Shown one piece after another: positions 1 through 64,000 of a stretch of DNA of 64,000 nucleotides. The DNA lies in NCBI GenBank assembly GCA_029204225.1, contig CM055097.1, positions 10,155,184 through 10,219,183 of the forward strand, read 5' to 3'. Source of the stretch: Diphasiastrum complanatum (lineage: Eukaryota; Streptophyta; Lycopodiopsida; Lycopodiales; Lycopodiaceae). A program made the translations under genes and the position numbers. Numbering within the stretch: position 1 is the stretch's first letter; the number at the start of each line of letters is the position of its first letter. The notes under the pieces are model-generated. The model was not told the DNA's origin, ran no database searches, and saw nothing but the letters and a program-made list of their open reading frames with translations.

Positions 1-273
1 AGAGGGTTGGAACTTGGGTGCCGGAAATAATCTGCCCAAAAAAAAAAAAAATTTGTTTTTTTTTCCCGGCCGCCAAATTTAGCGGAAGTACTTCCGCTAA
101 CTATCTGCTAAAGCTCCGCCAAGGAAAATGCTTTGATAGGAGCTGGTCCTCCAAACTATGCTGAATGTTGCTGAAGCAAAGAGATGAAAGCCCTCAGCAA
201 AGAGAGAAAAATCAGCAAGGAAAATGGGCACCCAATCAAAAAATCAGATCTGAAATTCAGCAATCAGGAAAGT

Positions 274-700
274 GCTCTGATACCAAGTTACGAATAGAGC
301 CACAACTGATCTAGAGCTAAGCTATGAAAGCATCACATAAGCAAGACTTAAGCTATGAAAGCAGCACATAAGCAAGACTTAACCCTAGAAAGCAGGAAAG
401 AGAGAGATTAAGGAGACTAAAGAGAGAGATCAATATCATCAGCTGAATAACAAATGACACAGTTTCCCTACTTATAGCCAAGAGGAAGCCCTAAAAGGAA
501 GCTTCCGGTGGCTAGGGCCCAACTGGGAGGGAAAATAGTGCCCCCTCCAAAAAGGCCCCCACTCTCCAGTAATATGTCCAAATGGCCTAATAATGAATAA
601 TAAGGCCAAAGGCCAACCATATAGTCTAAGTGTCACTAATGAATAAAAAAGGGCCCAAGGCCTGCTTATGCATAAAGTAAAGTAAATGTAAATGGACGCG
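274..700 (-). mobile_element. LTR retrotransposon remnant (primer-binding site plus LTR)
   Basis: Read on the - strand, 286-274 is TTGGTATCAGAGC, the usual plant initiator-Met tRNA primer-binding site. LTR sequence lies upstream of it, from 287 rightwards. A minus-strand TATA motif (TATAAGTA) is at 471-478. The interior of the element would lie left of 274 and runs off the window. The upper LTR boundary is approximate. It resembles the remnant at 2501-2900 in layout and in a GGAGGGAA...GGCCCAA-type stretch. Confidence 0.5.
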
Positions 701-739
701 GTGAATGTAATGAGCCGAGTCCATAACTCCTGTCCTGTA

Positions 740-760
740 GCAATATAAATACATGTGCAC
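740..760 (+). promoter_or_regulatory. Possible plus-strand TATA box in LTR-like sequence
   Basis: CAATATAAATACATG is followed by a pyrimidine- and CA-rich leader, much like the R-U5 start of a plant LTR. No partner LTR is visible, so this may be a solo-LTR fragment (roughly 660-960) or chance. Confidence 0.2.
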
Positions 761-1191
761 TACTCGTTGTAACCAACTCTCAGAAACTCAAACTGAAGAG
801 ACTCTCAGACTCATTCAATCAGAGACACAACAGCGGGATAAGACATCAAGAGATGTATACTGATTCAGATTCAGAATTATAAATTCGTTTTTGATCAATA
901 GTTTCTGTTTGTCTAAAATTCTCTTAAGTTGTCTCTTAATTCCGCATATTATTTCCGCACGCATATTCAATCAAGGCAAATTCTATTAGTACATAGACCA
1001 GAAACAGACCCGATTGAAGACACTGATATTAGTTTAATTTATTCAAACTTTCGTCGTGTTCTCTGTGGAAGAAAAAATACTATTTTTCCTACACATACTG
1101 CGGCAGTTGGATGCATTGTCCGTCACAACCTATCGCGAACAGTTGATACGATTAATGCACAGCTTGGAAACACATTGCAATCAATCGAAAA

Positions 1192-2052
1192 CTAATGAAA
1201 CCTTTGTATCAACATTGCGCAGTAAATGATCAGGCAACTAATGAAAAAATTGTACCTGACAACGCGCTGTGGCCCAACCTCCTCTATCGCCGCGCGGACG
1301 ATGCCGTAGATGTACTCAGCCGTGTGCACTCTCCGTGCCTCAGAGGCGTTGACGCAGTGGAGGAACATGGAACCGTAGCAGCTGGAAACAATGACGTTGA
1401 TGAGTGGACGTTTACGACGATCAGTCCACCCATCAGCCATGATGGAGCAGCCGTATCTATCCTAGGCCTCCTGCAACGATGCTAGTCTCTATCTGACGGA
1501 TGCAACCCACTTCTGGAGCAAAGGATCGGCTGTGGGTGGTGTGTACCCGGGCCCGCAGACTGCAACTTTCGAGATAGCCTCTCGAAAGATGCGGGATGAG
1601 GCCATGATGAAGGGGAGGTTCAAGTCATTCGACATCTGTGCTATGGTCCTGGTGGCCTCTCTGTGCTGCCCCTCTCTGAAAGATCCCGGCATGGACATCT
1701 GTCTGGTGCCTCGGGATGTGGATGGCTGGGAGGATGCGGATGGACGATGCGGATCTGGAGGTGGTGGCATAGGTGTAGGTGCGGAAGCGGAGGATGGGAT
1801 GGACGGTGCAGATCTGAAGGTGGTGGCACAGGCGTAGGTGCAGCAGTGGAGGCTGTGGATCCATGGGGAGTATTGGCGGAGGGGGTGGGGGTGGTGGGTG
1901 GCGGGTGCGGAGGCGGCGGCGGCGGCAGTGGGTGCACCAGTGGAAGTGGAGTCCGCGGCATTTGTGGATGGCTCGCCGGCCTCAGCACCTGGCTCAACAT
2001 GTCTCGAGGATTCGCTAATAATCATAGAAAAATAGAAAACAACTAGAACCAA
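1192..2052 (-). pseudogene. hAT-type (DUF659) transposase fragment
   Basis: On the - strand the frame reads a Pro/Ala/Ser-rich linker, then FREAISKVAVCGPGYTPP, then after two in-frame stops (near 1489 and 1459) SIMADGWTDRRKRPLINVIV, SSCYGSMFLHCVNASE and TAEYIYGIV. This order (a GPGY motif, then DGWTD, then the strand with N-V-S-S) is that of DUF659 in plant hAT-like transposases. The reading continues in one frame across both stops, so they are nonsense mutations. The BED finger and the C-terminal dimerisation region are not visible. The element lies in the upstream intron of the TML-like gene. Long plus-strand frames over it are antisense shadows caused by GC-rich low complexity. Confidence 0.7.
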
Positions 2053-2500
2053 TCATGTATTACTGTTACATAAAGTTCTGAACATGAATTGAAAAAATTC
2101 CTCTTTTGACCAAAATACTTGACTTGGCAATAACTTTTGATCTAGGGCTCCACATGAAACTTGTATCGATAGTTTTTACTTCATGTATAGGATTATCTCC
2201 AACTACTTAAAAAAATACAAAAAAGATGAGTTTTCTCAAAAGAAAAAGATTACCATTTTCAGAAAATGGCCAGCAAAGGGCACTTAGGTGCTAGCAGACC
2301 AATGCATTTGATAGAACTCAATTGTGATCACAGATGAAAAAGTTACGGCAAAATATCAAAAAGAAGTCTTGCTAGAGAGAGAAGTTAGGTCTAGAGAGAG
2401 AAAACGTTTAGAGAGTGAAAAATGACGAGAGAGAAAACAACCAGAGAAAAAAAATATAGCAGTAAGAGAATTTAGCACCTTTCCAGCTGCTTGGGAAAGT

Positions 2501-2900
2501 GCTTTGATACCAAGTTATGAACAAAATTCATAGATATGGCATTACACGCAGCATGAAGATGACTTATATTGATGAACGATCTACTTCAGAGATTACTAAA
2601 GATGACCAAATACAATTAGATACAAAGCCCTATAAGCAATGTAGTTGAGGTCTCCCATGAAGAGCCCAGGAATGTCAATAATCAAAAAGATATGGAATGA
2701 GTGTCCTTGATCCCTATTTATAGTCTTTTGAATAATTTAAAGCCTAGCACTTTTGGAGGGAAGTACTGGGCCCAAACTGCTAGGTGGCCTTAAATGTATG
2801 TCCTTAATATAAGCCTTTGAGAAGAAAAGATCCAATGCCAAAAAAGGGGCTCATTGGATAGCATTGGTAATTATAGAGCAGATAATGAAAAAGAAGGGTA
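2501..2900 (-). mobile_element. Second LTR remnant of the same family
   Basis: The minus-strand primer-binding-site match TTGGTATCAAAGC is at 2513-2501, with LTR-like sequence from 2514 and a minus-strand TATA motif CTATAAATAG at 2723-2714. The arrangement equals that at 274-700, and both LTRs end in TTCRTAACT before the primer site. The upper boundary is not defined. The interior towards lower coordinates has no recognisable gag-pol. Confidence 0.45.
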
Positions 2901-3077
2901 GAAATTGCTGTGTTTATGTATTATGTGAACACTTACACAAATTTGGAAGGCTTATTTATCTCGGAAACATAGGTAAGTCTAGAGTATAGCAATTTTAAAT
3001 GAAGTTATTCCTTGTAATGTTTGATAGAATCTAACATTAGCTCGACATATCACCTAGTCTGTCCTTATATTATGCAG

Positions 3078-4976
3078 GCTCGGAGATGATGCTCTATCAA
3101 CAGCAAGTGGCCAAGTGGTTGTAGGCAAAGAAAACAGGTATGTTGTCTCTTTGGCACAGATCTCACAGATTCGAATTGACTGAGGACTTCATACAATCTG
3201 TAAGTTCTTTATATAATTTGGCCACAAAGGCTCATTCAGATTATTCCAATAGCTTGTATCGTTTGTACACTTATAAGTACTTAATAAGTTTTTGGATAGC
3301 TACAGGTGCATCTACTAGAATCTCTATTTAGCTTAGATATCTTTTGATGCATGCAGCTTGCATCGACACATTTTACTTGCCTTAGTTTTGCTGGAATAAT
3401 GTCCATGGAATTAAGGAACTTTTTCTTTGGAGAGCTGGAATTAACTTGTATTCAAACACGCATGTCTTGTTTTCAAGCTAGCAAGGAAATGCATCTCCAT
3501 CCAGTCCATTCTTTGCGTTGCATTTTATCAGGGGGGATTTGTTTGCCTGCAGATATCAGGTTGTATATCGCCTGGTAAATACAATATATGTGCTTGGGAT
3601 CACCAGTACAGACCAAGATGATACTGTAAACAACATTTTTGAATGTGCTGGTATTGTTAATCAAGCTGTAAGGTATGCACTGTCTGGTTGTTGTATTGTA
3701 TTCATATTATTTGCTCTAAATGGACTCTTGTTATATATTGAGGATATGCTGGTGCCACTTTCAAGGAAAAATTAACTTCCGCAAATTGCTATTTGGTACA
3801 TTTTAAATAATCTGTTTATCAAGTGCATGCTGGCCAGTGTCCTTGTGGCAGCTTGCAAGGGCGTGGATGTCACTGCAGATAAACTTCACCGGAAATACAC
3901 AGAGGTATAAGTCAAAATGTTCTACAATATTGAACTCGGTGGTTATCTGTGCTTATTTCTATGTTGTCTGGTGCATGCTTATGACATATCACGATTCACA
4001 TTAACTCTTGATCTTCCTAGGTGTGCTGGAACCTTAGAAACCCGTTCTGACCAAATACAGTCGGAACGTACTTTCCGTTCCGGAATGTACTGGGTAGGGA
4101 CGTGGTACTAAATGAAAAAAAAGGAAGGTATTTACTTACCTGCTGGCCGCGATCTCCCCACTTTACATTTTCTTCTGTAATGTTTGTATTACATTGCCGC
4201 TGAGCTTTCTTTGCAATGTCGATGCTGTTTGGCGTCACATCATGTCCAAATCAAAACCAACATGTAGCCCTCTAAGACATCACAATGTCTAACAAGGAAT
4301 CAAGGGTCACTGAAATAATGGTGTCCTCATACGTTATTTCTGAAAGCCACAATAGTGAGAGTCTTCCTTTTTCCACTCTATGAAGCCAATAGCTGGTATA
4401 CCAAAGGCTGTTCTCAAGTAGATTACGTAATTATCCAGCTGATGCATTTACAGCTTCAAGCCAGCCTGTGCGTTCTTGATGCTGTACCTTTTGTCATAGG
4501 GACAATTTCCAGTGTGTTCCCCCTGACTGACAAAGCTATCAGGTTCTTATCGCATGCAAAGAACCCACTCTAGAGTTCACTACATACCAGAAACTGCTCT
4601 GTTTTTTTGTGCAGCCTTTGCAAACTTTTCCTCACAATTGCAATTGATGTCAGCCTTGCTTACAAAAATGTTAGGTACTTGCAGATCAAATTTTAATGTT
4701 TTTTTGCTTTGTTAAATAAGTACAAATTCTTTTTAATTAATTTTTTTTTTCCCACTGCATGGTACTTCATGACTTGTTTTGTAGATATACATGGCACTTG
4801 ATGTTGTTCTTCACGGAATCAGTGCTGCTCGACTTGCAATCATATTAGCAACAGTTCATGGTGAGAACCTTGCACATATTGTGCTATCTGCTGCTGATGC
4901 AGAGAATCGAGCACGTGGTGCAGACAGCTGGAACCAAGTCAAAAGTCACTCTCTTGAAAGACTTTCCAACATTGAG
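3078..4976 (+). CDS. TML: TML exons for the longin-like N-terminal region
   Basis: There are four exons: 3078-3137, 3553-3672, 3838-3904 and 4785-4976. They encode LGDDALSTASGQVVVGKEN, then RYQVVYRLVNTIYVLGITS and FECAGIVNQAV, then a segment ending KLHRKYTE, then IYMALDVVLHGISAARLAI through RGADSW to LSNIE. Donors are gtatgt, gtatgc, gtataa and gtttgt. Acceptors are tgcag, tgcag, ggccag and tgtag. The pattern is that of the small-subunit-like longin fold shared by adaptor complexes. The last donor at 4977 opens the giant intron. Conventional open frames here run on into intron sequence, so they are not the real coding ends. Confidence 0.88.
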
Positions 4977-5897
4977 GTTTGTCATGCACTTTCGATGCAA
5001 ATATGAAGAAAGTCCATCTGTTTTAAGGAAAACCAGCAGAGCAAACTATTTGTTGATGCAAGATAGGTTTCAACTATCAACAGAATGTTTGGAGTTTCTT
5101 TTGTGGCTGAGATAAAGAACACATGGGTGAAACGAACTTGGTGACAATACATCTTCTGCATCATATGCAGCTAGGTGCTACCTTGGTGAATTGTTTGATA
5201 AGCATATCCGAGTTGAATCTTGCATGCAAAGAATCTAAGCAATCTTGTGTGCCAGGGGGAAGGAGGGGGGCCCTAAGCCATGGTCAACTTGTAGGGACTC
5301 TAGGGGCTGATTGACTTAACCAACTCCTACCTGTGAAAGTCAATAACTAGTTATGTTCTATTTGCTTAATCAGAATGATTTCAGTAAATTATCATCTACA
5401 TGCTCTTCTTTTTGTTTACAGTCTCCCTCATAGAGAAGCATTATCGTTTCATAATCACATTATATTTGGAGGTTCTGGATATGGTCTTGTTTCTAAATAT
5501 AGTCTCTTCTAAGTTCTGAGACACGCATGCATTGCCTACCTTTAATGATATTTGAATTCTTATACCAACATTGTGTGGAATTATTGTGACCTATGATTTT
5601 TGAGGCACGCCAAATTTTCCATACATATACATAAGGTTCAATAGAAATACACACTCTCTTCACTAGTACATATGATCTATCCATACAATATTTTAGATTA
5701 CTCTCAACTTCAATGTAACAAATATACCACACATTTCAAATATATGACCAGGTCAGTGTTTCCTCTATCTTTTTGGTACAATAAATGGTGCTTAAATTGA
5801 TAAGGATCGAGTGATATATTGTCAATTTAGCCTCCTAATTTGCAATGCATGAAGGGCGAAAATTGAGCTAGAGAATCAAGAAGGATCGCGGGCCAGG

Positions 5898-5948
<51 letters not shown>

Positions 5949-8900
5949 AAGAGTTTATTAATGTCTATCAAGTGCCCGTGGGCACAAAAGACAAAATACA
6001 ATACATACAAAGTAGGAGCAATGTCCATATGAGGACTTATTTCTAGAAACTATCTCTTTATCGGAAGTCAACTAAGTACGAATAAATTTTTGATCACTCA
6101 TTTCTCTCCTTCGATATTGGCCACCTCCCACCCACTCATTCATCTACACTGCCCATGCTTACTCGAGCACCCACGTACACATTTGATCCCATTTGCATGC
6201 CATTGTACCGGCAGTCCCTGGCTTTTCTTTTACACTCCTTTCCTCACGACAGTCCAGTAGACACCAAGGCTGCATTTCTCACTACCTCTCTCCACACAGC
6301 TGCATCACTGACCCTCCCCACAAAACCCCATCCCAAGAAGACTCGACGAACACCTCGACTGTTGCACCCCCCTTGGTACGATACTGAGTGCCGCTCTCTT
6401 CATCAGTCGGTAACCTATTCACGTATCCATGCTCCACACCTGCTTCGATCTTCCCGACGCTCCTACAAGCGTGCTCTCCGCCGTAAGAAACGTTCCTATG
6501 ATGATTCTGAAGGGAAACGTCTTATTGACCTTCTGTTCAGTTCTTCTTCGGGCGCTTTTTGGCGTGAGTTCATTCCTCGATCTCCACCACCCCTCCTGGA
6601 GGACCTCCACATTTGGACTGATTATGCTGCTAGCATGTATACCGTCCCTACCGACTCACCTATCTCCATATCTCCACGACCATCTGAGTTCTCCTTCTTC
6701 ACATTTGACATCGTACTTGCAGCCATTAAGAAGATGAAGTCTCACAAGGCCAGAGATATTGAAGACCTTGAGTCTGAACTCCTTTCCCATGCCTCTGACT
6801 TACTCGCTCCCACCATAGCCACCCTTCTTAATTCCGCAGTTGTTTCTGGTTTCCCATCATCCTGGTGCACTAACATCATCCACCCCATCCATAAGAATGG
6901 TGACCCCATGATTCTGAGTAACTACCGCACCATCATGATTGGGCATGTCCTAGCGAAGCTATATGGTACTATACTTCAGTCGGTTGTGAGCTCAGAGGCG
7001 GAGACTAGGAGACTACATGCTATGGGTCAGGCAGGTTATCGAGCCCATTACTCTACTGCAGATCACATCTTCACATTGCGAGCCGTGATTGAGGAGGCTA
7101 AGCACAGGAGAGAGAGGGTTTATTGTTGTTTTGTGGACTGCAGGAAAGCCTTTGATTCTGTCCCTCGCTCATTGCTCATCCAGAGACTCCGAGACCTAGG
7201 CTTCTCCACTGACATTGTTCTTGTTGTGATGGCACTTATTGAGTGTGTCCTGGGATGTTTCCGGCATAGCAGTGGCATATCCGATCACATTTGGAGCACT
7301 GTTGGGGTGAAGCAGGGTTGTTCCCTCTTACCAGTCCTCTTTGGCTTGTATATTGATGAGTTGGAGAGAGTCATTACACAATGTGGTGGTGCTGGTTGCA
7401 GGCTTGGGGACATCTTGATTGCTATCCTCCTTTATGCCGATGATGTGGTATTGGTCTCACCGACTAGAGAGGGTCTACAGCGACAGTTGGATTGCTTACA
7501 TGAGTTTTGCACCAGATGGGGCCTAGGGGTGAACATTGGGAAGACCAAGGTTATGGTCTTCAACACCTCTCGAGCATTCATGTAGCGACAGGAGCTTACT
7601 TTGGGTTGACAGGTCCTAGAGGTGGTCCCTTCCTACACATACCTGGGGATCCTTTTCTCAGGTCCTACTTTTAGCATAAGACAGGCTGCTGCCACTCGAC
7701 TGGGGAAGGGACATGCCTCCCTTGTTCAGCTAGAGCATTTTTGTTTCCGGAAGTCCATCCAGGATGCTCGTAGTAAGTGTCACGTTTTTGATACCATTGT
7801 CACCCCCACGGCTCTATATGCGGCAGAGGCATGGTGTACGGGTCTCCCCTCTTCACACTGGGCCAGTCTTTCACGACTACAGACCACCATGCTAGCCCGA
7901 TTGATTCGAGCGAAGCCTTCTGTTCCACATGAGATTCTCCTGGCCGAGTTCGCAGTTCCACCTATACAGATCGAGGCAGCTTTCCAACTCATTACCTATA
8001 TACAGAGGATACATGCGTTACCAGAGATAGACAGTCGTTACATACAGATTGCACTATACTCCTCACAGCGCCTTCATGATCAGGGCTACAGATTATCATG
8101 GTTCTCTCAGGCATCTCACCTCCTACTTGATTCATTTGGTATCTCCATCATAGAGCTTCCCTCAGGCACCCATCAGTATATCAGACGATCGCACATATCT
8201 AGAGCGGACTTGGCGTCACCAGTTAGGGGTTAAGCCAGCTTTCTACCGGACCCATTTCTTGGAGCTGGATGCATCAGGGACACCAGTCATGCCACACTAT
8301 TTAGATTCGGGACTATCACATTGTCTCAGATTCACACTGGGATAGCTCAGGGTATCTTCTCATCAGCTAGCTATTGAGACTGGGAGGTTCCATGGTATTC
8401 CTAGAGAGGAGCGTATTTGCCAGTTATGCTCTCTAGGTGAGGTGGAGTTTGAGGAGCACTTTCTCTTCAGATGCCCTGTATACTATGAGATCAGAGAACG
8501 ATATCATTACCTGTTTCGAGACATGCCTACCACTCTACGCTCTCTTCTTGCCTATGAGGACCCACGATGTGTCGCTCTGATGGTACATGAGATGTTCATC
8601 CTACGGAGAGATTTATACGGGACACCCCAACATTTTACCGCACAGCCACTGATCACTTCATTCTTTACTAGGCGGAGATCGCGTGACTTAGCGCATGAGG
8701 ACGAGGATTACGACGATGATGTTGATGATAGCCACTCGCATTCTCATAGAGATCAGAGACAGTGTACTTCTCACCATCACGTTACTACCAGAATCACCAG
8801 ACATCCTATGCAGAGACGTACTACTACACATGCTCATGCTCATAGACGACGCCGGCAGGCTCCAATGTCTTCTCATGCTGTGGCTCACATTACATCCTTT

Positions 8901-9111
8901 TACAGCAGGAGCAGCAGCAGCAACACAACATAGTCTTGACATCTCGATACATATGATTATTATGCACAGACACACTCACATATGTGTCTACTTTAGTTTG
9001 TACTAGATGCTTTCTTTATTATAGTTTTGGAGACGTTTTATACGCTCCCATGGTTACCACACACTTGACATGTACTTCATTAGTCTTGCATGGAAAAGAC
9101 ATTAATAAAGC

Positions 9112-9142
<31 letters not shown>

Positions 9143-12100
9143 ATTTTACTGATTTTATTAGCAAATGTGACATTTTGTTGTTGGCTGAAACCCATGAGTC
9201 TTTATATCATCGTCTTCCACATATGCAAGATTACTCTTGGCATTCTGTTTTTCGCCCATTTGTGAGGGGAAAAACTTGTCATGGATCTGGCGGAGTAGCT
9301 TGTTTATACAGAGCCACCGCAGTTACAATGGTTAAGCAAGATCCATATGCTAGATATATATGGCTACATACTATTGGTTCATTATTGGGATTACCTCAGG
9401 ACATTATATGGCTGTATGTTACTTTGCTCCACAGACTTCGGCGTTTGCTGAATTTGGTGGAGACCCATTTCAGGCACTCTAAGATGATATTGCTGTTTTT
9501 TCTCAGCCGGGCTACATTCTATTAGCAGGAGATTTCAACGCCCGTACTAGCTCCAGACAGACAGAATTTCATGCAGATACTGACTTTCTCCGGCTTCATC
9601 CTCTGGATATGGGACTTGATCGAGTATCACAGGATGCACACACTTCAGTTACATCTTTTGGAGAGCAGTTGATTACTCTTGCAGAGACACATTCTCTTGC
9701 CATCCTGAATGGCCTCACACAGTGGCCTTCCTCATCAGCGTTTACATGTTATCCTCATGGTGGAGGACATAGTGTAGTTGACTACGCCAGATTACACTCC
9801 CCTACAACACTCAAACAACACCAGAAAAAGTATCATAAAGCCACCAGAACAAAGAAGATAACATACCTACGCTCACTCTGCCAAAGGTTGATCGACTCTT
9901 TAGATTCCCCTTCCTCCTCCTTTTTCTGGAAACATTTCACCAGATCCTCTTCGACTTTGGCCCCCATAGCAACCGAATTCTGGGTCAAATATGCCACAAA
10001 ACTTTATACCCTAGACTCCCCTCCTACCTTACTCTCACCACGACCTGCCCGCTGCACGCTTTTTACTCCACACATGGTTGAAAATGCCATTAACCATGCC
10101 AAACTTCATAAGGCCACTAACTATGATTCTCTAAACGTGGATTTTCTAAAACCTGTAGCACATCTTTCTCACCCTCTATTGCTCACGCTTTTAACACCGC
10201 TGTGACCTCTGGTTTTCCTACCGCATGGTGTACTAATTTTCTTCATCCCATCCTCAAGGCAGGTGATCCCATGAATGTAGAAAACTATCGTACTATTATG
10301 ATTGGTCACACTTTGTCTAAGATTTATGGCTCCATTTTACAGACGGTTACTGGATCTTTTGCTGAGACTGAGGATTTACATGCTATGGGTCAGGCTGGGT
10401 TCAGACCAGGATACTCTACCTCAGATCAGATTTTCATTTTGAGATGCATCATTGAGGAGGCACAACATCAGAGACAGAGAGTTTATTGTTGCTTTGTGGA
10501 CTTCCGCAAAGCTTTTGACTCAGTTCCGAGACATCTCCTTTTCCAGAGATTATCTTCACTTGGCTTCACAGACGAGACTATTGCCGCGATCATTACTTTA
10601 TATGAGCGAGTTTGGGCGCAGTTCAAGGACGGTAGTGGTTGGTCTCAGCTGATCCACTCTACCATTGGAGTGAAGCAGGGCTGCCCCTTATCTCCTACTC
10701 TCTTTGCACTATATATTGATGACCTCGAGCGGATTATTTGAGAGGAAGGTGGAGAGGGCTGTCCCTTAGCAGATATTATTATCCCCATTCTCCTATATCG
10801 GAGCTACATACGTACTATATAGTCACAGCCTAACCTTGATAAGGTCAAGATACATTTCTATGGCACACATCTACTACGGTTGGTTACTATAGGTACTCCT
10901 ATCCTTCCAGCATATCTTACACAGCCATTATCTTTTGGTCTGAGGGACAGCTTCGAGTCTCTTCTCATCAGCTAGCTATCGAGATAGGTAGATACACGGA
11001 CACTCCCAGATTGCAGAGGATATGTCAGCTTTGTTCCCTTCATGAGGTGGAGGATGAGTTCCATTTCATCTTTCACTGTCCAGTATATTATGAGATCAGG
11101 GGGTGATACCACTGTTTATACATAGATACTCCTCTCACGTTGCGATCCTTCCTCAAGTATCCAGACTCCAGATGTGTAGGTCTTCTTTTGAGAGAGATGT
11201 ATACTCTACGAGCTTCACTTCTACCTACCACAGATATGGATCACAGCTAGGCTCATATTACCCAGTTTTTCCAGAAGCGAGACAGGGAGGATATTTTCGT
11301 TGTGGATTTTGAAGCCCCCATTTGGAGATCGAAGACACAGAGAGTCTCACATACTTCTGCTAGATCCAGGACCACCAGATCTTCACGGGCTTCCCGCCAG
11401 TCTACAACACGCTCCACTACTACTATCACTCATTATTTCCAGCTTGCTCGTAGCTAGTCTCCTCCACAGAGCAGGTGGTTAAGCTCTTGCATCGTATCCT
11501 CGCAAGCTGGTGGTCAAGTTTTGATACTTCTTCTTAGAGATAGAGAGATAGATATGCTAGTTTCTTTTCTTTTTACTAGTAAATAAGTCCGTATGCGGGC
11601 AATGCTCCTCACTTTTTGTACTCTCTTTTGTCTTATGTACCTTTGGGTAACCAAAAGACGTTAATAATTATAATTTTGATTCTAATTCTCTCTCTCTCTC
11701 TCTCTCTCTCCCTCTCCCGCTACTGATGTGGCAGCGCTGCCTGCCACATCAGCAGTGCTGCCATTGGAGGGGGCAGCACTACCTGCCACGCAGGCAGCCC
11801 TGCAAACGGCACCCTCCCTGTCTGCTGCTGCCTCTGATGGATCTGGGCCTGCTCCTCTTCTCCCCACTCCTATCATCTATGTTGCTGCTACCATCTCTTC
11901 TTCCCTCCAAGAATCACAACCTACAGCAAATATTCCATATAAACCCTCCAATCAATTGAACTTTTCAGGCAGATTTCCAATATGGGATTCCGTGTACAGA
12001 CCTAAGACTAGATCAGCTAGTGGTCGTAGATCCGGAGGTGTTGCATGCCTTTACAGGGAGTCTCTTCACCCGAGCATCGAGTTCATCAGACATGATGAGC

Positions 12101-12941
12101 ATGCACGTTATATTTGGATTCGTATTGTTGGATAGGATATTGGTTTGGACAGGGACATCTTTGTGGCAGCATGTTATTTTCCTCCAGAGTCTTCACCCTA
12201 CCTTGATCTATCATTGGATATTGTCAGATTCTCAGAGCGAGGCCATAATTTCCTCACTAGGGATTTAATGCCCGAACCTCCTCACGACAGTCAGAGTTTT
12301 ATGACACCACCGACTAGCTCCGCGTTCATGCCCTCAACAGTGATGATATGGGAGTTACCAAGATTTCAGAGGACAGCTTGGGACCTATTACCCCCTATGG
12401 TGAGCATTTATTGCAGTTTGGAAAGGCCCATGAGTTAGCCATTTATAATGGCCTAACTTGCTGGCCAGATTTAGGCAGATATAGTTGTCATCCCCACAGT
12501 GGCGGACATAGTGTCATTGAACCTCTCATCTTTGATTTTCATATCTCTCCCACCACCCTCTCTGATCATTCTTTTCTTTCCTTCGCTATTGGTCGCCTCC
12601 CACCTCCCCAATCATTTTTCCATCCCGTGATTACCCGTGCACCCAAATATACATTTAGCTCTCTATATGTGCCAATCTACCAGGAGTCTTTGGCCTCCTT
12701 ACTCCACTCCTTTCCCCATGACAATACAGTCGAGACACAAGCTGCCTTCCTTACCACCTCTCTCCATAGCTTCTCTAGCCTTTCCGGTTTCATATATCAT
12801 CACATTTATTTCAGTTCATAGTATTTAGATATGTTATTTTTGTTACTATTTCGGAGATTCATACGCTCCCATTGCTACCACATACTTGACATGTACATTT
12901 ACTAGTCTTATATGCCTTTTGGCATGGAAAAGACATTAATA

Positions 12942-13031
<90 letters not shown>

Positions 13032-16000
13032 CGACCTTCAAACTTCACCTTTTCACCCCTGACTTGGTTCGGGCAGTAATCAAAAAGCTAAAAACCCACC
13101 GCACCAGGGATCTGAGCTACTGATTCACGCCCCCAATACCCTTGCCCCTACATTATCCACTCTCCTTAACCATGCTGTTGTTGAGGGCTTCCCATCCTCT
13201 TGGTGCACCAACATCATACATCCTATCCACAAAAATGGTGACCCCATGGTACCTGGTAATTACCGCACTATTATGATTGGGCACATTCTCGCGAAGTTAT
13301 ATGGCACCATCCTCCAGTCTGCAGTTAGCTCAGAGGCAGAGTCCAGGAGATTACATGCTTTGGGTCAGGCAGGGTTCCGCGCTCATTATTCCACTACAGA
13401 TCACATGTTCACAGTTCGAGCCCTTATTGAGGAAGGTAGACACAGGAGAGAAAAGGTTTACTGTTGTTTTGTGGACTTCAGGAAAGCCTTTGATTCTCTA
13501 AGTCCCAATTCAGATGCCCAATCTACAATGCGATCAAAGGAATACATCGCTGCCTAGCCGTCATGGCTCTCTATGAGAGGGTCTTGGGCTGCTTTCGTCA
13601 TGGTAGTGGCATCTCTGAGAAAATCTAGAGTACTATTGGGGTTAAGCAAGGATGCTCTCTCTCACCAGTTCTCTTTGGGTTATATATTGACGAGCTAGAG
13701 CAGGTCGTTTCTCAGTGTGATGGGGACGGTTGCCGGCTTGGGGACATTCTGATTGCCATCCTTCTCTATGCGGATGATGAAGAAGAAGAAGAAGAAGAAG
13801 AAGAAGAAGAAGAAGAAGCTTTTCCATGCCAAAATGCATATAAGACAGATAAAAATGCTTATCAAGTATGTGGTAACAGTGGGAGCGTATATAAACGTCT
13901 CCATAAAGAACTATGCATATAAGAAACAATATAATTAAATACTACAAACCGTCAAAAAATGACAGCATAATAAATGCTAGATGTAAATTTATATCATCTG
14001 CCATTGCTGCTGAAAAAGGATGTGATACGAGCTATAGCATGAGGTAATATTGGTCGTCGTTGACGTCGACTAGGAGGGCGAGAGCTGTGTGTCCTCATGA
14101 TAGGACGGGTAGAGCGAGCTGCAGCATGACTATGGGTGGTGCACTGCATCTGATATCTGTGAGGTGGTGCATCGTCATCATCATCAAACTCAGTGTCTCG
14201 GCGTGGTCGTCTCCTAGAGAAAAATGAGGTAATTTGAGCCTAAGAGCTGGGATGTGGCTGATGAGCTGACTGGTACATACCATGTCGTAGCAGGAGCATC
14301 TCCCATATCATAAGTGCAACACAGCAAGGGTCCTCATATGCAATGAGCTGTCGAAGTGTCGCAGGCATGTCTCGGAATAGGCAGTGGTATCTCCCTCTGA
14401 TCTCATAATATATAGGGCATATGAAGATGAAGTGCTCCTCAGACTCCACCTCACACAAAGAGCATTGCTGGCATAATCTCTCCTCCCTAAGGGTACCCTG
14501 GAATCTCCCAATCTCAATAGCCAAATGATGTGATAATACTCTGAACTGACCCGAAGTGAAGCGGAAACTGTGTAGTAATCCTAAAGTCAAATATCGGGGT
14601 AGGATTGGAAACCCATCGGTATCCTGCTCATAGAAGTGAACCAGGTAGTAATCGGGCTTAACCCCCAACTGACGTCGCCAAGTAGATCAAGGGATGCTCT
14701 GTATAAGAACCGTCTAATGTACTGGTGTGTACCGTGATAGTGATACCAAATGACTCCATGAGGGAGTGTGATGCCTGAGAAAACCATGACAATCGGTAAC
14801 CTTGAGCCTGAAGATGGTGGGAGGACGTAAGGGCAATCCGTGTATATCTCTGCTCTGTATCAGGAAATGCCTGAACCCTTTGGATGTAGGTGATAAGCTG
14901 AAAGGCCACCTCTATCTGGATAGGAGGGGTGGCAAACTTAGCAAGAATGATCTCATGGGGAACAAAGGGCTTTGCCCGAATCATGCGAGCTAACATGGTG
15001 GTCTGCAACTGTGGAATGCTGGCCCAATGTGAGGAGGAAAGGCCTGTACACCATATCTTTGCTGCACACAAGGCTGAAGGAGTGACAATGGTGTCAAAGT
15101 CTACACTTACTCGGGGCATCTCGAATGGACTTACGGAAACAAAACCTCTCCAACTGAACAAGGGAAGAGTGACCCTTCTTGAGTGTGGAAGTAACACCTG
15201 TCTCATACTGAACGTAGGACTAGTGAAGAGCACACCCAGGTAAGTGTATGAAGGAACCACATCTAGAGGCTATCCATCAAAAGTAAGCTCCTGTCATTGC
15301 ATGAAAGCCCAAGAAGTGTTGAAGACCATGACTTTGGTCTTCGAAATGTTCACCCCTAAACCCCAACGGGTACAAAAAGTATGTAAGCAATCCAACTGTC
15401 TCTGTAAACCCTCTCTGGTACGAGAGACTTGTTCCACATCATCCGTGTAGAGGAGGATAGCAATCAAAATATCACCAAGTCTACAACAGTCACCGCCACA
15501 TTGAGAAATGACCCTCTCCAACTCATCAATGTATAGTCCAAAGAGAACCGGTGAAAGAGAGCACCCCTGCTTAACCCCTATAGTACTCCAGATCAGCTCA
15601 GAAATACCACTGCTATGTCGAAAACAACCCAATACTCTCTTGTAGAGAACCATGACAGCTAGAATAATATGCGTCGAGAAGCCCAGATCACGAAGTCTCT
15701 GAATGAGCAAGGAGCATGGGACAGAGTTGAAGGCTTTCCTGAAGTCCACAAAACAACAGTAAACCTTTTCCCTCCTGTGCTTAGCTTTCTCGATAAGAGC
15801 TCGAAGGGTGAAGACATGATCAGACTGTGGAGATTTTTCACTACAAATCTCTCCTTGTTATAGCGCCCTACCAGCTGCTCTTGCATTGCAATGTTTATAC
15901 GACAAGAAACTCATGGCTACATTGCTTTTGTTATGTCTCACCTACATTGATTTAGCGATAGGTTATGCTTAGTTTATGTATCATTTTTTATTGTTTTTAC

Positions 16001-18409
16001 CACTGATTGAAGTGCTGGATCATAGCTTGTAAGAATGATGGAATGTCTTTAAAAAAACAACCCTCTTTGCTTGCTAGCGATGGACTGTAGGGTCATTTTT
16101 ACTCTTGAAATATGTATCTTTACATGCCAGATGAGCAATTATGAACTACAAGTTTGATTGGGCTCAAAAAACGGGATTGATTACTTGCGATGGACTGTAG
16201 GGATCAAAATGCCATTTTTTTTATTGCATTTTGGTTGTTTCATCATAAAATAGGGCGCTCTCTTGCTGTCTAGGCAGCGACCAGTTCCTTACATAAATTG
16301 TGATGGTATCATTTCCATAATAATGAAGTCGTTTGCTTCCGTAAAGCTTTATCCTTTGGTAAAATAACAATACATTTGCCTTAAGTGTTCATCTCTTCAT
16401 TGACTATGTAGCATTCTTGTGTGAGGATCTGCCTATTCTCCGATTCTTACCTACGACAAAAAACTTCATTCAGTTCAATTCAATTTCAAACCATATATTG
16501 AAAAGAGTCAATACAGGTATGCTATTTGACTATGCCTTGAAGTATAAGGTAAACGTTAATATGCAAGACTCGTGCTTTGATAGATGAGGAGGCTTATGCT
16601 TTATGACTACGATTCGAAGTTAAGGTTGTTCGACGGAAAATAATGAGGACATAATGTATTGCTTTTTCTTAAAGAAAACACACATTGTGTGGGAATAGCA
16701 TGGTATCTTCTCAAAATAATACGTCGACACTCATCCAAGTATGCTTTATGAATGCATTCGGGTTACGCATAAGCCATGAACATTGTGTATACTATGTGTG
16801 ACAATCTAATCGTTTAGGAAGATGACATATCCTTTAAATGATGGTTCTTCCTAACCTATGGGAACGTTGATGTATGTACATGATATCATAACACATACAT
16901 GACCATAAAAGTACCCTTTCAAACTTTGAAAAGATAACTAGGTTTGCTTATTTATGACAAACCATGAAAGTTCTACCCTAAACCTTTTATTAGTATACAT
17001 ACCCAACTCCAAAATTGGGGTTTTTCCGAAAACGTTCCTAGACAGCATGGATATGTGTAAGATACGAGATTTTTTATATAAGGATTAGTATGGCATGGAT
17101 TTGCCCTAATACCTTGGTAAAAATTTTTTGCATTCCCTAATGAGTTGTAATGAAACCGATCCCTAACGTGATTCGACCTACCATGGACTGACTTGGACGT
17201 TCTTGGAAAGCATGGATATGCTCAGGCGCAATATAGCGATACACAACCAATTTTGTGTAAGAGGATTTGTATGGCACGGATGTGCCCTAATACCTTTGCA
17301 CCGCTCAACCATGGTAGTAACTTACTTTGCCCTTTAGGTGTCTGAACCATCACATTAGGTTTTTGATGGGATACGACTGGAAAGCATGGATATGCTCAGG
17401 AGTATTGACAGTAGTGTGTGACTTACCTTTCTAGGCAAGGTTCACATGGGTTAGAATGGTATGGATTTGCCCTAACACCAGCACATGTGTCTACACCAGA
17501 CCTTTTAGCTATATTGAGATATATATGGTTAAAACTTTACATACATTGTCTAAATACGATTTTAAATGATATGGCCCAATTGGCCACATACTGATCAGCA
17601 TGGCATAAGCCTGATACGGTGATATTAGGGCTTTTGGCCTATCGCTTAGTAACTTACACTGTATGGGAAGACTAGACTATGATTTACGAATGCTATTTAT
17701 GTTGTCAAGTATTATAGCTTCTTTTGGACATGGATAACAATTGACGTTCAACTATGACACCTGTCTTCCCCACTGTACTAACTCGTGCGGTTTTGTGTTG
17801 TGGGATGGTGGCAGGTATCAACTGGATGTCTTGAAACTGGTTATGCTTTATGGTGCTTTTTTAAGTACTGTATGAACTTTTCAGCTTTATTTCTGAGTTC
17901 CAGCGGATCGCGATCCGCTGGAAAAACGATCCGGGACCAGAAACTGTCCCGGATCGCAAAACAATTTGCAATTTTTTTTTTAATTGTGGAGGGATCCCCA
18001 CAACTAGTTGCAATAAATGACCAATGAATAGCAGCAGAAATATTGAAGCAGATACAAATGAAATGATTAGCCAATGTTATATCTGCAAATCCGTATCTGC
18101 AAAAACAATTTGCTTCAATATCTGATTGAAGTGACTAGCAGATATTGGGGATTAACTATCTGAAATCAAGCAATAGAACTGCTCTTTTGAAATCCTTTCA
18201 CATGATACCCATATTGGCAGGTTTGAAAAAAAAAACAAAAAAATTTTGCGTTCCAAGAAACCCTTATGGGAAATCCCAGATCACGTTCCGGAACGCGATC
18301 CGGAACGCGTTCCGGATCGTGGCCTGCATCTTTGCTTTGTTTTACATTGTTGGGTTATGAATAAAGGCTTCATTGTCTTGCTTTGTCAAGAGGAACTATG
18401 TGATATTTC

Positions 18410-18448
<39 letters not shown>

Positions 18449-21400
18449 GCTCATTCCATGATCACATCACCGCTTTGATTAATAGAAGGTGAGTAGTTCA
18501 AACTGGTGGGCGAGACCATTGATTTAGCACTATTGTGATATAGGGGTTACAGGATACCCAGAAACATTAATGATCAAGATATAATAAATCGATTTGGTAA
18601 TGTTTTTTAATTTGGGTTTTCAGAATGTGCCGGTATCTTGTATTAAATAGTGGTGATGGATTTTTTGGTCACACATGTGTAGTATTCCTGCAAATCCATT
18701 TGCCTCTCTTTGTGATGATTGTTCAGCTAGATTAAATTAGTACACAGTTATAAGTAGATCGGTATGAAGGATCAATTAAAAGGTGTAACCTTCATCGTTC
18801 AGTAAGTTAGCTCAGGTACAGACTCCAGAGTCGATTACTTATCAATTGGATGTTTCCAGCTGCATTTCTTGGTTTTGAAAGGGTTACTAGAAATTGTTGA
18901 GATCTCCTTTGATTCTAGGATTTTATGAGCAAGAAATGGGTTCAGTGATAAATCAATGGATTGAAATTCGATCAATTGTATTGTAGACATTCATGTGGAT
19001 GTTTTCCACCAGTGTTGTAAGTTTGATCAGATTTAGGATCAGTACTCTTTCGCATATGGTAAATAGTCATGTGGATGGTCTCCACTAGCGTTGATTGTTT
19101 ACAGTCTCGATTAATGAGTGGTGTGAGTAGGAAGTTCACTGATACTAATTCATGGCCTTCAGGTACAGTTCTCATATGCTTATGTGTGTGATTCTGTGTG
19201 ATTAATCATTTTGGATAGCGGTTAGAGAATACCGGATCTAGAGATTGCAATGCAAGTGGATATCCCGTAATCTCTAGTTTTAGATGGATGTTTTGCATAT
19301 CCAGAGACATAACTTGATAGAGTAGTTGAAGGACACAAATACAGTTTCCAATGAGACTTTGAGTTATCTATTGTATTGTAGATGAGAGGTTAAGTCTATT
19401 TAGAGGTCTAAGCTTGTACTTCTTCATGGGGATTCTATCCAGATTGGACCTTCATGTAGTGGATGATTCTAGAAGAGATCAACATATATCAAAGTGAAGA
19501 TCAAATTATCTTCTAAACGACAATTGCTCCTCGTACATCTCTAACCACCGCCTCCAACTCATCAATATAGAGACCAACTAGTGTAGGTGAAAATGGACAT
19601 CGCTGCCTAACGCCTGTAGTATTGGAGATCAACTCAAGCACACAATAACATGGTGAGAGGGTTTGAGTTTGATACAGACAAAAACCTAGAAAGATGTGAA
19701 GCTTGCGTGTATGGAAAACAACACAAAAGACCTTTCCCAAAAACTGTAATGAGTATGAGCAAGGAACCACTGGAGCTGGTACACTCTGATGTGTGTGGGC
19801 CCATGGAGGTGACTTCAATAGGTGGGTCCAAATATTTTGTAACATTCATAGACGATTTTACCAGGAGAGTCCATGTGGACCTGATCAAGCAAAAGAGCCA
19901 AGTCTTGGAATGTTTCAAAAAGTTCAAGGAAATGGCTGAAGTACAGACATCTATGAAAATTAGGAGATTCAGATGTGATAATGGAGGTGAGTTCCGAAGT
20001 AAGGAGTTTGATAACTTTTGTTCTTCATATGGAGTAAAAAGGGAATTTACAGTGCCATATACCCCTGAGCAGAATGGGATTGCTGAACGAAAGAATCGGA
20101 CGATCATGGAGCTAGCCCGATGTATGCTTCATGACAGAGATATCTCAAAAGCTTTATGTGCAGAAGCGGTCAGTACAGCAGTTTATGTGATGAATAGGTC
20201 GCCAACTAGGGCCATTAAAGGAAAAACTCCTAATGAACTATGGTTCGGTGTCAAACCCACTGTAGAACACTTAAGGGTTTTTGGCTGCCTGCCGTATGCA
20301 CACATTCCAAAGATCAATAGGAAGAAACTTGATGCCAAAGGTACTAAATGCATTTTTGTGGGGTATGCTGATTCTGCAATAGCATTTAAATTCTATAATC
20401 CTGCCACAAACAATTTTTTGTCTCTAGAGATGTGATATTTGATGAAAATAACAAGTACATTCCCCATGAGACACAACCTGAACAGTCTGGGAGCTTAGGT
20501 ACACCCATGATTATCGTTACTAATGCACCAACGAAAATCCCAAATTTGAGTAATAATGATAGAGACACAGGTGTTGGGACAGAGGAGGCTGTGCATTATG
20601 AGCAAGTCCAAGAGGAAGAAATGAATAATGATGGAACAATCCAGGAGTGTGTATCAGAATTGAGAAGGTCTGATAGACTTCGTAGGATGCCCAACAAATT
20701 TCAAGACATGGTACTGGTGACGGAAGATAGAGCAATTGAACCAATTTCTTACAGAGATGCACAACGTAGCCGTGATTGGGACATGTGGAAGAAGGCCATG
20801 ACAGATGAGATGAGTTCAATGGCTGCAAATAATGCATGGGATCTTGTGAGCCTGCCAGTGGACAGGAGGGCAATTGGCTGTAGATGGATCTACAAAATCA
20901 AGTACAATGCGGCAGGAGAGGTGGAAAGACATAAAGCACGCTTGGTGGCCAAAGGCTTTTCGCAGATAGAGGGGGTGGATAATGCAATTGGATGTCAAAA
21001 CTGAATGGTGAACTACATGAGGATATATACATGCAGCAACCGGAGGGATTTAATGGAGGAGAGAATCTTGTATGCAAATTGAGAAAGGCCTTATATGGGT
21101 TGAGGCAAGCGTCACGTGTTTGGTATGAGAGAATAGAATCCTTCCTAACTGCCAAGGGCTTTAGTAAATGCAAGTCAGACTCTAGCATATTTTACAAGAG
21201 AGATGGGACATCTGTAATTGTTATAGCAATATACGTTGATGACATAATATTGATAGGTAATCATCTCAAGATGCTAGACAATTTCAAGAAAGAATTGAAG
21301 GCTGAATTTGAAATGAAGGACATGGGAGATCTCCATTATTGTTTGGGCATTCAAATCAGGAGAGACGGTGTGAACAGGACAATGTGGTTGTCACAGGAAA

Positions 21401-24400
21401 GACATATCAAACAAATATTGCACAAGTTTCACATGGAAGATTGTAACCAGGTCTACACCCCATTAGAGGTGGGAGTGAGGTTGAGTAAAACCATGTGCAC
21501 ACAGAATCCAGAAGAGATGAAGGAAATGGCCAAGTACCCTTTTCGCAGCCTTATTGGATCATTAATGTATGCAATGTTGTGTACAAGACCGGACATAGCG
21601 ACTACTGTGGGAAAATTGAGCCAATATCTAATGAATCCAGGTGTGGAGGTAGCAGCAAAACGCGTACTGAGATACTTGAAAGGAACAGTCAACAATGGTA
21701 TTTGCTATCGAGGACATGATAAGTTGGTAAGGGGCTATGCAGATTCGGACTGGGGAGGAGACTTGGATGATAGAAAATCCACATCAAGGTATGTTTTCAT
21801 GATGTGTGGAGGAGCTGTGACTTGGGCAAGTAGTAAGCAGAAATCGGTGGCATTGTCTTCAACGGAAGCTGAATATGTGGGCGTATGTCAAGGCACAAAA
21901 GAATACATGTGGATTGCAAACTTGTGTGAGGAAGTGGGAATACAAACAGAGGGAATCATGCTATTCAACAACAATCAAGGTTGTATCTTCTTGTGCAAAA
22001 ACGGAGGTTTCCACAAGCGAAGTAAACACATAAGTCTGCAGTACCACTATGTCAGAGATCTTGTTCAAAGTGGATCTGTGAAACTTCATTACTGCTGTAC
22101 AAAAGAAATGGTTGCAGACCTTTTGACCAAAGGATTAAGTAGAGACAGATTTGTATATCTTAGGAACATGTTAGGTGTTACCTCTGTAGATATCATTACA
22201 GTTTGAATTGAGTAGGAGACAGATTTGTATATTTTAGGAACAAGTCGGGTGTTACCTCTGTAGATATCAATACAGTTTGAATGGAGTAGGAGATTGTTGG
22301 TTGTGACCAATTCAGACTGGTTTGTCAAGCGGAATGTGACTGTTAGACTGGTCACTAGTTAACAGTGGTCACATGCTCATGGTCATATGTGACCTGGTAC
22401 GTTCTTTACATTCTTGGCATGCTCTTGAAGAGCGCAGTATGTACTGAGCCCTGACAATGAATGCACCACGTTTTTGTCTTGCATCTATTGTGTTTGGATT
22501 CCTCTGCTCTCTGATTGCTTTCTTGCGACTTCTGTGTGGATCGTTACTTGTGTATTGCATTTTGGCTAACCATCCTTGCAGGATCACTCCAACAGGAGGG
22601 TCTATTTGCTAGTATCCACCCACTCTAGTGCACATAGGAAGACATCATGGGATCCTGTCTCAAGTAAAATTTTAAATCCTAGGGCATCACCTGTAGTCCT
22701 GAAATTCCCAAGCTGACATATGGACATTCAAAGCAGTCTCAGGCTCATACTACCTGGCAACAGTTTTAGGCATAAGCATGAAACACAGTCCCCAAAATCG
22801 TCTAACACTTCTCTCATGTGGTATACCATAGGTCTCACAGCTCAACCTTTGATCAATGAAGCCCTTACATCTAGGAGATCAGTTCAACAGACCTGTTTTG
22901 AATTCTGGTGTGCCCAGAGCAATTGTAAGCACATAACTATTGACCATTGACTAGCCATCTACCAAACTGAAACCCCCTATACAATTTACATCTTTCAACT
23001 GATAATCACATTTATACATTTTGCATTAGGGCAGTGATACCACACCATATAATTTACAGTGCCTATCATCACTCTCTGTTTTTGCAATGAAAGTGATCTC
23101 TTTTGGTTTTAGTTATCAAAATTTACCCTTGGTAGTGACGGTTTCTGCGATGATTACAAGTTACAAGCATAGTTTCTGATTGGCAAGATATGCAATTATG
23201 CAATGGAGTCTTCATCTCATGCTTGTTTTGACTTTTGGTTGCCTTAGGCAGATTATATTTGGCTACCACTTGAGCTGAAATATCCATGAACATAAATTTT
23301 TTGAGAATCCTATTACTGATGAAATGTATCTCTGGTTGTGAAAATTTGATGGAAGCTTGTATCTATATGGAAGGATGAAAAAGATCTTTCCTCACATGAA
23401 AGTACTGCTCGTGAATTTTTTAAGTGCGAAACTTTTTCTTATTTTTTAAGGAATTTGATAATGGCATGGGAGCTTGTCATTAACATTCCCTGGACTGGAT
23501 AACAGAAAAGTATCTCCAGGCTCCTACAGTTTTTTCGCCTTCGAAAATTTTTTGAGAATCTGAAAATTTGAGCTTGTCATTAACATTCCCTATACTGGCT
23601 CACTGAAAAATAACTCCTTGATCTTTGCCTGGTTCATGCTATGTAAACGATGGAAAAATAGTAACATATCTTTGATTCTAACCTTAAGAAGTATATCTTC
23701 CCAAAGTATTTCCATAATTATCCAAACACAAAGGTTTGGAATTGAGGAACTTTATGCACTTGCTTTCAAAGCGACGAGATTTGGCTGGCATCAGTTGATA
23801 TAGAACCTGTCATTGTCCTATAAGTACAAAGCCTTACTTTAACCTTTAACTGATTGCAGAATGTTCTAGCCTTCTGGAACCTGCTTTACTATCTAGTTTG
23901 ACCATTTACTTTTTTCTGCTCTTTAGATACATGATTATCTTAACCTTCCTTTGCATGAGGTGTAAATTGTACTAAATTCAAGGATCCACATTCAAATTGT
24001 TCCTGTCATTGCTCATGTGGCAACCATCAAAATCATGCTCTCTAACTGGGAATGGATTGTGAATTTACTAAAGTGTTCACCGTAGCGAAGCATATTGTTG
24101 ATCTTACCTCCTATCACTCACAATCTATTTCATCGATTCATATGTGCAGGTCCTTTCAAAGTCAACTTTTGAGCTTCCAGAAGAGACAATAGCAGCTGGC
24201 GATGAAGTAAGTGCTACGTTGGTGCCTCTCTCACAACCAGTTGTAACACAGGTGGTGCAGCAGCCTGCAGAACAGTCTCCAACTAGTGAAGATCCATTTG
24301 CTGCAAGTGATGCACTCAATAAACCAGAAGCACTTGTTGGAGGCTTCAAGAAAAATAAGGATTCTCCTGCAGACGTTACAGCTGCTCTTGCTGATCTTGC

Positions 24401-27400
24401 TGTTCCTGTAGTAGCATCCAAGTCTGCAGAATCTACAATTGTTGGGGTGGAAGGCTTTGAAGGAGATTATGGAGGCCTGGACTTTGGAATTGAGGAGGGG
24501 GCATCTGGAAGTTTTGGTGATGCTTTTGAAGGCTTGGATGATGCCTTTGGAGGAGGTTTGGATGTCTCAGAGTTTGCTGCTACAAAGCCAGAGGCTGCTG
24601 TCAGAGGTCTGGGTGGTTTGGAAGAGCTGGAAGGTGGAGGCGGGATAAAGCTTGCTAGCTCTAAACCTCAACCTTTGACAAAAACTGATAAGTCTGTGGC
24701 TGATGAGATTTTAGGTACGCTTCTTTTGTATTGTGCTTTTGAAGGGCTTAAATATTCCATATTGCATTGCTTCTTCTACAATAAATTTATGTCAAGATGG
24801 CTTTTCTCTCTTCTAGTGCTCGTCTCCAAATTCCTTGCAAGCCAATGTTGCCTCCATGTGCTTATGGAGTATGAACAGGGCCATAGTTCATCTGTTAGGG
24901 TCTGTATGGAAAGCCGATGCACTGTGCTTGTTGGGCATTATGCCTCGCCATGTTAGTTTCTGGGAAAGGCCTAGCATGGTGGCCAAGCCTCCAAACTATA
25001 GGGCTTGTATGTTGACTCTATACCAGCAAAAGGTTCCTGCATGGTGCCAACTGGCTTCTGCTGTTTCCAGGCCCAATATCTTCAGTTGAGTGAAGCTTTA
25101 AAATGGTTGCCAGTATTCTGTAAATGGACATGTCATTAAAGCATGCATCTTTTATAACTCTTTGGTCTAGCCTGGTTTCACGTAAACATAGGTGATTTCA
25201 CATCCGTTTACAAGTTATAACAGAATTCGTTTGTTACAAGGGAAAGCGCATACTGCTAAGCTGGCATGTCATAATCTTGGCTGATTCATCTCTAATTTCT
25301 CATTAGTTCATTATGCCCATAGTTGCAACAAAATGCTTTTAAGAATTCCAATGTTGGAAACCTATTTCAAACGTCGGTTTTACAGAAAAAATGAAAACCA
25401 TGTATTCAATGGAGGTTTTTTTTTAGGCATGACTCATGGGATATGGGTGGAGACTGGTAGTTAAGTTTCTGGAATGTAGAAACTTGGAGGCGGTAATATT
25501 CAAGTTCCTGATGTTCAAGAAGTGAATAATCGCCTATTGTTTTATGTTTTTGTTTGAGTTACTATGTTTTTAGGCAATTCTTTCTGTTATCTTCAGAATT
25601 TTTCAAAGCATTGGAAATAAGAGCAGGGATACTGAATAATTGGAAAATGAAATGTTTTACAACCTTTCGTACAACACACTCACCTCCCATAAGTAAAATT
25701 GATCTGTGAGGTCTTTCTTACAAAGTAAACGACTGGAGCTGAAGACTTCAACATGGCCAAGGTTTTAATTGAACAACAACAACTGATTAGTTTTCTGAAG
25801 TTCATCTGTTGTCACTTGTTGAAGCCAATATATTGTGGAGATATATTTTGTAGAAGGCTGAAAATCAAATTAGCTTCTAGATCAGTTGAGTCGTGTGCCT
25901 GATCGCTGTATACTTTCTCAGGAGGAATAGCAAAAGGAGAAGAAAAGGCATTGGAAAGTAAAGGACCAGTGCTTTGGCTGACCGAAGAAATTTATGCGGA
26001 GTTCAAGGGTTTAGCATTAGCTAGAACAGGATTACAGGGCTCCCTTCAATTGAAGACAGGAGATCCTAGTATAGTGGGACAAAGCGAGACCGAGTTCTCC
26101 TTTGTCCTTGAAGGTGCTGCAGGTATCAAGGTATTGTAGCAATTGTCACACAAAGTTTTTGTTGTTGCAAAGATAGTTCCAACTTCCAATCCATAATAAG
26201 GTCTGGCTATATCAGATATATGAAAAGTTTCTGTTTGTCTAGTGGTTTCATCATAAGAATGCACAACTATGAGTACCAGTTTCTCTCTCTAATTCCATCC
26301 AAATGAGGACAACAAACAGAAGAATAAAATCATGGTTCAATTTAGCACATTCTTCGTTTGTTGATGCAGAGAGGTGTTCTTCAAAATTCAGTAGCCAGTA
26401 GCCTCGGGCAAGGGTTTTTCCATGTTCGCACTTCACCATCTGAGAGTCCTCTGACCGTTTTGAAGTACAGACTACAACCTCGGTTCACTCCTATCCCTCT
26501 GAGGATCAGGTATGCAGTCTTTTCCCAAGAATTACAAGTGTACAACTGCTACATTGGCTTGTTCATATGGGCTTTAGTCACATGAATGTTAATATACATC
26601 ATTATTGTGCTGCACATTAATGATTGATGAATCATAAGAATCTAACTATTTGTGATTGACAAATCATGAATAGATACTTAATTATTATATAATTCCCGAC
26701 CTATTGAATGAGTAGAGATTTCAAATCAGTATTTTGGAAATCTAAATCTCTTTACTCCAGTATTTTATTGAGACTATGGATCTCACAGGCATCTCTCGTA
26801 AAGTAAATTGTTTCTTTCTTATGGAGAGTTTTGCTTACTTTAGTGGATAGTATTCTACTACAGATTGTAGTCTATAAGTGCTTGTGTACGAGGTTCAGTC
26901 TAGATCTCTAGATTTATAGGAGACTGGTAAATCTATTGAGAATCAGATGGATAGCTGATTTCTTGCATGAGATGCTAGAAATGGGGCTTTTAACTCATTA
27001 GAGTAATTGCAGTACTCTAGATTGAGTTATAATTGTCTAAAACCTGATGGATCTCCTAGAGATTGTGGTTGATTGAACTATTGTACCTTAGAATATGTGG
27101 TTATTCTAAAAATAGTACCAAGAAGCATTTTTATCTACAAGGGATTGTGGACAGATTTTAGACTATGATTTAAATGGAATTTCTTCAGATTTCGGACTTG
27201 GTCTCTGAAATAAAGAGTTCATTCACCCAGTGGTTGTGTAATCGGGATTACATGAAGGTGATATCTACTATTTGCTATTCGGGAGAATTATAGCTTAGTG
27301 TATCTTTGGATTCTGAGTTAGTACTCCTGGGTAGAGGCAAGCAATTGAAGAATTGTTGCATCTCTGAGTACTTATTCCAGATGGAAAGATCAGACTAGGG

Positions 27401-29603
27401 ATAATAATTCATGGGTAAAAGTTGAAAGCTTAAGGGATAATTCCATGTCTTCTCTTTCCCGTTCCGAGGACAGAACCTGTTTATGGTGGGAAGAATTTTA
27501 CGGCCATATTCAGCTAAGGATTTGGAATACTCCTACTATGGTGGACCGGCTCTCCGATATTCGAGATTGTTGGTTACGCCTCGATTCAATTCCATGTCAA
27601 GGCCAGTTTGTGACTAATAATCTTGAGAGGACCGAGACACTCCTATGGAGACATGTGGAGCAGTGCATGGCTTGTGACGGTCATATGCATGAGAATAACA
27701 TGGTATATGAGACCTATGTTTAGATGGATTGCATGGGAGGTTGCATGGGTGTATGCACAGGTTTCCTAGCCCTATGTATATGTGTAGGGACATGCCCTCC
27801 TCCATTCTAAGCTTTGGCTCGTGGTTGCCAGTTTCTCTCCTTAGGTAATCACTTGCCATGGCTCAGGGGTGAGGTGTTCGGATACATCTCAGTTGGATGG
27901 GTGGTTGGCTCCCACTAGTCTCTTTGTGTGTAGATCCTGTCCTCATCTTAGTAATGTTCCTGGTGGTTCTTACAGCAACTATATGTCTTGTATATCAAAT
28001 CGTACATTAACTAATGGAGATTTTCTAAAAGATAACATTCTTGTATGTCTGTGTATACGCTAACCGCTTCAATATTGATAACCATTTCATGGTTTAAATT
28101 ATCTTTTGTTCATATCGTAGTCAGTAATACTCATTATATTTTATCCTTTAACAGTTTTGTATTATATTTATGTTTTCATACAGTTGGCTATATTCCCATT
28201 TGTGTTGTCATAACATAGAGACATGTCTCTTGTAATGATGAAACTGAATAGAATAAGTACTTGTCAAGACTTTAGTAGTACTATCGAATATTGACATTGC
28301 CGTTCTTTCCCTCATAAAGGCAGTTCTGGCAATAGTTGAGATGCTGAGATTCCTTATATTTTTTGCTGATACAAGTCCTCATGGTAACTTCATGCACTTG
28401 CAGGCTGGTCACAAAGCAAGTTGGTTTCTTACTATCCCTTATGGTTCAGGTAAGTTTTCATTCTAGTCTCTGCTAGATGCCATTCCTTCAAGAGGAAGGT
28501 TTTTGAAAGAAGTTTTTTAAAAGTTCCTGAAACATTCAACCTCTGGTCATGAAGTTCTGCTACCAAGCTTTTGACCTTAATGATGTAACCTCTATTCATA
28601 CTGTCGAGAATCTTACCACACATACAATTAAGCTGACTGAGTGAAATCTGAGTTACAAATTGAAAGTACTTTTGAGTAAAGGGTTAACTTAACCAGTAAG
28701 GGCTTGAAAGGGTTGTAGGCTTAGTATGCGAGTCTTGGACAAACAGGATAAGCAGGTACATGCACTGGATCTTCAATTTGCACAGTTAGAATCCCTCCAA
28801 TCTGCTTCACTTTAGGTGAACAAGGAAAAGAATTGAGTAGCTACCGATTTCCAAGAATTCATCTCATAGAAACTAATCTGGTTTGGAAAAATGAGCTCAA
28901 AATGTTTTTGTCTACCACTTGATGACAAATTGCTCTGTGATTTGACTGTTTATATGTGCTGCTTGTTGCATTGTAGTATGTGGCAAACCCATTCTTGCCG
29001 GGCATTTTGAAAGATGTCACATTTTGTGTGAGCTTGCCTTGTTCCCCTGCTTCTCTAAAAATGTCACCAAGGTACAAGCACAATTTTTAGCTCGACTGTT
29101 ACATGAAAAATGCAAGAAAAGTTTGCTACTGCAAATGTATTTTTACAATCTGGTCATGCCTTGCTGTCTCTAATACATGTATCTCTCACAACAATCAATC
29201 ATGCAGAGGTTTGTTGAATCGTAGTGCAAAGGAAATTACGTGGCAATTTCCAGAAATTGAGGTAATATGCTTAATTTGTCAAGTTAGATATACCATTAAG
29301 CCAGAAAATATTGTGACTATTTCGTTGGTAAGCTGCTGACATTCTTAACAATATGCTGAACAGTCCAAGGCCACTCCAGGACGTCTGCGAGCACAATTTC
29401 CTTTGGATTCTAACAGTGAAGCCAGTTTCAATCAATCTGAGAGTAAAGAGATAGCAAAAGAGCTGAATATGAAGGTCAAAGTGGAGTTTGTTTGCCCAGG
29501 ACAAACTCTTTCTGGCATTTCGCTTAGAGCTGCAACAGAAGGGGGCAAAGAATTTTCAGTTGGTACACATATATTCAGAGCAGGCAGCTATCTAAGTTCC
29601 TGA
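3078..29603 (+). CDS. TML: TML-like TPLATE-complex muniscin subunit (spliced, 5' end off window)
   Basis: TML is a subunit of the plant TPLATE/TSET complex, which acts at the plasma membrane in clathrin-mediated endocytosis. I assembled eleven exons with GT-AG borders and matching phases: 3078-3137, 3553-3672, 3838-3904, 4785-4976, 24150-24714, 25922-26130, 26370-26509, 28404-28449, 28977-29071, 29207-29261 and 29364-29603 (TGA). They give 1,789 coding bases, about 595 residues, with no in-frame stop. The order matches the family as I recall it: a longin-like N-terminal part (VVYRLVNTIYVLGITS, FECAGIVNQAV, GADSW), an acidic DPF linker (EDPFAASDALNKPE), then a mu-homology domain. The first base of exon 3078 completes a codon begun upstream, and no start exon fits within 1-3077, so roughly the first 75-90 residues are missing. 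The intron 4977-24149 is about 19 kb. The reading frame is intact, so this is probably a live gene. The family call rests on remembered homologues. Confidence 0.9.
5900..5945. repeat. (AG)n microsatellite at a minus-strand LINE 3' end
   Basis: This pure AG tract directly abuts the reverse-complemented 3' end of a LINE (5946 onwards). On the - strand it reads as a (TC)n tail. Confidence 0.95.
5946..6080 (-). mobile_element. LINE 3'-end fragment, minus strand
   Basis: The reverse complement reads AATAAGTCC...TTGCTCCT...TTTTGTCTTTTG, the hairpin GTGCCC-AC-GGGCAC (5985-5972), then AGACATTAATAAACTC and the TC tract. This is the same 3' terminus as the plus-strand LINE ending near 11686. Only about 135 bases survive, so the copy is severely 5'-truncated. 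It meets the 5'-truncated plus-strand LINE head to head near 6080. Confidence 0.75.
6085..9117 (+). mobile_element. LINE copy 1 (RT, nearly intact, endonuclease missing)
   Basis: This is a non-LTR retrotransposon truncated at its 5' side just after the endonuclease domain. The frame 6155-8233 is continuous except for two stops near 7583 and 7610. It carries the RT fingers (YRTIMIGHVLAKLYG), the core FVDCRKAFDSVP, GVKQGCSLLPVLFGLYIDEL and the catalytic LLYADDVVLV near 7431-7460. A thumb and connection region follows (7622-8233). After a frameshift, 8400-8933 encodes the L1-type C-terminal zinc motif CQLCSLGEVEFEEHFLFRC and a His/Arg-rich tail. The 3' UTR ends GACATTAATAAAGC at about 9112, immediately before a (TC)n tract. 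It is one of the least decayed copies and probably inactive. Confidence 0.88.
9118..9142. repeat. (TC)n tract between LINE copies 1 and 2
   Basis: About 12 TC units sit between the 3' end of one LINE and the first recognisable endonuclease codons of the next, with no other spacer sequence. Confidence 0.9.
9143..11686 (+). mobile_element. LINE copy 2 (endonuclease + RT, YADD box deleted)
   Basis: It starts directly after the TC tract inside the APE-type endonuclease: CDILLLAETHESLYH, GSGGVACLYRA, then after a frameshift YILLAGDFNART. An internal deletion joins the endonuclease end (about 9790) to the pre-RT region. RT motifs follow at 10202-10741: YRTIMIGHTLSKIYG, FVDFRKAFDSVPR and GVKQGCPLSPTLFALYIDDL. 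The frame then reaches PILLY and breaks at about 10799, so the catalytic ADD and the thumb are lost. The C-terminal zinc motif (CQLCSLHEVEDEFHFIFHC) survives near 11025-11085. The 3' end is GACGTTAATAATTATAATT before the next (TC)n. This copy cannot make active RT. Confidence 0.85.
11687..11717. repeat. (TC)n tract between LINE copies 2 and 3
   Basis: A TC-rich tract that becomes imperfect at its right end (CCTCTCCC) separates the 3' end of copy 2 from the 5' part of copy 3. Confidence 0.85.
11718..12944 (+). mobile_element. LINE copy 3 (5' part and 3' end, RT deleted)
   Basis: This copy begins furthest 5'. It opens with an Ala/Pro-rich stretch whose DNA forms a 12-bp perfect stem (11723-11734 with 11741-11752), followed by endonuclease sequence (FPIWDSVYRP, RRSGGVACLYRES, HARYIWIRIV). 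The frames 12145-12438 and 12348-12821 continue to SDHSFLSFAIGRLPPP and YTFSSLYVPIYQESLASLLH, matching the start of copy 1. Near 12800 the sequence jumps to the family 3' UTR (CGCTCCCATTGCTACCACAT, hairpin ATGCC-TTTT-GGCAT at 12912-12925, AGACATTAATAAAGC). The whole RT domain is therefore deleted. Confidence 0.8.
12945..13028. repeat. (CT)n tract between LINE copies 3 and 4
   Basis: An 84-base perfect CT repeat lies between the AATAAAG 3' end of copy 3 and RT-coding sequence of copy 4. Confidence 0.95.
13029..13782 (+). mobile_element. LINE copy 4 (RT fragment cut at the YADD box)
   Basis: It starts just after the CT tract within the pre-RT region (FTFFTPDLVRAVIKKLKTH when frames are joined). 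It runs through YRTIMIGHILAKLYGTILQS, GQAGFRAHYSTTDH and FVDFRKAFDS. Stops and frameshifts interrupt it before GVKQGCSLSPVLFGLYIDEL and LLYADD at about 13765-13782. There the sequence changes to a GAA repeat and an inverted LINE. The 3' half is not found on the other side, so it was lost. Confidence 0.8.
13783..13817. repeat. (GAA)n microsatellite at the 3' end of LINE copy 5
   Basis: About eleven GAA units lie between the YADD codons of copy 4 and the reverse-complemented 3' terminus of copy 5. On the - strand the tail reads (TTC)n. Confidence 0.9.
13818..15890 (-). mobile_element. LINE copy 5, minus strand (5'-truncated RT)
   Basis: From high to low coordinates the - strand encodes MDFRKAFNSVPCSLLIQRL, GVKQGCSLSPVLFGLYIDEL and ILIAILLYTDDVEQV (YADD changed to YTDD) at 15749-15294. 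The frame 15260-14658 (VPSYTYLGVLFTSPTFSMRQ, LARMIRAKPFVPHEI) follows, then the C-terminal zinc motif CQQCSLCEVESEEHFIFIC at about 14480-14400. The 3' UTR (ACGCTCCCACTGTTACCACA, hairpin at 13839-13826, GGCATGGAAAAG) joins a (TTC)n tail instead of (TC)n. Truncation is near 15880, inside the RT fingers. Confidence 0.83.
15891..17040. other. AT-rich intronic stretch without recognised gene
   Basis: No coding or structural RNA signal was recognised. A short motif, GCGATGGACTGTAGGG (allowing one change), occurs near 16078 and 16188, and a 9-bp inverted match, AGCGCCCTA/TAGGGCGCT, flanks about 390 bases. Neither is enough to name an element. Confidence 0.4.
17041..17480. repeat. Degenerate tandem repeat, about 170 bp period
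   Basis: The pair GCATGGATATG followed about 50-80 bases later by GCATGGATTTGCCCTAA (with changes) recurs at 17045/17093, 17210/17273 and 17384/17455. The spacing of the first motif is 165 and 174 bases. The units are too diverged for a young satellite. They could be internal repeats of a retrotransposon LTR. Confidence 0.55.
17898..17956. repeat. Perfect 26-bp palindrome and adjacent 11-bp hairpin
   Basis: Positions 17898-17923 form a perfect 26-base palindrome centred on GATCGCGATC. Immediately after it, CGATCCGGGAC (17927-17937) and its exact complement (17946-17956) flank an 8-base loop. Both are GC-rich in an AT-rich setting, as in a foldback MITE. Confidence 0.8.
18296..18319. repeat. 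Perfect 24-bp GC-rich palindrome
   Basis: A perfect palindrome centred on ACGCGT with GATCCGGA arms is preceded by CGTTCCGGAACG (18284-18295), itself palindromic. With 17898-17956 it could mark the second end of one foldback insertion of about 420 bases. No clear target duplication was seen. Confidence 0.75.
18414..18443. repeat. (TC)n microsatellite
   Basis: Fifteen TC units with no LINE end next to them. This is a useful control for the TC tracts that do carry LINEs. Confidence 0.95.
19513..19645 (-). mobile_element. LINE RT scrap, minus strand
   Basis: The - strand reads VLELISNTTGVRQRCPFSPT and LVGLYIDELEAVVRD, which is the RT segment around the GVKQGCPLSP box. Only about 130 bases are recognisable. 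It abuts the start of the Copia coding sequence at about 19646, so the Copia 5' half was lost at or near this junction. Confidence 0.6.
19646..22294 (+). mobile_element. 5'-truncated Ty1/Copia element (integrase-RT-RNase H)
   Basis: The frame 19650-20435 holds the integrase. It has an N-terminal CEACVYGKQHKRPF zinc remnant and the core with LVHSDVCGPME, FRCDNGGEF and YTPEQNGIAERKNRTIME, so the D-D-E residues are present. After a one-base frame change, 20432-21004 covers the linker and the start of RT (CRWIYKIKYNAAGEVERHKA). A deletion then removes the segment between GVD and the LDVKT motif, with a frame break near 21000. The frame 20992-22206 resumes with NGELHEDIYMQQPEGF, the catalytic YVDDIILIG and RNase H (ADSDWGGDLDDRKSTS, SSTEAEYVG). 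The gag, protease and 5' LTR are absent. A purine tract (GGAGTAGGAGA) precedes the 3' LTR. Confidence 0.92.
22142..22288 (+). repeat. 74-bp tandem duplication before the polypurine tract
   Basis: GAGACAGATTTGTATAT...TAGATATCA.TACAGTTTGAA occurs at 22142 and again at 22216 with a few changes. The first copy contains the last codons and stop of the Copia polyprotein, the second is non-coding. Confidence 0.75.
22295..22594 (+). repeat. 3' LTR of the Copia element
   Basis: The 300-base LTR starts TGTTGG directly after the purine tract and ends CCAACA, a perfect 6-bp terminal inversion. No second LTR is present, because the element is truncated on its 5' side. Confidence 0.75.
22595..24149. other. 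Intron end without recognised feature
   Basis: This AT-rich sequence leads to the acceptor at 24149. No coding or repeat structure was recognised. Confidence 0.5.
24150..24714 (+). CDS. TML: TML exon for the DPF-containing acidic linker
   Basis: This 565-base exon follows acceptor tgtgcag and ends at donor gtacgc in phase 1. It encodes STFELPEETIAAGDEV, the EDPFAASDALNKPEALVGGF motif and a Gly/Asp/Glu-rich stretch (VEGFEGDYGGLDF, FEGLDDAFGGGLDVSEF). DPF-type motifs in disordered adaptor linkers typically bind accessory endocytic proteins. The exon is the first coding sequence after the repeat-filled intron and keeps the frame of the exon ending at 4976. The open frame continues into the intron to 24956, but the donor position and the downstream join show that it stops at 24714. 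Confidence 0.88.
25922..29603 (+). CDS. TML: TML exons for the mu-homology domain and C terminus
   Basis: Six exons encode the C-terminal mu-homology domain: 25922-26130, 26370-26509, 28404-28449, 28977-29071, 29207-29261 and 29364-29603. Landmarks are WLTEEIYAEFKG, GQGFFHVRTSPSESPLTVLK, PIPLRIR, the short exon LVTKQVGFLLSLMVQ, YVANPFLPGILKDVTF, LNRSAKEITWQFPEIE and GQTLSGISLRAATEGGKEF. For the exon at 25922 the donor at 26131 (AAG|gtattg) was chosen over the one at 26123, because only it keeps phase with RGVLQNSVASS in the next exon. The 28404 exon is only 46 bases and is easy to miss. Introns are 102 to 1,894 bases. Confidence 0.87.
26510..28403. other. 1.9-kb TML intron
   Basis: This intron is longer than its neighbours. 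A small frame at 27445-27723 shows no known domain, and no transposon was recognised. Confidence 0.5.
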
Positions 29604-30639
29604 GCATGCATATTCAATGCTTTCTGCAATCTTCTTTTTATTTCTATATTGTTTGCTACAACATGAATGTGAAGCTAATCACTTTTAGGGGGGGAAATAT
29701 TTAGCCTTCTCCTTGATTTTTGTCCATTATAGTTTTCACTGGTTCGAGATTGCTGTAGTCTGCTTCCTAAGTTGAAGTCAGTGCTGCAAGTGTCAGCAAG
29801 TGTCGGGACATAGAAATTGATTAGACATATCTTACTTGAAAGTATCATCCTGGGAGAGGGAGATGTTGAGTAGTGATGTACGTTGTTAATTTTATAACAT
29901 GTATCCTTTCTGCATTTTGTTATCCCTTTTAGCTTGACCTACTCATTCAACAGCATTCAGATGAAGTTCAACAAAGTTGCAAGATTACCTGAAAACAGCC
30001 AGTACTTTCCAAGGTCTATAGAGTTTTTAGTTCAAAATTCATCATGATGCCTGCTGATACATGAGTCACATCAAGCTTTGGGTGGGTTTCCAAGAAGATA
30101 ATGGCTTGTGGAAAATTTTCTGAAGTGAGATTTACCATATGAGCGTATTGAGAAAAGCATTTTCTGAAGTGTCTTGAGAAAAGCATTTTCATTAAGCTCA
30201 TCTCTCTTGAAACATTCTTGAAACTGTAGGACATCGGTAACAGAAAGCCATCAGCTATCAATCACAGAACACGGAAAGCCAATTACAGAGGTCACTGGAA
30301 TCCAAACATCACTAGCCAAATGCCCAATAATAAAGTGCATAATGAGATTTAGCCTAATGAATTGAGACTGTGACCAAATGCCCATTATAATTTACAATAT
30401 AGTTAAGGCCTGTAAATGATGACATAAAATATTGATATTGCCTCGTGCTGCTGCCATACCCTGCTAATATTGTATCACTCGTGGATGAAGGTCAAATCTT
30501 TCACAAAACCCATGCCTCTTAGTATGAAAATGATAGCTTATAAACTACGGGTCTCAAGGGCCCAAACAACGATTTATGGCCATTATATCTTCCTGGTTTC
30601 CTTTAACTTGAATTTCTGTGCTTGTGAGATAATATAGCT

Positions 30640-30886
30640 CAAGGATGCACGTCTGGGCTGGACGCGGGCAATCCACATCCGCGTCCAGTGTCCGGACCCG
30701 GACGCGTCCGACCCCCGGACGCGGGGTCGGACGCGTCCACATTTTTTATTTATTTTTAAACACTAAAAAAATTAAAAAAATATTAAAAAAAAAAAAAAAA
30801 AAAAGCGGACGCGTCCGGACCCCCGGACGCACCCCTGGCGCGTCCGCGTCCGGATGCGCGTTCGCGTCCGGGGTCCGCTACCTTAG
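30640..30886. mobile_element. hAT-type MITE with 8-bp target duplication
   Basis: This 247-base GC-rich foldback is flanked by identical 8-bp repeats ATATAGCT at 30632-30639 (ending just before the element) and 30887-30894. The ends read CAAGGATGCACG and, on the other strand, CTAAGGTAGCGG, an imperfect terminal inverted repeat of hAT style. The two arms (30660-30739 and 30805-30875) are full of GGACGCGTCC-type palindromes. Between them is an A/T-rich centre with a run of about 20 A. The 8-bp duplication is the hAT signature. It lies about 1 kb downstream of the TML stop codon. Confidence 0.8.
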
Positions 30887-30894
30887 ATATAGCT

Positions 30895-33800
30895 TTAACT
30901 GGGTTTCTCTTGATAGCAAAGAATGTTTGCTGTAATATTTTCAACACCTTCAAGGTGCCTATGAAGATCTCTAATTTCAATTATTTTAGGACTCTGTTCT
31001 TTTGGCTACACATGCAAAGAGGGTGAACATAATACCCAGGGATTTCCAGTTATTGTTTTGGCTGAGAGACATGCAGTATGATCCCCACGGAGGCCATGGC
31101 TCGACAAGTTCAGCTCGTTCTATAGACTGAAGTCAATTTTTTGATGAGTAAAATAAGTAAAAGGTCCCTAAGATTGTTGTTGAGAAATCTCCGTCTCCAA
31201 TCCTTCTATGAATGCATAGGATCAATTTTGCTTCATACTAGTACCCTGTGACTCAAATTTTTCGATGCGGATTATCATAATCAATGCGAGGACCTCCCAA
31301 AGCAAGATGCCTTCGTAGAAGGCCATTTTAATGTTCATATGAGATTTGATGGAAAGTGTATAAATGATTTGAAGAATAAAAACTTATCAATTTCTAATAG
31401 AATAGTATAATAAAGGCAGGATATAGGATATATGTATAATTTGCACTTCTAATTCAATAAATGATTTAAATATTTTGACACTATCTTTGTGCAATGCTCT
31501 CCCAGAAAAGAAAGATGGGTTGTTGCAACATCTTATGTCACCCATGCATGAGGAATGCCTACGTCTCTCCCTCTTTTGTTATATGTGAAGTTCATGAATA
31601 TTCATGATTTTTTTACAATTTTTTTTTCCCTTTGTCTATGGACATTATTCATGATCATTTTTTAATAGCTTTCAAGCTTGAATTGCTATATCCATGCAAG
31701 TAGATGAAGTTGTAGTAGCTCATTCCATGTTTATGAAGATGAATTTGATCAGTCATGCACAAATGTTTTGATGAGCGACTGCTAGAGTTTCTTAAAAGCT
31801 TTTCCAATGATTGCCAAAATCATTGGCAATGTTCTTAAAATTGTGATTCAAGTACATAATGAATATTTACATTTCAAATTTTTTGACCATGAAGTTGTGT
31901 ATGAATGAGTAATATTTTCCTATTTTTGGAGTTTTCCTTCTTCAAAGTGAAATTGTTTGTTGCAATTCTTGCAGACTCCCCAACACCATGATTTGTTTCT
32001 TTGTGGGTGGCAAAATTATTTTCTGAATGGTCCCAATCTGAATGAGCACCTTGACCTCGAAAAAATATATTACCAATATTTTCAAAATTTTGATATCGTT
32101 TGTTATGAACTTTGAATACATTCTATTATTTTATTTCACGATTTAAGTTCACTTTGCTTCAATATATTGCATCAACAATGTATCACAAAAGAGCTGATTA
32201 AGCTTTTTTTGCCAAGGAAGCGAAGCCACCAAATTTTTTTGTTAGGTGAATCATAGTTTATAACAGAAAAAAAAAATTTGTCAAATGAATGCTAATTAAA
32301 AACAACTATTGCATGGCACTTGCATGTATATTTGAATTTTTATTTCGAATTTTGAAAAAAAATCATTATGCGTGGCAATGCCATGCGTTTTGCATTGCAG
32401 TGCCATGTAGAAAGTGTGGCTGATTTTTTTGTACCTTGGGAATATTTTTTCTTGGCAAGCTTGTTAGAAAGTAAATTTGACGTACATGTGCCACATTATG
32501 AAGCTTGTCAAAATTAGCTAAGTGCCACATTCTCTTGTTGTGGTACCACCAACTATTCAAGATGAGGTCGTGAATCTTGGTTTAAAAAACATATTCATGT
32601 TCATCAACAGAAGGCTGGTTATAATAGAATCCACCTTGAAGAAGTCCCCAAAAGAAAAGGAAAGAAAGGCACCGAGGAAAAAAGACAAGGTCAAAAGGGA
32701 CTTAAAGAAAGAAAGGAGCTTGCATTGATAACATAATCATCAAAGAAATAAAATGAAAAAAGCCAAACACAAAATAGGGCTTAGGGGATAAAGCCTCTAA
32801 CATAGGAGAGGGCAATCCATAGAAGGCTAGAATCAAACAGACAATTCCAAATTACATTGGCAAGGGAAAATGAAGTGAATTGCAATCAAGTATTGAAGAA
32901 GCTATGTCTCTCTTTTAAATGTCAAAGCCCTCTAATAGTTAGATATAGCTCTTAAAAAGAGTGTAAAAACACACGTGCGCGCGCTCTCGCCCCTGCCCCT
33001 GCCCCTGTGCATGCGCGCGCGCACACAATATGTTTATAATAATTTATATACTAAAATGTAAAAAAATGAAGGTTTTCATATCATATTACAATCACAAATA
33101 TTGCACAAGCTTTGGAGTTTGTGCATCACGATGAAGCACTTCTTGGAACTTTGAATTCCAATGCTAGTCACCAATGATTGTCACTTTGGCAATTGCTCCA
33201 CTATCTTCTTGATCTTGATTATTCAAACACAAAGATGAGTTCAAAGTAGCTAAGCTAATATAAATTAACGTACATGGCTTCAATTTAATGCAAAACACAA
33301 CTAGAAACAAGCATTAGATCATCACTTAACTTGCCAAGGATTTCTAATGTAAAAAATTGCCTAGTTGTAAGTAAGAGTGCAATATATCAATCATGAGCTT
33401 TAGTAGATCAGCTCAGATTTTCTAATTAATCTAAAGCCCTAACAAGATAATCTGGTTATCAACTTGTCATGTGCTCTTAGAGAATAGAACTTTAGTTTTG
33501 TTCACATTTATGGAAAATGTTAAAGTTAACTCTTGATGAGTCTCATACATCTCAAATTATAAGCACATGGGTTGCGGCACTTGGCCATCCATCGTTGGTG
33601 TCATGTGGCATCAAATAACTAGAACATTTTCTCCTAGAACTAGCTAGATGGTGACATGATCATCTAATCACATCAAATATTGGGCTACATCTGATCAGTG
33701 AAATAATTGATACTAGATTAGTGAGCATATTAGTAACATTAAGGAGCCTATGAGACTCATATAAAGAGTGATGTCCTAGAAGAATATTTCACCACCTCCA

Positions 33801-34100
33801 ATAGGATCCCTTATATGATGCTCCATATATGTGTCTACATGCTTCTATAGATCCTTGTGAAAAAAATTGAGCACTGAAGTAGCATATTGAAATTGGCAAA
33901 TTTAATATCTCAATACCTAAAGATTAGTGCTAGGGACCAGAATCTAGCATTTTGGATTCCATGCACAATGCTAACTTGGAATCAACAATATGGCTTGTAG
34001 TAACTTCACAAAAAATTCGATCATTTACATATGATACAAGAATAATCACAAATTTATAATGAAACATGGATATATGAGTGGATTATATTCACTTAACGTG
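30895..34100. other. AT-rich intergenic stretch
   Basis: No gene was recognised. A short alternating purine-pyrimidine block (CGTGCGCGCGC, three CTGCCC-type units, GCGCGCGCGCACAC) lies at about 32974-33028. Confidence 0.5.
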
Positions 34101-34101
34101 A

Positions 34102-34283
<182 letters not shown>

Positions 34284-34499
34284 CATAGGTCTTGAAAACA
34301 GTAAAATCACTATGGAAAAGAAAAAAATTGTTGAGCAATTTAAGAATCCCCTAGCCTTGAAATTGTCTTAACATTGATCCTCAATAGAAAACTAGCATTG
34401 GGAAAAATTTTACAATCATTGAGACACACATTTGGGTATTCGAAAATATCATTAAATTTATGCATACCCAGAATAAGTTGAGTTACCACTCCCCACTTC

Positions 34500-35289
34500 T
34501 TGAATCATGGTGCTTGAGCTAAGACTTGATGTAATAGATCATAGTTTAACCTTGTCGGTCTTCTAGCTCGTTGGCACACATCGCATTTTCTCAGGTATTC
34601 CTCTATATCCTTATGAATTGTCGACCACCAGCATCCTGATTGCAGGATCTTGCGAATTGTAATGTCAGATGTAAAATGACCACCACCCATGTCGTCGTGT
34701 GATAATGATATAATCCGGGTGGTTTCATGTGGAAGAACACACCTTTGGAGGATGTTATCTGATCCTCATCGATACAATTGGCCGGCAATCAACTGATAAG
34801 GTCTAGCTCCGAGTATCAACTTTCGTTGTTCCGCCTTTGGTAGAGATTTGTCTGGTGGCCCCACATCGGCGGCCCATTCCGATACTGTATCAATATAAAC
34901 AAAGCAACATCTGGTTGGGTTGTCGTTTCCTTCCCTTTGATTCGCGACACATGATCTGCCATATAATGTTTCTTTCCCTTGCGTACCATTATCCGGAAAT
35001 CAAACTCCAATAGCAGAAGCAACTATCGCATGATTTGTCCCGTGTTGCAAGTTATATTTACTAGATATAGCAAGGGTTGATGGTCCATATAAAATGCAAA
35101 GTGTGTGGCCATCAGATAGCGTCGAAAATTCTTGACCGCATAAATCATGGCCAGTGCTTTTCGCTCTGTGATTGAATAGTTCATTTATGATTCATTGAGC
35201 TGTCGGTTGGCAAAGCGGACTGAAAAATCCTTTTTGCATTCCCCTGGCTAGGTCAAGATGACTCCAACTGCATACTTTGATGCGTCCAG
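34500..35289 (-). pseudogene. Ty3/Gypsy RNase H and integrase zinc-domain remnant
   Basis: On the - strand from 35289 down, the sequence reads DASKYAVGVILT, then ERKALAMIYAVKNFRRYLM and LLLLEFDFRIMVRKGKKHYM with ADHVSRIKG, which is Gypsy RNase H. After frameshifts it reads GGGHFTSDITIRKILQSGCW and KDIEEYLRKCDVCQRARRPT, the H2C2 zinc domain of Gypsy integrase. Several stops interrupt it. The upstream end is fused to a Copia gag at a CTGGA microhomology (35285-35289). No Gypsy RT core or integrase catalytic core was recognised. Confidence 0.8.
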
Positions 35290-36120
35290 AATCCAGAAAC
35301 CAAGAATCATCCAAAACTGTGTTTTGGTCTTTGACCATAAATGCGTCTTCGTCCACTTCAACTTGGGGAGATGATGTAACTGTAATTTGCTTGCTGAGAA
35401 TTCGGCAATCCTAGATCTCATGGTTATTGCGTTTGCAATACCTACAAAACATCTTCTTCTTCAACTGTGGATTTGATGATTGTCCTTGACTTTGAGTCGG
35501 GGCTTCTGATTCGTTGCAGTCTTCTTGGAGCTTTTCTGCTTCTGTCATTTAGAGTCTTTGTTGACGTATAGAGCCTGAGATGAGGAAGTAGACGAAGTGT
35601 CTTGACTTATTCGATTATCTTCTTGTAGCAACATAGTGATAACTCTGGTAAGAGCTAAATCTGAGTGTGTCGTGATGATCTCATCACCCAGTTCCCATAT
35701 GTAGGGGGCATGCTTGAAAGCAATGTCATAATTGCATCTTGATCGTCTAAGACTGATCCGACAGCGGCCATCTATTGCAAGAGATTCTTAAACTGGTTAA
35801 TGTGACTCTAAAGAGGATTACCATTTGAGATCTTGAGTGTGAAGAATTTCCTTCGTAGGTGTAACTTGATAGTTATGCCTCTCACATCATTTAGTGAGCT
35901 CAGGATGTCCCAAACTTCTTTTGAAGTTTTGGCTTCAACTATGTGTCCAATCTATGTATCTGATATATTGAGGATGATAAGCAGGAAAGCTTTACCATCC
36001 TTCGATTTCCACTTTGAGTCTTTTGTGTCGTCTTCAGATTTCACTTCGATACCTGTAACAACATCCACAACTCGTTGACGATTAGCAAGGTCTTCATTTT
36101 AAATTTTCATTACTGATAAT
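35285..36120 (-). pseudogene. Copia gag (UBN2-type) fused to a Gypsy fragment
   Basis: The - strand encodes a gag with GIEVKSEDDTKDSKWKSKDG, KAFLLIILNISDTQIGHIVE, VWDILSSLNDVRGITIKLHL and RRKFFTLKISNG. A CCHC knuckle (FCRYCKRNNHEI*DC) follows with a stop inside it, then DDSWFLDSG, the start of the Copia protease (normally DSGA). At DSG the sequence changes to Gypsy RNase H. It is related to the gag at 56185-56720. In-frame stops mark it as decayed. Confidence 0.75.
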
Positions 36121-36250
36121 TGGATCCATTCAGACTGGCTTTATTTTGAGAATCCATATAAAAACTTAGTCTATCGGTTGTATTGATATTGATACTATGA
36201 TGGATCAATCTGATAAGAGATTAGAAATATTCTAATACCGGATAGAATGC

Positions 36251-36260
36251 TCTAATACCA
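36251..36260 (-). promoter_or_regulatory. Primer-binding site of the minus-strand Copia
   Basis: Read on the - strand, this is TGGTATTAGA(GC), a one-mismatch match to the initiator-Met tRNA site. It follows the LTR end TGACA with no spacer. Confidence 0.6.
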
Positions 36261-37168
36261 TGTCAGAAATAGGTGAGTAATGGAATAGTAGAAACTTCCT
36301 TCTTCCAATGCATGACTACGCCTATCAATTTTGAACAAAACAGTAGTGACGGAAATCATGTTCATTCATTAGTAACTAATCTTGAAATTGCTAGAAACTA
36401 AGTGATTACGTAGCCAAACATAAAGCATTGAATTCTCAGACAATTTCTATCAGTTACAAAAACATTACAGAGATGCATACATTCTGACACATACTGAACG
36501 CAATAAGAAGTTTGATTTCATTAGTAAGAAAACAAATCAGATGCAAATGAGCGCAAGTAATAGCAGATCGAAACCACACACTCTAAGCTATCTATGAGTA
36601 ACTGAGAATAAGTTTGAAATCATGCAACTCTGCTAATAAGCAGTAGCACAATAGCAACTCTAAAATAAACTCTAAAGATTGAGCTAGAATGTTCAAGAGA
36701 GTTCAAGCTTGAAAGCTTGATAGAGAGCTAACTACAATACGTTCTGGTCGTGAACGATCTGCTTGATGAGAGCGCATGAAGCGTTGTGTAATAACACTCA
36801 ACTCCCTCACAATTCACAACACGATAATGAGATGTATGAATAGCTGATTTATACTAAGTAATTAGGTCGACAAATGTGATTGCCAGTTGGCTGGAGTCCG
36901 CTGGAATTCATCCAGTTCCTTCTTAGAAATTAATTGCTAATAAGCGGCGTCAATCACCATAAATAGTTTGTTTGCATAAATGAGCGAAACTGTCACTCTG
37001 CAGAAATGAACGTAAACTGCCATCAGGGAAAAGCGAATATGCCGAAGTGAGAGAAAATCTTGAAGGGCAAAAAATGCGAAGGTCTTCAGTAAAGTCATTT
37101 CCTTAATTTTAGGGCACTTTGAAAATGCAAAAAACGTGACATTGCATTTTTACTTGAAATTCCTGACA
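36261..37168 (-). repeat. 5' LTR of the minus-strand Copia
   Basis: This candidate LTR of about 908 bases has 6-bp terminal inversions (TGTCAG at 36261, CTGACA ending at 37168) and a minus-strand TATA motif AGTATAAATC at 36854-36845. It directly precedes the primer-binding site and gag. The outer boundary rests on the terminal inversion alone. Confidence 0.55.
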
Positions 37169-37399
37169 GACAAAAAATGCGAAAAAAGGTGACACTGTTG
37201 TCAAACTCTGTGTATCTCTGCAGACTGTGTAAAAACACTTGTAATTCTACAGGCTATGTAAAACACAAAAAAAATCCGCAAAACTGGATAAATAGTTGGA
37301 TGGAGATTAAAAACCGATTAGTCAAATAGTAGGAAGGAGAATAATCCAACACATCAAAGATCAGTTTATCGACCTCAAAGGTAAGGGCAAAGCTCATAT

Positions 37400-38720
37400 A
37401 GTCAAATTATTGAACTTTTCAATTCCTGAGTCGATTATTCCTATTGAAGGTCCTAGCTCGTCTACTCCAGACGAACAACTTATCAGCAGTAAATCCAAAG
37501 AAGATGATGTTGCACCTCAGCGACTATAGCATGATGAATAATCAACTTCACTCATTACCCAGAAGATCGACAAGAGAACGCATGCCACCTATAAGGTATA
37601 TCGATGACTCTGAAGCCTATCTTGTTCAAGAGCTGACTACTATCGAAGAGGCACTCAGTCAGCCCCCCGATTCCGATCTTTAGAAAGAAGCTATGGATAA
37701 AGAGCATTCATCTCTTATCAAGAACCAGAGTTGGACTATTGTCGAATTACCTGCCAGCAGAAATGTAGTTGATTGCAAATGGATATTAAAAATAAAATGC
37801 AAGGCAAATGGAAGCATAGATCGAAGAAAAGCTTGACTTGTCGCGAGAGGATTTTCTCAGGTACATAATGTTTAACTACTGGACTGAATGTCTCAGTGTA
37901 GTTGACATTCTTCGTTCAGACTTCTATTGTCATTTGCTGCTGCAACAAATTTAGAGATACATCAAATGGATGTACAAATAGCTTATCTTAATGGAGTTAT
38001 CGAAGAAGATATTTACATGAGGCAACCCAAAGGCTATAATATCGAAAGCAAATAGAGTCATGTATGTAAACTCCACAAAGCACTTTATGGCTTAAAGCAA
38101 TCTGCTCGAGCATGGTTTCAAAAGATCAACACTTTTCTTATCAATCATGGCTATAAACCAACCACTTCAGATTCTAATGCCTATTTCAAGTCAGTGCAGC
38201 ATTCTTTTAATATCATCACTTTGTATGTGGACGACACATTGCTTTTCAGCAACAATATCGATCTAATAAAAGAAGCCAAATCAATGCTATCATCAGAATT
38301 CGACATGCCCGATATGGGCGAAGCTCATTATTGTCTAGGTATTCAAATCTAGAGAGACAAAGAGCAAAAGTTGATCTATATCAACAAAGATACATTCACC
38401 ATATGTTTACCAGATATAATATGATGAATTGCAAGATAGCTCACTCACCGATGGACCCAGGAGTCAAATTGTCGAAGGACCAATGTCCTCAGATGATCGA
38501 AGAGAAGGATCAAATGCGTGAGTATCCTTATCGTTCGATAATAGGATCTCTTATGTACGCGATGATCTGTACCAGATCAGTACTCTTGAAGGGTGAAGGG
38601 ATTTGGTTAGTGAGACCGATCTCACAAAAGAAAAGCCTCCAGAGAGAGACTCAAGGAGAGTTGAATGGATCAGAAAAGATGAACGCGCAATGGCAATCAT
38701 TGTTTCGTCCATAAAATAGT
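37400..38720 (+). pseudogene. Degenerate Copia RT, plus strand
   Basis: Joined frames read IRYIDDSEAYLVQELTTIEE, QSWTIVELPASRNVVDCKWI, LEIHQMDVQIAYLNGVIEED, KLHKALYGLKQSARAW and the catalytic LYVDDTLLFSNNIDLIKEAK, then GEAHYCLGIQI. At least six stops and several frameshifts are present. RNase H is missing. The RT resembles the one at 58243-58500, so both probably come from one family. Confidence 0.8.
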
Positions 38721-38879
38721 GACACCTTTTGTGCACAACTTAGAAATTGTGGAGGTTCAAATAAAGACATATTAATATTTTTTATTCTTGTAGGTTTTTA
38801 AGGAGAAGACATGTGTTTTTTTGTTTGATATAATAAGTCAGACCTTTCCAAATAGTTTGACATGATTGATCTTGGACCA

Positions 38880-39070
38880 ATGCGTTATGTTTTTGGTATT
38901 CAAGATAATTGTAACAAATCCAAAAACCAAAATATCTTAGTCAACAAAAATATTTGCAAAACATTCTTGAAAAGTAAAAGATGAATGGCACTAAGCCCAT
39001 TGATTGTCTCAAGACCCATATACTATAATTCTTATAGGATTTATGTAAAACCTTGAAATAGACTCTTGAT
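38880..39070 (+). pseudogene. Second Copia RT scrap
   Basis: The sequence MRYVFGIQDN, then QNILVNKNICKTFL and MNGTKPIDCLKTHI follows the pattern after the GLHYFLGIE box of Copia RT. It is short and full of stops. It may be the tail of a different insertion. Confidence 0.4.
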
Positions 39071-39381
39071 CACATACCTTAGTTGTATATCAAAACGTTT
39101 TCAAAGACAACAAGCCTTAGTATATGGAAAGTAATAGGTAAGCTTGTAGTAAGTTTTTAAAGTCGATAGGAGTAGAATGACTAAGTGTCACTTCAAGCTA
39201 ATGTTTAGGTTAGGTCACAATCAGCTATTTCCAACATTTAGACTATTCAATACACAATGTGCATTAACGTTGCTTCTATGTCACTTGTATTCCTTCTGCC
39301 AAATCAATTTGAATGTTAAATTTAGCCTGAAATTCAACTTGCCTTTAGTTCAAAATGTCACCTAACATTCAACAACGTGGG

Positions 39382-39383
<2 letters not shown>

Positions 39384-39437
<54 letters not shown>
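39384..39437. repeat. (GA)n microsatellite
   Basis: A GA tract with no recognisable LINE end at either side. Confidence 0.95.
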
Positions 39438-39442
<5 letters not shown>

Positions 39443-40482
39443 CTTTTTTTTAGCAAGAAACCTTTGTAGCTTGTGATAGCTAGTTTTCTACCTTAGTCAA
39501 GGATTCGATAGAATAGTGGGCAAACTTGCCCGAGTACCTTGGATGGAGTAAAGACAATCCACTAGGTAACCTTGTGCCATGTAGATACTTGTGTTAGAAG
39601 GATTGGAATGAAATTATTGGACAATGGGAAAGACAATTTCCACAATGTACTTTGGAGTGTCACACAAAAATATTGATGAGGGCTAAAAAAAGGCTGAAAT
39701 AATTACACAATAGAAACCTACATATGTGATATATAGTCTCAACAAATTTCTTATAGAGTATATATATTCTCCGTGTTCCATACAAAAAGGAGACCAGATA
39801 GCTGCTTGTTGCGAGTGCTCCTAGCTGTGCTGACATTGGCAACATACTTATTAGCTGCTAAGTGGCTATGTCATGGCAATTCTCTTTCCTCATCTGATCA
39901 AAGTGAGAAGACTACCGAATATGCATAATGGCATACCGTAGTATGCATGTATTGATCTATAATGGCCGATTGTCAATTGGCAAGATTGGTAAATGTTTTA
40001 CCACTATGAATCAATATTTAATATGTAAAATATGATATGATTCAAAGCACAAGTTTCCAAAGTTAGCAAATATGAACTGTTGGCATGTAGGTTTTACCTG
40101 TTGCCCATGCCAAGGCAGACAATCTGGCTATAGGGCAAGGTGAGTTCAGCCTTCCTGGCATCTGAGGAAGAAGTTGGTTCGGAGCTAATTTTATACAACC
40201 TTCAGATATCATTTTAATTAGTCTTCAGCAACCATTTTCTACACCAAGGAAACATCCGCAGCACTGGGAGTATTTTTTATTGTTCAGGTACTTTCACTAT
40301 GATAATTGAAGCTTTGCGCCACTTCAGTGAAAATGCTGCTCAAATCTATGATTATCAAGCTAATTTGTAAACAAAAGATAATCAATGTAAATCTCTACAG
40401 CTCTTCAAGTTGACATAATTCAGAACATCACCAATAACTTGAGTCATTTTCAGTAGTGTGAAGATGCTACGCAGGTATGCGT

Positions 40483-40485
<3 letters not shown>

Positions 40486-40555
<70 letters not shown>
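40486..40555. repeat. (GA)n microsatellite
   Basis: A 70-base GA tract with no recognised element at its flanks. Confidence 0.95.
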
Positions 40556-40558
<3 letters not shown>

Positions 40559-43084
40559 GCTTGAAAATTATGAGCATCTGCGGTAACACCCTTAGTTTTT
40601 GAACTTTGCAAATAATTACCTATTTTTCTTAACTTGATGTCAATCTGGTGTTAATCCAGCCAAGCTGTTAAGCTAAAAGCAAATGACTGAATCGTCAGAA
40701 CACATCAACTTCAATTTTAGCTAAAATTCTAAGGCTCGACTTAAGATTAGGTTTTTAGCAGGATGCTTGGTTTTAACTTGCTTTGGGATGACCTTAAAGC
40801 TGTTGCAGAGTTATTGTTCCTCCCCTAACTTAAAGGATGCGAAAATGCATATTCCTGATATTTTAGTTCGTATGGACTCCACAATGGGGATTCAAGTTTC
40901 TATGAAAATGAAAATGGGGTATATTGGAGGAGTAAAGAATCTGCCTTTCTTTATAAGAGTAAACTAACTTATCCTTAAGAGAATGTTTCAAGATAATTAT
41001 CCTTAGCTTAATTCAAAAGGAATTTCCAACTCTTTAGATTCTGACGACCATGCTCTAACAAGCCTTGCATGAGTGGCTGGAGCTCATCCTCTCTCACCTA
41101 CGCCATGGCTTTTAAATTTCTATGAATGAGGACAAGGACAAAGCAAATTTTGACAATGATGAAACCATCCAAAATAGTTTCTACAATCATTGCAACATTC
41201 TCTTGTTGACTATTCTATGTAAGTACTCTTTGAGTCCTCCAATTTCAAGGATTCAATTGTTTCCTTAAAAGGTCAAATCTTGAATAACGAAATTTACATT
41301 TTAGGTTCGAAAGACAACCAAATAATCTATAGCGTATACTTCACCTCATCCTATTACAGAAAATAGCCATAAAACTTACAAATATTTCCTTTCACTAATT
41401 TACTTGCGGTAAAGCAAATTTACATTTTAGCTTTGGAAGACACCAGATAATCTAGAGTATACTTCCACCTCATTCTATCACAGTTAATAGCTGTAAACCT
41501 TAAAAATATTTCCTGTGCCTAATTTGCTTGGCATAGAGCTCTGATATTGTTTCTTGGATCTTAGCACATCTGATAGTGTGTATGACAGCTTTGTCGGGAC
41601 GAAGACTTTTCATGGTTTGCGAGACCAGTTAGCATAATATTCTAACCATACACTTCCGTGTAATTGCTATATTGAGGCCCATTTGGGACGGCTATGCATT
41701 TAACTCCATTATATTTGCACCATTGCATATTGTGGAGCAGTGATTTGTGATCACTTGACCAAGTCAGAAGTTAATAATATGTGAAGAACAAGTGCTCCAT
41801 AGGGCTAAAAGCTTTTTAGGCAGAGAGACTTCTAGACATTATTAGTTGGAGAGAGTTCAGGAGGATCATCGTAATGATTGTTCATGATGGGACATTGACT
41901 ACTGTTCATTATTGAGTTCACACCTGCATTACTATAATTAAGTTCTCTTAAGAAAGTGTCTCTTGGTGAAGCAATCCGCAGTAACAAAATGGTTAACATA
42001 AAGATTCTTAGTGTTAAGTTAAAAAATGTTCTTAACCTGTGATGTTTACATATACCAACAAAGGGATATCTTTCGAAAATACTGCTTTTATAACAAACTT
42101 GTTTTCTAAAAGTAAAATGCACTTGGTGATTTAAAGAATAGCCGATTTCTTCAGGGAGACTGGATTATTCGGTACATTGTATTTAATTTGCTGCACTGCC
42201 AAGGAATATGTTGTCCACAGAACAACCTTTTCTTGAGTTCGTGTACATGGTTTATGGTGTGCACTCGACCCTAATATCTCGGTTAGCTCTTCAAATCTGT
42301 GCTGATTCTGATTTCTATCATCCCTCGTCAAGAAGCTGTTACTTGATCCGGGGATTTTTTCCTGAATGTGCTCGCTGTATTAAGCCTGTCATCATCAGAT
42401 ACCGTGATTATTTGCAAAGTTTGATGACTTGTTCCAATCTGATTGTAGTCTCCTTTCTCATAGTAGAAGCGGAAGACCTTATTTTATGATTGTAGGATAC
42501 TATCCGTTCAGTTTCAGGACCTCTGAAGCTCTTTGTCACGGTCTTTATAAGTCATCCAAATGACAGCAGGAACACAATACATGAACATTACAGTGAACAA
42601 AAACTAATGAAAGAGGTATTTATGATTGCATGGTCTACTAAACTAAGAAACATAATATGCATCAATTTGCCTGCATTGCTTGAAATACCCCATTTACAAT
42701 CAACACAAATGAGCTATGAGCCTGTTTCATTCACCTTTGAGTGGCATTTGAACTGTTAAGATGTGACAACCCGATGTCTTTAATCATAAAATGAGCAAAA
42801 ACAAACAAGTAGAGCTTGTAATATCTTTTCAGAATAAAATCCTGCTGACCTTTGACGTAGAGACAAGTCTTTGAATGCTGGTAAGGGGACGATTCATTTA
42901 TATCACTGAATTTAAATGTTCATTTGATCTCGCAGGTCATACGGTTAGAAATGCCATGAATTGTAACAAAACAGTAGTACCACCAAATTTAATCACAATC
43001 TGCAGTTGGTTTCATCATTTTAAGAATCCTTGATAGTTAAAAAGTTCCTAGAAATGCAACAATGTCTCAGTACTCCAATGACTG
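40556..43084. other. Intergenic stretch downstream of the receptor kinase
   Basis: This presumably includes the 3' UTR of the minus-strand kinase near 43084. No other gene was recognised. A near-duplicate phrase (AATTTACATTTTAG followed by CCTCATYCTATYACAG) occurs at about 41290 and 41415, a diverged tandem duplication of about 125 bases. Confidence 0.4.
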
Positions 43085-45611
43085 TCAAGACCTTGTTGGA
43101 TTGAAAGAGTCTGAGGCATCAGAAACAGAGGTTGGATTATATGGAGATCCACGGCCCTCTGACTCAGCCGACCTCTCCTCGGACTTGTCAGATGGTGGTC
43201 TGGAGCCATCACCAGAATCAATTTGCCTAATCTCCTCAATCATCTTCACCACTTGCTTCATTTTCGGCCTTTGATCAGGGGAAGTTGCAACACAGGCCAA
43301 AGCAATTTGTAGCATCTGCACCATCTCTTCCTCGATATTCTGATACCTCATCAGCTCCAAGTCAAATACTTCAGCAGTCCATTCTTCCCGAACAACAGAT
43401 TGTACCCATCGAGGCAGATCAATGCCTTCGTCATTAAGAGATGACTGCGTAGGAGCTTTTCCAGTTAACAGTTCTAGCAGAAGAACACCAAAGCTGTAGA
43501 CATCGGATTTCTGTGTCACCTTCCTAGTTTCGGCAACTTCTGGAGCTCGATATCCAACAATACGGGAGGCGGCAGCGGGGCCAAGAAGTTGTGCAAGTCC
43601 AAAATCTGAGATACATGCATCAAGCTCTCTCTTTAACAATACATTTGATGACTTAATATTACCATGACTAAATCCAGGATTGCCACCTTGATCGTGCAAA
43701 TAAGCAATTCCGCGAGCAGTACCAAGAGCAATACGAACTCGAGTCACCCAATCCAACGGAGTGCGTCCGGCACCTCTATTACCTGTATGAGCTCATGCAG
43801 ATCACTAGGTAAGAAGGAAATATACAGAGGCATTGACAAATGCAGTATTAGTCTAAGAAGAAGTGGTGTATGTATATCATTTGGAGTTTATGATGAGAGG
43901 TTCATCACAGTCACACAAACCAAATGATTTTCCAAGCATGATAACTACTTTGGATGCACATGACAGTCAATGGTTTATAGGCATAGATGTTTTTGATCTT
44001 ATAGTAGTTGCCTTCAATCCAGCAAACATAAACAAAAAGAACATATATGTTAGAGAACCTTGAACATTATCTGTAAAAGGAAAATGTGTAAACGTTGAAA
44101 CAAAAAGAACAAACATCTAAGAAAGCTTCATAAAATTATCTGCAGTTAAAAACATTGCGTAAAACTAGTTATTTCCAGAACAATTTAAGGATGCCAAACA
44201 TATCCCGGAAGTCATCTGAAAAAATGCTTCTGGATAGAACAACAATGTTTTTTATGAGTGGTTTGGAAATGAAGGTCAACAATGATCACTTACCATGTAA
44301 GAGAGCTGACAAGCTTCCCATGGGTAAATAATCATAGACAAGCAGCTTTTCATCTTTGGAGAAATAATATGCTCTCAATGGAACTAGATTTGGGTGCTGC
44401 AACCTGCCTATAGATTGGATCTGCTGCTCAAACTCTTTGCGGCCAGTGACTATGTCTTTCAGCCTCTTCACAGCCACCACAACTCCATCTTCCAGCACTG
44501 CCTTGTAGGCAGTTCCCACACTGCCTTTGCCTAGCACCTCCGCCGAAGCTCTCAGGAGATCTTCCAGCTCAAATTTGTAGCGAGCACCTTCGAAGAATAC
44601 GAGCTTGCTGCGATCCGGCTCGGCTTGCAAAGTTGAAATGGCAGACTCATCTTTTGACTCATCCCATTTGGCGCTGCTCACATCCAGAGACTTGTCACGA
44701 TTCCTTGTGGTTTTAGCAGCTCCATCTCTCTTCCGACAACAAAGAAGAAGAAGAAACAGTAACAGCAGCAAAGCTGCTACACCTCCAATGACTATGCCTA
44801 TGATTGCTCCTGTGGAAAGCTTTTTAGACGATTTTTTATGAGATAAAGGAGCTGGGACGGCTGTAGATCCAGGGCCCAGAGGAGGCGCTGAAGAGGGGCT
44901 GTTGACGCAAGGAGCAGCTAGAGGTGCACCACAGATCTGATTTCCAGAAAAATCCTCAATAGGAAACTTTTTTGCTAGACTTGGTGGAATGGGTCCGCTT
45001 AGATTGTTGTTTGCCACACTAAACTGCGCCAAGCTGGCGATGTTGAGGTCAGGGAGGGGGCCTGACAGGGAGTTATTCTGCAGATACAAAGTGCCCAAAT
45101 GGCTGGCATTTTTTAAGGAGGGAGGAATGCTTCCACTGAGATTGTTGAAGGCAAAGTTTATGCGACTCAGCAAGGGCCAAGCTGAGAAATCTGGAAGAGG
45201 GCCTGAAAGTTTGTTGCTCTGAAAGTAAAGGCTCTTCAGACTTTTACAGTTGCTTAGATCACTAGGTAATGGACCAGAAAGAGCGTTGGATCTAAAGCTC
45301 AAAATGCGAAGATCTGTTAGATTTCCTAGTGTTCCATCAGGAATGGCTCCTGAGAGCCCTGCTCCTGGCAACCTTATGCTCTGCACGCGACTTCCTACGC
45401 ACACTACACCTTTCCATTGGCAAGGACTGAGGCTAGAATTCCATTTCAGACGTGGATTAACTGCGGAGCGGAAAGCTAGCAATGCCGCTTGATCGGAAGC
45501 AATATCGTCTCCAAGCACCAGAAGAAAATGAGCAAACAACATCAGAAAACTCACAAGACGGCAGCTTGTTGCATCTATCCTCATTCTCAGCTTCTTCTTC
45601 CGCTCCATCAT
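43085..45611 (-). CDS. LRR receptor-like kinase, RKL1/RLK902 type (LRR-III)
   Basis: This is a membrane receptor kinase of the LRR-III group, usually classed as probable inactive kinases with roles in growth or immunity signalling. Exon 1 is 45611-44294 and exon 2 is 43782-43085; the join GT+G gives [16 protein letters not shown]. It starts with a signal peptide ([15 protein letters not shown]). An LRRNT follows ([19 protein letters not shown]), then about five LRRs (LSGPLP repeats), a Pro/Ser juxtamembrane stretch and a transmembrane helix ([20 protein letters not shown]). The kinase has [26 protein letters not shown] in place of HRDLKxxN, and SDFGL. The catalytic Asp is therefore Asn, as in this family. 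The length is about 671 residues. I chose Met at 45611 ahead of the charged n-region; Met at 45668 or 45584 is possible. Confidence 0.93.
43783..44293 (-). other. Intron of the receptor kinase gene
   Basis: This 511-base intron has donor GTAAGT (44293-44288) and an acceptor ending CAG at 43783. It interrupts the kinase domain just after SALLHG, the conserved intron position of this family as I recall it. Confidence 0.9.
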
Positions 45612-46049
45612 GATCAGGCAGCTGTGCACACAAAACTCTATAAGGTAGGACAAGGGGAATAATCGCATCCTTCCATGAAGTTCACTCAGCTCATTGAGTG
45701 TTCAAAGCTTCCAAGCTGAGCTATAATAAGCCCTTGGAATCTTTCCCTGGGCTTCCTACGCTTTCCCATCATCCTGGTTCCTGCTCACACACACGGAATC
45801 CACTTAAACGTGAAGAAGATCAATTACCGAACTCCCAGGATCATCATTAAACTGAAAACTTCACACCGGTGCTGAACAAAGCATCTGAGAGTAGCAGAAA
45901 AGACACAGGAATGCTTACACTTTGCAGCGGAGAGTAAAAAGAAAGAGAGTGAGGAGTGGGAAGAATGAGGGTGAAGAAGGAGGAGAGGAGTCAGGATTCA
46001 TGATGCAACGCCAGTGAAGGAGGAGAAAAATCGAGCTGGCTATGGCTAT

Positions 46050-46126
46050 GGCGTTGGCGTTGGCGTTGGCGTTGGCGAGCAGCAGAAGCAGAGCAGAAGC
46101 AGAAGCAGAAGCAGAAGCAGAAGCAG
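46050..46126. repeat. Hexanucleotide repeats upstream of the receptor kinase
   Basis: About four GTTGGC units (46050-46078) are followed by six or so CAGAAG units (46079-46126). They lie about 440 bases upstream of the kinase start, in its likely promoter or 5' leader. On the coding strand they are CTTCTG and GCCAAC repeats. Confidence 0.85.
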
Positions 46127-46563
46127 GTAGAGAGCAGAGAAGAGCGCAGGGCGGGCATTAAAGCTACAGAAACGAAAAGAAAAAGGTGGCGGGGCCCGTA
46201 GGGGTCACCCTTCCCAACCAAAGTAGCAGTGACCCTTGGTCCTACTCATAGGGAGTCAGCGTTCTCTGGCTGGGGCTAGCGGGTAGGCGGTTGGCCAGCT
46301 GTCCCACCTGCTGTGGAATATCATCTGGGGTTCACTTAACCGCGGTATGAGTAGTAGACATTGATTAATGCCCTCACCGCCTGCAGCAGGGTTGGGTAGG
46401 GATTAGGGCAGCCTTCGAATCTGATATGATATAATAAAAATGGCCACAACCAAAAAAATGACGGTTGGTCACCTACATCTACTTAAGCATTGCTTGGCCC
46501 ACATTCTCAACTATGAGTCTATGACTATGCACCAAAAGAGTCCAAAGTTCTATATGGACTAGG

Positions 46564-46712
46564 TAGTGGGCGTGGGCAGGCAGCCTTCAACGCACCTCGT
46601 CGCAGGGGGCCCACTACCGTGTAGCAGGTGGCCTTCACGCACCGAGCCGCCCTGCGGCGAGGTGCGTTGAAGGCTGCCTGCTACAGGGTAGCAGGCCTGC
46701 CCACGCCTGCTA
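46564..46712. mobile_element. Short GC-rich foldback element (MITE-like)
   Basis: This 149-base element has inverted ends (TAGTGGGCGTGGGCAGGC at 46564-46581; TAGCAGGCGTGGGCAGGC on the - strand at 46712-46695). Inside, a 31-bp inverted repeat with one mismatch (46576-46606 with 46651-46681) flanks a loop that holds a third diverged copy of the arm. No convincing target duplication was found, so the superfamily is open. Confidence 0.65.
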
Positions 46713-47147
46713 ACGGGCATAATTTGCCATTTGGGCCCTTCAACTACCCTTCAGTTGATAGGTTGTTACACTATGCTCTGAACGTCTGTGTTCAAGAGCC
46801 AATGAAAATGTGCCAGCTATCCACTATCAACCCAAATGCAAATTATGTGAATCACATAAATGTTGTGTTTTGCTTAAGTTTATACTCAGGGAATATTGTG
46901 AGAAGTGAAAGGGCCTATTGCAGTGCACTCCCGTTTTAGAATAGGTACTTGCATATAACAATGAGAAACTTATATTATGACCACGTGACAAGTAATTTTT
47001 CTAGGTCATATGCCATGGAGACATTCCAATATGAAATACTTGGTCATAAAAACTCTTAGATTCCTATGGGGCTCTTCTTTGGAAGTTGTAAACCACTTTG
47101 GCTTTGTTGTCATAATTTTGCCCATCGCACATGAATTTTAAATAGAG

Positions 47148-47843
47148 GTGCAAATTGATAAACATGGATTTGACATTGGATGGAGAGTAATGCTAGGTAG
47201 GGTGGAACCATTTGGTAGATTGGCAATGGTGTCAAGGTATTCTTGCACATTGTTCTCTATTTGTATTGTCTTAGAAAGTTTGTGGTGCTTTCAAATTTGC
47301 TTTCATGGTGTGCTAACAATTTTGATTAAAAGACATAATAATTCGGCTCGAGTAAGAATTGAAAAACTCTTTTTTGAAATAAAACAACCATTACTATACG
47401 TATACAATGTAAAATTAGTTTATGATAAATGGACCATGTTTATTAATGAGTGTTTGTTGAATGCCTACATTTTGTCAAAGAGGGACATGTTCACTCTCAT
47501 GCACTTAGAGAGGTCCACAAGTTTATGATACAATGTAAAATTACTTTATGATATATGGACCATGTTTATTAATGAGTGTTTGATGAATGCCTACATTTTG
47601 TCAAAGAGGGACATGTTCACTCTCATGCACTTAGAGAGGTCTACGAGTTTAGGTGAGTCCATGTTTAGCTTGCACAGAATAACATGGATGTACCACCTAG
47701 CACAACAAGAGTGGTCGAAGGGTAATGGCAAGGGAGGGACCTTGCTTGGGGACTGTAAAAGAGTGAATTGTTTTATAATTTGTATTAATAGTATATTGCA
47801 GAGAAGAGGGGGTGGTTCTAGATCTTTTCCTTGGCTATGCTAG
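47148..47843 (+). other. Unrecognised coding-like stretch with 126-bp tandem duplication
   Basis: Two overlapping frames (47148-47528 and 47562-47843) contain the same segment WTMFINECLLNAYILSKRDM / FTLMHLERSTSL twice. The DNA unit starts at 47402 and again at 47528, a period of 126 bases (42 codons), with few changes. The duplication keeps the reading frame apart from a stop (TGA) at the unit border. I do not recognise the protein. It is probably a decayed transposon gene, because reading on beyond 47843 gives many stops. Confidence 0.4.
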
Positions 47844-48049
47844 AATCTTGGCAGTTGGTAAAAGCTCGAGAGTGCATCTCAAAGGGTTTGGAAATTGATG
47901 AGCAAATTATCGAGTGGGTGGAGAGGTCCAAGTGTATGTATATGAAACATAATGTTGATATGGTGATCTTGGTACAATGTCTTTTGTCATGTCTATGTTC
48001 CATTGGCTTGTTATGGTTTTTTTGACAAGAGCCTTATTGTCTAGACAAA

Positions 48050-51000
48050 GTGGCCAGCCAGGCCCTCAAGTGTAAAATTGCCATCCACTTCAGATGTGAT
48101 TTCGAAGTTTAAGAATCCACGTATGGAGCTTGATTTGTGATGTGTCATTTGAAACTGTGCACTTCATAGTTTTCTTCCATGCTATGCATAGAGCGCTACA
48201 CAATTAATGTCCCACAACAACCACGTAACTACAATAGATGACTTGAAAACTAGAGACGATCTAGACATTATATCTATGTCGATGACATTGTTGAAAAATC
48301 TACAAAATAAGCATTTCGGTTTCGTCCAACGGTGGTGTTTTTTTTATGAAAATGGTTGTTTTTTTTAGAGTATACCATGTTGATGATGTTGTATTGGAGA
48401 TGTCTTGATCATACCTTATTTGACATTATTTTCTTTAAATGATTTGTGTTTCATTTTATTGAACTAAAATGAATAGTTATAGTCCCTTTGATGATCACAA
48501 TGTAGTGTAATTTTGTGTCCATATGGTTTTGGTTTGATTGTTGGGATTGTGAGATGCTATCTGACTAGTTCATTGTGCACAAATTATGATAATGTTTGTA
48601 GCTGGCCATACTATAAATTTGATGTAATCTGAATTCAAAAGTCTCATAAGAATTAACACAAAAATAAGTACCGACCCACACACTACAATGTTTTATTGAG
48701 AAATGTTGCACGGAAGTCACCAAAAAAACTACTCACAGAATGGCAAGACCCCAAATAGTGCCATGTGAGGGAGGAGATTATAAGATATATATGATATTTT
48801 TCATTTGCTATAATTGAAATGCATCTTGGTATTATCAACATGTGGGATCACAAAGAATCTTTGCAGCATCATTGTTGATGCTTAGATATTCAAACTATAG
48901 TTAAGCTTGGTATTATTCATATAGTTTGCCCACGTAAGAAGATAGAATCATGGCTCCCCTTTTCCAACAAAATAAGAATAATGAACTGAGGAGAGAAACC
49001 AAACTTCTCACAACATTGAAAAATGTATCACTAGTTTAAGTTTATCAAAAACTTCGTACCAAGTCTATGTTAATGGCTGGCTCATGGCGAGAAGAGAGAA
49101 GTGGTAGGGGTTTTGAACAATGAGTGCATATCATGGAGGGAACATAAAATGTTGCATCCTTTGATAAATCTAAATTAACTTGGGGGAACAAGGTAAGTGA
49201 GGAGGGGGCAAGGTGAATGGCTCGACATTTGGCAATGGGTTTATAGACAATGTTGAGTATTGGAGGTTTTTTGAATAAGTTTGATAATACCATTGGTGAA
49301 AATGAAAGGAAGGAAGCTTTTGGAGCACCAAATGTGTATTTTATCAAGGTATTCTATCTTATAAGAGATTTAGGATAATGTTTGTAGTTTCACAAGTTTT
49401 CTTATGGATGAGAACTTGTAGTGTCTTTTGATGTATTTAAAGAAGAAGGGGCGCTAATTAAGTTAGCTTCTACACATAAGGCCAAGATTTTTGTAACTGT
49501 TGAGCTTTCTTAGATTGTCTAGGCAAATTAAACTAAGGAGAATGTTGGGGATGTCATTAGTTTCATGGGAGGATTGGTGGATGAAAGAAAGGGTGTGCTT
49601 GAGAAAGTTTTTGAAGGAAAAGGAGGAGCTTTTGGAAGACATTCCCAGTTTTTACATGAAATGTGTGCCCAACAATAGTTTATCATGTAAAGATGGGTGG
49701 GTGTGGAGAGTGAAGCTCAAGATAGCATACTCCATTTTGGGACCTACAAGGATCTTTTCATAATGGTGACTCTATATCTATAGGTTTGGAAGAATGGGAA
49801 AGGAACTTGTGAGGAAAGCAAGTGAGTGATCAACATGCAAAGTAGTAGCGTGCTAAACATGCACTTTTAGAATATGAATCAAGGGAAATTTGCCATCTAG
49901 ATAAAAATTTATTTAGACGAGCCTTGTAAAACTAGGGCCCAACTTACCAATTGTCCCAGTGTCGTGCTTAAAGCTTTTAGACAAACCTAAGGCATTAGTA
50001 AATGATGGTTTTTGGATTTTCTCATTGTTTCAAAACTTCAAGTGTTCCTTAGTTCAAGTGAAATTGTATTGAGATATTTGTTCTGTAGAATGAGATCAAT
50101 CATGTTCAAACAACAATATTGAGGAGGCTAACAACTTCTTCGGGCCTTGTGGACCCCATTCACAACCTCCCTCCTCCCATTCTTCCTCATTTGCTAAGAG
50201 GCGGTGCTTTAGAGTGTGGAAGAGAGAGGGGGATTGTAGTGGGTTCCATGAGGCCTGAAAATGTAGCAAAATAGGACACATGTAATACCACATAAATCTA
50301 AAATCTTTTAAACCTTCAAGTCATCTTTCTAAGACCTAACATTGAATTGTTATATCATATCCTCACTTAGGTCCATTTCACAGTACATGCATGGTAAGTC
50401 CAAAATTTAAAATAGAGCTCTCCTATTGGTCCAAGAGAAAAAATGGGACTCGCACCTTTTCACATTAACATCCACTTGACACTATGTGGTAGATGACATG
50501 GCAGGGACCCACTGCCACATAGGGGCAAGTCAAATCCATTTTTTGGGCCAACTAATGTCCCATGGCATGTTAAGATGCTCTTGGCATATTGGCCTACATT
50601 TTGAAGCTTTTTTAATCCTTCATTGCCAATATTCCTTTCAATGAAATGCATTCCAATTTTGACCGTTATAGTTGAAATGTGATTGCTAAAAAAAAAACAC
50701 TTAGAACACCCTTAACTTCTTTTAACATGAAAAGTTTCATACGTGCATTTCAAAACACAACACCCTAAATAAAATGGACCAATCGTATGTCAAGATTCAA
50801 ATGGGCCAATCATATTGTAACCCTTCATTTGACACTTACCAGCCAAATGTGAAATGGGGGTGGTCAATTGCCCCCGTCAACTCACTTGCCAAGATTCAAA
50901 AAATTGATGGCAAGTGAAAGTGCCAGGCAAAGGGACTTGCCGATAGTCTGAATCCACCCTTAGCCTTTTAATTTCTATACAAGATGAAAAATTCTTGGTT

Positions 51001-52223
51001 GTCCCTTGTGTGTCTCATATGAGTCAAACTCCACACTTGAAGGAGAGAAAAATGAGGTCCTCACCCTCACATCATATTTTCCCTTCATAGATTGGCTTAT
51101 CATCCTTTCCAAAGAAATTGTGAATTGCTCAAAGAAATTGCACATCAAAAGCTATTTGAATTCGCATCGTCATATTTAAGGGAACTAGTTTTGAGTTTGT
51201 GATTGACCCTTGCATGGTAGGGCATTGAAGCTAGAATACAAAATATAAGAACCCTCATAGAAAAGCAAATTTTATTTGAAATTGCTTACTTAATCAACTA
51301 ACTAAATATAATTTAAATTTTGATCCAAGGTTCCATAAAAAAATAGTAAGTTTCTTGGTTGCAGGCTTGCCCATCAGGTTCAAGTCATGGTGTGCTCATG
51401 AGGACATTCTAAATGTTGTCAAAGGTTGTCCTTAAAGGTCTTGGTGCTCTAGAAGATTTATATAAGGTTGTCCTTTGGAATCAATTTTTTGCTAAGTGTG
51501 GATTGAAGGCAGGCCTTCGAGGCTAAAGACTAGTATTGTTGCTTGTCCTTTCAGGCTGAAGATTTTTCCTATCTATTAGTGCCAATGACTATCAATACTT
51601 GTCACAGAGATCGTATACCAATTCATTTCCCATAGTTTGGAGCTATTTTATGAGGCCTTATGTGTGTAATATATGAAATATATTGCCCATAGGCTTTACT
51701 ACTTGCCCATATTCTTGTTGCAATATGAATTTTTTTTTCAAACTAAAACCAAATGTCTTGATACAGATATATTAAGTTAGTTGCATTTCTAAGGAATATT
51801 TCAAGACACATACCAACTACTTCAAAATCCTATAATTGATATTGGAGCTTGAAAGTTTTATTTGTACAAGTTGATCATTTCTTTCCTTGAACATGTAAGT
51901 CTAGACTATGTGTTCCACTGGCAAAGATAAGTTTGTGATAAAGGTCAAAGGTATAAGGCATGCTTTCATAGTATCTTCAAATAATATAGGATATATCCTA
52001 CTAATACAACTAAATTTAATGAGATAAGGTCATTAATGGTGTGCTATTAATAGTATGTCCTGTAAACTTGCAAGTCTCATGATGCACACATGAAGGAATC
52101 TTTTACTTGCAACTCTTGTCTCCTATTTAGCAATAAATTGTCCTAAGTATATGAGAAGTATCTTCTTGTTTTTTTTTCCTCATACTGTCTTGTCGATATG
52201 TATATGTATATTTTATTTAAATA

Positions 52224-52292
<69 letters not shown>

Positions 52293-53160
52293 TTTCACAT
52301 AGTCCCTCTTGACAAGTCAAGACCAAACCCACCTTAACCTTTTTATTTTATAGCATAACAGGTTAAACAAAGTTGCATAAAGTCTTACAATACAAGGTAC
52401 TATAAAACAAAGCAAGTTTTAGGATACTCAATTATTACATGCCACCATTCTGCAACACAAAATCTCATGAGCTAATACAGAGGGGAAGACAAGTATCATA
52501 GCTGAACATCAGTTGTTATCCATGTCCGAAACAAGAGTCACTACTCTATCAGCATAAATTCAGTTGCATATCATTCGTCCAATCTTCCCAACCAATGTCT
52601 ACTTACTAGCAATACCTTTTGCCCTAAGCATGAAACTGTATCAGGGTAGAAACCATACCGATTAGTTTTAGGGCATAAGCAAGATATGAAATTTCAAGAG
52701 TAACTTTAACATATGTATGAAGCTATCATTTCCTTTCAACAAGTATAAAATAGGTACAACTTAGATATAGCATTAGGTGTTAGGGCAATTCCATGCCATA
52801 TTGACCCATCAAACTCTATGAAGCCTTATTTGAGTCTGAATGCTATGAAGCTTGGGCAAATCCATGTCATTCAAGCTTCCATGCCCAAAACCTATTCACA
52901 AGTCTAGCATACTATCTACTACCATATTTTGTTTACCTAGCAGTTCTACGTCTTGTGATTATATCGTTCTACATTTAAAATGTCAAAGAATTTTAGTTCG
53001 CATTCACTATTTTGTTTAATGGGAGGTAACATATAATCCAACCCTATACTATAATACTTTTCATTTGAATTGGAAGAATAAAACCATCTCTTATATTCGT
53101 ATCCCATTTACAACTTATTCTATAGTAAAAAACCCTAAATCAATGTCTCCATGAGAATAC
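48050..53160. other. AT-rich stretch without recognised gene
   Basis: Small frames such as 49500-49763 have no known motif. The only clear repeat is an (AG)n tract at 52229-52288. Ancient transposon decay is likely but not shown. Confidence 0.5.
52229..52288. repeat. (GA)n microsatellite
   Basis: A 60-base GA tract next to AT-rich DNA with no LINE end adjoining. Confidence 0.95.
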
Positions 53161-53843
53161 TGTAAAAATTACAGCAAATAAGGATCCTAAAACACTTGAA
53201 ATGATGAGGGAAACAATAGATTATGATTTCATAAGATTAGCACAAGTTGAACCATCAAAATCCATCAAAAATCTATGCTTGAACCCTCACTAAATGGCCC
53301 AAATCCTTGAAGAAGGCTTCACACGTGTGAAAGTATGGCCTCCCACAGTCTGATTACTGTACACCAAACCTACATTCAATCCTATAATTATTAGTAATCA
53401 CAAGTACTCAAACGATTATGAACATAGAGAGCAATTGCACCATTATGAGAGAAAAATCATGAAATTGCTTGATTGATTTTGGTGAGATATCATCACCTAT
53501 ATATACATGATCCATCACGGTTTTGGGTAGGTATGAGTAGCCCTAAACCTATCCCTAATGCTGATTTTGGTGGATCTTTCATCCCTACCAAGTTAGGGTT
53601 GGAATCTTGGAGATCCCTCAACAATGCAAAAACTACCAAAAATAGTTCCTATTTTTTCTGTCTTGTATCTAAGCATAATTTGGACTCATTCCAAAGGTTC
53701 TAACACTTAGGTCTACTTGAGAACATCCTTATGAATGGAATCCTATGCTATTTGGCACGTGTGACAAGCCACATCATGACCATCTAACTATTTACAAGTC
53801 ATATGACCAAAACTAGTCAAGCTAGAATTGTGAATTTTTAACA
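53161..53843 (-). repeat. 3' LTR of a minus-strand Copia
   Basis: On the - strand it starts TGTTAAAAATTCAC right after a purine tract (GAGGAGGAG) and probably ends TTTTTACA at 53161. A TATA motif (TGTATATATAGG) lies near 53510. The start is well supported by its position after the polyprotein. The far end rests on terminal similarity only. Confidence 0.55.
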
Positions 53844-53857
53844 CTCCTCCTCACTAT

Positions 53858-55141
53858 CTAGCTTGGTTCAATCATTGCTTTACTAATCACTCCAAGTGAT
53901 GATCTGAACTTCATAAAAAGTGTCTTTTGAAATGGTTTAGTAAGTAGATCAGCTACACATTCATTGCTTGGAACATGCTCCAAAGCAATCTCCTTGGCTT
54001 GCACCATTTCTCTCACAAAGTGATGGCATATCTCAATGTGTTTAGATCTTGCATGGAAGATTGGGTTAGATGCAAGGTGTTGGGCTAATATATTGTCATT
54101 GTAGATGATTGGTGCCTCCTCTGAATCCATGATCTTTAGCTCCACCAATAATCTCTTGATCCAAAGTACCTCCTTTGTAGTGGTTGTCAAAGCTTTGTAC
54201 TCGGCCTCGGTTGAAGATAGAGATATAGTTTCTTGCTTTTTTGAAAGCCATGAAACCACACCTTCTCCTATGAAAGTTGATTAGGCACTTGTTGATTTCC
54301 TATCCCTCTTGTCCCCTGCAAAATCTGAATCACTAAATGCATGAAGGTTAATCACATCTCCTCTATATAGAATCCCAAAATCCAATGTACCCGAGATGTA
54401 TCTTAGAATCCTCCTAGACTTTTTCCAATGGATATTCAATGGCTTTTGCATGGATTGGCTCAACCTACATACACTAAAGCTAAGATCTGGTCTAGTTATA
54501 GTGATTCAAATTAAGGAGCCTATAAGTTGCCTAAACAAAGTGATGTCCATGAAGGATCTTTCATCATCTTCATTTGGCACTTTTACATCTTGCTCCATTG
54601 GTGTGTCAACACTTTTGCATACTTCCATCTTAAACTTCTTCAAAAGACTTTGAGCATAGTTTACTTGACTTATAAAGATAAAATCAGACCCTCTAAGTAC
54701 CTCTATGCCTAAGATGAAGTGAAGACACCCTAGATCTACCATCTTGAATTCTAAGGATAGATCTATCTTGATTTTTTCAATACCATCAATACTATTTCCA
54801 CTAATGCTGATGTCATCTACATAAATGAGTAAAAGTACAATACCAACATCATCAAACTTAATGTAAAGAGTGGGATCATATTCACTTTGAACAAAAGAAA
54901 GTGAAATGAGATAGCAATGTAGTCTTGAATTCCAAGATCTCGAGGCTTGCTTCAAGCCATAGATGCTTCTTTGGAGATGGCATACTTTGTTCTCCATTCC
55001 ATGCTTGATGAACCCTTGTGGCTGCTCCATATAGATATCCTCTTCCAAACAACCATTCAAGAAAGCATTAGAGACATCCATTTGACATAGGATCCATCCA
55101 AAATGTGATGCAAGTGCAATGATTAGCCTTATTGTGACCAT
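53858..55141 (-). mobile_element. Minus-strand Copia RT-RNase H, 5'-truncated
   Basis: The - strand frame 55141-54506 carries LCQMDVSNAFLNGCLEEDIY, MEQPQGF, HLQRSIYGLKQASRSW, the catalytic LLIYVDDISISGNS and GCLHFILGIEV. After a stop, frames 54463-54281 and 54259-53858 hold RNase H (AFSDSDFAGDKRDRKSTSA, SLSSTEAEYKAL, RSKHIEICHHFVRE, VADLLTKPF) and end with a stop just before the LTR. Integrase, protease and gag are missing, so the element is cut near 55150. Only two or three lesions interrupt the frame, so it is fairly young. Confidence 0.9.
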
Positions 55142-55458
55142 CTATGCTCAAGACCAATTCCATTAGTAATGAGCATCCTGAAAAAGTCTTGTTTATATCT
55201 ATCTTTGAAAACAACAAAAAAAGGAAGGAAGAAGGCTCAAATTTTTGTATAGAAGATTGAAAAATTTAGGATCAAATTTTTTCGACCAAAGCCTTTTTCG
55301 ACCCAATGTTAATCCCATCAAAGAGAGATTTTCCGACCCTAGTTTGGATCGGATCGACGTGGAAAATATGTGGACATCTTCGACCCTGGATCAGATCAGA
55401 TCAAGTCCAATTTATCCGGGCATCTTCGACCCTAGACCGGATCGGATCTAATAAATCT

Positions 55459-55546
55459 GAACCTTTGTATAAATTTGACCCTATGTATAAATCCGACCCT
55501 TTGTATAATTCCAACCCTTTGTATAATTCAGACCCTTTGTAAATTA
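55459..55546. repeat. 18-bp minisatellite, five units
   Basis: Units begin at 55459, 55477, 55495, 55513 and 55531, with consensus GACCCTTTGTATAAWTCC. The preceding 200 bases are also rich in TCGACCC and GGATCGGATC words. Confidence 0.85.
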
Positions 55547-55954
55547 TCCGATATTGTTAAACTAGAAATCCGACTCACATACTGTTAAAATAATGGCTAC
55601 CTTCTGTGGGACTGTAAGTAGATTAACTTAGGATTCTAATGCACTGATCATCTGACATCCAATGAAGTCAGTGCCCTGACAGGCATCTTTGGTAACAATG
55701 TACAGGGAGTATTTTGTAATGATGATGAGCGGTTAAGTAAGTTTAGAATCAGTTAGTTAGTATTGTTGTATTCCAGTATTCAGCCATCAACGATTTTCAG
55801 CTAAAGCCTGGTATTTGCACTCATTGATTCGCGCCTAGCTTCACACTCTTATACTCACATTTTTTATATCAATCAGAGTGCATCGTTCCATTACTACTTT
55901 GTTCTATTGTACATTGTTATTATTTGATCCATCTTGAACTCTCTTACTGGTTAC

Positions 55955-56136
55955 TACCACAATTCCGATCCATCACCACCTGCTCCACTTTCGCTACACC
56001 ACGTTTCCATTGATTCTCAACATAGTATCTGAGCATCTATTTCTATCAGAGCTCTACTAATCCGATATCAATCAATTTTTTTGATTTTCCTATATGTTAG
56101 CATAGCTCAGTTCTCTAATCCTATCAATTTACGACA
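55955..56136 (+). repeat. Left LTR-like repeat of the rearranged Copia
   Basis: These 182 bases match 58965-59146 closely (CCGATCCATCACCACCTGCT, GAGCTCTACTAATCCGATATC, ending TTTACGACA). A primer-site-like CGGCATCAGAGCGGG follows at once. A possible LTR start, TGTTAAAA, lies at 55583, but the right copy does not extend that far. Confidence 0.7.
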
Positions 56137-56184
56137 CGGCATCAGAGCGGGTGGCTCGGTAATCTGCATCTCTGGAAGTTCAAG

Positions 56185-56830
56185 ATGAAGGTCCTTCTAC
56201 TGGTCAAGGAACTGTGGGACATAGTTGATGGTACTAAAATCAAGCCAGAGGCTAATGCAACTAGCATCACCAAATGGAGGCAACAAGATGGCAAGGTATT
56301 TGTCTTAATCACTCTGAATATCAGTCATACCCGATTTGCACAAACTGCTAAGGATGCTTGGGACATCCTAGCAACTCTCTATGACATCAGAGATGTCACT
56401 TCCAAACTACATCTGAGGAAGAAATTCTTCACACTCAGAATGTCTGATGCAGACACCATATCCAGCCATCTCATCACATTCAAAAACCTCATGAGCAAAT
56501 TACTGCAATAGGATCGAACATTAAAGATTCAAATGTAGTAATGGCTCTTTTATCGAGTCTCTCTGAAGCCTATGAAACATGGGTCATGGCTATTTCGACC
56601 CAACAACAACTTACTCTATCAAGAGTCATTTCTATATTGTTACAAGAGGAGATCAGAAGGACTCAGGATTGGATTCCATTACTCTATATACAAACAAAAA
56701 TATATAAAATCAGAAGAGATCTCTAAAGTCAGAATCTCTTGATAGAAAGAACAACTTGCAGTCTGGGTCAAATTTTAACTCTGATTCAAATTTTTACTCA
56801 GGATCGAATTCTGGCTCAGAGTCGAACTCG
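56185..56830 (+). pseudogene. Copia gag (UBN2-type)
   Basis: The frames 56185-56511 and 56541-56726 read KVLLLVKELWDIVDGTKIKP, TAKDAWDILATLYDIRDVTS, LHLRKKFFTLRMSDADTISS and LLSSLSEAYETWVMA. These are the N-terminal and helical parts of a Copia gag. A stop and frameshift separate them. Downstream, 56750-56830 encodes a Ser/Asn/Gly/Phe repeat (SGSNFNSDSNFYSGSN). The zinc knuckle is not seen before the sequence turns into the inverted block. Confidence 0.75.
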
Positions 56831-56842
56831 AATTTTTTTTCA

Positions 56843-58017
56843 TCATTCCAACAAAAGCAGAACCTGTTCTACAAATACTGTAAGAGGACTTGTCATCTCA
56901 TCTAAGGAATAGCCAATGAAAATCGATCTGTTGTTGTTTGACCTTTGGATCAAAATTTGATTGATCGACCTTTCGGTCGAATTTTTATTGTTCGGTCCTT
57001 GGGTCAGAAATTTATGTAGATTAGCAGAGATCTTACTAGAAGCACTGCATCCAGACACCTTGATATTTGTGAGTGATGGCTTTGATCATGTCCACCTCAT
57101 AAGGTGTCTTGCCATTCGGGGCCTCTGCATAGAGCTTTGATTCTTCTCTAGGTCAATTTTTCTGATGATGCCTTGAACTGCATGAAGAACTTGAGAGTAG
57201 CGGATTTGTTCTTCAGAAAGTATGTTGCAGTCCTTCGAGAGAAGTCATCAATAATAGTCAAAGTGTAGACATCTTTCCTTGTGGCAATAGTCTGCATAGG
57301 ACCAAAAATGTCTATATGTATAAGATCTAGCAAATTTCTAGAAGTATCTTCTGAATCTGCAATGATTAAACTTTTAACATGCTTGCTAGAAATAGAGCTT
57401 TCACATGGAGTATCGGATTTGCTAATGAAAGGTAAATCTTGTCCTAAGTTCTGATTTGACATTTGTTGAATACAATTGGAATTTAAATGGCCTGATCTAT
57501 GACGTCACAACATATCATTTGAATCAGAAGTAGTAGTAAGAAGAGCTTGACTACTTGTAGAATAAGTGTGACTGAGTTTGTACAAATTGCCGCACCTTCT
57601 ACTAAAAGCAAAATATTTCCTAGATTCGTCAAGAATAGTATAGCCCTGTCTATCAAATTTGACCCTCTATGTGATTCTGCTAACTGAGAGCAAGTTTTTG
57701 GTCATATTTGGAATGTGAAGAACATTGAATAAAAATATTACATCATCTTTCTGGAATTGGATCCTAACTGTTCCTTCACCCTTGATAGTATGAGTTGAGT
57801 TGTCTCCAAGTTGCACAACTCTAGAATGGGTGTATGACTTGTAGTCACGGAACCAGTCTCGATGGTGAGTCATGTGCTGTGTTGCACTTGAGTCCAAATA
57901 CCAAGAATTGATATCTTGTTGTTCTTCGACTTTGGTAAAAAATGCAGCTTCATCTTCCTCTTCATGTTGGATCAAGTAACTGGTTGAGACAACATTTGCT
58001 TGTTGTTGGGACTGCAT
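56843..58017 (-). pseudogene. Inverted Copia protease-integrase block
   Basis: On the - strand, 58017-57667 reads EDEAAFFTKVEEQQDINSWY and LDSSATQHMTHHRDWF (protease; DSSA where DSGA is usual), then LFNVLHIPNMTKNLLSVSRI. The frame 57462-57148 holds the integrase start (LIHIDIFGPMQT, TLTIIDDFSRRTATYFLKNK). Further down are NGKTPYEVDMIKAITHKYQG and, after a repeat-rich insertion, RSIFIGYSLDEM. The block lies between a plus-strand gag and a plus-strand RT. The core DNG.EF box and the catalytic Glu region were not found. Confidence 0.8.
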
Positions 58018-58242
58018 CTTCTTTTCATTGTTGTACCCGAGTGTTTTGTAGTCCTTGAGAAGGGAAAATCTACAGTAAAATCCGACCCAAGGGTCGAACT
58101 TTCAAAATTTGATACTGACTCGAAGAATGAGTCAAAACCTCATCGGATCGAACAACATCAAAGAATTGAATTTCAAGATAGAAGACCGAATCGATCCAAA
58201 CAGCCTCCATCCTGATTCATGGATGATCCAGCCTGCTAATTT

Positions 58243-58920
58243 GTGCAGGAACTCAACACTATTTCAGAGGCAGAGTTGTCCATTGATGCTAACCAATGCA
58301 AGGCAGAAGATGAAACCAAACTTGCAGTTCTAGACGATAATGGTTTCTATCCAAATTCAGCAGACTCAAATTTTCACTTCAAGTCTGTATCGGATCCTTC
58401 CATTATCACTACTCTTTATGTAGATGATACACTATTACTCAGTAACAATCTGATTATGATGAAGGATTTGAAATGCATGTTAGCACTGGAGTACATTTTT
58501 CGAATCCGACCCAGCAGACTGATTTTCATCAGTCAACAGAAATTTGACCCATCGGCCAATATTCTCAAAGACTACATAGATGCAGAGTGGGCAGAAGACT
58601 TCAACACCAAAATATCGACTTCTGAATCTGTATTTTCATGCAATCAAATTCCAATCTCTCACAGCAAAAAATAGTCCTCAGTAGTATTATCGTCCACATA
58701 ACCAGATTTTTTAGCTGTCTCAAATGCTACCAAAAAAGCAATTTGGCTAAAAAACCTGCTTCCAGATATTGAATTTTTTCAGTCACATTCAACATCCATC
58801 TTGTGTGACAACCAAAGCACAAGGGTAATTTCTTTGGTTTACTGCAGGACAGAGTCTATGGTAGCAGATTACTTCACCAAGGAGCACCATATTAGATTTA
58901 ACAATTAGCTAAATCTGAAG
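58243..58920 (+). pseudogene. Copia RT-RNase H remnant, plus strand
   Basis: The frame 58243-58674 reads HFKSVSDPSIITTLYVDDTL / LLSNNLIMMKDLKCMLALEY (RT catalytic box), then skips to the RNase H segment DYIDAEWAEDFNTKISTSES. Further RNase H words follow to 58920 (KAIWLKNLLPDIEFF, ILCDNQSTR, SMVADYFTKEHH), with stops. A purine tract (AAGGGAGAG) precedes the right LTR repeat. Most of RT is deleted. Confidence 0.75.
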
Positions 58921-58964
58921 ATTGAATCTTTCCAAGATCTATATTAAGGGAGAGTATTGTCTGC

Positions 58965-59146
58965 CACCGCACTTCCGATCCATCACCACCTGCTCCACTT
59001 CCGCTGCACCACGTTTTCATTGATTTCTAACATGGTATCTGAGCATATGTTTCTATCAGAGCTCTACTAATCCGATATCAGTTGATTTCTCTAATTTTCC
59101 TACATGGTATCAAAGCTCAGTTCTCTGATCCTATCGATTTACGACA
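58965..59146 (+). repeat. Right LTR-like repeat of the rearranged Copia
   Basis: This matches 55955-56136 and ends with the same TTTACGACA. It begins within 20 bases of the purine tract (TATTGTCTGCCACC), so the 5' part of this LTR seems deleted relative to the left one. Confidence 0.7.
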
Positions 59147-59890
59147 GTACTAGCTATCCCACTATTTAGGGACCTGATAATCGTCAAAAAATGAATTCTC
59201 AACAAGATTCTACTTGATCTTGAGCTCAATCAATTCTATTGAATAAGATACAAATAGTGACTAGCTTGCCTGATGTACAATATTGACCCAAATTGACTCT
59301 TCCTTGATCTAAACTTCACAAGGATTTTAAATATCCAATCAACCTAAGAAAAGATGATCTAAATGTATATAAATGACACTCTAAATCACTCTTATAAAAT
59401 TAGGTTGAACCTTTATGCAATAATCAAAACAATCTACTTTTTAAGCACAAGCTAAAAAGATCACAATTTTGACAAAAACAAATTGATCTTAATGATGAGT
59501 AAGTACAAAATGCTTTGGACTGAACCTAAATGACTCTTAGGAGGTCTCTCATACACCTGAGAACAACCTAAATTAGCTCCAAAAAGTTTGATCCTTCTAC
59601 CTCTCCAATGCTTGAATGCCACTCCTCAAGATTGTCTCCAAAATTCGCTTTGAAGCAAATGTAAGGAAACAAGCAAAACTTGCTAACTTGATTTTATAGA
59701 TAAGAAATGACTTGAACCTGGTTTTAGAAGCCTAAAAACCTTTGGATCAGATCCTACAAGAACTTAATTTGATCAATAATGGAGATACAAATCATAATTA
59801 ATCATAAAGAATCAATCAATGCTTGAATTGGTCCAAACCTATGATGCTAGTGTATCAAATTGCAAGAATCTAGCTCATTTCATGAAAAAA
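59147..59890. other. Stretch without recognised gene
   Basis: AT-rich sequence. It may be interior sequence of the minus-strand LTR element suggested by the primer-site motif at 59891-59901, but no gag-pol words were seen. Confidence 0.35.
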
Positions 59891-59901
59891 CTCTGATACC
59901 A
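59891..59901 (-). promoter_or_regulatory. Minus-strand primer-binding-site motif
   Basis: The - strand reads TTCAACATGGTATCAGAG here, an LTR end (AACA) followed by the initiator-Met tRNA site. The expected LTR upstream is not evident, because CACTA transposase sequence lies there. It is therefore probably a scrap. Confidence 0.35.
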
Positions 59902-59904
59902 TGT

Positions 59905-61140
59905 TGAACCTGCACTTTCTCACTATCGTGGGCAAAAGATGCGCCCACTTCATCGTCGACATTAGGCAGATCATCAATAGCAACAACTCCTTGAACAATA
60001 AATGTAAACAACGCATATACCATTCCAAAGAATGCACAATTCCTCGACCAAAGGTGCAAGATACACATCCATGTTCTTGGCCTTGTACTTTTCTAGAATC
60101 AATAAACTAATAACAAGTGTCCAATTTTTATAATCAACCATGGAGGTATATTATAATTAATGAGCACAACTGGCCATGTGGACCAAGTTGACGCTTGAAC
60201 GCTAAAAGGATTTACGCCATCCATAACAAGGCCAAATCTTAAATTACGAGGTTCATTTTTGAACTCGGACCATTGTTCTTCAATAAGTTTCCATGCAGGT
60301 GAGTCACTTGGTACTCGCATCACATTATCCATAGATCAATTTTTGACATGCCAATCCATTGGTTGTGACAAAGATTTACATCGAAATAAATGCTGCAATC
60401 GTGGGATAATTGGAAAATGTCATAACACTTTTTGTGGCACTTTATTCCCTTGTAGGTCATCTCGATAACGTGAAACATTACACGTTGGACATTGAAGCTT
60501 TTTTGAATACTCACCTCAAAAGATGGTCTTTTGGACATGCATGTATTATGTCATAATCCATCCCAAGCACGTTCATCATCTTTCATGCTTCTTTTCGTGT
60601 TTTAGATATCACGTTTTCTTTTGGAAGTATTCTATGCAATAACCTGAAAAAAAAAAATAGCATTGTGGGTTGTTAGAAAAGAAAAAAAGATCAACTTGTA
60701 AATACGCTATAAAATACAAAAGTTGTGTTATGTGTTATGTACCCGAATAACGATGTGACACTACGGTCACTCCATTTGTATGTTGCTTGAAGGTTCAGAA
60801 TAAGAATTGACGTAGCTAGTCTCGAAATGGATGCTCCTAGATACAAAGGGCTATTTGTCTCCTTGTGCAATAGAATCTCGTCCTCATCCATCTCAATTGT
60901 TTGTGATCTCCATTTTGTTTAGAAGATGCATGCGTAGCATCATTTACGTTTGTTTCAAAGTAAAATTCAAACATATTGTGCATTGCTTCATCGTGTTGTA
61001 CCTCATCATCATCATCATTAGAATCAAGTGCGGTACTCTTTTCTCCAATTGTATTTGCCTATTGAATTTGTTCCATTCTTTGTTTACTCATGTCTATCAA
61101 AACTTGACGTTGATTGTAACTAAACACGGATGGATCAACT
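59905..61140 (-). pseudogene. CACTA (En/Spm) TNP2 transposase remnant
   Basis: Joined minus-strand frames read, from high to low, an acidic stretch (DSNDDDDEVQHDEAMHNMFE), CPTCNVSRYRDDLQGNKVPQ, HFPIIPRLQHLFRCKSL, VPSDSPAWKLIEEQWSEF, NEPRNLRFGLVMDGVNPFSV, WSTWPVVLINYNIPPWL, then KNMDVYLAPLVEELCILW. This is the order of the TNP2 core in plant CACTA elements. Several stops and frameshifts, and A-rich inserts near 60650, show decay. The C-terminal part after about 59905 is missing. Confidence 0.82.
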
Positions 61141-61165
61141 CAGTGGAATGGCATTCGATTTATTG

Positions 61166-61680
61166 CACTACAACACCCACCGCGATTTGCGACATCTTTT
61201 GCGACGTGAATTGCGAGTTTAATTTTTTTTTAATTCATTGCGGACGTCGAAAAAACACATTGGAATGAGAATGTCGGATTCTGACGTCTTCAAAACACAT
61301 CGGAATCCGATAGGCACAGGACACCGGACTCCCGAAGCATCAGTCGGATCGCCGGACGCCGGGAGCCATGTGGGACGTGGGAATATGACGTCCACGTCTA
61401 ACATGGATGATCTGACATGGACGTTGCAATCCGAATTCCAGTCAACACGTCAGAATCTGACGTCTGTTCCACAAAAAAATCCAGAGAACTGCCCAAAAAT
61501 GTCCAACGATGTGTGTCCATCTGACGTATAATGGGACGTTGGAATCCAACGTCCAATATAGATGTCAAATTCCGACGTCTGTTAACGGAATGTGATAAAA
61601 AAACGTCCGTGACGGGTGTCTGACATATATCTATTGACGTGTTTTTGTGTTGGATTCCGACGTCTCGGATTAGGTAAAAA
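61166..61680 (+). mobile_element. CACTA element left terminus with subterminal repeats
   Basis: CACTACAACACCC at 61166-61178 is a typical CACTA terminus. Over the next 500 bases GAATCYGACGTC-like words recur in both orientations (near 61240, 61268, 61395, 61448, 61516, 61545, 61572 and 61653), as subterminal transposase-binding repeats do in this superfamily. The body lies to the right; a matching TAGTG end was not found in the window. Confidence 0.7.
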
Positions 61681-62399
61681 ACAATAAAAAAAATGCATAA
61701 AAAATTGCGCGCACATTTTTTTCGGTCTATCCTTGGAGTCATGTTCTTGGAGAGGTGCTAGTCTTGAAATGCTTTTGAGACAATGTTATTGGATCGCATT
61801 CGACATTTGGATCAAGTAACAAGCATGAGGTACTTTCTATACTTACATTACTTAATTCACATTATGAGTTGCAATACCTTATTATATTACTTTTTGAAAA
61901 TACGACTTGAAGGGATGTTTCTACAAGCTTACTTGAAAGGGGCTAACATGCATTAAGAAAAGTATTTTTCTCGAAAGAACAAAAAATCATGACTAGACTT
62001 TTTGAAAATATGACATTGCACAAAGTTTTGCAATTCCTAGTTAGTTAAGACATTGCACATTTTGGAATAGGACATTGCTCATATTTTGGAATCCAACATA
62101 CAAAACCAATACCAATATTGGGATCAATTGTAATAATATATATATTCAAAGTGTATATCAATGTATCACATAATTGCTGCTTTCGCAATCTCTCTAACTT
62201 ACGATAGACGAACTAAAATTATATTAAAAACCTAATCTACTCGTCGTCGTCTTGACATCCGCTCTGCATAAAAACAAGCAAACAAGACACATTAGTACTT
62301 AATGCTTGATCATACTAATGATTAAAAGTGAACACGTATGCATTTTACATTAATAATATACGAAAAATATAAAATTTAAATCTTTGAAAAAAACTTACT

Positions 62400-63269
62400 C
62401 GTGGAGGATTACCCTCGCTATTCAGTTTATCGACTAATGTCTTGTATGATTCCCTGAAGGCAAAGTCGTACTCTTCCTTGGTTAGTAGACGTCCATAGTC
62501 CGCCAACTATCCATTCAATTCAAGTTGGAATTAGTTTAGGTCTAGGTTGGAACAGCTAGTCAGAATGCATGTTAGAAAAAGAAATCATATGAAATCAAAG
62601 ATAAACTATAAGAGTAGTTTAAATTAACTTACCATGCTTGCTTGCAAGGCCGCCTTTCCACTCGAGCCTAGGGTTGCCTATTCCATGCATCCTAGCGATC
62701 GCGGCATCTCTTTGAATCTTGTATTTATCTGGTGTTTTTTTTTTATCGTTTTTTACATTGTTCCAATCTGATCTTGAACACCAACTGGGTTTGGATTGCC
62801 GGTTCCTATAAGCCTGTCGTGCTGTATCATGGCGATGTCATATCCACAAGCTCATATGCTTATGGATTTCCTTCGAGTCGAATTCATCATCTTGTGGAAA
62901 TTTGTCACGAAGGGTACCAACGATCTGCTGTTTAAGGTTGTTAGATTAATCGGACCATTTCATAGACAATATATTGCCAAAATGGCATTGGCACAAAGAA
63001 TACAATCGGTTCATACCCAACCTCCCTTTACGGTTGGCGATTATGTTCCCTTGATGATCCACGTCATAATACAGATTTGTGGATGACTCTTTGGTAGGGG
63101 CGGGAGCCGCGGCCGCTTGTGAGGTACCACCCTCAAAGTCTTGGCTAAGCATACTTTGCAATTGTGTTTTTTGTTCGGGAGTTAGCGATGAATAGAAATT
63201 TGAAAAATAATCTCCTGAATTCTCACCACCGCCGACCCCAACATGATTATTACATTCGTAAACATACAA
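62400..63269 (-). CDS. CACTA-associated ORF, spliced or decayed
   Basis: The - strand frame 63269-62946 reads SGDYFSNFYSSLTPEQKTQL, a Gln/Ala-rich linker and VDHQGNIIANRKGRLGMNRL. The same frame, with two stops (near 62946 and 62850), continues LKQQIVGTLRDKFPQDDEF, RQSKPSWCSRSDWNNVKND and GNPRLEWKGGLASKHG up to donor GTAAGT near 62632. A second segment, LADYGRLLTKEEYDFAFRES, spans about 62505-62400. Size and style recall the plant Ptta/En-Spm accessory ORF. I do not recognise a catalytic motif. It lies inside the element that starts at 61166. Confidence 0.5.
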
Positions 63270-63761
63270 TATATTACAATAAACCCTAACATATTGAAAT
63301 GAAGTAGAAAAACGAAAATCAACTACAAAAGTTCAATGTATATTAGAATTAGACTTTCATACTAGTGATAACAAAAAAAGAAGATAGATGTGTGTTTATA
63401 ACATGCAACAAGATGCAAAAGAATCATATAAGAATCCACGTATAAGAATCAAAACATGAGAATCAAACAATAATATGCATATAGATATCATGCTATCTAA
63501 ATATCAAAAGATAAGAATCAATGTATTTTTAAATTGATTAGGCTTATGTTATTTGTGTTTTGTACTTGTGCATATATGCAGTTTATCACAAGGAGCTGAA
63601 TTACATTCAAATCAGTCTAGCGATGAAGACACTACTCAAGTCAACAACGTAAATAATAAACATGCATGTTTTTTTGTTCATAAAGACTTTGTTACTGTAA
63701 CTTAAACATGACCTCAAATATTGTGCTAAAGTGACACGTACTTGATTTTTGTTTCTCGCAG

Positions 63762-63920
63762 AATAACTATTTTCAAAATAAAATATGGTGCACATGCATC
63801 AAGTGTGATGGGCAAAAGATGCGTGAAAGATGTATTGTTGAAAATCATTTGTGGAAGTTTGGATGAAAAGATGAGGGTCAACCATCGAATTTGCAAGACA
63901 TTGAGATTTGTTAATTTTAT
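63762..63920 (+). pseudogene. Transposase-associated domain exon of a CACTA element
   Basis: After acceptor tctcgcag at 63761 the frame reads NNYFQNKIWCTCIKCDGQKM, then RERCIVENHLWKFG and a TGA. This matches the Cys-rich N-terminal domain (CxC..C and N/EHL) that precedes TNP2. The stop suggests decay. The rest of the gene would run off the right edge. It is divergent from the ORF at 62400-63269. Confidence 0.5.
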
Positions 63921-64000
63921 ATGACCGTTTTTTACTATAATACTCATCAATCTATCAATGTCATTTATTGAATTTGTTTAATGTGTGTAGCCAATAAATT

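Follow-up and report, generated by a model that had tools for sequence, protein, structure and literature searches.

Several LINE copies lie tail to head at one locus of the lycophyte Diphasiastrum complanatum, with TC microsatellites at boundaries between them, which raises the question of whether the element inserts by preference into such repeats. A first-pass annotation of the window (the whole stretch of 64,000 nt analysed here) had proposed repeated insertion into TC tracts, with each new tail serving as the next target. Target-specific LINEs in those parts of the literature that were consulted come mostly from animals and protists.

Results

An array of LINE copies connected by TC tracts

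The LINE region spans approximately positions 5954–15824 and comprises five copies and a 3′ fragment on the left. Copies 1–4 all lie on the plus strand and follow each other tail to head via TC tracts at 9118–9142, 11687–11717 and 12945–13028; the common direction noted by the first-pass annotation was borne out by blastn and by a 3′-end model. As the annotation had described, these tracts and a further one at 5900–5953 are each located 3′ of a LINE 3′ end. The left fragment (about 5954–6075, minus strand) consists of 3′UTR only and was recognised by the 3′-end model (match 6051–5954, E 4.8e-16) and by blastn against the end of copy 2 (73%). Being a minus-strand 3′ end, it has as its tail the tract at 5900–5953, found by the tract search and the 3′-end model, which is (TC)n on its own strand and reads (GA)n on the plus strand, in agreement with the GA-repeat ending reported for it.

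Copy 1 (6080–9110, plus strand) is 5′ truncated and retains the C-terminal part of the endonuclease (EN), the reverse transcriptase (RT; RVT_1, E 1e-25), the knuckle and the 3′UTR. Its start, near 6075–6086, is away from TC; there the copy meets the left minus-strand fragment head-to-head, at the side where that fragment is 5′ truncated. A (TC)12 tract (9118–9142, plus strand) forms the boundary with copy 2 (9143–11667, plus strand; group B, with EN, gapped RT and 3′UTR), whose LINE homology starts 1–3 nt past 9142, directly after the tract as had been claimed. Copy 2 ends in its own tail of ATTCTA-like units followed by (TC)n (11668–11717, plus strand). Copy 3 (11718–12944, plus strand) contains a Pro/Ala-rich 5′ part, a partial EN and the 3′UTR, the last two being joined by an internal deletion at about 12785/12831. 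For the proposed junction of copies 2 and 3 the tract was confirmed, while the first stretch of copy 3 alignable to another copy lies 185 nt past it; because these 185 nt form an open Pro/Ala-rich frame that runs on into the endonuclease frame, copy 3 likely starts at TC as well. The boundary of copies 3 and 4 is a (CT)42 tract (12945–13028, plus strand), and homology to the RT part that makes up copy 4 (13029–13778, plus strand) begins 2–4 nt past 13028, again as proposed. The inverted copy 5 (13819–15824, minus strand) has a (TTC)13 tail (13779–13818, minus strand) within copy 4 and a 5′ end away from TC. Since copy 1 abuts the left fragment and copy 5 carries its (TTC)n tail inside copy 4, the statement that every junction is at the repeat was too strong.

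Aligned stretches of the window copies were 67–85% identical (blastn), which argues that they are separate insertions and not recent tandem duplicates. The 3′-end 17-mer, allowing up to three mismatches, matched four times in the window compared to 0.62 times in shuffled sequences. The 3′-end model was built partly from the window's own copy ends, and its match alone is no independent proof; the 3′ ends adjoining TC tracts were also seen, apart from the model, by blastn between copies.

The window also contains a short RT piece from a related LINE (19478–19641, minus strand; tblastn E 6e-7) and a receptor kinase whose best solved-structure matches are plant receptor kinases, which points to a land-plant host. 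A second repeat (17446–18443, plus strand, and 52229–52809, minus strand; 67% alike) runs straight into (TC)n, with the last 69 bases including the tract being 87% alike, and represents another TC-ended family. At 34103–34280, 39384–39437 and 40486–40554, extended tracts of (TG)n(GA)n or (GA)n have no adjoining LINE end or start and represent unoccupied TC tracts.

Domains and relatives of the element

An RVT_1 domain was found in two of the five window proteins tested, and the region 9109–9477 gave an Exo_endo_phos match below the cut-off. A copy elsewhere in the genome (L084) encodes an ORF1 of 302 aa and an ORF2 that is open over 1183 aa, the latter with Exo_endo_phos (E 2.5e-14, above the cut-off) and RVT_1 (E 1.6e-33); this one ORF2 protein gave no RNase H match at E values up to 1. 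With an RT and an N-terminal APE-like endonuclease present, the element is an APE-type non-LTR retrotransposon (LINE), and the group shows no LTR, frequent 5′ truncation and a simple 3′ repeat. Matches to a coiled coil in the L084 ORF1 were weak, and ORF1 had no Pfam family above the cut-off and no useful PDB match, so it is not called L1-type. The likely identity is a two-ORF LINE group in which ORF1 would carry a coiled coil and ORF2 carries an APE-type endonuclease, an RT and a CCHC-like knuckle. Comparison to solved structures returned R2 (5.7e-24) and L1 (1.2e-21), matches that do not fix the clade. The element is accordingly grouped by behaviour and is not assigned to Tx1 or R1. The predicted endonuclease structure (mean pLDDT 46.7) was too poor for fold comparison.

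Two contigs, L066 and L067, contain relatives whose best segments show 41% and 55% identity; both contigs sit in the genome bin of a cyanobacterium named Trichormus. Trichormus azollae inhabits the fern Azolla, and we take both contigs to be fern DNA; they are probably host fern contigs inside a cyanobacterial bin. The Azolla-type relative in L067 has a similar end sequence followed by (TTTC)3, without a TC tract. Relatives of the copy 1 RT were not found in viral contigs; the 17-mer occurred in 65 viral stretches with one match each, none of them followed by (TC)4 within 60 nt, and these matches were attributed to chance. Stretches of the form Q-x-x-I-T-x-F-F (QPLITSFF, QAHITQFF, QRTITNFF) were noted at ORF2 C-termini, namely in copy 1 (about 8641–8675), L084 and L067 (about 3016–3045), and presumably resemble PCNA-binding PIP boxes. 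A 3′ hairpin with z below −2 was obtained for two of six folded ends (copy 3 and the left fragment) and not for the other four, a weak signal.

TC tracts at 3′ ends across the genome

The genome to which the window belongs (1.74 Gb) was searched with the 3′-end 17-mer AAAAGACATTAATAAAG, giving 4702 exact occurrences (2314 on the plus and 2388 on the minus strand) compared to 1 + 1 for the reversed pattern used as control. On the plus strand, (TC)4 was found within 12 nt of the 17-mer at 1202 of 2314 sites and at none in the reversed-pattern control; the minus-strand figure is left out, some sites having been counted several times. The sample consisted of 61 of the first 62 listed 17-mer places on contig C1 (that at 17592029, 322 nt from its neighbour, was omitted), sites that cluster and are not fully independent. 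At 49 of the 61 sites, a run of (TC)5 or more started within 60 nt past the 3′ end (in L082, some 50 nt of unrelated letters came first), whereas (GA)5 was absent within 120 nt (0/61). The 3′ side of the survey suggested by the first-pass annotation thus came out in favour of TC. Ordinary poly(A) tails, named there as evidence against the idea, were absent (poly(A)8 within 60 nt, 0/61), and on this point the proposal survives.

The same tails have to be weighed against the possibility that the element itself produces the TC. In this view, RT slippage leaves a short TTTC/TCTC tail that expands to (TC)n after insertion, and arrays arise because new copies favour such pyrimidine tails, ordinary TC microsatellites not being a target. 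Consistent with this, at least one TTTC unit preceded the TC in 34 of the 49 TC-bearing tails, and TC was often scarce where a tail had at least five TTTC units: 12 of the 61 3′ ends lacked (TC)5, several of them carrying (TTTC)5 tails with almost no TC, in keeping with TC that grows out of tails. There is also a precedent in the RTE elements of Lepidoptera, which generate microsatellites according to the consulted part of that study (PMC2887409). Later expansion of short tails could lie behind part of the TC length or, if the element makes the TC, behind most of it. However, two LINE groups with different tails of their own, (TTTC)n in one and TAATTC-like units in the other, both continue into (TC)n; the second type, group B, was seen in L084 (via a further 3′-end scrap), L096, L086-88 and window copy 2. 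In addition, the TC continued past the tail into (AC)n, like compound microsatellites, at 4 of the 61 sites (L106, L112, L127, L139), which also speaks against a purely element-made tract. (TTC)3 was present within 40 nt of four of the 61 3′ ends.

Tail-to-head joins

Another LINE piece began within 15 nt past the tail at 14 of the 61 sites on the same strand and at none (0/61) on the opposite strand. Ten of these joins followed (TC)5 or more, one followed a TTC tail (L083), and in the other three (L101, L118, L135) the preceding TTTC tail held two or three TC units; joins at such TC-poor tails are what element-made TC would lead one to expect.

The same tail-to-head order and orientation would result from template jumping, in which one RT molecule copies successive LINE RNAs in a single event and joins a 3′ tail to a truncated 5′ end, but neighbours come from different groups and are 67–85% identical, and the 5′ TC of copies without a preceding LINE (see below) is left unexplained, which makes this reading highly improbable. 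Long dinucleotide tracts are difficult to assemble and recombine readily, yet it is the least probable explanation of all that unrelated LINE pieces were joined by misassembly or by recombination at such tracts, given that several loci share the arrangement while differing in sequence, that random joining predicts opposite-strand joins too (0/61 seen), and that recombination at TC alone cannot create a border from TC to mid-LINE.

TC tracts at 5′ ends

The 5′ side of the survey was mixed: among 32 5′ ends in view, 10 were at TC, 5 were ambiguous and 17 were off TC, so that non-TC 5′ flanks, the second observation named against the idea, make up a bare majority. When LINE homology had to begin no more than 10 nt from a TC tract (the strict rule), four of the 32 qualified (L084, L089, L146, L148), the other six TC starts being judged from the layout. 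Upstream sequence of up to 7.5 kb was available for 21 copies; of their 5′ ends, eight were at TC, two ambiguous (L095, L098) and 11 off TC; L084 and L089 were the strict cases, while L085, L087, L088, L099 and the second copies of L091 and L093-92 were judged, since 5′UTR/ORF1-like sequence comes first and alignment to other copies begins only 70–640 nt in. A further 20 copies had 1.5 kb upstream, and 11 of their 5′ ends were in view, the other nine copies extending off the stretch; TC was clear in two (L146, L148), probable in three (L141, L151, L155) and absent in six. For comparison, (TC)5 or more ended no more than 6 nt upstream of 1885 of 200,000 random positions (0.94%) and (GA)5 of 371 of 200,000 (0.19%), the background being the fetched DNA and the window, LINE tails included.

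The 17 5′ ends without TC count in favour of element-made TC. By contrast, the single copies L088, L099, L146 and L148 have a 5′ TC tract with DNA on its far side that shows no LINE match, which counts against it. On balance, element-made TC is an unlikely explanation, though clearly better placed than template jumping.

In L085 and L089, another repeat precedes the 5′ TC. This third repeat (L085 2377–2574, L089 5453–5650) is 83% alike between both loci and ends in (TC)n, which is followed by the LINE in L089 and by non-LINE DNA for some 300 nt in L085. Microhomology at TC 5′ junctions was weak (64% pyrimidine in the eight upstream reference bases of 18 junctions, compared to 52–58% in whole references). 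A mid-element 16-mer with (TC)4 within 30 nt upstream was found at six distinct places and was not weighed as evidence. In L091, near-identical flanks of 40–50 nt (about 1136–1195 and 4500–4551) border a stretch of about 3.4 kb that interrupts the LINE and is perhaps an LTR-type insertion.

Discussion

The earlier proposal is partly supported. Its core, TC-directed insertion with tails as the next targets, also holds outside the window, because TC adjoined 49/61 3′ ends compared to 0/61 for GA, same-strand joins numbered 14/61 compared to 0/61, TC followed two tail types and four far flanks were free of LINE. Its strictness did not hold: 17/32 5′ ends were off TC, 12/61 3′ ends had no (TC)5, and the window has its own exceptions, so the TC preference is strong but not absolute. 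We consider it probable that an APE-type LINE group prefers (TC)n tracts, with TC on the coding strand, without requiring TC, and that its tails seed targets.

Arrangement, strand bias and sample frequency were observed directly; for nicking, priming and the order of events, we infer the following course. The endonuclease would nick the GA strand within a TC tract, and the RNA would pair with the GA primer through its pyrimidine-rich 3′ end, made of TTTC, TTC or TAATTC-like units. Slippage at the primer would produce the variable own tail, and synthesis would often halt early, resulting in 5′ truncation. TC would remain 3′ of the new copy and sometimes 5′ of it as well. Each tail would then be a fresh target, and copies of different groups would for this reason chain tail to head. 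Such target-primed insertion into TC fits the strand bias, the common TC after different tails and the TC that flanks certain single copies at either end. Against it stand the 5′ ends off TC, together with five ambiguous ones and only 4/32 under the strict rule, and the L067 relative with its TTTC tail and no TC tract.

Microsatellite targeting is a known behaviour of animal LINEs, which a plant LINE probably shows here. Kibi and Koshi, fish LINEs of the Tx1 group, were reportedly described by Kojima and Fujiwara in 2004 as inserting at (TC)n and (TTC)n, respectively. They resemble the present element as APE-type LINEs at TC (and TTC) microsatellites but have animal hosts and a fixed microsatellite, whereas TC use by the lycophyte element is partial and the comparison is one of behaviour, not RT phylogeny. 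Waldo and Mino, APE-type elements of the R1 clade in arthropods, target dinucleotide or other short repeats; the endonuclease type and the short-repeat target are alike, the repeat units differ, and R1 kinship is not implied for the plant element. Zepp of Chlorella forms telomere nests, and its repeated nesting in its own copies is similar, but it is telomere-linked and does not involve TC tracts.

Microsatellite-specific LINEs also include the (TG)n elements Togen and the HERO families, which, as far as the consulted sections of their description go, share microsatellite targeting but differ by a restriction-like endonuclease and animal hosts (PMC4640811). The RTE elements of Lepidoptera (PMC2887409), judged from the part of the study consulted, likewise have LINE-linked microsatellites, but there the element makes the repeat, while here the repeat is favoured as target. 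Simple 3′ repeats are shared with other LINEs of the green lineage, for which Ohshima (Table 3, PMC3747384) gives (A)n, (TTG)n and (TTGATG)n in plant L1/RTE elements and units such as (CA)n, (CAA)n and (ATT)n in algae; among the plant LINE tails in the consulted part of that table, no entry with a TC or TTTC tail was found. The lycophyte element differs from the flowering-plant L1 clade by the absence of poly(A)8 within 60 nt (0/61 sites) and of RNase H (in the one ORF2 of L084), a domain reported for plant L1 in the consulted part of PMC4640811. From plant RTE it differs by the absence of (TTG)n/(TTGATG)n tails, its own being TTTC, TTC or TAATTC-like, and Zepp is listed with a poly(A) tail (same Table source, PMC3747384).

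Our literature search retrieved no description of a plant LINE that targets microsatellites, which is weak evidence of absence as most subscription journals and Repbase lay outside its reach. Whether diverged LINE groups share one TC target and mutually build it, so that self-propagating tail-to-head nests spread through the 1.7-Gb genome, is in our judgement evenly balanced; if true, land plants may here have yielded their first described LINE lineage with a microsatellite target. A plant genome with thousands of such 3′ ends would make it possible to test directly how an APE endonuclease gains a microsatellite preference, and whether dinucleotide repeats are seeded and enlarged by LINE tails.
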